Of a stretch of DNA of 37,173 bases, positions 1 through 37,173 are shown piece after piece. The notes under the pieces are model-generated. The model was not told the origin of the DNA and did no database searches. It worked only from the letters and a program-made list of their open reading frames with translations. Source of the DNA: an uncultured Lutibacter sp. (GTDB lineage Bacteria > Bacteroidota > Bacteroidia > Flavobacteriales > Flavobacteriaceae); NCBI RefSeq assembly GCF_937891065.1, contig NZ_CALAEQ010000264.1, positions 1 through 37,173 on the forward strand, written 5' to 3'. The translations under genes were made by a program, and so were the position numbers. Position 1 is the stretch's first letter; each line of letters opens with the position of its first letter.

Positions 1-26
1 GCTCTATCCAGCTGAGCTACGAGCCC
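1..26 (-). tRNA. tRNA, 5' part only (probably tRNA-Arg)
   Basis: Read on the minus strand the first 26 bases give a typical tRNA 5' half: acceptor strand GGGCTCG followed by a D-arm TAGCTCAGCTGGATAGAGC. The anticodon lies beyond the left edge, so the amino acid is not visible. The D-arm wording resembles bacterial tRNA-Arg, hence the tentative name. It is the downstream-most visible member of a three-tRNA cluster on this strand. Confidence 0.7.
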
Positions 27-41
27 GTAACTCTAAAAATG

Positions 42-116
42 TCGGGGTGGCAGGATTCGAACCTGCGGCCTCCACGTCCCAAACGTGGCGCGATAACCGG
101 GCTACGCTACACCCCG
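42..116 (-). tRNA. tRNA-Pro (anticodon TGG)
   Basis: On the minus strand a full cloverleaf can be folded. The acceptor strands CGGGGTG/CACCCCG pair perfectly, the anticodon stem CCACG/CGTGG encloses the loop TTTGGGA with anticodon TGG, and the T-arm contains GGTTCGAATCC. Base 42 supplies discriminator A. The 3' CCA is not encoded. It lies between tRNA-Ser and the partial tRNA, with spacers of about 15-22 bases, so the three are probably one transcript. Confidence 0.95.
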
Positions 117-138
117 AAAATAGTTATCATTAATTTTG

Positions 139-222
139 CGGAGAGACAGGGACTCGAACCCTGGCGACAGTTACCCGTCGACAGATTAGCAATCTGCTCC
201 ATTACCACTCTGGCACCTCTCC
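139..222 (-). tRNA. tRNA-Ser (anticodon GCT)
   Basis: On the minus strand the acceptor stem is GGAGAGG/TCTCTCC with one G-T pair, the anticodon stem CAGAT/ATCTG-type encloses TGCTAAT with anticodon GCT, and a long variable arm (GTCGACGGGTAACTGTCGCC region) is present, as expected of serine tRNAs. The T-arm GGTTCGAGTCC is intact. Discriminator G at 139 fits serine. CCA is not encoded. It is the first gene of the visible tRNA cluster. Confidence 0.95.
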
Positions 223-323
223 TAAAATACGCTAAAGAACTTATTTTTGCGAGTGCAAATGTAACATTAGAAATGCATTTACACAACATTTTTTCACTTT
301 TTTTGACTAAATATATGACTTAT

Positions 324-2378
324 TTATTCTGGGTATTCAATTCTTAAATGATAAATATTCTTTAACTTCTTCTTTAACACCTTTTTAATGGTTTGTAATT
401 CTTTAAAAGTAATATCAGCATTCATAAATTGCCCATCTTCCATCTGCTTATTAATTATTTTTTCGACTAAATTATCAAATGCTTGCACAGAAGGTTCTTT
501 TATACTTTTTGAAGCTGCTTCAACAGCATCACACATCATTAATATGGCTGTTTCTTTTGAAAAAGGTATTGGTCCAGGATATTGAAAATATTTAGCATCT
601 ACAACTCCCCCATTTAGTTCTTCTTCCTTTTTGTAAAAATAATACACTAATGAAGTTCCATGATGTGTTCTAATAAAATCAATTATCCTATCTGGTAAAT
701 GATGTTTTTTAGCTAGTTCTACACCTTTAATAATATGATTTATAATTATTTGCGCACTATCTTTTGGCGTAAGTTCATTATGTGGATTTACATTAGTTGA
801 TTGATTTTCAGTAAAAAACATTGGATTATCCATTTTACCAATATCGTGATACAAAGCTCCTGTACGCACAAGCATTGAGTTTGCTTTTACTTCATTCGCA
901 CAAGCTTCTGCTAAATTAGCAACTTGCAATGAGTGTTGAAAAGTTCCTGGTGCCTTTTCTGCTAATTCATGCAATAATTTAGAATTTGTATTTGATAATT
1001 CTTTCAATGATTCGTCTGAAACTAAACCAAACATTTTTTCGAATATATATATAAGTGGCAAAACAAATAATGTTGCTGCACCGTTTAGAGTAAAATATAA
1101 AAACTTATCCCAATCTAAATTTTGAGCGTTTCCTTCTTGTATGATTGAAAAGGCAAAATATGCTAAAAAATATACAAATGTTATTTGTAGTACTGATATA
1201 AAAAGGTTTGCTCTTTTATAAAGTTCTGATATTGTTAAAATAGTAACAATCCCTGCTATTATTTGCAGAAATATAAATTCGAAACTATTTGGAACAATAA
1301 AACCAAGCAATAATATAGTTAACACATGGACAAATAAACCAAGCCTTGCATCAAAAAAAGCTTTTAAAACTAACGGCAATATTACAATTGGAGCAACATA
1401 AATATATTTTGCATCGTACTTCACAATTAATGTTAATAAAAGCACTATTAATATAATATTGAAAAAAATAAAATTAACTTTATTGTTATTTTCGAAAATA
1501 TCTAATCTATATTTTCTTAAAAAAAGCAACAACATTAAAAATGATAATGCAACTAAAATGGTGTAACCAAAAACAATCCAATTATAATTTGACTTACTCC
1601 ATACTTGCGATTCAAATTCACTTTTTATAGAATTTAATTTGGCTAATTTTTCTCCTTCAACAATATCACCTTTAAATATAATTCTTTCTTTTTCTGAAAC
1701 TAAACCTTCCGTATATGAAATTTTATTTAGGTTTTCTTGTAATACTTTTAATGTGAAATTCTCATCAAAACTAACATTTGGTTTTAATTCCTCATAAATA
1801 ATATTTAAAACACTATTTTGTTCTTCTGTATAAGGTGAAGTACCAATCTTAGAATTAATAAATTCTAAGATTTGAAAAGATTTAAACAGTTTATAAGATT
1901 GAATATCTTGTGTCTTATTACCATTTCGAAGTGTAATTAATTTATTTTCAGCAAATTGAATGTTTGAATCTTCTAAATATCCATATTCATAAATAGTATT
2001 TACAATAGCAGTAGATTTTTTAACTAAATCACTTTTACCTTTTTTAGTTAGTTTTAAATTAGAAAAAAGCACATTAATTTTACTGGAAATTTCGTCTTTT
2101 ACGTTTGATACAATTTCATCGTTATATTCAAAAAACTGTTTTGATGTTTCTTTAATTTGCTTTTTTTCATTTTCAACATCTTCTATTGATTTTTGAACTG
2201 CAAAATCAAAAGGAGCATAGTAATTTTCATATTGCCAAGGTTTTCCTTTTTGAAATTCATATTTAAACTGTCCTCCTTTCGGGAAAAGATACACAACTAA
2301 AACTATAGCCGCTATATATAAAAACAGTTTATATATTAATGAATGATTTACTAGTAATTTATTTATGAATTTTTTCAC
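324..2378 (-). CDS. 7TMR-HD family membrane phosphohydrolase (probable c-di-AMP phosphodiesterase, PgpH type)
   Basis: The 684-residue product has the layout of the 7TMR-HDED/7TMR/HD family. There is one N-terminal membrane segment (about residues 15-32), a large extracytoplasmic domain to about residue 265, a block of hydrophobic segments (about 265-450), then a cytoplasmic HD domain. The HD pair is His511-Asp512 in YHDIGKMDNP, preceded by the QHSLQVANLA helix and followed by the RTHHG metal-binding motif. Family members such as Listeria PgpH hydrolyse the second messenger c-di-AMP to pApA. Whether this one does so is inferred. The start is GTG at 2376-2378; no better ATG precedes the KKFINKLL sequence. 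It is transcribed alone toward the tRNA cluster, with a possible -7 box just upstream. Length is normal for the family. Confidence 0.88.
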   Translation of the reverse strand: MKKFINKLLVNHSLIYKLFLYIAAIVLVVYLFPKGGQFKYEFQKGKPWQYENYYAPFDFAVQKSIEDVENEKKQIKETSKQFFEYNDEIVSNVKDEISSKINVLFSNLKLTKKGKSDLVKKSTAIVNTIYEYGYLEDSNIQFAENKLITLRNGNKTQDIQSYKLFKSFQILEFINSKIGTSPYTEEQNSVLNIIYEELKPNVSFDENFTLKVLQENLNKISYTEGLVSEKERIIFKGDIVEGEKLAKLNSIKSEFESQVWSKSNYNWIVFGYTILVALSFLMLLLFLRKYRLDIFENNNKVNFIFFNIILIVLLLTLIVKYDAKYIYVAPIVILPLVLKAFFDARLGLFVHVLTILLLGFIVPNSFEFIFLQIIAGIVTILTISELYKRANLFISVLQITFVYFLAYFAFSIIQEGNAQNLDWDKFLYFTLNGAATLFVLPLIYIFEKMFGLVSDESLKELSNTNSKLLHELAEKAPGTFQHSLQVANLAEACANEVKANSMLVRTGALYHDIGKMDNPMFFTENQSTNVNPHNELTPKDSAQIIINHIIKGVELAKKHHLPDRIIDFIRTHHGTSLVYYFYKKEEELNGGVVDAKYFQYPGPIPFSKETAILMMCDAVEAASKSIKEPSVQAFDNLVEKIINKQMEDGQFMNADITFKELQTIKKVLKKKLKNIYHLRIEYPE

Positions 2379-2397
2379 GAAGTTTACATTTGCAAAT

Positions 2398-2405
2398 CAA
2401 AAATA
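2398..2405 (-). promoter_or_regulatory. possible -7 box of the HD phosphohydrolase gene
   Basis: The minus strand reads TATTTTTG, matching the Bacteroidota -7 consensus TAnnTTTG, about 20 bases before the GTG start. No TTG is found at the usual -33 spacing, so support is partial. Confidence 0.35.
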
Positions 2406-2417
2406 GCAATTATTATC

Positions 2418-2646
2418 TTATATGCATTTGCAATCTGTTTTATTTTTTATGATATCTTCTAATCTTTTAGGAATATTGTTAATTATCTAATTCTTTTAAT
2501 TCAAATATTGCATTCTTTTATAATTCTCATCTGTATTATTTAAAATTCCTTCAATTACAGAATTTGGCAAAAAAAACCAATATTAAACCTCCAATAATAG
2601 AAATTAATATTTTTTAAAAAATTATTTTAAAGTCACTTTTTAACAT
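2418..2646 (-). pseudogene. decayed small membrane-protein gene (unidentified)
   Basis: On the minus strand an ATG at 2644-2646 opens MLKSDFKIIF, meets an in-frame TAA, and continues in the same frame as KILISIIGGLILVFF, a clear transmembrane-like segment, before a stop. Reducing the eight-T run (about 2570) by one base would continue the frame as LPNSVIEGILNNTDENYKR. Further one-base shifts join this to ELKELDN and to NNIPKRLEDIIKNKTDCKC, ending in TAA at 2418-2420. One nonsense codon and about three frameshifts are therefore needed to restore a protein of about 70 residues. The pieces look like coding sequence (one membrane helix, then a charged domain) rather than random AT-rich sequence, but chance cannot be excluded. 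I do not recognise the family. Confidence 0.42.
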
Positions 2647-2750
2647 CCACTAAAAATTATGAAACATATAGTTTAGGAAAGTTAAACTTATTACATAAAA
2701 TAATCTCTTTTTTAATACCTTAAAAATTGCTTAAATTTTCTTAAATTCGC

Positions 2751-2769
2751 CTTAGATTTATATTCTAAG
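2751..2769 (+). promoter_or_regulatory. inverted repeat before the thiolase start
   Basis: CTTAGA, seven bases, TCTAAG form a perfect six-base inverted repeat ending eight bases before the ATG at 2778. It overlaps TAGATTTA (2753-2760), a near match to the -7 box, so it could be an operator or a 5' hairpin. The role is inferred from position only. Confidence 0.3.
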
Positions 2770-2777
2770 AATTAATT

Positions 2778-3953
2778 ATGAAAGAAGTTGTAATTGTATC
2801 TGTTGCCAGAACACCTATTGGAAGTTTTTTAGGTAGTTTAGCTAATATTTCTGCTCCTAAATTAGGTGCTATTGCCATAAAAGGAGCTCTAAATAAAATA
2901 AATTTAGACCCAAAATTAATTGACGAAGTTTTTATGGGGAATGTTGTTTCTGCTGGCTTAGGACAAGCGCCCGCTCGCCAAGCCGCAATTTTCGCAGGAA
3001 TACCTAATACGGTTCCATGTACAACCATAAATAAAGTTTGTGCCTCTGGAATGAAGGCTATAATGCTTGCTTCACAAGCAATTAAAACAGGAGATGCTGA
3101 TATTATTGTTGCAGGTGGAATGGAAAATATGAGTAGTATTCCACATTACATTTCAGGAAGGATAGCTACAAAATTAGGTAATATTAATGTAGCTGATGGA
3201 CTTTTAGTTGATGGTTTAACTGACGTTTACAACCAAAACCATATGGGAACATGTGGTGATTTATGTGCTACTGAATATAATTTTACAAGAGAAGATCAAG
3301 ATAATTTCGCAATAGAATCTTATACTAAATCTGCGAAAGCATGGGCAAATGGGAAATTTTCAAATGAAATAGTTCCTGTTGAAATTCCTCAAAGAAAGGG
3401 TGACCCTATTATTTTTGCAGAAGATGAAGAGTACAAAAATGTAATTATGGATAAAATTCCTACTTTACGACCTGTATTTAATAAAGACGGTACTGTAACT
3501 GCTGCAAATGCATCAACCTTAAATGATGGAGCTGCTGCATTAGTACTTATGAGTGCTGACAAAGCCAAAGAATTAAATTTAAAACCAATTGCAAAAATAA
3601 TTGGATATGCTGATGCTGCACAAGAACCAAAATGGTTCACCACTGCTCCTGCAAAAGCTCTACCAAAAGCATTAGCAAAAGCTGGCATTACCCAAGATCA
3701 AGTAGATTATTTTGAATTTAATGAAGCTTTTTCTGTAGTCGGATTGGCTAATATTAAAATTTTAAATTTAGATGCCGAAAAAGTAAATGTTAATGGTGGT
3801 GCAGTCTCTTTAGGTCATCCACTAGGAATGTCTGGTGCAAGAATTGTAATTGCACTTACTTCAATTTTAGAACAAAAAAATGCAAAAATTGGTGCCGCTG
3901 CAATTTGCAATGGTGGTGGAGGCGCAAGTGCAATAGTAATTGAAAGAATGTAA
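2778..3953 (+). CDS. acetyl-CoA C-acyltransferase (thiolase)
   Basis: The 391-residue protein is a full-length thiolase. The nucleophilic Cys88 lies in KVCASGM. The later signature motifs are all present: GGMENMS near residue 115, NEAFSV near 315, GHPLGMSGAR near 345 and the second catalytic cysteine in CNGGGGAS near 380. Such enzymes condense two acetyl-CoA to acetoacetyl-CoA or cleave 3-ketoacyl-CoA in the cytosol. The sequence is closer to the acetoacetyl-CoA (AtoB/ThlA) kind, but chain-length preference is not decided by motifs. It stands at the head of a two-gene unit, seven bases before the peptidase gene, and fits with the acyl-CoA dehydrogenase/ETF genes about 9 kb away as part of acyl-CoA metabolism. 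Confidence 0.93.
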   Translation: MKEVVIVSVARTPIGSFLGSLANISAPKLGAIAIKGALNKINLDPKLIDEVFMGNVVSAGLGQAPARQAAIFAGIPNTVPCTTINKVCASGMKAIMLASQAIKTGDADIIVAGGMENMSSIPHYISGRIATKLGNINVADGLLVDGLTDVYNQNHMGTCGDLCATEYNFTREDQDNFAIESYTKSAKAWANGKFSNEIVPVEIPQRKGDPIIFAEDEEYKNVIMDKIPTLRPVFNKDGTVTAANASTLNDGAAALVLMSADKAKELNLKPIAKIIGYADAAQEPKWFTTAPAKALPKALAKAGITQDQVDYFEFNEAFSVVGLANIKILNLDAEKVNVNGGAVSLGHPLGMSGARIVIALTSILEQKNAKIGAAAICNGGGGASAIVIERM

Positions 3954-3960
3954 TTTATTT

Positions 3961-4731
3961 ATGCACTACGGAATTTGTAATTTAAGTATTGTTCCCCTTA
4001 GAATGGAAACTAATGATACAAGCGAAATGGTTTCGCAGCTATTATTTGGTGAACATTTTAAAATTTTAGAAATACAAAAAAAATGGAGTAAGATTAGAAC
4101 TGCTTTTGATAATTATGAAGGATGGGTTGACAATAAACAAATTGAAGAGATTACTGAAGAAACATATATAAATATAGATAATTCAAAGACTACTTTGGTT
4201 TCTGAATTAATTGATTTTGCAACTGATAAAAATGAAAATTACACAACTGTAGTTTTAGGTTCTTTTTTACCTTTTTACAACAATCAAAACTTATTCATAA
4301 ATTCTACTAATTTTAAATATGAAGGTGCTATTATTTCAGAAAGATTACCTAAAGAATCTATCGTAAATATTGCTTTTAAATATTTAAATTCTCCTTATTT
4401 ATGGGGAGGTAGAACTCCATTTGGTATTGATTGTTCAGGATTTACACAAATGGTTTACAAACTTTGTGGATATAAATTATTACGTGATGCTACACAGCAA
4501 TCATCTCAGGGTGAAGTTTTAAGTTTTATTGAAGAAAGTGAACCAGGAGATTTAGCTTTTTTCGACAATAATGAAGGTATTATCACGCACGTTGGTATAA
4601 TTATGAAAGATAATTACATCATTCATGCATACGGAAAAATTAGAATTGATAGAATTGACCACAGCGGTATTTTTAATATTGATACCCATAGACATACTCA
4701 TAAGCTGCGAGTTATTAAAAAAATTATATAA
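3961..4731 (+). CDS. NlpC/P60 family cell-wall peptidase with SH3-like domain
   Basis: The 256-residue protein begins MHYGICNLSIVPLR; an in-frame ATG 21 bases earlier would overlap the thiolase stop and adds residues unlike the family, so 3961 is preferred. Residues 1-75 form a bacterial SH3-like domain (IVPLR...VSQLLFGEHF...WVD). The C-terminal half is an NlpC/P60 domain: catalytic Cys in FGIDCSGFTQ, His in THVGIIM, and the polar third residue in IIHAYGKIRI. The architecture resembles YkfC-type gamma-D-glutamyl-diamino acid endopeptidases, which trim murein peptides. No signal peptide is visible, so it may act on imported muropeptides in the cytosol. It ends at a strong terminator. Confidence 0.87.
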   Translation: MHYGICNLSIVPLRMETNDTSEMVSQLLFGEHFKILEIQKKWSKIRTAFDNYEGWVDNKQIEEITEETYINIDNSKTTLVSELIDFATDKNENYTTVVLGSFLPFYNNQNLFINSTNFKYEGAIISERLPKESIVNIAFKYLNSPYLWGGRTPFGIDCSGFTQMVYKLCGYKLLRDATQQSSQGEVLSFIEESEPGDLAFFDNNEGIITHVGIIMKDNYIIHAYGKIRIDRIDHSGIFNIDTHRHTHKLRVIKKII

Positions 4732-4760
4732 AAAAAGCTCACAAATTTGTGAGCTTTTTT
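4731..4760. terminator. bidirectional intrinsic terminator
   Basis: A near-perfect palindrome, AAAAAAGCTCACAAA meeting TTTGTGAGCTTTTTT, starts where the NlpC/P60 gene ends and lies about 20 bases beyond the converging TPR gene. The A-run on one side and T-run on the other let it serve both strands. Confidence 0.9.
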
Positions 4761-4779
4761 TATGAAAATTAATTATTCA

Positions 4780-6060
4780 TTATCCTTTTAATTCTTCATA
4801 AATCTCTCTAATTACATCTAACTTATCCGTCATTTCTAAGTTTTCATATAACCCCATTAGAGTTTGAATTATACTAATGTTTTTACCATCTATTTCATAC
4901 GCTTTTTCGTAATATGGAATTGCTTTTTTGTATATTTCAAATTGTTGCGCCTGTAATTTATCATATTTATCAAAATCTGATAAACTTTTATTCATTTCTT
5001 CAATAATAGGCTTAGTTTCTTCAATGATAGCTGCACCAATATTATTATATGCATCTCCATAATCTGGATTCAATTCTATTGCTTTTTCAAAATATTTAAT
5101 CGCCTCTGCTAAATTTTTTTGATCCATATTCATTACTCCAACATTGTAATACAAAGTTGGTTCGGTTGGATTTAATGTAATAGCTTCTTGTAATTTCTCT
5201 TTGAATTTAGCATTATCTCCTAATTTATAATAAATATTTGCTTCATCAATCAATAAAGAATAGCTTTCTGGAAATTCAGATCTACCTTCAGCTATAACCT
5301 CTAATGCTTTTTCATTATCTTCTAAAGATGAGTAATTTTGAGCTAAGGTTTTAAAAATAAACTCTCTACGAGAATCTTTAGCTTCTTCTCTTGCATTTTC
5401 AACTATTCCTAATTTAACTTGTAAATCCATTGCTTTTTTATCATTAAAAGTAATTTCTTCACCATCCTCTTTATTATTTGCTACATAAATTGTAGTAATA
5501 CCAGAATAATTTAACTCCAATAATTTTTCATATAATTCTTTTGAAGTTTCATAATCATTAGCAAAATAATATACCAAAGCGGCATTATCTAAAAAAGATG
5601 TATCTCTTGGGCTTAAAGCATAAACTTGATTGAATTTTTTTGCTGCACTTAAATAATCTGCTGATTCTTTAGTTTCTATAGCTGTACTATAATCTGCAGA
5701 AGCACTCTCAGCAACCCTATTTATCAGTTTATTTAGTAATTCGCTTAACTCATTTGTATACTTTTGGTTATTTATTTCTTTCTCATAATCAATTAATTGA
5801 TTAAAAGCTTCTCCTATTTTTAGGATATCAGCGTTTTCAGAACCATTTTGGTATAATGCTTTTCCTTTTAAATAATAAAATTTAGCTTTCGTTTTTTCAT
5901 CGGCATCAGCAATTAATGCCTCAGCCTGATTAACTGCTGCCATTGCAGCTACAAAATCATTTGATTTTACCGCCTTTTCAGCAGTTTTAAGTTCGCTTTT
6001 TTGTCCGAACACTGTCATGCTTAAAAATAATGCTGACAGAATTAATAATTGTTTTCTCAT
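4780..6060 (-). CDS. exported tetratricopeptide-repeat protein
   Basis: I place the start at the ATG 6058-6060, giving 426 residues that open with a signal peptide (MRKQLLILSALFLSMTVFGQ, cleavage likely before QKSELK). The longer reading frame runs back into gyrA and would bury the signal peptide. The mature protein is helical, with TPR units clearest between residues 255 and 360, for example PTEPTLYYNVGVMNMDQKN and AIKYFEKAIELNPDYGDAY. TPRs are protein-docking modules; no enzymatic domain is seen, and the specific function is unknown. It lies ten bases after gyrA on the same strand and is probably co-transcribed with it. The gene ends at the shared terminator. Confidence 0.85.
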   Translation of the reverse strand: MRKQLLILSALFLSMTVFGQKSELKTAEKAVKSNDFVAAMAAVNQAEALIADADEKTKAKFYYLKGKALYQNGSENADILKIGEAFNQLIDYEKEINNQKYTNELSELLNKLINRVAESASADYSTAIETKESADYLSAAKKFNQVYALSPRDTSFLDNAALVYYFANDYETSKELYEKLLELNYSGITTIYVANNKEDGEEITFNDKKAMDLQVKLGIVENAREEAKDSRREFIFKTLAQNYSSLEDNEKALEVIAEGRSEFPESYSLLIDEANIYYKLGDNAKFKEKLQEAITLNPTEPTLYYNVGVMNMDQKNLAEAIKYFEKAIELNPDYGDAYNNIGAAIIEETKPIIEEMNKSLSDFDKYDKLQAQQFEIYKKAIPYYEKAYEIDGKNISIIQTLMGLYENLEMTDKLDVIREIYEELKG

Positions 6061-6070
6061 TTTAATTGAT

Positions 6071-8596
6071 TTAATCTTGATTTGTATTCTCTTCGTTATT
6101 GTTCTCTTCATTGCTATTTTCAAATTCCGTGCCATTTTCAGTTTCATCTATTACTTCTTCTTCATGCAATACTTTTGCTACAGCAGCAATAGAGTCATTA
6201 TCCTTAATGTTAATTAATTTTACACCTTGTGTTGCGCGGCCCATAACACGTAAATTCGCAACAGCCATTCTAATTGTAATTCCTGATTTATTAATAATCA
6301 TTAAATCATCTTCATCTGTTACATTTTTAATAGCTACTAAACCTCCTGTTTTTTCAGTAATATTTATAGTTTTAACACCTTTCCCTCCTCGGTTAGTAAT
6401 TCTATAATCTTCTAAACTAGATCTTTTACCATACCCTTTTTCAGAAACTACTAATACATCACTTTCTTTATCATCTACAGCAATCATACCTATTACTTCA
6501 TCATTCTTATGATTTAAAGTAATTCCTCTAACACCCGAAGCATTTCTACCCATAGGGCGTGTTTTACTTTCTTCGAAACGAATTGATTTTCCAGATTTTA
6601 AACCTATCATAATTTGGCTATCTCCGGTTGTTAATTTAGCTTCTAAAAGTTCATCACCATCTTTTATAGTAATTGCATTGATACCATTGGTTCTTGGACG
6701 AGAATATTGTTCTAAAGAAGTCTTTTTAACTTGACCCTTTTTAGTTGCCATGATAATATAATGACTATTTACATATTCTTCATTTTTCAAATCTTCAGTT
6801 ACTAAGAATGCTTTAACAACATCGTCTTGCTCTATATTAACCAAATTTTGCATAGCTCTACCTTTTGAAGTTTTTCCTCCTTCTGGTATTTCATAAACTC
6901 GCATCCAAAATACTTTTCCTTTTTGAGTAAAGAATAACATGTATTGATGGTTAGTACCTATAAATAAATGTTCTAAGAAATCTTCATTTCTAGTTGCTAC
7001 ACCTTTTTGACCTCTTCCTCCTCTATTTTGAACTTTATATTCATCCAAATTAGTACGTTTTACATAACCTGCATGTGAAATAGTTACTACTACTTTAGAG
7101 TTAGGAATCATATCTTCAATAGATAAATCTCCACCAGCATATTCAATCACTGATCTACGATCATCTCCATATTTATCTCTAACATCAATTAATTCTGTTT
7201 TAATTATATCATAACGTCTATCTACATCCGCTAAAATATCCTTTAAATCAACAATTAACGCCATAATATCATCATATTCAGCACGTAACTTATCTTGCTC
7301 TAAACCCGTTAATTGACGCAAACGCATTTCAACGATGGCTTTTGCTTGAATTTCAGATAATTCGAAACGAGCAATTAAATTTTCTCTCGCTTCATCGGCA
7401 TTAGAAGATGCTCTAATTATTTTAATTACTTCATCAATATTATCACTTGCAATAATTAATCCTTCTAAAATATGAGCTCTCGCTTCCGCTTTTTTAAGTT
7501 CAAATTCTGTTCTTCTTACAACAACTTCATGTCTGTGTTCAACAAAATAATGAATTAATTCTTTTAAATTTAATTGTTGTGGACGCCCATTAACTAATGC
7601 TATATTATTTACACTAAATGATGTTTGTAAGCTTGTATATTTGTATAATTTATTTAAAACAATGTTTGGAATTGCATCACGTTTTAAAATATAAACAACG
7701 CGCATACCATTTCTATCCGATTCATCACGAATATTAGCAATACCTTCTAATTTCTTTTCATTAACAAGATCAGCAGTTTTTTTAATCATATCTGCCTTAT
7801 TCACTTGATAAGGAATTTCTGTAACAATAATACATTCTCTACCTTGAACTTCTTCAATTGTAGCCTTTGCACGCATTACTATTCTTCCCCTACCTGTTTC
7901 AAATGCTTCTTTTACTCCTTCATAACCGTAAATAATTCCACCTGTTGGAAAATCAGGAGCTTTAATATGCTGCATTAATTCAGAAATTTCAATATCTCTG
8001 TTTTCAATATATGCTAACGTACCATTAATAACTTCTGTTAAATTATGAGGCGCCATATTAGTTGCCATTCCTACTGCAATACCTGAAGCTCCGTTTACTA
8101 ATAAATTAGGAATACGTGTTGGTAAAACTGTTGGTTCATTTAATGTATCATCAAAATTTAATTTATGATCTACCGTATCTTTTTCTATATCAGCAAGCAT
8201 ATCTTCTGATATTTTTTGCATACGTACCTCTGTATAACGCATTGCTGCTGGACTATCTCCATCAACCGAACCAAAGTTACCTTGACCGTCAACCATCATA
8301 TATCGCACACTCCAATTTTGAGCCATACGAACCATAGCATCATAAACTGATGTATCTCCATGTGGGTGATACTTACCAAGTACTTCCCCAACAATTCTTG
8401 CTGATTTCTTATAAGATCCTGTTGCTTTTATACCTAATTCATGCATCCCAAATAACACCCTTCTATGCACTGGTTTTAAACCATCACGCACATCAGGTAA
8501 AGCTCTTGAAACAATCACAGACATTGAATAGTCAATGTAAGCAGATTTCATCTCATCTTCAATGTTAATAGGTATCAATTTTTCTCCGTCTGACAT
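6071..8596 (-). CDS. gyrA: DNA gyrase subunit A
   Basis: The 841-residue protein is full length. Tyr121 in AMRYTEVRM is the DNA-cleaving tyrosine. The quinolone-determining stretch reads [17 protein letters not shown] with Thr82 and Asp86 at the positions of E. coli Ser83 and Asp87. The C-terminal domain has six-bladed-propeller repeats, and the GyrA box is present as [10 protein letters not shown], which separates GyrA from ParC. The last 30 residues are acidic and Asn/Glu-rich. With GyrB (not in the window) it introduces negative supercoils using ATP. It is divergent from clpC across a 258-base region and is followed after ten bases by the TPR gene. Confidence 0.97.
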
Positions 8597-8798
8597 ATGT
8601 ATTTTTAATTTATTTTAGTTTCAAATTTTAACAAAGCAATATACAATTTTTCACTTTTTAACAAGTCATTTAATCTGTTGTTTTTTTAATATTTATCAAC
8701 ATTAAAATGTTAAAAATAAATCAATTAAAACGCTGATTATCAACAAATTTCAGTCGTTAAAAACGATTACTAATTTAAATTTAACAAAAGAGGTGCTG

Positions 8799-8812
8799 TT
8801 TTTGTACAAAAA
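8799..8812. promoter_or_regulatory. 14-base perfect palindrome upstream of clpC
   Basis: TTTTTGTACAAAAA is a perfect palindrome 43 bases before the clpC ATG in the gyrA-clpC divergent region (8597-8854). Its TTTTTG end also resembles a -33 TTTG element, with TAATTTTA at 8829-8836 as a poor -7 candidate at slightly long spacing. An operator role is inferred from symmetry and position only. Confidence 0.3.
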
Positions 8813-8854
8813 AAAGAAAAAAATCAGTTAATTTTACCATATAAACTCAAAATT

Positions 8855-11389
8855 ATGGAAGATAATTTCTCACCAAAAGTTAAAGATGTAATAGCATACA
8901 GTAAAGAAGAAGCCTTACGTTTGGGTCATGATTTTATTGGTACTGAACATTTAATATTAGGTATATTAAGAAAAGGAGCCGGAAAAGCAATAGAGATTCT
9001 AAATTCATTAGATATAAACCTTGATCATTTAAGAAAAAAGATTGAGATTTTAAGCCCTGCGAACCCTTCAACCGATTTTGCAAATGAAAAGAAAAGTATA
9101 CATCTAACAAGACAAGCTGAAAAGGCATTAAAAACAACGTTTTTAGAAGCAAAGTTATATAAAAGTGATTCTGTAAATACTGCACATTTGCTATTATGTA
9201 TTTTACGCAACGAAAATGATCCTACCACAAAATTATTTCACAATTTCAGTGTAAATTATGACGATGTAAAAACAGTTTTTAGGCAAACGTATTTGAACGA
9301 AGAACTAGATTTACCAAGAGCAGAAACTCCATCTGATGATGATTTTGACGCTCCAAAACCTAATCCATTTGAACAAAGCAAAAGTGCTACTCCTGTTGAA
9401 AAGAAGTCTAAAACTCCTGTTTTAGATAACTTTGGACGTGATTTAACGCGTTTAGCGGAAGAAGATAGATTAGATCCTGTAGTTGGAAGACAAAAGGAAA
9501 TAGAGCGCGTTTCTCAAATTTTAAGCCGAAGAAAAAAGAACAATCCAATGTTAATTGGTGAGCCTGGAGTTGGAAAATCAGCCATTGCAGAAGGTTTAGC
9601 ATTACGTATTGTGCAACGCAAAGTATCACGTATTTTATTTAATAAACGTGTAGTATCACTTGATTTAGCAAGTTTAGTTGCTGGCACAAAATATAGAGGT
9701 CAATTTGAAGAACGAATGAAAGCTTTAATGAATGAATTAGAAAAAAATGATGATATCATTTTATTCATTGATGAAATTCATACCATTGTTGGTGCTGGTG
9801 GAGCAACAGGATCTTTAGATGCTTCAAATATGTTAAAACCTGCCTTAGCAAGAGGTGAAATTCAATGTATTGGTGCAACAACTTTAGATGAGTTTAGAAC
9901 AAATATTGAAAAAGACGGTGCCTTAGAACGTAGATTCCAAAAAGTAATTATTGAGCCTACTTCAGTGGATGAAACTATTCAAATTTTACAAAATATAAAA
10001 GACAAATATGAAGATCATCATAATGTTACTTATACAGATGATGCAATTGTAGCCTGTGTAAAGTTAACTAATAGATATATGACCGATCGTTTTTTACCAG
10101 ACAAAGCTATTGATGCTTTAGATGAATCTGGTTCTCGTATTCATATTACCAATATTATTGTTCCAAAAGAAGTTTTAAGTTTAGAGGCACAATTAGAAAA
10201 AATTAAAGATGACAAAACTGCTGCAGTAAATGGTCAAAAATATGAAGAAGCTGCTCGTTTACGTGATGATGAAAAACGTATTGAAGGATTGTTATTAACT
10301 GAACAGTTAAGATGGGAAGAAGCTTCAAAATTAAATCGTGAAATTGTTACTGAAGATAATGTTGCCGAAGTAGTTTCTATGATGACAGGAATTCCTGTAA
10401 ATAGAGTTGCAGAAGCTGAAAGCCAAAGATTACATGATTTACCGAAACTTATCAAAGGAAAAGTTATCGGTCAAGATGAAGCAGTTTCTAAGGTTGTAAA
10501 AGCTATTCAGAGAAATAGAGTTGGACTTAAAGATCCAAACAAACCAATTGGCTCATTTATATTTTTAGGTCAAACTGGAGTTGGGAAAACACAACTAGCT
10601 AAAGTTTTAGCTACTGAATTATTTGATAATGAAGATGCACTTGTAAGAATTGATATGAGTGAATATATGGAGAAATTTGCAATTTCTCGTTTAATTGGAG
10701 CTCCTCCAGGTTATGTTGGTTATGAAGAAGGAGGGCAATTAACTGAAAAAATTAGACGTAAACCATATGCTGTTGTATTATTAGATGAAATTGAAAAAGC
10801 ACATCCTGATGTTTTTAATATGTTACTACAAATATTAGATGATGGACATATTACTGATAGTCTTGGAAGAAGAATTGATTTTAGAAATACAATTATTATC
10901 ATGACATCGAACATTGGTTCTCGTCAGTTAAAAGATTTTGGTGCTGGAGTTGGTTTTGGAACTGCTTCAAAAACAGAACAAGCTGATGCAAATGCAAAAA
11001 GTATCATTGAAAATGCTTTAAAAAAGTCATTTGCTCCAGAATTTTTAAATAGAATTGATGATGTTGTAGTATTTAATGCTTTAGAACGGGAAGATATTCA
11101 TTCAATTATTGATATTGAATTAGAAAAACTAATGCTAAGGATTGAAGATTTAGGCTACCACCTAAAACTATCTGAAAAAGCTAAAGATTATATTGCTGAC
11201 AAAGGTTTTGATAAGCAATATGGAGCACGACCTTTAAAACGTGCCATTCAGAAATATATTGAAGATACTCTAGCTGAAGAGATTGTTAATTCAAAATTGA
11301 ATGAAGGTGATACCATTTTTATGGATTTAAATGAAAAAACAATTGAATTAACTATAAAAATAAAAAAAGGTAAAAAAAAGGTTGAGTAA
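8855..11389 (+). CDS. clpC: ATP-dependent Clp protease ATP-binding subunit ClpC
   Basis: The 844-residue protein has a double Clp N-domain (residues 1-145), a first AAA+ module with Walker A GEPGVGKS at 235-242 and Walker B ILFIDEIHT, a UVR-type middle region (YEEAARLRDDEKRIEGLL, about 465-485), and a second AAA+ module with Walker A GQTGVGKT near 572. The UVR-containing short middle domain marks ClpC rather than ClpB or ClpA. ClpC unfolds substrates for ClpP in protein quality control. It is a single-gene unit: divergent from gyrA, and a hairpin overlapping its stop codon ends it. The region between the N-domain and first AAA+ module (about 150-185) is a low-complexity acidic linker. Confidence 0.96.
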   Translation: MEDNFSPKVKDVIAYSKEEALRLGHDFIGTEHLILGILRKGAGKAIEILNSLDINLDHLRKKIEILSPANPSTDFANEKKSIHLTRQAEKALKTTFLEAKLYKSDSVNTAHLLLCILRNENDPTTKLFHNFSVNYDDVKTVFRQTYLNEELDLPRAETPSDDDFDAPKPNPFEQSKSATPVEKKSKTPVLDNFGRDLTRLAEEDRLDPVVGRQKEIERVSQILSRRKKNNPMLIGEPGVGKSAIAEGLALRIVQRKVSRILFNKRVVSLDLASLVAGTKYRGQFEERMKALMNELEKNDDIILFIDEIHTIVGAGGATGSLDASNMLKPALARGEIQCIGATTLDEFRTNIEKDGALERRFQKVIIEPTSVDETIQILQNIKDKYEDHHNVTYTDDAIVACVKLTNRYMTDRFLPDKAIDALDESGSRIHITNIIVPKEVLSLEAQLEKIKDDKTAAVNGQKYEEAARLRDDEKRIEGLLLTEQLRWEEASKLNREIVTEDNVAEVVSMMTGIPVNRVAEAESQRLHDLPKLIKGKVIGQDEAVSKVVKAIQRNRVGLKDPNKPIGSFIFLGQTGVGKTQLAKVLATELFDNEDALVRIDMSEYMEKFAISRLIGAPPGYVGYEEGGQLTEKIRRKPYAVVLLDEIEKAHPDVFNMLLQILDDGHITDSLGRRIDFRNTIIIMTSNIGSRQLKDFGAGVGFGTASKTEQADANAKSIIENALKKSFAPEFLNRIDDVVVFNALEREDIHSIIDIELEKLMLRIEDLGYHLKLSEKAKDYIADKGFDKQYGARPLKRAIQKYIEDTLAEEIVNSKLNEGDTIFMDLNEKTIELTIKIKKGKKKVE

Positions 11390-11405
11390 TTCTTAACCTT
11401 TTTTT
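11373..11405 (+). terminator. intrinsic terminator of clpC
   Basis: AAAAAAAGGTT and AACCTTTTTTT form a stem with a short loop that contains the clpC stop codon, followed by a T-run. The hairpin therefore begins inside the last codons of clpC. Confidence 0.75.
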
Positions 11406-11453
11406 GCTGAAAATTTAGTAATTTTAATGAATTAACATTTAATTCAGTTAATT

Positions 11454-11816
11454 ATGAAATCTTCTACTAAATTTTGGCTAACAATTTTTACATTTCTTCC
11501 TATCGTTTTTTTGATACTTTTTTTTAGTTTATTTTTTACAATTTTTATTGAAAACATTGTAGAACTTGAACAAAACCAGGGAGAATTTCCTGTCTCATTT
11601 TTTCAATCTTTAGCTTGGTTTATTCCTTTATTAATATTAATGGCATTAACTAGTTTAGGAATTAAAATTTATTATATCGTACATACTAATAACAAACCTG
11701 ATAACGATACTAATAAAAAAATTATGTGGACACTTTTACTAATTTTCACAGGAAGTATTGGAGCAATAGTGTATTATTTTGTTGAAATTACACCCTTAGA
11801 AAAAATAGAAATATAG
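11454..11816 (+). CDS. small three-helix membrane protein (PLDc_N-like)
   Basis: The 120-residue protein has hydrophobic segments at about residues 8-33, 52-76 and 88-107. The last part (KKIMWTLLLIFTGSIGAIVYYFVE) has the W..L....G.IG...YY pattern of the phospholipase D/cardiolipin-synthase N-terminal (PLDc_N) membrane domain, here without any catalytic domain. Function is unknown. It follows the clpC terminator by about 50 bases, so it should have its own promoter; a GAATTAA/TTAATTC inverted repeat lies at 11429-11445. Its stop codon is one base from the stop of the converging glycosyltransferase. Confidence 0.72.
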   Translation: MKSSTKFWLTIFTFLPIVFLILFFSLFFTIFIENIVELEQNQGEFPVSFFQSLAWFIPLLILMALTSLGIKIYYIVHTNNKPDNDTNKKIMWTLLLIFTGSIGAIVYYFVEITPLEKIEI

Positions 11817-11817
11817 C

Positions 11818-12771
11818 TTAACTATCAGAGAATATTCCTTTTAAAAAACCTAATCCGTAGCCTGTAAATTGAATAAGTGTTGTGAAAATACTTAATACAG
11901 CTACGGATATTTTTTTGTTTTTTATGAATGAATCTAAAAATATCATTGTAAAGTACACTACAAACAATAACGCCAAAATTTTAATTCCTGCAATTAAACT
12001 AATTAGAGCTATTGCAAAAAATAAAATAAAAATAGTAGGAAACCAATAAGTGATTTTAGCTGTATCTGGATACTTCTTATTTAAAAACGGACGCCCTTTA
12101 CCAAATGCAAATGTTTGTTTAAAAAATTGTTGAAAAGTAGATCTTCTTTTATGATACACAAAAGCATTTTCAATGAACTGTGTTTCAAAATTATGTTCCC
12201 ACAAACGAAAAGTCAAATCAATATCCTCCCCTATTTTCATTTTACTAAAACCCGTCGTTTTTTCAAATGCTTTTTTTGAAATTCCTAAATTAAAACTTCT
12301 TGGTTGAAATTTATCAACTGCTTTTTTACTTCCCCTGATTCCTCCAGTGGTTAAAAAGGAAGTCATGCTGTAATTTATAGCTTTTTGAATGATAGTGAAA
12401 GAATCATGTGCTGCATCTGCTCCACCAAAAGCATCGGTAAAATTAAGTGCTAAAGCCTTTTCAACTTCATCCAAATAATTTGGAGGAATTATACAATCGG
12501 AATCAAAAATGATAAAATAATTTCCAGAAGCTCGTTCCATCCCAAAATTTCGACTTGCTCCTGCTCCACTATTTTCTTTAAAAAAATAAATAAGATTTAA
12601 TGCCTTCGAATAATTTTCAACTATTTCTTTTGAATTATTTTCTGAACCATCCTCAACTACAACAACTTCAAAGTTTTTTGAATAGGTTTGTTTTGTTAAA
12701 CTAGCTAACAATTCGTCAATTTCTTGAGGACGATTATAGACTGGTATGATAATAGAAAATTGTAACTCCAT
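11818..12771 (-). CDS. family 2 glycosyltransferase, membrane-associated
   Basis: The 317-residue protein opens with a GT-A fold: SIIIPVYNRPQEIDELL (residues 6-22), VVVVEDGSEN, the nucleotide/metal motif FIIFDSDCIIP (DxD-like, about residue 92), and GEDIDLTFRLWE (about 182) as the acceptor-site ED motif. Two hydrophobic segments follow near residues 242-285, so it is probably anchored at the cytoplasmic membrane. Such enzymes move a sugar from a nucleotide donor to a lipid or glycan; substrate cannot be told here. It has its own promoter candidate, and ends almost against the converging small membrane-protein gene. Confidence 0.87.
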   Translation of the reverse strand: MELQFSIIIPVYNRPQEIDELLASLTKQTYSKNFEVVVVEDGSENNSKEIVENYSKALNLIYFFKENSGAGASRNFGMERASGNYFIIFDSDCIIPPNYLDEVEKALALNFTDAFGGADAAHDSFTIIQKAINYSMTSFLTTGGIRGSKKAVDKFQPRSFNLGISKKAFEKTTGFSKMKIGEDIDLTFRLWEHNFETQFIENAFVYHKRRSTFQQFFKQTFAFGKGRPFLNKKYPDTAKITYWFPTIFILFFAIALISLIAGIKILALLFVVYFTMIFLDSFIKNKKISVAVLSIFTTLIQFTGYGLGFLKGIFSDS

Positions 12772-12788
12772 ACATTATTTTACAAATT

Positions 12789-12817
12789 CAAATTTAATGT
12801 ATTTTAACTAAACACAA
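12789..12817 (-). promoter_or_regulatory. promoter of the glycosyltransferase gene
   Basis: On the minus strand TTG (12815-12817), an 18-base spacer and TAAATTTG (12789-12796) match the Bacteroidota -33/-7 pattern. The predicted start point is roughly 10-15 bases before the ATG at 12771. Confidence 0.45.
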
Positions 12818-12831
12818 GTACTGAAAAATCA

Positions 12832-12868
12832 ATAAAAAAACCTACTTTAAAAAGAAACAAAGTAGGTT
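12832..12868 (-). terminator. intrinsic terminator of the etfB-etfA-acyl-CoA dehydrogenase operon
   Basis: AACCTACTTT (12839-12848) and AAAGTAGGTT (12859-12868) form a perfect ten-base stem with a ten-base loop. On the minus strand it is followed by a run of Ts, about 26 bases after the acyl-CoA dehydrogenase stop. Confidence 0.85.
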
Positions 12869-12893
12869 AAACACTCTTTTTAACTAAAATTAT

Positions 12894-14642
12894 TTATGCT
12901 TCTTCAGTTTCTTCAACTTCAACATTTATTTTAGCTTCAGTTACTTTATATAATTCTAAATTTTCAGCTTCAAAATTAGCAATATAATCGTATTTTTCTT
13001 TGTTTTCAGATTTTACTAAATTCACATATAATTTTGCTGATTTACTAAATTTAGTATCTCTTTGATTGTTTAAAACCAATAAATATCCCATAATAATATT
13101 TCCAGCCATTTCAACCAAACGTCTTGAATGAAAATCTAATAAAGGTATGTTGCTCTGTTCAATTACTTTTTTAGAAATGGTTTCAAAATCAATGGTCATT
13201 TCTTGAAGTAATTTTTTTAATATTCCATTTTCATCAGAAACTTCACTTTCATAAACTTTTATTTGCTCTAAGAAAACTCCAGTAGTAACACCTTTTATTG
13301 CTGCAATAGTTTGTAATTGTGTAGTACCTTCATAAATTGAAGTAATACGAGCATCTCTATAAATACGTTCTATTGGGAAATCTGACATAAAACCTGTTCC
13401 TCCATGAATTTGTAAAGAATCATATGCTATTTTATTACATGCTTCACTCGCTGTCATTTTAATTAAAGGTGTAAAAACATTCGCTAATTTCATATAATGC
13501 TTCATTTCACTTCGCTCTTCACTTTCCAGCTTTCGCTCATTCATTGCATCTTCATATGCTTTTGAAATATCAACAAAACTAGTAGTTTCATATAAGAGAG
13601 ATCGCAAAGCATCAATCTTAATTTTCATATTTGTTAGCATTTCATAAACCGCAGGAAAATTTAGAATATATTTTCCAAACTGGGCTCTTTCTTCAGCATA
13701 CTTTAATGCTTCTCTATAAGCCGCATCTGCAATACCTACTGACTGTGCTCCAACACCCAAACGTGCAGAATTCATCAATGCCATTACATATTTAATTAAT
13801 CCAAAACGTTCTTTCCCAACCAATTCGGCTGGTGCATTTTTAAATACCAATTCACAAGTTGGTGAACCTTTAATTCCTAATTTTTTTTCTAAATGTCTAA
13901 CCTCAACCGCATGAGCACTTCTATCATAAATAAACATAGACAAACCTCTGGCATCTGTTGTATTTTCTTCAGATCTTGCTAAAACTAACGAAATATCAGC
14001 ATCACCATTGGTAATAAAACGTTTTACCCCGTTTAATCTCCATATTTGCTCGTTTTCATCAAAAGTAGCTTTTAATTTTACAGCTTGTAAATCAGATCCT
14101 GCATCTGGCTCTGTTAAAACCATTGCCGCTGTAACTCCATCACGATTAAAACGTGGTAAATATTTTTCGCGTTGTTCTTCTGACCCAAATTCATAAATGG
14201 TTTCAGCACAATCTTGTAATCCCCAAATATTGGCAAAACCAGCATCAGCTCTTGCTACCATTTCAGCTGCCATCACATAAGGAAGTAACGGAAAGTTTAA
14301 ACCTCCATACTTTCTTGGTAAACCCATACCAATTAAACCTGCATCATACAATGCTTTATAATCTGCTGTAGTTCCTTTTGCATAAACTACTTCATTATTT
14401 AAAATATGAGGTCCTTCAATATCAACACTTTCTGCATTTGGTGAAATAGTCTCGGCGCAAATTTCACCGACAATTTCTAATACTTTTCCGTAGGTATCTA
14501 TTGCATCTTCATGATTTAAAGGAGCATAATCGTAGTGTTCTGATTCCTTAAAATTTCGTTCTTTTAATTTTACAATTTTTTGAACGATTGGATGTTCCAA
14601 ATGAAATTTAAAATCTGGAGTATCTTTGAAAAAATTATCCAT
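12894..14642 (-). CDS. acyl-CoA dehydrogenase family protein
   Basis: The 582-residue protein has the acyl-CoA dehydrogenase core: an N-terminal helical domain with an insertion (residues 1-150), the flavin/substrate motif VLTEPDAGSDL (about 175-185), the beta domain RLNGVKRFITNGDADISLV, and the C-terminal helical domain with ERAQFGK and IHGGTGFMSDFPIERIYRDARITSIYEGT. The Glu in YEGT is at the usual catalytic position. It is about 200 residues longer than classical short-chain enzymes, with extra N- and C-terminal sequence, as in several long bacterial subfamilies. The chain-length specificity is unknown. Its electron acceptor should be the ETF encoded just upstream in the same operon. A 72-base gap containing a hairpin separates it from etfA. 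Confidence 0.92.
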   Translation of the reverse strand: MDNFFKDTPDFKFHLEHPIVQKIVKLKERNFKESEHYDYAPLNHEDAIDTYGKVLEIVGEICAETISPNAESVDIEGPHILNNEVVYAKGTTADYKALYDAGLIGMGLPRKYGGLNFPLLPYVMAAEMVARADAGFANIWGLQDCAETIYEFGSEEQREKYLPRFNRDGVTAAMVLTEPDAGSDLQAVKLKATFDENEQIWRLNGVKRFITNGDADISLVLARSEENTTDARGLSMFIYDRSAHAVEVRHLEKKLGIKGSPTCELVFKNAPAELVGKERFGLIKYVMALMNSARLGVGAQSVGIADAAYREALKYAEERAQFGKYILNFPAVYEMLTNMKIKIDALRSLLYETTSFVDISKAYEDAMNERKLESEERSEMKHYMKLANVFTPLIKMTASEACNKIAYDSLQIHGGTGFMSDFPIERIYRDARITSIYEGTTQLQTIAAIKGVTTGVFLEQIKVYESEVSDENGILKKLLQEMTIDFETISKKVIEQSNIPLLDFHSRRLVEMAGNIIMGYLLVLNNQRDTKFSKSAKLYVNLVKSENKEKYDYIANFEAENLELYKVTEAKINVEVEETEEA

Positions 14643-14663
14643 TTTGTATTTTTTTATATTTTT

Positions 14664-14695
14664 GAATTTTGAATTAAAATTTCAAACCAAAATTC
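14664..14695 (-). other. intercistronic hairpin between etfA and the acyl-CoA dehydrogenase gene
   Basis: GAATTTTG (14664-14671) and CAAAATTC (14688-14695) pair perfectly, with further partial pairing inside the loop. There is no T-run directly after it on the minus strand, so it looks more like a processing or stability element than a full terminator. Confidence 0.3.
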
Positions 14696-14714
14696 ACTTG
14701 TTTTTATTACTATT

Positions 14715-15734
14715 TTATTTTGCGTTCTTTTTGTAAAATTCAATCATTTTAGGAACAACAACACCCACATCTCCATTAATTACATAATCTGCAATTTTAT
14801 TGATTGGTGCATCTGGATCGTTGTTAATAGAAATAATCATAGAAGCATCTTGCATTCCGGCAGTATGCTGAATTGCACCTGAAATTCCTGCAGCAATATA
14901 TAATTTTGGACGAACCGTAGTTCCTGTTTGACCAATTTGACGATCATGTTCAATATACCCAGCATCAACTGCTGCTCTTGATCCACCAACTTCACCTCCT
15001 AATAATTTTGCTAATTCAATTAGATGATCAAAATTTTCTTTTGAACCAACACCATAACCACCAGCCACAATAATTGGAGCTTCTTTTAAATTTACACCCG
15101 ATTTTTGAATATGACGTTCAATAATTTTAACTACAAAATCTTCTTCTTTTAAAATTGAATTTACATCAACTTCAATAACTTCAGTACTATAATGTTCATC
15201 AAAAATATCTTTTTTCATAACACCTTCACGAACAGTTGCCATTTGTGGATGCATGTCCCAATTTATAATATTTGCCATAATACTTCCTCCAAAAGCTGGA
15301 CGAATGGCATATAATAAATCTTTATATTCTTTCTTTTCTTTCTTTACAAAATGATCACCAATATCTAAAATGGTGCAATCAGCAGTTAACCCACAATTTA
15401 ATTGCGACGCTAATCTTGGTGCCAAATCTCTTCCTACTGAAGTAGCTCCAAATAACACAATTTGAGGATCTTCTTCTTTTAAAATTTTTGAAGCCAACGC
15501 TGTGTGAGGCAATGTACTATAAGGCTCTAGCCTCATACTGTTACCTACAAATAGTCTATCCACTCCAAAAGGAGCAATTTGACTTTCAATTCCACTTAAA
15601 CTTGAACCAAAAATCATAGCATCTAACGGGCATCCTAACTTTTGAGCCAAACGTTTTCCTGCTGATAATAATTCCTGACTTATATCTGCGACTATTTGAT
15701 TTTCAACTTCGCAATATACCATTACACTTTTCAT
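14715..15734 (-). CDS. etfA: electron transfer flavoprotein subunit alpha
   Basis: The 339-residue protein has the N-terminal ETF domain (1-190) and the C-terminal FAD-binding domain with the signature GGEVGGSRAAVDAGY, then RQIGQTGTTVRPKLYIAAGISGAIQH and the closing NNDPDAPINKIADYVINGD. This is a complete EtfA. With EtfB it accepts electrons from acyl-CoA dehydrogenases. It follows etfB by 27 bases and precedes the dehydrogenase, the likely partner. The close gene linkage suggests a dedicated complex. Confidence 0.95.
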   Translation of the reverse strand: MKSVMVYCEVENQIVADISQELLSAGKRLAQKLGCPLDAMIFGSSLSGIESQIAPFGVDRLFVGNSMRLEPYSTLPHTALASKILKEEDPQIVLFGATSVGRDLAPRLASQLNCGLTADCTILDIGDHFVKKEKKEYKDLLYAIRPAFGGSIMANIINWDMHPQMATVREGVMKKDIFDEHYSTEVIEVDVNSILKEEDFVVKIIERHIQKSGVNLKEAPIIVAGGYGVGSKENFDHLIELAKLLGGEVGGSRAAVDAGYIEHDRQIGQTGTTVRPKLYIAAGISGAIQHTAGMQDASMIISINNDPDAPINKIADYVINGDVGVVVPKMIEFYKKNAK

Positions 15735-15761
15735 ACTTAATACTTTTAAATTTTATATAAA

Positions 15762-16637
15762 TTACCCAATGGTATGATGTTCAATTAATTCTCTAATCAT
15801 TCCTTCAATATCGGTATCTGAGCTAGTTAATATTTTAGCTTCACCAGCGGTTAGCACAATACTTTCTACACTTTTCACTTTAGTTGGCGAACCCGCTAAA
15901 CCAATTTTTGTTACATCAGCTTCAATATCTTCAACACTCCATTCTGGAATCGTTAAATATTGTCTTTTTTCATGTAGTGATAGTAACATTTCATTTGCCG
16001 ACCTTAATTCTGTTTTAGATCTCGCATATTTGTATTTCATGACACTTTTAGCATGTCTAGATCTGCATTTAGGCGAAGATCCATGAACTGTCATTAAACA
16101 AGGATAAGGCGCAGAAACGGTTTCAACACCTTTTTCTAAACGTCTTCTTGCTATAATTTCAGTATCATTTATTTCTAAAATTTCTTCAACATAGGTTACC
16201 TGCGGAATTTGTAACTTATCGGCACATTGTGGCCCAACCTGAGCTGTATCACCATCAATAGCTTGTCTACCTCCTAGAATTAAATCGTAAGGAGCTAATT
16301 TTTTAATACCTTGAACTAAAGTATAACTTGTAGCTAAAGTATCAGCTCCTCCAAATCGTCTATCAGAAATCATAATACCATTATCAACTCCACGATAATA
16401 GCCTTCTCTAATAATATCAGCAGCTTTTTGCGGTCCCATGGTTAGAATAGTTACTGTTGTTCCGGGAACTCTATCTTTTATATTTAATGCCAATTCCAGT
16501 GCATGTAAATCATCTGGATTGAATACGGTTGAAAGTTTACCTCTATTTACTGTACCGTCAGGCTTCATCGCATCAGGACCAACGTGTCTGGTGTCTGGCA
16601 CTTGCTTTGCTAGTACTATAATTTTAAGTGGTCTCAT
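15762..16637 (-). CDS. etfB: electron transfer flavoprotein subunit beta
   Basis: I use the ATG at 16635-16637 (MRPLKIIVLAKQVPD), giving 291 residues, because EtfB proteins begin exactly there; a longer frame adds 11 residues. Visible motifs are VPDTRHVGPD, FNPDDLHALELAL, VTILTMGP and GGRQAIDGDTAQVGPQ (about residue 125-140). The last motif, with DGDTAQVGP, is the form seen in EtfB of clostridial Bcd/Etf complexes and differs from the DDDxNQTGQ form of mitochondrial/E. coli-like ETFs. The protein is about 30 residues longer than usual. It is the first gene of the operon and has a candidate promoter. Confidence 0.94.
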   Translation of the reverse strand: MRPLKIIVLAKQVPDTRHVGPDAMKPDGTVNRGKLSTVFNPDDLHALELALNIKDRVPGTTVTILTMGPQKAADIIREGYYRGVDNGIMISDRRFGGADTLATSYTLVQGIKKLAPYDLILGGRQAIDGDTAQVGPQCADKLQIPQVTYVEEILEINDTEIIARRRLEKGVETVSAPYPCLMTVHGSSPKCRSRHAKSVMKYKYARSKTELRSANEMLLSLHEKRQYLTIPEWSVEDIEADVTKIGLAGSPTKVKSVESIVLTAGEAKILTSSDTDIEGMIRELIEHHTIG

Positions 16638-16667
16638 AAAAAAATTATTGTTTATGTTTAATTCTAC

Positions 16668-16675
16668 CAAAAATA
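16668..16675 (-). promoter_or_regulatory. possible -7 box of the etfB operon
   Basis: The minus strand reads TATTTTTG (consensus TAnnTTTG) about 30 bases before the etfB ATG, after the fabI terminator. No clear TTG stands at the -33 position; TTTT is the nearest. Confidence 0.35.
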
Positions 16676-16763
16676 TAGTTTTAAATTGATGTAAAACATG
16701 ACATTACTCATACAATAGAATAATAGTACTTAATTCTGTTGAAAGTATTTCCAAATTTGGCGC

Positions 16764-16797
16764 AAAAAAAAGCGATGATTTTTCAATCATCGCTTTT
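16764..16797 (-). terminator. intrinsic terminator after fabI
   Basis: AAAAGCGATGATT (16768-16780) and AATCATCGCTTTT (16785-16797) form a perfect 13-base stem with a four-base loop. The A-run at 16764-16771 becomes a T-run on the minus strand. It ends the fabI transcript and separates it from the etf operon. Confidence 0.93.
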
Positions 16798-16817
16798 CAA
16801 TATTTATATAAATACTC

Positions 16818-17681
16818 TTATTTTTTAGTTTTCTTTGGTTCTTCAACTAGTACTTCCCCTTCAGATTTAAAAGTTTTCATGAAATTATCCATAATACCAG
16901 TACTAATTCCCATATTTGAGAAACCACCATCGTGAAATAAATTTTGTAGGGTTACTTTCTTAGTTAAATCAGAGAACATACTAATTGTGTAATCTGCACA
17001 TTCTAAAGCAGTTGCATTTCCAAGTGGAGACATTTCTTCAGCATACGCAATAAATCCATCGAAACCTTTTACACCGCTACCAGCTGTTGTTGGTGTTGGT
17101 GATTGTGAAATTGTATTTACACGTACTTTTTTATCACGTCCAAAGAAATAACCAAAACTACGAGCTACAGATTCCAAATAAGCTTTATTATCTGCCATAT
17201 CATTATAATCTGGAAAAACACGTTGTGCTGCCATATATGATAAAGCAACAATACTTCCCCATTCGTTCATAGCATCTCTTTGATATAATACACTCATTAA
17301 TCTATGAAAAGACAATGCTGAAACATCAAAACCAGTTTTAGTAAAATTATAATCTTGGTGTGTGTAATGATTTCCTCTACGCACATTTACTGACATTCCT
17401 ATTGAATGCAAAACGAAATCAATTTTACCACCTAAAATTTTCATCGCTCCATCTACCAAATCTTCCAAATCCATTATTGAAGTAGCATCTGCAGCAATTA
17501 CTTCAGAACCAGTTTTCTCAGCCAATTCTGCTATAGTTCCAAGTCGTAATGCAACTGGTGCATTCGATAAAACAAATATCGCACCTTCTTCATGTGCTCT
17601 TTCTGCAACCTTCCAAGCAATTGATTTAGAGTCTAAAGCTCCTAAAATAATTCCTCTTTTCCCTTTTAGTAAATTATACAT
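16818..17681 (-). CDS. fabI: enoyl-[acyl-carrier-protein] reductase [NADH], FabI type
   Basis: The 287-residue protein is a FabI-type short-chain dehydrogenase. The cofactor loop GALDSKSIAW takes the place of the canonical GxxxxxSIA motif. The two tyrosines and lysine have the FabI spacing: SYMAAQRVFPDYNDMADNK (Tyr, ten residues, Tyr, seven, Lys). The C-terminal part keeps the SDL and DGGFSNMG motifs. It catalyses the last reduction of each fatty-acid elongation cycle. It is about 25 residues longer than E. coli FabI and has QSPTPTTAGSG in the substrate loop, which I understand to be usual for Bacteroidota. It has its own -7-like box and terminator although recN lies only 54 bases upstream. 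Confidence 0.93.
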   Translation of the reverse strand: MYNLLKGKRGIILGALDSKSIAWKVAERAHEEGAIFVLSNAPVALRLGTIAELAEKTGSEVIAADATSIMDLEDLVDGAMKILGGKIDFVLHSIGMSVNVRRGNHYTHQDYNFTKTGFDVSALSFHRLMSVLYQRDAMNEWGSIVALSYMAAQRVFPDYNDMADNKAYLESVARSFGYFFGRDKKVRVNTISQSPTPTTAGSGVKGFDGFIAYAEEMSPLGNATALECADYTISMFSDLTKKVTLQNLFHDGGFSNMGISTGIMDNFMKTFKSEGEVLVEEPKKTKK

Positions 17682-17719
17682 AATTGTATTTTAGTTTGAT
17701 TTATTTTTTTAATAGTTTG

Positions 17720-17727
17720 CAAATATA
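17720..17727 (-). promoter_or_regulatory. possible -7 box of fabI
   Basis: The minus strand reads TATATTTG, a full match to TAnnTTTG, about 40 bases before the fabI start and just after the recN stop. A -33 TTG is not evident. Confidence 0.4.
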
Positions 17728-17735
17728 GTAAATTC

Positions 17736-19388
17736 TTAACTTAGCAGCTCTTTTGCATGCTCAATAGCAGTTGTTGTGATATTTTTACCACCTAACATTT
17801 CTGCTATTTCGTTGATACGTTCATCATTAGTTAGCTCAATTAATTTAGTAACTATATTATTAGCAATATCTTGTTTATAAACTTTATAATGTTGTTTTCC
17901 TTTTGCTGCAATTTGAGGTAAATGAGTAATTGATATTACTTGCATATTCTCACTCATTTGCTGCATAATTTCAGCCATTTTTTGAGAAATATCACCTGAA
18001 ACTCCAGTATCAATTTCATCGAAAATAATAGTTGGTAATTTTAAATATTCTGAAAGAATGGCTTTTATTGAAAGCATAATTCGTGACATTTCACCACCAG
18101 AAGCTATTTTCTTAAGTTCCCCAAAGTTTGCACCTTTATTTGCCGAAATTAATAACTGCAATTCATCTTTACCATTCACAAAATATTGATTTGAATGCGT
18201 TAACTTAAATTGAAAACGAGTATTTTCCATTCCTAAATTAGACAGGCTTTTTTCTAATTTTTTAACTAAAACTGGAATAGCTTTTTCTCTTTGCTTAAAT
18301 ATGGTTTTTGCTAGCTCATCAATTTTATCAGCTACATTTTTAACTTCATTTTCTTTTTTAGTAATTATTCCTGAAGAATTTACAACCTCATCAACTTTTA
18401 CTGACAGCTCTTCTTGAATAACTAATAACTCAGCAATTGATTTTACACCATGTTTCTTTTGTAAATTGTAAATAAGCTGTAACCTATCATTTAATTTTTC
18501 TAATTCCGAAGAATCAAAATCTATTGTTTCATTTAAATTTTCAATTTCGCTGGCAATATCATCAAATTCAACTTTCAAACTAAAAGCTCTATCAAATAAT
18601 TCTTTATAATCTTTTGAATAAGTACTAATTTTATTTAAATTATTGGTAAAAGAAATTAATAATGTTTGTAAGCCTATTTCTTCATTTAAACCAATTGATT
18701 GAGCTTCCGATAAATTTAATTTAATCTCTTCAATATTATTTAATTTATCTAACGACTCTTCTATTTCCTCTTGCTCATCAACTTTTAAAACTGCTTTATT
18801 TAACTCATCAAACAAATGCAAATTATATTCATATTGCTCTTTTGCTTTTTCTTGAGTAGCTTTTAGCTGATTTAGTTCTTTTTTAAGTTTATTAAATAAC
18901 AACAACCCTCTTTTATACGAATCTATTTTAGCAAAATTATTGGCTATCGCATCAATAATTTCAAATTGAAAAGTACTGTTAGATAATTGCAAAGTTTGAT
19001 GTTGTGAATGAACATCAATTAATTTTTCACTTAAAGCTTGTAAAACTTGTAATGTTGTAGGTGTATCATTAATAAATGCTCTTGATTTTCCGTTCGGAAG
19101 AATTTCTCGTCTTATAATAGTTTCACTTTCAAAATCCAATTCGTTTTCTTTAAAAAATGATTCTAACAAATAATTTGAAATAGAAAACTGGGCCTCAATA
19201 ATACATTTATTCTCTGCATCTTTAAGTGTAGATGAATCTGCTCTATTTCCTAAAACCAAGCCAAGTGCTCCTAATAGAATAGATTTCCCTGCTCCTGTTT
19301 CTCCAGTAATAATAGATAATTTATCTTTAAAATTAACAGATAAACTATCAATTAATGCGTAATTTTTTATAGAAAGGTTTGTAAGCAT
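17736..19388 (-). CDS. recN: DNA repair protein RecN
   Basis: The 550-residue SMC-like ATPase has Walker A GETGAGKS at residues 29-36, a long coiled-coil-prone middle (about 160-370, rich in Glu, Leu, Lys and Asn), and a C-terminal head with the ABC signature ASGGEMSRIMLSIK, Walker B PTIIFDEIDTGVSG and the His switch ISITHLPQIAAKG. RecN acts early in repair of double-strand breaks. It follows porD by 23 bases in a tight same-strand block. Confidence 0.96.
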   Translation of the reverse strand: MLTNLSIKNYALIDSLSVNFKDKLSIITGETGAGKSILLGALGLVLGNRADSSTLKDAENKCIIEAQFSISNYLLESFFKENELDFESETIIRREILPNGKSRAFINDTPTTLQVLQALSEKLIDVHSQHQTLQLSNSTFQFEIIDAIANNFAKIDSYKRGLLLFNKLKKELNQLKATQEKAKEQYEYNLHLFDELNKAVLKVDEQEEIEESLDKLNNIEEIKLNLSEAQSIGLNEEIGLQTLLISFTNNLNKISTYSKDYKELFDRAFSLKVEFDDIASEIENLNETIDFDSSELEKLNDRLQLIYNLQKKHGVKSIAELLVIQEELSVKVDEVVNSSGIITKKENEVKNVADKIDELAKTIFKQREKAIPVLVKKLEKSLSNLGMENTRFQFKLTHSNQYFVNGKDELQLLISANKGANFGELKKIASGGEMSRIMLSIKAILSEYLKLPTIIFDEIDTGVSGDISQKMAEIMQQMSENMQVISITHLPQIAAKGKQHYKVYKQDIANNIVTKLIELTNDERINEIAEMLGGKNITTTAIEHAKELLS

Positions 19389-19411
19389 TCTTGTAATTTA
19401 ATTTAATAAAA

Positions 19412-20299
19412 TTACTCAATTTCACTCCACTTAGCGGCATTAATGGGCGAAATTCTCAATAAGTCTTCTTTTAATTTCAAAGCATCAAATCTTGGCCCGC
19501 TAGAAAATACACTTACTATTTCACTAGCTTTTGAATCCATAAAAACACGTAATAAAAAAGCATTTGGCCGAGTATCAAAAATTGATTTTAAACTATATAT
19601 TGATTCTGCAATCTTATTCTTTGCTTTAATTTGATCTTCTGTCATAACATCTAGTCCCTTTATATGATATTCATATAAAGCAGTACGAAATGCACTATAA
19701 GTTGGTGATAATAAATTATCAATTAATGTAAAACGTGTTCCAGTTCCATCATTTTGATTCCATCCTGAATAACCACTTTGCTGTGCTTGTACCAATATAT
19801 TTTGCGCTTTTGTAAAAAAAGGTGTTCCTCCATTTAAAGAAAATGTATCTGAATCAAAACCTAAAATTGTGTATACATAAAATGAAACAATAGACACTAA
19901 ATTAGATTCAAATGTATTTTCATTAAATTGTAATGGTTCAAATTCAGCATATTTAAACGAGAAATCATCATCTTTAAAATTAAAAAGAGGTGTTAAATAA
20001 GATGAATTATAAATTGGGCGAGATGATTGTATTTGAATATGCCCTTTAAAATCGTTCCCGCTTTGTTCTAAGATAGTTATTGTTAAATTACAATCTATTC
20101 GTTCTTGTGGTTTATAATTAGAATTTGTCCAACGTGTTTGATTCACAAATTCATTCAATGTATTTTCTAACGTAGTGAATATTTGCTTATTAGACCCAGG
20201 AACTTTGTCAGAATTAACTGTTATAGAACAATTTAACTCTTGGGCTTTTAATTGTATAACCGTAAAAAGAATAACTAGTATTTGAAGTGTTTTACGCAT
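19412..20299 (-). CDS. porD: DUF4835 family protein, type IX secretion PorD
   Basis: The 295-residue protein starts with a signal peptide (MRKTLQILVILFTVIQLKAQ) and continues with the DUF4835 pattern: ELNCSITVNSDKV, a bundle of threonine-rich strands, SSRPIYNSSYLTPLFNF, YVYTILGFDSDTFS and SGWNQNDGTGTRF. In Bacteroidota this family is annotated as PorD, linked to the type IX (Por) secretion system; its exact role is not well defined. The mature protein should be periplasmic or outer-membrane associated. It overlaps the end of coaBC by eight bases, so the two are translationally linked. Confidence 0.85.
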   Translation of the reverse strand: MRKTLQILVILFTVIQLKAQELNCSITVNSDKVPGSNKQIFTTLENTLNEFVNQTRWTNSNYKPQERIDCNLTITILEQSGNDFKGHIQIQSSRPIYNSSYLTPLFNFKDDDFSFKYAEFEPLQFNENTFESNLVSIVSFYVYTILGFDSDTFSLNGGTPFFTKAQNILVQAQQSGYSGWNQNDGTGTRFTLIDNLLSPTYSAFRTALYEYHIKGLDVMTEDQIKAKNKIAESIYSLKSIFDTRPNAFLLRVFMDSKASEIVSVFSSGPRFDALKLKEDLLRISPINAAKWSEIE

Positions 20300-21506
20300 A
20301 AATTCTATTTAAAATTTCATTAAATATATCTTCAGCAACTTCTGCCTTAGATTTTAGACTAAATTCTGAAATTTTTTCGGATTTATCAATAATAGTTACT
20401 TTATTTGTTTCTTTTTTAAACCCAGCACCTTTATCATTTAGTGAATTTAGCACTATTAAATCTAAATTCTTCCTCTTTAATTTATCAGTAGCATTTTCAA
20501 TTTCATTATTAGTTTCAAGAGCGAAACCAACTAAAAACTGATCTTTTTTTATTTCTCCTAATGAAGCTAATATATCTTTTGTTTTCACCAATTCAATATT
20601 CATTGTATCGGTTGATTTTTTTATTTTATTTTCAGCAACAATCTTTGGTTTATAATCTGAAACAGCCGCAGAAAGAATTGCAATATTTATTGATGAATAT
20701 ATTTTATGAGCTTCATTATACATTTCTTCAGCACTAATTACATCAATTCTTTTAATTAAAGAATGCGAAACTTTTTCATTTGATGGTCCTGTAATTAAAT
20801 AAACTTGAGCTCCTAAATTAACAGCCATTTTAGCTAATTCAAATCCCATTTTACCTGAAGAATGATTTCCTATAAAACGAACTGGATCTATTGCTTCGTA
20901 TGTTGGACCTGCAGTAATTAAAACACTTTTATCATACAATGGCAAACCTTTAATAATGTCATTTTCAATAAGTGACACAATATTTTCAGGCTCTTCCATT
21001 CTGCCTTCTCCTTCTAGCCCACTTGCTAAAAACCCACTTGATGGAGCTATAAATACATTTCCAAAGTTTTTCAACTTCTCAATATTAGCTGTAGTAGTTG
21101 GGTGCTTATACATATCTAAATCCATTGTAGGAGCAAAATATACTTTACATTTTGCTGATAAGTATACAGCTAACAACAAATTATCACAAACACCATTTGC
21201 CATTTTAGACAATGTATTTGCCGTTGCAGGAGCAACAATCATAAAATCGGCCCAAAGACCTAATTCAACATGGCTATTCCACTCTTCGTTTTCTTCATCA
21301 CTTTTATCAAAAAAAGTTGAATAGACGGGGTTTTGGGAAAGTGTTGATAGTGTAAGCGGAGTTACAAAATCTTTAGAAGCAGGTGTCATAACAACTTTAA
21401 CTTGCGCACCTGCTTTAATAAAAAGTCGTACTAAATGTGCTGTTTTATAAGCAGCAATACCGGCTGTTACACCTAACAGTATATTTTTACCGCTTAAAAC
21501 TGACAT
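20292..21506 (-). CDS. coaBC: bifunctional phosphopantothenoylcysteine decarboxylase/phosphopantothenate-cysteine ligase
   Basis: The 404-residue protein has an N-terminal HFCD flavoprotein domain (CoaC, 1-190) and a C-terminal CoaB domain (190-404) with ITAGPTYEAIDPVRFIGNHSSGKMG and the later AAVSDYKP motif. It makes 4'-phosphopantetheine in two steps of coenzyme A synthesis. The CoaC active-site His79 is present in SHVELG, but the usual PxMN motif reads PTMD (Asp129), and the usual ACG loop with the catalytic Cys reads ASG (Ser162). I believe these changes are common in Bacteroidota, but could not check. It starts immediately after the rpoZ stop and overlaps porD. Confidence 0.94.
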   Translation of the reverse strand: MSVLSGKNILLGVTAGIAAYKTAHLVRLFIKAGAQVKVVMTPASKDFVTPLTLSTLSQNPVYSTFFDKSDEENEEWNSHVELGLWADFMIVAPATANTLSKMANGVCDNLLLAVYLSAKCKVYFAPTMDLDMYKHPTTTANIEKLKNFGNVFIAPSSGFLASGLEGEGRMEEPENIVSLIENDIIKGLPLYDKSVLITAGPTYEAIDPVRFIGNHSSGKMGFELAKMAVNLGAQVYLITGPSNEKVSHSLIKRIDVISAEEMYNEAHKIYSSINIAILSAAVSDYKPKIVAENKIKKSTDTMNIELVKTKDILASLGEIKKDQFLVGFALETNNEIENATDKLKRKNLDLIVLNSLNDKGAGFKKETNKVTIIDKSEKISEFSLKSKAEVAEDIFNEILNRIYA

Positions 21507-21833
21507 TTACTCTTGTATTGTTTCTGGATTTCTGTGGTAAATTTTATTATCAACCCATTCTTGAACAGCAATTGAAGTTGCTTTAGGTAATTTTTCGTAA
21601 AATTTAGAAACTTCAATTTGTTCTTTATTTTCAAAAACCTCGTCTAAACTATCAGTATAAGTTGCAAACTCTTCTAATTTTTCAACTAGTTCATTTTTCA
21701 AATCAACACTAATTTGCTCGGCTCTTTTAGCTATTATTGTAATAGCTTCATAAATGTTTTCAGTTGGAGCTTCAATTTCATTTTTGTCGTAAGTTACAGT
21801 TGTAGTAGCTGCTTTTGAGTTTTTATAATCCAT
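21507..21833 (-). CDS. rpoZ: DNA-directed RNA polymerase subunit omega
   Basis: The 108-residue protein shows the omega-family core in NIYEAITIIAKRAEQIS (about residues 26-42). It is preceded by a short lysine/threonine N-terminus and followed by an acidic helical region. Omega helps assemble and stabilise RNA polymerase. The gene overlaps the end of bamD by 11 bases and its stop directly abuts the coaBC start, so the three are almost certainly one transcript. Placement between bamD and coaBC supports the call. Confidence 0.87.
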   Translation of the reverse strand: MDYKNSKAATTTVTYDKNEIEAPTENIYEAITIIAKRAEQISVDLKNELVEKLEEFATYTDSLDEVFENKEQIEVSKFYEKLPKATSIAVQEWVDNKIYHRNPETIQE

Positions 21834-22650
21834 TAGTCTGTGTTTTTAATGTTGTTAAAGAATTTAATTCTTCCTTTACGTTTGTTAGTAATTCTTTAGT
21901 TTCCTCTAAATACTTTGAGTTTGAAAAGCTTCGTTTTAGTCTTTCATGCATTTTAACAGCATCATTAAGCCTTTCTTCTTTTTTTGTGAAATAACTTTTT
22001 ATAGCTAATTCATAAGCTGATTTAAATTTGAAATATAAAGCTTCTTCTTTAAATGTTGTACCTAAATAATCTGATATTAAATTATCAAAGGCAACAATTG
22101 CAGCAATATAATCCTTTGTATGATAATATTGCTTCGCTATCTCAAATGATTTTTTTTCTAATTTACCCGTTAATTCTTTAACATACTTATTTGCATCTGC
22201 AATATTTGGGGAATTTGGATATTTAAAAATAAAATTTTGCATTGCAGTAATAGCTTCATAAGTATCTTTTTGGTCTAAGCTAAATAATGGTGAAGCTAAA
22301 TAATAACTATGAGCTGATAAATATGCTCCTTCCTCAATTTTTGAACTTTTTGGATAGTTTTTTACAAACTTATCAAAATAGTATGCTGCTAAAGTGTATT
22401 GCTTTGTATTATAATGTGCTTGCGCTATCATATATTGAATACGTTCCATTTGAGGTTTCCCTCTGTAACTTGGTGTAATTTTCTCAAACAATTGTATCGC
22501 TTTATTGTATTTCTGTGATTCATACAATTCAGTAGCCATTTCATATTGCTTTTCAACAGTACCTTTATTCAATACTTTTTGATATTCACTACAAGATGAA
22601 ACACCTATAGCTATCAATAAAATGAAAATGTAAATTTTATTTTTTTGCAT
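21823..22650 (-). CDS. bamD: outer-membrane assembly lipoprotein BamD
   Basis: The 275-residue protein starts with a lipoprotein signal peptide whose lipobox is GVSSC (Cys20), placing it at the inner face of the outer membrane. TPR-like repeats follow: YEMATELYESQKYNKAIQLFEK, IQYMIAQAHYNTKQYTLAAYYFDKFV and AKQYYHTKDYIAAIVAFDNLI. This layout is typical of BamD, which works with BamA to insert beta-barrel proteins. It heads the bamD-rpoZ-coaBC-porD-recN block, a mix of envelope biogenesis and core genes. Confidence 0.92.
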   Translation of the reverse strand: MQKNKIYIFILLIAIGVSSCSEYQKVLNKGTVEKQYEMATELYESQKYNKAIQLFEKITPSYRGKPQMERIQYMIAQAHYNTKQYTLAAYYFDKFVKNYPKSSKIEEGAYLSAHSYYLASPLFSLDQKDTYEAITAMQNFIFKYPNSPNIADANKYVKELTGKLEKKSFEIAKQYYHTKDYIAAIVAFDNLISDYLGTTFKEEALYFKFKSAYELAIKSYFTKKEERLNDAVKMHERLKRSFSNSKYLEETKELLTNVKEELNSLTTLKTQTNGL

Positions 22651-22654
22651 TTGG

Positions 22655-22662
22655 CAAAATTA
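22655..22662 (-). promoter_or_regulatory. possible -7 box of bamD
   Basis: The minus strand reads TAATTTTG (TAnnTTTG) only about five bases before the bamD ATG, which would give a nearly leaderless transcript. No -33 TTG is seen. Weak. Confidence 0.25.
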
Positions 22663-22769
22663 GTTATTTATTATGGATTATTAAAATGATTTTTTAACTT
22701 CAAGAAACCACAAAAATAACACGCTTTTAGAATAAATATTGCTTAACAATCCTAATTGTTTGTTAATAA

Positions 22770-23285
22770 TTATGCTGTTGGTGCAACAGAACTTACAACT
22801 GTAAGTTGTTTAATGTCATTATCAAACAAGTATAAACCTCCTTTATCGTCACCAATTAAATTTATTTTATCTAAAATAGTTCTTGCTTGAGCTTCTTCTT
22901 CTATTTGTTCAGCAACATACCATTGTAAAAAGTTATGTGTAGCATAATCTTTTTCTTCTAATGCAATATGAACCAATTCATTAATTGTTTGAGAAACATA
23001 AACTTCATGTTTAAATAATGTTTCAAACATTTCCTTAATAGACCCAAATTCTAATGCTGGAGCATCTAACTCTGTAACTTTTGCAAAACCTCCACGCTCA
23101 TTAACATATTTAAACATTTTTAACATGTGTTGACGTTCTTCATCTGAAGCATCATACATGAATTGAGAAGCTCCTTCAAGGCCTTTACTTTCGGCATAAG
23201 AAGCCATTGCTAAATATATTTGAGAAGATTCAGCTTCTATTCTTATTTGTTTATTTAAAACGGATTGCATTCTTTCTGATAACAT
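22770..23285 (-). CDS. ftnA: bacterial ferritin
   Basis: The 171-residue protein is a four-helix ferritin. Ferroxidase ligands are visible as Glu17 in RIEAESSQIYLAM, the DEERQHMLKM helix near residue 50 (Glu and His), Glu near 95 in FKHEVYVS, and QWYVAEQIEEE near 127. Its heme-binding methionine is absent and the sequence is FtnA-like, so it is non-heme ferritin rather than bacterioferritin. It oxidises and stores iron in a 24-mer cage. It follows dapA by 56 bases. No convincing iron-regulator site could be picked out. Confidence 0.95.
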   Translation of the reverse strand: MLSERMQSVLNKQIRIEAESSQIYLAMASYAESKGLEGASQFMYDASDEERQHMLKMFKYVNERGGFAKVTELDAPALEFGSIKEMFETLFKHEVYVSQTINELVHIALEEKDYATHNFLQWYVAEQIEEEAQARTILDKINLIGDDKGGLYLFDNDIKQLTVVSSVAPTA

Positions 23286-23341
23286 AGTCTTTAATATTTA
23301 ATTTTGTGAATTTACAGTTAAAAAATTAGTAGAGACACACT

Positions 23342-24220
23342 CTAATAATTAGCTGCAAAGGTATTTATTTTTTCTTGTAAATCATAAGAAGCATTCACTA
23401 AAGGTAAACGAACATTTTCAGAGCAAATATTTAACGTTTTTAAAAGTGCTTTTATACCTGCCGGATTCCCTTCTTCAAAAATATAATCTATACTATCCAT
23501 TACTTTATAGTGAATCGCATTTGCTTCAGTTACATTTCCTTTTAAGCCATACTGAATCATTTTAGAAAAATCTTTAGGCAATCCTTGTCCAATTACTGAA
23601 ATTACACCTACTCCACCCGCTAAAACTAAAGGCAAAGCAATCATGTCATCCCCAGAAATTATCATAAAATCAGCTGGTTTGTTTTGTATTAAACGCTGAA
23701 CTTGAATAATATCCCCTGCAGCTTCCTTTATAGCAACAATATTTTTAAAATCATTCGAAATTCTAATTACAGTACTTGGTAAAACATTAACACCCGTTCT
23801 ACTTGGTACATTATATAAAATTATTGGTAGCGGGCTAGCTTCTGAAACAGCTTTAAAATGTTGATAAATCCCTTCTTGAGTTGGCTTGTTATAATATGGT
23901 GAAACAGAAAGTATGGCACAATAATCAGACAAATCTGTCGATTTTAACTCTTCAACAATTGCCATAGTATTATTTCCTCCAACACCTATTACTAATGGCA
24001 ATCTTCCATTATTTTCTTTAATAATAGTTGCTTTAACTAACTCTTTTTCTTCTGAAGTTAAGGTAGCTGGTTCGCCTGTAGTACCTAGAATAACCAAATA
24101 ATTTATTCCATTATCTATTTGATAGTTTACCAAACGCTTCAACCCTTCAAAATCTACAGATTTATCTTTATTAAAAGGCGTTACTAACGCTACTCCTGTT
24201 CCTATCAATTCTTGCATCAT
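23342..24220 (-). CDS. dapA: 4-hydroxy-tetrahydrodipicolinate synthase
   Basis: The 292-residue TIM-barrel protein has the Schiff-base Lys165 in [10 protein letters not shown], Tyr136 in LYNVPSRTG, and [11 protein letters not shown] near residue 46. It condenses pyruvate with aspartate semialdehyde, the first committed step to diaminopimelate and lysine. Two consecutive ATGs stand at the start; the first (24218-24220) overlaps the TGA of the DUF6913 gene in an ATGA arrangement, which suggests translational coupling. The second would fit the family equally. Confidence 0.95.
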
Positions 24221-24738
24221 ATTTTTTTTAATATTTTCAAATACTTTAATAATTCTTTATCAAAAAGTTTAAAATCATCTGATTTACAATCAATTAACAA
24301 ATCGTAAAAACGATTGTCTAAATGTTTAAAACCTGCTCTAAAACCTATTTTACACTGCAATAATAACAAGTTGCTGTATAAATTATCAACTTTACTGTAA
24401 TTAATTAACAAATCGTATTTTTTTGTTAATATGGTTTTTAATTTTTCGGAATTAATTCTGCCATACCAGCCAAAATCCTTTGGAGTTATTATGTCTTCAG
24501 AACTCTCTTCTTTACTTACTTTTTGCTGAAAAACAACCATCTTCAAATCTTTCTCAGCAATATTAAATAGCGCTAATATTTCCTTTTTCACCTTGTCTTT
24601 TTCTGAAATAGTATCTAAAAACACAATAACACGCTTTATTTCTTTTGAAGAAATTGCTGTTGACTTTTTAAGCAAATCTTTTAACCTTCTGTTAAAAAAT
24701 ATTTGATTGCTTTTTCGTTTAAATCCTGTAAAAATCAT
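24217..24738 (-). CDS. DUF6913-like conserved hypothetical protein
   Basis: The 173-residue protein is soluble, lysine-rich and has no signal peptide. A motif [18 protein letters not shown] opens a probable alpha/beta domain, with DFGWYGRIN in the middle and [13 protein letters not shown] followed by [20 protein letters not shown] recognise it as the flavobacterial DUF6913 type, mostly from its wording and its place before dapA; no biochemical role is known to me. The ATGA overlap with dapA links their translation, and a well-formed promoter stands directly upstream. Confidence 0.72.
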
Positions 24739-24758
24739 CTATATTTACGCTTATTTCA

Positions 24759-24788
24759 CAAAAATAATTAAAAATAGTAGTATTTCAA
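24759..24788 (-). promoter_or_regulatory. promoter of the DUF6913-dapA transcript
   Basis: On the minus strand TTG (24786-24788), exactly 19 bases, then TATTTTTG (24759-24766): the best match to the Bacteroidota -33/-7 pattern in the window. The start point would be about 15 bases before the DUF6913 ATG. The region is shared with the divergent nucleotidase gene, so the -33 element lies right beside that gene's ATG at 24791. Confidence 0.55.
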
Positions 24789-24790
24789 CA

Positions 24791-25543
24791 ATGAAAAAAT
24801 TTATAATTTTATTTTTTACAATAACATTACTTTTTAGCTGTAAAAACAAACCACCACATTTAATTAGAATTGAAGGAAAACAACTTCCTATAACTGAAGA
24901 AATTAATTCTGTAAGAGCCATTGAAGACTATATAGAACCTTACAAGCAAAAGGTTGAAAAAGAAATGACTGCAGTATTAAGTTTTACTCCAATCGAGTTA
25001 AATAGAGATGATGGAATGTTAGAAAGCTCTTTAGGAAATTTAATGGCTGATTTAAGTTACCAAAAAGCAAATCCTATTTTTAATTCAAGAACTGGAGAAA
25101 ATATTGATTTTGCCATGTTCAACTTTGGTGGTATAAGAGCGGGTATTGCAAAAGGTAATATTACTATGGAACATGCCTTTAATTTAATGCCTTTTGAAAA
25201 TGAACTAGTTGTCGTTGAATTAACTTCTAATAAAATTGATGAACTTGTGAATTACTTGATTACTGAAAATAAGGCGCATCCTCTTTCTAAACAAGTTAAT
25301 TTAATAATGAGAGAAAATGGATTTGATTTTAAAATAAATAAGACTCCTATTGATACTGCTAAAACATATTTTGTGTTAACATCTGATTATTTACAAAATG
25401 GTGGAGATAATATGAATTTCTTTAAAAACCCTGTGAATTTGTATAAAATAGATTACAAACTAAGAAATGCTATTATTGATTATTTTAAAGAAACAGATAC
25501 CATTAAAGTGAAACTTGATGGAAGATTTAAAAGAAAAAACTAA
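24791..25543 (+). CDS. 5'-nucleotidase C-terminal (substrate-binding) domain lipoprotein
   Basis: The start at 24791 gives 250 residues opening with a lipoprotein signal (MKKFIILFFTITLLFSC, lipobox Cys17); a longer frame has 28 extra residues unlike an N-terminus. The whole protein matches only the C-terminal half of UshA-type 5'-nucleotidases: SSLGNLMADLS, FAMFNFGGIRAGI (about 115) and DYLQNGGDNMNFF (about 205), which bind the nucleoside part. The catalytic metallophosphatase half is encoded next door as a separate gene. Together they should hydrolyse nucleotides outside the cytoplasm. Confidence 0.88.
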   Translation: MKKFIILFFTITLLFSCKNKPPHLIRIEGKQLPITEEINSVRAIEDYIEPYKQKVEKEMTAVLSFTPIELNRDDGMLESSLGNLMADLSYQKANPIFNSRTGENIDFAMFNFGGIRAGIAKGNITMEHAFNLMPFENELVVVELTSNKIDELVNYLITENKAHPLSKQVNLIMRENGFDFKINKTPIDTAKTYFVLTSDYLQNGGDNMNFFKNPVNLYKIDYKLRNAIIDYFKETDTIKVKLDGRFKRKN

Positions 25544-25547
25544 AGGT

Positions 25548-26462
25548 ATGAAAAGAAGAAACTTTATACAAAAAACTACAACTGCAACTGCTTTTTTAAC
25601 ACTTGGCGGACTTTCATTACAATCTTTCAATACAAAAACCACAAAACATATTACTATTTTACATACAAATGATACGCATAGTCATATCGATCCTTTTCCT
25701 AGTTCCCATGCGAGATACGCCAATAAAGGAGGTGTTGCAAGACGTGCAACTTTGGTAGAATCAATTAGAAATGAGAATCCGAATACCTTATTATTAGATG
25801 CAGGAGATATTTTTCAAGGAACTCCATATTTTAATTTTTATGGAGGTGAATTAGAATTTAAGTTAATGAGCATGTTAAAGTACGATGCTGTTACTATTGG
25901 TAATCATGATTTTGATAATGGAGTTGATGGTTTATACGCACAGCTACCACATGCAAAATTTGATTTTTTATCTGCTAATTATGACTTTACAGATACTATT
26001 TTAAATACCCACGTAAAACCTTATAAAGTTTTTATAAAAGATGACATTAAAATTGGAATATTTGGTTTAGGAATAGAATTAAAAGGTTTGGTAGGTGAAA
26101 AAAATTATAAAGAAACTAAATATTTAAACCCTATTGAAATTGCTCAAGATATGAGTAGAATTTTAAAAGATGATGAACAATGTGATTTGGTAATTTGTTT
26201 ATCTCATTTAGGTTACCATTACAAACCAGAATCAAAGCTAATTGGAGATTTAGAATTGGCTTCAAAAACAAAAAATATAGATTTAATTATTGGAGGCCAT
26301 ACACATACTTTTTTACCAAAACCAACAGTCACTAAAAATAGTATTGGTGAAAATGTATTGGTAAATCAAGTTGGTTGCTATGGAATTAATGTTGGAAGAA
26401 TTGATTTTTATTTCGATGAAGATAAAAACAAGGCAAGTAAAGGAAAAAGTATAATTGTTTAA
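25548..26462 (+). CDS. 5'-nucleotidase N-terminal (metallophosphatase) domain, Tat-exported
   Basis: The start at 25548 (four bases after the previous stop) gives 304 residues beginning MKRRNFIQKTTTATAFL, a twin-arginine signal; the longer frame overlaps the previous gene. Metal-site motifs follow: ILHTNDTHSHID (about 38), LLLDAGDIFQGTPYF (about 75), GNHDFDNG (about 110), LSHLGYH and GGHTHTFLP. The catalytic domain is complete, but no substrate-binding C-terminal domain follows; that part is the upstream gene. The two genes form a split 5'-nucleotidase in reversed order and lead into guaC. Confidence 0.88.
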   Translation: MKRRNFIQKTTTATAFLTLGGLSLQSFNTKTTKHITILHTNDTHSHIDPFPSSHARYANKGGVARRATLVESIRNENPNTLLLDAGDIFQGTPYFNFYGGELEFKLMSMLKYDAVTIGNHDFDNGVDGLYAQLPHAKFDFLSANYDFTDTILNTHVKPYKVFIKDDIKIGIFGLGIELKGLVGEKNYKETKYLNPIEIAQDMSRILKDDEQCDLVICLSHLGYHYKPESKLIGDLELASKTKNIDLIIGGHTHTFLPKPTVTKNSIGENVLVNQVGCYGINVGRIDFYFDEDKNKASKGKSIIV

Positions 26463-26476
26463 AATAAAATATTAAA

Positions 26477-27517
26477 ATGCGCATAGAAAACGACATAAAA
26501 TTAGGTTTTACAGATGTAATGATTCGCCCAAAACGATCAACACTCAGCTCTAGAGCACATGTAAGCTTAGATAGAACTTTTTCATTTTTACATAGCGATC
26601 ATAAATGGAATGGTGTCCCAATAATGGCTGCAAATATGGATACGGTTGGTACATTTGAAATGGCAAATGAATTAGCGAAACATAAAATTTTTACAGCAAT
26701 TCATAAACATTATTCCATAGAGGAATGGGGAGAATTTATGGGTAAGGCACATGAAAATTTGACTGACTATATTGCTGTAAGCACAGGAACAAGTGCAACT
26801 GATTCAAAAAAATTAAGCGCTATCATAAATCAAAGTCCACAATTAAAATTTATTTGTATTGATGTTGCCAACGGCTATTCAGAACATTTTGTGAATTTTG
26901 TTAAAAAGACTAGAGGACAATATCCAAACAAAGTAATTATGGCGGGTAATGTTGTGACTGGTGAAATGGTTGAAGAATTATTATTAGCAGGAGCAGATAT
27001 TATTAAAGTTGGTATTGGTCCAGGTTCTGTTTGTACTACTCGTGTTAAAACAGGTGTTGGTTATCCTCAACTATCAGCAATTATTGAGTGTGCTGATGCT
27101 GCTCACGGTTTAGGCGGACAAATAGTATCTGATGGTGGCTGTAAAATCCCTGGTGATATAGCCAAAGCTTTTGGTGGTGGAGCAGATTTTGTGATGCTTG
27201 GCGGAATGCTTGCTGGCCATACAGAAAGTGGTGGGAAAACAATTGAAATTGACGGTGAAAAATACAAACAATTTTATGGAATGAGTTCTGAAACTGCAAT
27301 GACTAAACATGTTGGTGGAGTTGCTAACTACAGAGCTTCTGAAGGTAAAACAGTTCAAATCCCATATCGTGGTGCTGTTGAAAATACAGTACAAGATATT
27401 CTGGGTAGTTTACGTTCAACATGTACTTATGTTGGTGCAAGCAGACTAAAAGAATTAACAAAAAGAACTACATTCATAAGAGTACAAGAACAACATAACG
27501 AAATTTTTTCTAAATAA
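26477..27517 (+). CDS. guaC: GMP reductase
   Basis: The 346-residue protein belongs to the IMPDH/GMPR family and has no CBS domains, as expected for GMP reductase. The active-site Cys186 lies in [17 protein letters not shown]. Other signatures are [12 protein letters not shown] (about 49), [14 protein letters not shown] (about 218) and [18 protein letters not shown]. It converts GMP to IMP with NADPH, releasing ammonia. It begins 14 bases after the metallophosphatase gene, so the three form a purine salvage set: nucleotide dephosphorylation outside, interconversion inside. Confidence 0.95.
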
Positions 27518-27586
27518 ATTATTGAATTAAAATTAGTGATTTTGTAATCAATTCATTTTTATTCGTCTAAAAATGAAACTAAAAAG

Positions 27587-27970
27587 ATGCATAAATCACT
27601 AATTTTAATTTTAAGAATTGCAGTTGCACTTATTTTAATTCAAACGCTCCGTTTTAAATTTACCGCACATCCTGATAGTGTTTATATATTCACAAAAGTA
27701 GGATTAGAACCTTATGGAAGAATTGGAATTGGGGTTTTAGAATTAATTGCAGCAATTTTAATTTTAATTCCTAAAACTATTTGGGCAGGAGCTTTATTAA
27801 CTGCCGGCTTAATAAGTGGTGCTATAATGATGCATTTAACCCAACTTGGCATTGAGATAAACAATGACGGTGGTACATTGTTTTATATGGCTGTTGGCAC
27901 TTTCATTCTTAGTGCATTGATACTTTGGAATCAACGAAAAAAAATTCCTTTTGCTGGTATAAATCTTTAA
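27587..27970 (+). CDS. DoxX-like membrane protein
   Basis: The 127-residue protein has four hydrophobic segments (about 4-22, 45-61, 65-85 and 100-113) and the DoxX-family look: ILRIAVALILIQTLRFKF at the N-terminus and GVLELIAAILILIPKTIWAGALLTAGLISGA in the middle. DoxX relatives are associated with quinone or thiosulfate-linked redox in some organisms, but most are of unknown function. It is 70 bases after guaC and may be read from that transcript. Its stop lies one base from the stop of the converging YhhN gene. Confidence 0.75.
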   Translation: MHKSLILILRIAVALILIQTLRFKFTAHPDSVYIFTKVGLEPYGRIGIGVLELIAAILILIPKTIWAGALLTAGLISGAIMMHLTQLGIEINNDGGTLFYMAVGTFILSALILWNQRKKIPFAGINL

Positions 27971-27971
27971 C

Positions 27972-28628
27972 CTAATCGTTATTCTTTTCCAAAATCATTG
28001 AACGATAAATTAAATACTGGGCTAAAACATAGGTTATCATAATACTAATTTCAAATAAATGATCTTGTGTATGAAATTTATTGATTGCTAAAACAGCATC
28101 TGAAATCATAAAAACAATAGCACCAGAAAGCATTATTAATGACTTTTTTGATTTGGTATTCAAAAAATCAATTAAGGAAACTACTCCAAATGTTGCTATG
28201 GTTAATCCATAAATTATAACTGGCCAAAGCATTTCATGAAGTGAATCTTTCAAATTAAAAATCAACAAACTAAATACTATTAAAAAAGGAATAATTGAAA
28301 ATATAACTTTTGATAAAGAATACTTTTTTATTCGGGATATAACAATTTTAATAAATAAAAGGTGGGCCATTAAAAATGAAATTAATCCTGCCATAAAAAA
28401 TAGCTCTCCTGAAAACATTAATAAAACATCTCCAAAAAATGAAAATTCTAAGGCTATTACATACCATTTCAATCTTTTTGGCAAAGAAAATACATACAAA
28501 AAGAGTAGTGATAAAATTATAAGTGGTTTAAAAATATAGACGAGTATTGGAATTTCAAAAATGACACCAACAATATCCAAAACTGACACCAAAACAAATA
28601 CAAAAAAGGTAAATTGAGCTTTATTCAT
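27972..28628 (-). CDS. YhhN family membrane protein (lysoplasmalogenase-like)
   Basis: The 218-residue protein is almost wholly membrane, about eight helices. It carries the YhhN family signature: ALEFSFFGDVLLMF (about 60-73), FFMAGLISFLMAHLLFIK (about 77-94), and a second acidic motif in GAIVFMISDAVLAINKF. Some members (TMEM86, a Legionella enzyme) hydrolyse the vinyl-ether bond of lysoplasmalogens; in bacteria without plasmalogens the substrate is unknown. It begins ten bases after the multiheme cytochrome gene and is probably co-transcribed with it. Confidence 0.83.
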   Translation of the reverse strand: MNKAQFTFFVFVLVSVLDIVGVIFEIPILVYIFKPLIILSLLFLYVFSLPKRLKWYVIALEFSFFGDVLLMFSGELFFMAGLISFLMAHLLFIKIVISRIKKYSLSKVIFSIIPFLIVFSLLIFNLKDSLHEMLWPVIIYGLTIATFGVVSLIDFLNTKSKKSLIMLSGAIVFMISDAVLAINKFHTQDHLFEISIMITYVLAQYLIYRSMILEKNND

Positions 28629-28638
28629 TATAAATTGA

Positions 28639-30531
28639 TTAATTCCAAGTGGGCAAGGTACAATTTTTGCTCAATTTATTTAATAACGGCTCTATTCCAT
28701 TCACTAAACTTTGTTGCATCATTTTTGAATCATCTTTATGGCATTGCAAACAAGCTCCAACCAACAATAATTGCTGTTGTTCTTTTACTGAAAAAGGTCT
28801 AAAATCTAATCGAGTTGAATTAACAACACCTTCTTTAACTTCCTTTAAAAATGGAATCCAAGCATCTTCTGGTAAACTATCATTTGGATTATCAGCATAT
28901 TCAGCATTAAAATTCCATTTCCCTTTGCCATTTTCAATTATGTAAACTAACTCTCCTTTTCCATAACCCAAAGTTGCAGAATTAGCATGGCAAGATTTAC
29001 AATCTCTAACTTTACTGATTGTTGTATGTGGAGAATTTGGAGCATATAATCTATGAAAAGTAACATCTTTTCCAATTTCACCAGTATAACTTCCTTTATC
29101 AATAGTCATAATCATTCCTGGGATTGCTGGTTCAATATTTTTTCCGTCTTTATTTTCACGAACTCCAATTGCTGGTAATGAAGACGAAAATTCAGCAACA
29201 TGCTCTTTCCATTGCCCTTTTCCATATTTTTTATCTAACAAATCAAATGCTCTTGGCTCATTTTTATCAAATTCTGTATGACAACCAATACAACGTGAAG
29301 TCCATGATGAATGGCATGTTGCACAACTCACATTTTTATGAGCATTATCTCTTGAACAAATTTCAGGTTGTGGGTTTAATGGGTGAAGTACACCATCTTT
29401 TTTCCCAATTAAAAAAGCATTTCCTAAAGAATCAATAAACGTATTTACTAATGGGTGATTATCTTTTTTAACAGCAATCATTTCTTTATCATAATGTGTG
29501 TAATCTCTATGTAAAAAAACCAATAAACTTTCAGCATCTAAAGAATCGTATGAAATTGTGTTTGGTTTTTCTTTAAAATGACAGTCGGCACATTGTAAAG
29601 TAACAGCTTGTTCTTCGTGAGTATATTTTTTTCCAGTACCCATTACCTCATGTGACGAATGACAATCTACACATAACAATCCTTTTGTATGATGTATATC
29701 TTCTTCAATGTATTTATAAACACGTTTATCTTCAACAGTTTTAAACCCCTTAAAACCTATAATCTCTTCTTCATTTAACATTGTTTCTTGCCAACCTTCA
29801 TAATTTGTTGAAATTCTACTTGAACGACTATGACAACCATAACAATGCTCATTTTTCACAAAAATATCTGTTGAAGGGTGAAATTTTGGCAATTCTTTTT
29901 TATCAGAAGATAAATAATTCACTAAATCAGTTTTAGCTTCTTCAGAATAATTTAAATGACACGCATTACAACCTCCACCTCTACTCATCTGTGTAATTTC
30001 ACCGTATTCCTGTTTTTCTGCTCCTAAATGACAATTAGCGCATAAATCACGTATATGTTTATCTGCAGGCGAATCTTTAATATCTTTTATATGATAATGA
30101 TAATCTGGGGAATCTGCTTCACCAAAAATATATTTATCAACAGCAACCAATCCACTATTAGTTGTCATTAGCGAGTTTTCAATTTTAGAAAGTTCATTTG
30201 GGTGACATTTCCCACAAGTTACAGCAGCATCTACTAAATTACCTGGTATTAAAACCATTCCTTTATGTGAATCTTCCTTATCTAAAGTATTAGGATTTCC
30301 TAAATGACAACTTATACAACCAATTAGTTCAGGATTGTGATATTCTGAATAACCTTTTGTATCTGAATGACAATTTAAACAAGACTCTTCATCTATATTT
30401 TCAATTTTTATATACTGAATTTCATGATTGCCTATTATCTCTAAATCATCTTTACTTTTTAAAAAGAAAAGAATAAGTACTCCTGTAATTAGTAATGCAA
30501 AAAAACCAACTTTAGCGAATTTTATCTTCAT
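28639..30531 (-). CDS. membrane-anchored dodecaheme c-type cytochrome
   Basis: The 630-residue protein has one N-terminal membrane helix (about 7-24, no lipobox) and then a periplasmic body with twelve CxxCH heme motifs: CLNCH, CISCH, CGKCH, CANCH, CNACH, CYGCH, CVDCH, CADCH, CATCH, CIGCH, CKSCH and CLQCH. Two further cysteines (EICSRDN, KNCTLPT) are not in heme motifs. No NapC, NrfA or hydroxylamine-oxidoreductase signature that I can name is present, so the family is unassigned. It should carry electrons in the periplasm. It is divergent from the molybdopterin oxidoreductase operon across 241 bases, which suggests it is the redox partner of that complex. All motifs are canonical CxxCH and none is broken. 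Confidence 0.92.
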   Translation of the reverse strand: MKIKFAKVGFFALLITGVLILFFLKSKDDLEIIGNHEIQYIKIENIDEESCLNCHSDTKGYSEYHNPELIGCISCHLGNPNTLDKEDSHKGMVLIPGNLVDAAVTCGKCHPNELSKIENSLMTTNSGLVAVDKYIFGEADSPDYHYHIKDIKDSPADKHIRDLCANCHLGAEKQEYGEITQMSRGGGCNACHLNYSEEAKTDLVNYLSSDKKELPKFHPSTDIFVKNEHCYGCHSRSSRISTNYEGWQETMLNEEEIIGFKGFKTVEDKRVYKYIEEDIHHTKGLLCVDCHSSHEVMGTGKKYTHEEQAVTLQCADCHFKEKPNTISYDSLDAESLLVFLHRDYTHYDKEMIAVKKDNHPLVNTFIDSLGNAFLIGKKDGVLHPLNPQPEICSRDNAHKNVSCATCHSSWTSRCIGCHTEFDKNEPRAFDLLDKKYGKGQWKEHVAEFSSSLPAIGVRENKDGKNIEPAIPGMIMTIDKGSYTGEIGKDVTFHRLYAPNSPHTTISKVRDCKSCHANSATLGYGKGELVYIIENGKGKWNFNAEYADNPNDSLPEDAWIPFLKEVKEGVVNSTRLDFRPFSVKEQQQLLLVGACLQCHKDDSKMMQQSLVNGIEPLLNKLSKNCTLPTWN

Positions 30532-30547
30532 AAATAAATTGTTGGCT

Positions 30548-30555
30548 CAAATTTA
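30548..30555 (-). promoter_or_regulatory. possible -7 box of the dodecaheme cytochrome gene
   Basis: The minus strand reads TAAATTTG, a full match to TAnnTTTG, 16 bases before the ATG. A TTG lies upstream at a somewhat long spacing of 23 bases. Confidence 0.38.
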
Positions 30556-30636
30556 CAATAAATTAAAATCTAGTTAAACAATTATTAAAAAAGTTAATAA
30601 ACTGATATCCATTTCAATAGAATTTCAACGAATAGA

Positions 30637-30656
30637 TATGTAACATTTATCACATA
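30637..30656. promoter_or_regulatory. CRP/FNR-type operator candidate in the divergent control region
   Basis: TATGTAACATTTATCACATA is an interrupted palindrome: TATGT and ACATA are exact inverted arms, and inner A/T positions also match. It fits the TGTnA-N6-TnACA form bound by CRP/FNR-superfamily regulators such as HcpR. It lies near the middle of the region shared by the cytochrome and Mo-enzyme operons, so one regulator could act on both. Confidence 0.45.
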
Positions 30657-30683
30657 TAATTTGCTGATTATCAATTTATTATT

Positions 30684-30697
30684 GTAACTATTGTTAC
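30684..30697. promoter_or_regulatory. second inverted repeat in the same control region
   Basis: GTAAC, four bases, GTTAC form a perfect five-base inverted repeat 28 bases from the first palindrome. It shares the TGTAAC half-site with it (TTGTAAC here), so it may be a second, weaker site for the same protein. Confidence 0.3.
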
Positions 30698-30772
30698 TGT
30701 CTCTAAAAAGATTTAATGACTTTTATCATACTCTAAACTTTACTGAGTAAATATCTTTACCCCAGAAAAAAA

Positions 30773-33028
30773 ATGAATAAACTTATGACTACTTCAAGAA
30801 GAAAATTTATTAAAATTTCTGCCTTAGGATTAGGAGGTGTTGCGGCAACTACAAGTGCAATTAATGTATTTGGGGCCAATTCATATTTAGATGATTTAGT
30901 AAAACAAAAAGTTTCTAAAGAATTTAAAAGAACTGCTACCTATTGCGAAGTTTGCTTTTGGAAATGTGCTGCTTGGACATACACAAATGAAGAAGGCGAG
31001 ATTAAAAAAATTATTGGTAACGAAGATGATACTCATTGTGAAGGAAGGCTTTGCCCTAGAGGTACAGGTGGAGTAGGAATGTATACTGATCAAGACCGAC
31101 TTAAAACTCCCTTAATCCGAACTACAGTAAATGGTGAAGAAACATTTAAAGAAGCTAGTTGGGAAGAAGCTTTAGATTTAATTGCTTCAAAATTTAAAAC
31201 TGTAATTGATTCTCATGGGCCTGAATCTATAGCATTAATTAAACACGGGTCACCAGGATCACATTTAGAACATTTATATAAAGCTTTTGGATCAGATACA
31301 ATTGCAGAACCAGCTTATGCACAATGTAGAGGCCCTAGAGAAACAGGTTTTAAATCAACTTTTGGAAGTTGGGTGGGTTCCCCCGAACCAACTGATATTA
31401 GAGATACAAAATGTTTAGTGCTTATTGGTTCTCACATTGGTGAAAATATGCACAATTCTCAAGTTCAAGAAATGTCTGATGCAATAGATAATGGTGCTAC
31501 TATTATAACTGTTGATCCTAGACTATCTACTGCCGCAAGTAAATCTAAACACTGGTTAGCTATTAAACCTGCTACAGATATTGCTTTAATGCTTTCTTGG
31601 ATGAATGTATTAATTGAAGAAGGTTTATATGACAAGGCTTATGTAGAAAAATATGGACTAGGCTTTGATGAATTAAAAGAGCACGTAAAACAATTCACTC
31701 CTGAGTGGGCCTATGGTATTACAACAATAAAACCTGAAGAAATCAGAAAAACTGCAAGAGTTATGGCTCATGCTGCACCTTCAGTAATTATCCATCCTGG
31801 ACGACATGTTGTATGGTATGGTGATGATACACAACGTGCAAGAGCAATGGCTATTTTAAATGGTTTATTAGGTTCTTGGGGACGTCGTGGTGGATTTTAT
31901 TTTAAAGAAAAAATTTCAGTACCTAAATTTCCACAACCTAAATATCATCACCCAAAATGGGGATGGAAAGAAATTGGAGAGAAATATCCTTTAGCTGAAA
32001 TGGGAATTACAAGCGAGGTTCTTAGAGCTGCGATACCTAGTGATGATAATAAATATCCTGTTAAAGCATTAATGGTTGCAGGAACTAATATTACAAAATC
32101 AATTCCAGATAGAAAACTATTAGAAGAAGCTTTAGAAGCTTTAGACTTTGTTGTTGTTATTGACACAATGCCAATGGATGTTACAGGTTTTGCTGATGTA
32201 GTACTACCTGAATGTACCTATTTAGAACGCTTCGATGGTATACGATCAGCTACTAACCGACACCCTTCTATTGCTGTAAGAGTTCCCGCTGTACCTCCAA
32301 AATATGATTCAAAACCAGCATGGTGGATGGCCAAACAAATTGGGGAACGTTTAGGTGTTGGAGAATATTTTAATTATGATGATTTTAAAGAAGTTATTGA
32401 GTGGCAATTAAAAGAAATGGGAACTTCTTTAGAAGAAATGGAGAAAATTGGAGTTAAAAATTACCCACGTAAGTCGGGTCCAATGTATCTAAATGAAGAT
32501 GAAATATACCAATTTCCAACAGTAAGTGGTAAAATTGAATTTTATTCTCAAGAATTAAAAAATTTAGGATTTGATCCAATACCAAAATATACAGCTCACC
32601 CAGAACCACCACAAGGTTTTTATAGATTAAATTATGGTAGAGCTCCAATGCATACTTTTAGCAGAACTGCAAACAATCCTAATTTAAATGATTTAATGGA
32701 TGAAAATAAACTTTGGGTAAACCCTAAAGTTGCTAGAATACTTAGATTAAAAACAAACCAAGAGGTTTGGTTAAAAAATCAAGATGATGTTACTTCTACT
32801 TTCTCTATAAAAGTGAGAGTTACTGAAAGAGTTCGTTGGGATTCTGTTTATATGGTTCATGGTTTTGGACATGATAATAAAAAATTAAGCAACACTTATG
32901 GTAAAGGTATAAACGATACTCAATTAATTTCAAAAGTAGCTGTTGACCCTATTATGGGAGGAACTGGAATGAGAGGAAATTTTGTTACAATTTTAACTGA
33001 AAACCCACATAAAAATACTGAGATATGA
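30773..33028 (+). CDS. molybdopterin oxidoreductase, PsrA/PhsA-like catalytic subunit
   Basis: The 751-residue protein begins with a twin-arginine signal (TSRRKFIKISALGLGG), so it is exported folded with its cofactor. An N-terminal 4Fe-4S site is formed by Cys58, Cys61 and Cys65 in CEVCFWKC and Cys94 in GRLCPRG. The likely Mo ligand is Cys185 in YAQCRGPRETG. MGD-binding motifs are spread through the body (IGSHIGENMHN, DPRLSTAA, GTNITKSIPD). The C-terminal domain begins near residue 635 with RAPMHTFSRTANNP. This is the DMSO-reductase superfamily, CISM group (thiosulfate, polysulfide, tetrathionate or arsenate-type enzymes). The sulfur genes downstream favour a sulfur substrate, but neither substrate nor direction is shown by sequence. 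An alternative start is the ATG at 30785. Stop and next start overlap (ATGA). Confidence 0.93.
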   Translation: MNKLMTTSRRKFIKISALGLGGVAATTSAINVFGANSYLDDLVKQKVSKEFKRTATYCEVCFWKCAAWTYTNEEGEIKKIIGNEDDTHCEGRLCPRGTGGVGMYTDQDRLKTPLIRTTVNGEETFKEASWEEALDLIASKFKTVIDSHGPESIALIKHGSPGSHLEHLYKAFGSDTIAEPAYAQCRGPRETGFKSTFGSWVGSPEPTDIRDTKCLVLIGSHIGENMHNSQVQEMSDAIDNGATIITVDPRLSTAASKSKHWLAIKPATDIALMLSWMNVLIEEGLYDKAYVEKYGLGFDELKEHVKQFTPEWAYGITTIKPEEIRKTARVMAHAAPSVIIHPGRHVVWYGDDTQRARAMAILNGLLGSWGRRGGFYFKEKISVPKFPQPKYHHPKWGWKEIGEKYPLAEMGITSEVLRAAIPSDDNKYPVKALMVAGTNITKSIPDRKLLEEALEALDFVVVIDTMPMDVTGFADVVLPECTYLERFDGIRSATNRHPSIAVRVPAVPPKYDSKPAWWMAKQIGERLGVGEYFNYDDFKEVIEWQLKEMGTSLEEMEKIGVKNYPRKSGPMYLNEDEIYQFPTVSGKIEFYSQELKNLGFDPIPKYTAHPEPPQGFYRLNYGRAPMHTFSRTANNPNLNDLMDENKLWVNPKVARILRLKTNQEVWLKNQDDVTSTFSIKVRVTERVRWDSVYMVHGFGHDNKKLSNTYGKGINDTQLISKVAVDPIMGGTGMRGNFVTILTENPHKNTEI

Positions 33029-33558
33029 GATATGCAATGGTAATAGACACATTAAAATGTGTTGGATGTAGTGATTGTGTTGTCGCCTGTCAAACAGAAA
33101 ACGATGTACCAATTGGGTATTGTAGAGATTGGATTACTGAAACCGTTAGCGGTACATATCCAAATCTAGATTTAGAACTAAAATCTGAAAGATGTAATCA
33201 TTGCGATAACGCACCTTGCGTACGTTGTTGCCCTACAGGAGCTAGTCATATAGTTGATGGTGGAATTGTACTTGTTACACCTGAAGAGTGTATTGGTTGT
33301 GGAGCTTGTATAGAATCCTGTCCTTATGATGCACGTTACCAACATCCTGATGGTTACGTAGATAAATGTACTTTCTGTCATCACAGATTAGAAAAAGGCC
33401 AATTGCCTGCTTGTGTGTCTGTGTGCCCAACAAAATGCATGTATTTTGGTGATTTAGACAATCCAAATAGCGAAGTTTCACAATTATTAAAAAATAGAAA
33501 GTATAAAACATTAGCTCCTGAAGCAGGAACTGATCCACATGTTTTTTACTTAACTTAA
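33025..33558 (+). CDS. 4Fe-4S ferredoxin-type electron-transfer subunit, PsrB/PhsB-like
   Basis: The 177-residue protein carries four iron-sulfur cluster motifs: CVGCSDCVVAC, CNHCDNAPCVRCC, CIGCGACIESC and CTFCHHRLEKGQLPACVSVC. That is the standard set for the beta subunit of CISM complexes, which passes electrons between the Mo subunit and the membrane subunit. It has no signal peptide and would be exported with the Tat-dependent alpha subunit. The start overlaps the end of the Mo subunit gene (ATGA), and the membrane subunit follows after ten bases. Confidence 0.94.
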   Translation: MRYAMVIDTLKCVGCSDCVVACQTENDVPIGYCRDWITETVSGTYPNLDLELKSERCNHCDNAPCVRCCPTGASHIVDGGIVLVTPEECIGCGACIESCPYDARYQHPDGYVDKCTFCHHRLEKGQLPACVSVCPTKCMYFGDLDNPNSEVSQLLKNRKYKTLAPEAGTDPHVFYLT

Positions 33559-33568
33559 AATTAAAATT

Positions 33569-34528
33569 ATGCAAGAAGAATTATTTACAAGTGGAAGACA
33601 TATACCGCATATAGATCCTTCATTAGAAATATGGCACTGGCCAATTTCTTTATACCTTTTTCTGGGAGGATTATCAGCTGGATTATTATTTTTTGCTGCC
33701 TTATTCTATATATTAGGAAAAGATAAAGAATACCCAACAGCAGTAAAAATCGCGTCTATTGTTCCTCCTATTGCTCTATCATTAGGGTTATTAGCTTTGG
33801 TTTACGATTTAACTCATAAACTATATACTTGGCAATTATATATGACTTTTAGAATTGAATCTCCAATGTCTTGGGGAGCATGGGTTCTATTAATTGTTAC
33901 TCCGCTTTCTTTTCTTTGGACATTTAGTTATTACCGAGAAATTTATCCAAGATTGGAACAAAAACTTCAAGTATTTAAAAAGTTTAAATTTTTAACTAAT
34001 GTTGAGAAATTTGTTCAGGAAAACAGAATATATATGGCATATGTTTTAATTCCTTTAACATTGGTTTTAGGTATTTACACAGGTATCTTATTGTCTGCAT
34101 TTAATGCACGTCCACTATGGAATAATGCTATTTTAGGCCCTTTATTTTTAGTTTCAGGTTTATCTACAGGTGCTGCAGCAATTATTTTACTTTCTAAAAA
34201 CAAGAAAGAAAAACACATGTTCGGCAAAATAGATTTGGTATTAATTATTATTGAATTAGCATTAATAGTTCATATGATTATGGGTTATTATGCCGGTTCA
34301 CAAGTTCAACTTGAAGCTATGCAATTATTAGTTGGTGGAGAATTTACACTAATATTCTTTGGATTTGTTGTAATCCTGGGGTTAATAATACCTGCGATAC
34401 TTGAACTAATTGAACTTATAGGCTATAAAGTTCCTTCAATGGTACCTGCGTTACTAGTTCTGTTAGGTGGTTTAATATTTAGATTTGTAATGGTTGAAGC
34501 AGGACAATTAACAAGATTCCTTTATTAA
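33569..34528 (+). CDS. NrfD/PsrC-like membrane subunit
   Basis: The 319-residue protein has eight predicted membrane helices, beginning WPISLYLFLGGLSAGLLFFAA (about residues 24-44) and including the LYTWQLYMTFRIESPMSWGAW loop typical of NrfD/PsrC. The family exchanges electrons with the quinone pool and anchors the complex. The N-terminus (FTSGRHIPHIDPSLEIWHW) matches the family's periplasmic start. With the two preceding genes it completes a three-subunit Psr/Phs-like enzyme. No heme-binding feature is expected or seen. Confidence 0.92.
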   Translation: MQEELFTSGRHIPHIDPSLEIWHWPISLYLFLGGLSAGLLFFAALFYILGKDKEYPTAVKIASIVPPIALSLGLLALVYDLTHKLYTWQLYMTFRIESPMSWGAWVLLIVTPLSFLWTFSYYREIYPRLEQKLQVFKKFKFLTNVEKFVQENRIYMAYVLIPLTLVLGIYTGILLSAFNARPLWNNAILGPLFLVSGLSTGAAAIILLSKNKKEKHMFGKIDLVLIIIELALIVHMIMGYYAGSQVQLEAMQLLVGGEFTLIFFGFVVILGLIIPAILELIELIGYKVPSMVPALLVLLGGLIFRFVMVEAGQLTRFLY

Positions 34529-34538
34529 AAAGTAAATT

Positions 34539-35066
34539 ATGAAAAATAATCAAAAAAATAGACACGTTTATTGGAACCCTTATTTTGGGGGATTCTTACT
34601 AGGAATTTTAATCTTATTTACTTTTTATATTACAGGTAGAGGATTAGGTGCAAGTGGAGCAATGAAAAGTAGTGTTGTTTCTATTGTAGATACAGTTGCG
34701 CCAACACATGCAGAAAATAGTGCTTATTACAGTAAATTTATAAGTGATGAAAAATCACCAATGAATACTTGGTTGGTATTTGAAGCTTTAGGTGTTTTAA
34801 TTGGTGCATTTATATCTGGTGGCTTAACTGGTCGAATTAACTGGAGAGTTCAACACTCACCAAAAATAACTTCTAAAAGAAGATTAGCTTTTGCTTTAGG
34901 CGGTGGTATTTTATTTGGGTTAGGAGCTCAAATTGCACGTGGCTGTACAAGTGGCGCTGCTTTAAGCGGTATGGCTGTATTATCAACAGGTGGTTTTATA
35001 ACAATGTTAGCCATTTTTGGTTCAGCATTCGCATTTGCTTACTTTTTTAGAAAAAATTGGATTTAA
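34539..35066 (+). CDS. YeeE/YedE family half-size sulfur transporter, first half
   Basis: The 175-residue membrane protein has about four helices and one cysteine, Cys136, in the conserved ARGCTSGAALSGMA motif. Full YeeE/YedE (TsuA) proteins have two such halves and take up thiosulfate through conserved membrane cysteines; this gene and the next each encode one half. A loop (about 40-75) with many Ser, Ala and Asp residues would face the periplasm. It follows the membrane subunit gene by ten bases in the same operon, which ties sulfur transport to the Mo enzyme. Confidence 0.86.
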   Translation: MKNNQKNRHVYWNPYFGGFLLGILILFTFYITGRGLGASGAMKSSVVSIVDTVAPTHAENSAYYSKFISDEKSPMNTWLVFEALGVLIGAFISGGLTGRINWRVQHSPKITSKRRLAFALGGGILFGLGAQIARGCTSGAALSGMAVLSTGGFITMLAIFGSAFAFAYFFRKNWI

Positions 35067-35088
35067 TAAAATAAAAAATAAAAAAAAT

Positions 35089-35679
35089 ATGGGACCATTA
35101 ATTCCTAACGGTATAATTCCACACGAATGGGATAGTATAATTGCCATTTTAATTGGTATTGTTTTTGGATTTGTTTTAGAAGCTTCTGGCTTTTCATCTT
35201 CAAGAAAACTTGCTGGATTATTTTACGGCTATGATTTCGCAGTATTAAAAGTTTTCTTTACAGCTGCTATAGTATCATTAATAGGTATGTATTATATGGA
35301 TTATCTAGGCTATGTTGATATAACACAAATGTATGTTCATCCTACTTATTTATGGGGAGCTATTATTGGAGGTATAATTATGGGTGTAGGTTTTGTCGCT
35401 GGAGGATTTTGTCCTGGGACGAGCTTATGCGCTGTTGCTATTGGTAAAATAGATGCTATAGTATATGTAATAGGAATTATGATTGGAGTATTCATTTTTT
35501 CTGAATTGTACTTCTTATTTGAACCTATTTACGAAGGTTTCTTTATGGGTAATATTACATTAATTGATTCTCTAGGGGTAAATCCTTATTGGTTTATATT
35601 TATATTTACCTTAATAGCAATTTTATCTTTTGTAATATCTGATATCATTCGTAAAAGAAATAAAAAAATATTTTACTAA
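35089..35679 (+). CDS. YeeE/YedE family half-size sulfur transporter, second half
   Basis: I place the start at 35089 (MGPLIPNGIIPHEWDSI), 22 bases after the previous stop; an earlier ATG would overlap that gene and adds a charged stretch. The 196-residue protein has about five helices and the second YedE signature GFVAGGFCPGTSLCAVAIGK with Cys108 and Cys112. Together with the previous protein it makes the two halves of a complete YeeE/YedE channel. The substrate could be thiosulfate, by analogy to TsuA, or another reduced sulfur compound. Confidence 0.86.
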   Translation: MGPLIPNGIIPHEWDSIIAILIGIVFGFVLEASGFSSSRKLAGLFYGYDFAVLKVFFTAAIVSLIGMYYMDYLGYVDITQMYVHPTYLWGAIIGGIIMGVGFVAGGFCPGTSLCAVAIGKIDAIVYVIGIMIGVFIFSELYFLFEPIYEGFFMGNITLIDSLGVNPYWFIFIFTLIAILSFVISDIIRKRNKKIFY

Positions 35680-35694
35680 TTTAACAACAACAAA

Positions 35695-36354
35695 ATGGTT
35701 AAAAAAAAGGTAGCAAAAGTTTTAGGTTTTAGATATAAGGCTCTTGCAGGTATATTAATCATACTTGCCGGTGGACTTGTTTTATTGCCTAAATACGAAA
35801 AACATGAAGGTATTAAACCTGAACAATTATTAAGTAACGTAATTAGTTCTGCAAGATATGTTTCAACTGATAAATTGGCTGATATCTTAATAAATCAAGA
35901 TCCTTCTTATTTATTAATAGATGTAAGAGATGAAGAGAGTTATAAAAAATACTCACTCCCAAATGCAGTTAATATACCACTTGCAAAATTATTAGATGAA
36001 GATTTTGAAGCATACTTAAACCAAAATTCATACAATGTAGTTCTGTATTCTAATGATCATTTTTATGCAGATCAAGCTTGGATACTATGCAACAGGTTAA
36101 ATTATAAAAACCTCAACGTTTTAAAAGGTGGAATTAATGAATGGTATGAAACTATTATAAACCCGCCAAAACCAACAGAAGACATGCCAGCTGAAGCATT
36201 TGAATTGTACACCTTCAGAAAAGCAGCAAGTATGTATTTTGGAGTAGCGTATATTCAGGAATTTAAAGTAGCACCAGTAGTAAAAAAAGTAGTTCCTAAA
36301 AAGGTTATTACTGTTAAAAAGAAAAAGAAAGCACCAGCAGAAGGTGGTTGTTAA
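35695..36354 (+). CDS. membrane-anchored rhodanese-like protein lacking the catalytic Cys, with Cys-terminal tail
   Basis: The 219-residue protein has a basic N-terminus, one membrane helix (about 15-31) and a rhodanese domain outside (about 55-152): LLIDVRDEESY, NAVNIPLAKL and VLKGGINEW are family hallmarks. The active-site loop, normally CxxGxR, reads VVLYSNDHFYAD, with Ser119 in place of Cys. A linker follows, then a lysine-rich tail KKVITVKKKKKAPAEGGC ending in Cys219. The only other cysteine is Cys132. The domain cannot work as a normal sulfurtransferase, but the tail Cys could carry a persulfide. It follows the YedE pair by 15 bases. Confidence 0.85.
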   Translation: MVKKKVAKVLGFRYKALAGILIILAGGLVLLPKYEKHEGIKPEQLLSNVISSARYVSTDKLADILINQDPSYLLIDVRDEESYKKYSLPNAVNIPLAKLLDEDFEAYLNQNSYNVVLYSNDHFYADQAWILCNRLNYKNLNVLKGGINEWYETIINPPKPTEDMPAEAFELYTFRKAASMYFGVAYIQEFKVAPVVKKVVPKKVITVKKKKKAPAEGGC

Positions 36355-36381
36355 TTTTAGACACTTTATAAAAAACTCTTT

Positions 36382-36999
36382 ATGAAAGAATTAGAAAAAA
36401 CCAAACGAATATCAATAGCTGGAACACTTACTATATTGATAGTACTAATAGCTGTCTTATCTTTTGAAAGACCAAAATATCTTTACAAAGTTAATAGTGT
36501 AAAAACACTTGAAAAATTAATAAGTTTTGATTACTATGTCTCATTAGACGAAATAAATAATCCTGATTTTATTTTAATTGACGTTAGAAATCAATTTGAA
36601 TATGAAAAAGGTCATATAGAAAATGCTATTAACATAACTACTTCTGAAATTTTAAGTGATAATAACACTGATATTTTGAAAGAAATTGAAGAAAAGGGAA
36701 AAATAGCACTATTGTATGGAGCAATTCCTAATGACGTAAATGGAGCATTCTTAATGATGACTCAATTAGGATTTAAAAATGTTAAAATTTTAACTGTTGA
36801 AAATAGTTACTTCGAAAATCAATTAATTACAAAAAATGTAAGTATTGAAAAGAGTAATGCAGACATACGAGCCTTTATTGATGAATCAATAAAAAAAGCA
36901 AATATAGATTCAGAAGAAAAAGTTGTAGTAAAAAAAATTACCAAAAAGGTAATTACGGTTCGAAAGAAGAAAAAAGCACCTGCTGAAGGTGGTTGTTAA
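36382..36999 (+). CDS. second membrane-anchored rhodanese-like protein, no catalytic Cys, same Cys-terminal tail
   Basis: The 205-residue protein repeats the layout of its neighbour: membrane helix (about 11-28) and a rhodanese-like domain (about 52-150) with FILIDVRNQFEYEKGHIENAINI. The active-site loop reads ALLYGAIPND, with Gly113 where Cys should be, and the GGxxxW motif is also lost. A charged linker leads to KKVITVRKKKKAPAEGGC. Cys205, the last residue, is the only cysteine in the protein. Outside the tail the two paralogues are very different. It is the last gene of the operon and is followed by a strong terminator. Confidence 0.85.
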   Translation: MKELEKTKRISIAGTLTILIVLIAVLSFERPKYLYKVNSVKTLEKLISFDYYVSLDEINNPDFILIDVRNQFEYEKGHIENAINITTSEILSDNNTDILKEIEEKGKIALLYGAIPNDVNGAFLMMTQLGFKNVKILTVENSYFENQLITKNVSIEKSNADIRAFIDESIKKANIDSEEKVVVKKITKKVITVRKKKKAPAEGGC

Positions 37000-37017
37000 T
37001 TAGTTTTAATAAATACT

Positions 37018-37056
37018 AAAAAAAGGCGATTTTTAAATTTAAAAATCGCCTTTTTT
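37018..37056. terminator. bidirectional intrinsic terminator of the Mo-enzyme/sulfur operon
   Basis: AAAAAAAGGCGATTTTT and AAAAATCGCCTTTTTT form a long stem around a short AT loop, 19 bases after the last rhodanese-like gene. The A- and T-runs on the two sides would let it also end the converging partial gene at the right edge. Confidence 0.93.
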
Positions 37057-37108
37057 ATATCAACATAGCAGTGACCACAACTTAAAACGTAGAATTTTAA
37101 ATAATTAG

Positions 37109-37173
37109 CTATTCATTTTTTTTAGCAAAAGTATTTAAATCTTTCCCAGTTGGTTCTTCAAATATTTCTAAAT
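37109..37173 (-). CDS. C-terminal fragment of an unidentified protein
   Basis: The minus strand reads in frame from the right edge as LEIFEEPTGKDLNTFAKKNE and stops at TAG (37109-37111). The frame is open over the 20 visible codons and is followed by the shared terminator, so it is probably the end of a real gene. Too little is visible to name it. Confidence 0.5.
   Translation of the reverse strand, partial: LEIFEEPTGKDLNTFAKKNE

Follow-up and report, generated by a model that had tools for sequence, protein, structure and literature searches.

Membrane-anchored pseudo-rhodaneses with Cys-tipped tails accompany a split YedE-type channel in Bacteroidota and are candidate sulfur carriers

Sud, a rhodanese-fold protein of Wolinella polysulfide respiration, works together with polysulfide reductase and uses a Cys residue located in its catalytic loop. 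The periplasmic sulfur carrier SoxY (SoxYZ) bears its Cys in a Gly-rich C-terminal arm, GGCGG (according to passages of PMC6067878 and PMC11237559). The transfer of sulfur from SoxY, considered a possible donor, to the YeeE-like channel SoxT has been called conceivable, the hand-over itself being an open question, and a direct Cys-to-Cys relay within the channel has been doubted owing to the ~7 Å spacing (PMC11582611). Thiosulfate uptake by TsuA/TsuB (YeeE/YeeD) requires, besides the Cys-containing YeeE channel, a Cys-bearing partner (passages of PMC11073785 and PMC11582611), which is cytoplasmic and TusA-like (passages of PMC11073785). YedE-centred sulfur transfer also characterizes the YTD cluster (YedE-TusA-DsrE) of sulfur disproportionators (passages of PMC12998232 and PMC13047784). 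The locus studied here lies in the window, the whole stretch of DNA analysed (37,173 nt), which is one entire contig (G000:C264) of a 276-contig Lutibacter (Flavobacteriaceae) genome, and comprises the following features:

28639..30531, - strand: ExtM-like multihaem cytochrome c, divergent; a frequent neighbour in relatives
30773..33028, + strand: psrA, Mo enzyme; its best solved relative, 2vpw_A, was deposited as thiosulfate reductase
33025..33558, + strand: psrB, 4Fe-4S subunit (Pfam and NCBIfam profiles)
33569..34528, + strand: psrC, NrfD-type membrane subunit (Pfam profile)
34539..35066, + strand: yedE1, second half of a YeeE/YedE-type channel (Pfam profile, channel Cys alignment)
35089..35679, + strand: yedE2, first half of a YeeE/YedE-type sulfur channel (Pfam profile, channel Cys alignment)
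35695..36354, + strand: rhd1, ORF of 219 aa; TM helix at the N-terminus, rhodanese fold with Ser119 in place of the catalytic Cys, and basic EGGC tail
36049..36051, + strand: Ser119 codon TCT, the rhodanese catalytic position of rhd1
36298..36351, + strand: rhd1 tail, 18 codons, read from the sequence as KKVITVKKKKKAPAEGGC
36382..36999, + strand: rhd2, ORF of 205 aa; TM helix at the N-terminus, rhodanese fold with Gly113 in place of the catalytic Cys, and EGGC tail
36718..36720, + strand: Gly113 codon GGA, the rhodanese catalytic position of rhd2
36943..36996, + strand: rhd2 tail, 18 codons, read from the sequence as KKVITVRKKKKAPAEGGC
37019..37056, no strand: perfect 19+19 nt inverted repeat with a T run, terminator-like by sequence, just after rhd2

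The genes rhd1 and rhd2 lie on the same strand, 27 nt apart, at the end of the order psrA-psrB-psrC-yedE1-yedE2-rhd1-rhd2, with the ExtM-like cytochrome gene divergent and upstream; the profile matches place the two tail proteins in a psrABC-yedE operon, which supports a previous sequence-only reading of this DNA in this respect. Since the contig stops 174 nt after rhd2, the remainder of the locus was read from relatives: in L040 and similar ones, rhd2 is followed by rhd3, rhd4, an ExtI-like porin and a CRP-type regulator. The rhd3 and rhd4 of such relatives have tandem rhodanese domains with Cys in CYSGQ, CLTGQ or CYTGQ loops. The terminator-like repeat suggests that rhd3 and the genes beyond it may form a separate transcript. 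Comparisons covered a same-genus set of 38 genomes including the window's own (out of 100 genomes), the best 80 of 267 relatives as named loci, whose record titles are Bacteroidetes-type plus one Chlorobiota, and 395 sampled Bacteroidota genomes.

Both proteins belong to the rhodanese family, as PF00581 (Rhodanese; cut-off 22.2 bits) matches rhd1 with 56.9 and rhd2 with 51.2 bits and is the sole Pfam match in each at E<=0.001. Their AlphaFold2 models (mean pLDDT 84.8 and 85.4, respectively) consist of an N-terminal helix of ~27 residues followed by a rhodanese fold, and the top Foldseek matches include rhodanese-related chains, such as 3gk5. In these models Ser119 of rhd1 comes straight after strand 114-118 and Gly113 of rhd2 straight after strand 108-112, which we take to be the site of the rhodanese catalytic Cys. 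This position holds Ser in 25, Ala in 21, Gly in 15, Cys in 2 and Asp in 1 of 64 rhd1-type representatives, and Gly in 51, Ala in 5, Ser in 1 and Asn in 1 of 58 rhd2 sequences; that is, the catalytic Cys is missing in 62/64 and 58/58 of them. The two exceptions, L214 and L217, are rhd1-type proteins that have both this Cys and the tail. For lack of the catalytic Cys, the identification of rhd1 and rhd2 as active rhodanese sulfurtransferases is rejected. ORFs, PF00581 matches, codons and models all agree with the earlier description of two rhodanese folds with Ser119 or Gly113 in place of the catalytic Cys, and the N-terminal TM helix found in both with their description as membrane anchored.

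Codon reading confirmed that the tails, KKVITV(K/R)KKKKAPAEGGC, are nearly identical, as had also been claimed: 17 of 18 residues are shared, with a single Lys/Arg change and six synonymous codon differences. They fall in the longest direct repeat of positions 35000-37173 (90 nt, 78% identity; the next longest measures 27 nt). The remainder of the two proteins, minus the last 30 residues, has a mean identity of 26% within a genome (28 Lutibacter pairs). The final residue is the Cys in both, and in rhd2 this is the only one, just as the sequence-only reading had it; rhd1 has an additional Cys132, in a column that holds Cys in 40/59 rows, compared with 59/59 for the terminal one. The latter is the only Cys column kept throughout (57/58 rows in rhd2). 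The tails have no secondary structure in the models (tail block pLDDT of 54-59 for rhd1 residues 191-219 and 61-77 for rhd2 residues 181-205), and, with their conserved terminal Cys, they are candidates for the flexible arm of a swinging-arm carrier, in which the Cys would have to be reactive and bear a persulfide or sulfonate. A protein search with the tail found no further copies in the window's own genome (95.2% complete). Since none of 567 frames of other operon genes (psrA, psrB, psrC, yedE1, unfused yedE2 and cytochrome; duplicates kept) ends in Cys, the Cys endings of rhd1 and rhd2 are not due to chance. In the Lys runs of the tails (36316-36330 and 36961-36975), AAG and AAA codons often alternate across the genus, which perhaps avoids slippage on long A runs.

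Within the 38 Lutibacter genomes, rhd1 occurs in 31, and all 30 copies that reach a stop codon in their contig end in EGGC, like 28/28 complete rhd2 frames. More widely, after de-duplication and exclusion of contig-edge frames (1 rhd1, 2 rhd2), 144 of the 145 complete rhd1-family frames end in Cys, as the last (135) or next-to-last (9) residue. Their endings are GGC (111), EGC (18), MGC (4), DGC (1), FQC (1) and GGC plus one residue (9); the 145th frame is frameshifted, with an EGC tail in the next frame. The tail is present in 80 of 84 complete rhd2 frames. In L102 a frameshift has moved it to the next frame, and rhd2 of L072, L091 and L097 showed no tail in three frames across the next 330 nt. 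Homologues with this gene context but no terminal Cys, proposed earlier as an argument against function, do exist, but they are rare and limited to rhd2 (3/84), since rhd1 retains its tail at all three loci.

Some other rhodaneses of these loci have comparable ends. At L091 (9613-10668), ...VQEGGC forms the end of the lipoprotein-like rhd3 located downstream, as though rhd3 had taken over from the lost rhd2 tail, and a multihaem cytochrome (534 aa) comes next. The rhd3 of the Lutibacter loci L059, L075 and L033 ends in ...AAPGCD, a possible extra arm variant. In two genomes from a different family within the same taxonomic order (L046:7025-9572 and L047:9497-12149), three consecutive rhodaneses, including a tandem rhodanese with active-loop Cys and a lipoprotein-like start, each have a K-rich ...KKAVSGGCG end.

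Because the profile used initially (A1) included the tail, and hence a possible selection bias, a tail-free profile of the domain only (A5) was built and the 395 Bacteroidota genomes were searched again. It detected 64 places with at least 67.9 bits in 61 genomes. Of these frames, 63 have Cys as their final residue or one before it; in the remaining one (G388), a frameshift has put the ending ...KKKKREGC into the following frame. A5 recovered the A1 set and one extra place (G384, ending in GGCA). Below the threshold, a 62.5-bit match corresponds to a 125-aa frame without a Cys end and all others have at most 53 bits; three rhd2, one of them that of the window, score in this range and stand outside the 64. 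Relatives of the rhodanese part of L165 were not found in plasmid records at E<=1e-3. The observation is confirmed: the Cys-tipped tails exist, occur widely in the phylum and evolve under selection, and the broad conservation of the terminal Cys speaks for the functional tail that the sequence-only reading had proposed.

That selection is purifying. Pairs more than 75% identical (34 for the rhd1 tail and 17 for the rhd2 tail) gave pN/pS values for rhd1 and rhd2 of 0.100 and 0.046 in the tail, 0.159 and 0.191 in the domain, and 0.425 and 0.286 in the linker; pS was similar throughout, with pN of 0.039/0.017, 0.081/0.080 and 0.196/0.121, respectively. The tail is therefore the most constrained part of both proteins, below the domain and far below the adjoining linker, in line with the selection suspected before. 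At the four variable positions that precede GGC, the rhd1 and rhd2 of the same genome agree in 88.6% of cases (77 of 81 pairs; L072, L091, L097 and L102, with no GGC in the rhd2 frame, were omitted), compared with 40.2% for shuffled pairs (maximum of 49% in 3000 shuffles) and 73.1% and 76.0% for the nearest relative's orthologues. The co-varying stretch comprises approximately the last 14-17 residues and fades upstream. The tail thus varies between species, but in step in the two proteins and not freely, the latter having been named as an objection to function. Taken as a whole, the data agree with a tethered carrier that has its tail read by a common partner. A short C-terminal motif common to otherwise diverged proteins and co-varying within a genome might also act on a shared machinery as a signal for recognition, sorting or processing, lipidation or another modification of the Cys included; however, a membrane anchor, a lipoprotein-like start or fusion to a polytopic protein is present in these proteins anyway, an extra residue after the Cys is tolerated (9/145 rhd1 and 3/84 rhd2 frames), and only rhd1 and rhd2 bear the tail in the window's genome, so that we regard such a signal as very unlikely.

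The agreement of the tails could alternatively result from functionless gene conversion between neighbours. Some homogenisation at the DNA level is indeed present: at non-Lys tail sites with the same residue, codon identity reaches 61% compared with 45% expected from the codon usage of the genes themselves (498 sites), the identity of synonymous codons in the same genome amounts to 67% compared with 54% after shuffling, the last 11 tail codons of rhd1 and rhd2 are identical in G001, and the two genes of G010, like those of G001, have nearly all tail codons in common. Gene conversion therefore contributes to the matching. Nevertheless, the 67% does not exceed the values for the nearest orthologues (74% and 67%), and apparently independent parallel changes occur: in G027, rhd1 changed CCT->GCT and rhd2 CCC->GCC where relatives have CCT/CCC, a Pro->Ala replacement seemingly made separately in each gene, as also in G003. 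Conversion and parallel point changes seem both to contribute to the matching tails. Conversion cannot, by contrast, explain their conservation, because the tail is also kept where only one copy is present; strong purifying selection speaks against it too, and as a complete explanation it is extremely improbable. The recent copying that the sequence-only reading had offered as a counter-explanation is accordingly visible in part, but a recent duplication as sole cause of tail identity is ruled out by selection, co-variation and single-copy conservation.

The most constant partner of the tail proteins is YedE and not the Mo enzyme. The products of yedE1 and yedE2 match Sulf_transp (PF04143) with 85.2 and 55.0 bits and have the channel Cys of YeeE/YedE proteins, and the pair would constitute the two halves of one channel. 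In alignments with the S. thermophila YeeE structures 6leo and 8j4c, YedE1 Cys136 corresponds to the 'aggC' Cys of the second half (E 0.0006) and YedE2 Cys108, weakly, to that of the first half (E 0.018), presumably Cys293 and Cys91, respectively. These columns hold Cys in 135/136 YedE1 and 136/138 YedE2 sequences, with a second YedE2 Cys in 97/138. The Cys columns common in YedE1 and YedE2 (>30% of rows) are only three, all of them inside channel-motif stretches; beyond the two motif regions, no conserved residue matches the third channel Cys of YeeE. YedE adjoins the tail rhodanese in 63 of the 64 A5 places, and in 32 of the 64 yedE2 and rhd1 are fused (yedE2::rhd1), which puts the arm on the channel subunit itself. 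Starting from YedE2, all 67 places with at least 113 bits (63 in the A5 set, plus G318, G232, G400 and G365, where the rhodanese scores are lower, 25.6-47.3 bits) have a Cys-tailed rhodanese as neighbour or fusion partner, counting the G388 frameshift; two of these rhodaneses end in GGLCS. Seven weaker YedE2 homologues score at most 66.8 bits; of the two examined, L236 yielded no rhodanese frame and the one frame of L237 that scores as a rhodanese (549 aa) lacks a Cys end. The Lutibacter genomes G014, G019 and G036, which have neither rhd1 nor rhd2, carry a YedE1/YedE2::rhodanese system (L231, L232 and L233-L234) instead of the psrABC type. These systems include octaheme and b-type cytochromes, the octaheme one encoded beside the YedE2 fusion in G019 and G036 and on another contig, with yedE1, in G014.

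One fully conserved Cys per protein, probably located in an oxidising compartment, and the presence in many Flavobacteriaceae of two paralogues whose tails match would also be compatible with a structural or redox disulfide that joins the two tail proteins, or one of them to YedE or the reductase, and carries no sulfur. We consider this quite unlikely: the Cys is kept at single-protein loci and in YedE2 fusions as well, YedE1 and YedE2 offer just the three common Cys columns of the channel motifs, and the genomic context is that of sulfur genes.

The reductase next to the tail proteins changes from locus to locus. Within the ~12.5-13 kb read around each of the 64 A5 places, the neighbours are PsrABC in 26, an octaheme cytochrome in 32 and only a tandem rhodanese in 5, the contig being too short in 1. 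The octaheme type combines a tetrathionate-reductase-family cytochrome with a cytochrome b; the L165 copy matches the octaheme family TIGR04315 with 579.6 bits and the others were assigned by their similarity to it. A tail specific to PsrABC is ruled out by these neighbourhoods. Of the Mo enzyme and YedE, which the sequence-only reading had named as possible partners, YedE is the more constant neighbour.

The main role of the arm might still be to supply the periplasmic reductase, whether PsrA or the octaheme cytochrome, with sulfur or to hold substrate in it, just as the polysulfide reductase of Wolinella is supplied by Sud; YedE would then be a companion only. One or the other reductase adjoins 58 of the 64 places, and a haloarchaeal rhodanese-like sulfurtransferase has been reported to be co-transcribed with PsrA (passages of PMC5437934). 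In addition, the 99% complete genome G390 (L205, G390:C4:1-9000) has psrABC, rhd1, rhd2 and both tails and gave no YedE1 match at E<=0.001 and no YedE2 match at E<=1e-8. YedE is consequently not indispensable, and the reductase may also use the arm. The G390 tails are less basic, with most of the Lys run gone (KKVKVEVEEGGC), a hint of a possible connection between the basic run and YedE. Against a role centred on the reductase, the Mo enzyme and the octaheme cytochrome are unrelated, five places have neither of them in the stretch read, and YedE is adjacent almost everywhere and fused in half of the places; we consider this explanation unlikely. At L235 (G020), psrA is split over two frames and psrB, psrC, YedE and the tail rhodanese were not found beside it in the stretch read, a joint loss of the module.

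Sulfane sulfur shuttling is favoured because YedE is the most constant partner, often within the same polypeptide, and because the changing reductases are presumably associated, judging from their family names, with S-S-bonded compounds (polysulfide, thiosulfate and tetrathionate). We find it fairly probable that rhd1 and rhd2 are periplasmic, membrane-tethered, SoxY-like sulfur carriers that link reductases and rhodaneses with YedE. The periplasmic side is suggested by TM predictions, by the N-terminal TM helix preceded by a basic N-terminus, and by the starts of rhd2 and rhd3 in the other family of this taxonomic order, which look lipoprotein-like by eye. The rhodanese fold would serve as a docking scaffold, the reactive Cys no longer sitting in the active-site loop but at the tip of a flexible, basic Gly-Gly-Cys arm. 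This arm could load sulfane sulfur, as persulfide or S-thiosulfonate, from periplasmic chemistry, the sources being the neighbouring rhodaneses that bear active sites and the reductase (PsrABC here, the octaheme cytochrome elsewhere), and would then offer it to the periplasmic opening of the split YedE1/YedE2 channel, which would import it. Alternatively, the arm might bring sulfur to the reductase; import appears to be the likelier direction. Persulfide on the terminal Cys, docking and direction of flow are suggested by this context, and the putative sulfur-arm function as a whole is well supported by genomic context and evolution.

Descriptions of Cys-tipped rhodaneses or YedE-rhodanese fusions were not found among the titles and abstracts that searches of the open PMC literature listed. 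It seems an even question whether these proteins represent an undescribed class of swinging-arm sulfur carriers, pseudo-rhodaneses that have their reactive Cys on a Lys-rich (G)GC arm at the C-terminus instead and are tied or fused to a split YedE channel across Bacteroidota. In such a class, one carrier-channel module would be combined with three enzyme systems of the periplasm (Mo polysulfide/thiosulfate reductase, octaheme cytochrome and tandem rhodanese), and co-evolution with a shared docking site would keep two arms matched in many Flavobacteriaceae. If true, a pseudo-enzyme would have been reused as a carrier by shifting its catalytic residue to the tail, and the YedE-linked 'rhodaneses' of Bacteroidota would acquire a function that is masked when they are annotated by Pfam domain. 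YedE2 fused to a Cys-tipped arm provides a concrete, testable candidate for the hand-over of sulfane sulfur to YeeE/YedE channels.

Compared with the described systems, the locus shows partial likeness to several. The window cytochrome (228 bits, cut-off 800) and the L040 porin (55.6 bits, cut-off 150) resemble, below the NCBIfam cut-offs, ExtM of a selenite/tellurite reduction operon and ExtI, respectively; rhd1 and rhd2 have no ExtH match (NF040901) at E<=0.001. As in the YTD cluster, YedE is central, but neither TusA nor DsrE was matched among the proteins scanned (sets of 9, 10 and 10, part of the neighbourhoods). Sud shares with rhd1 and rhd2 the rhodanese fold and the reductase context, whereas these have a tail Cys instead of the catalytic-loop Cys and are linked to YedE. 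As in TsuA/TsuB, a YedE-type channel is accompanied by a Cys-bearing protein, here on a rhodanese scaffold with a terminal Cys and probably periplasmic; in contrast with that system, the channel is split over two genes and the partner is often fused to one half. Neither protein matched the TusA family (TsuB/YeeD) or, in Pfam or NCBIfam, the DsrC profile at E<=0.001, nor the Pfam SoxY profile at the same threshold, so that membership in these families, as among active rhodaneses, is rejected. GGCGG endings are absent from the 145 rhd1 and 84 rhd2 frames, and rhd1 and rhd2 differ further from SoxY in their rhodanese fold, membrane anchor, Lys-rich arm and location in Bacteroidota reductase operons instead of Sox ones. 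The tails are nonetheless alike in ending in GGC or, in a few cases, GGCG, and like SoxY they have a YeeE/YedE-type channel as a possible recipient. The ...KKAVSGGCG ends of the L046 and L047 rhodaneses come close to the GGCGG arm (motif as given in passages of PMC6067878), and this arm of SoxY, and not the swinging arm of DsrC to which the tails had been likened before, is the closer known analogue.
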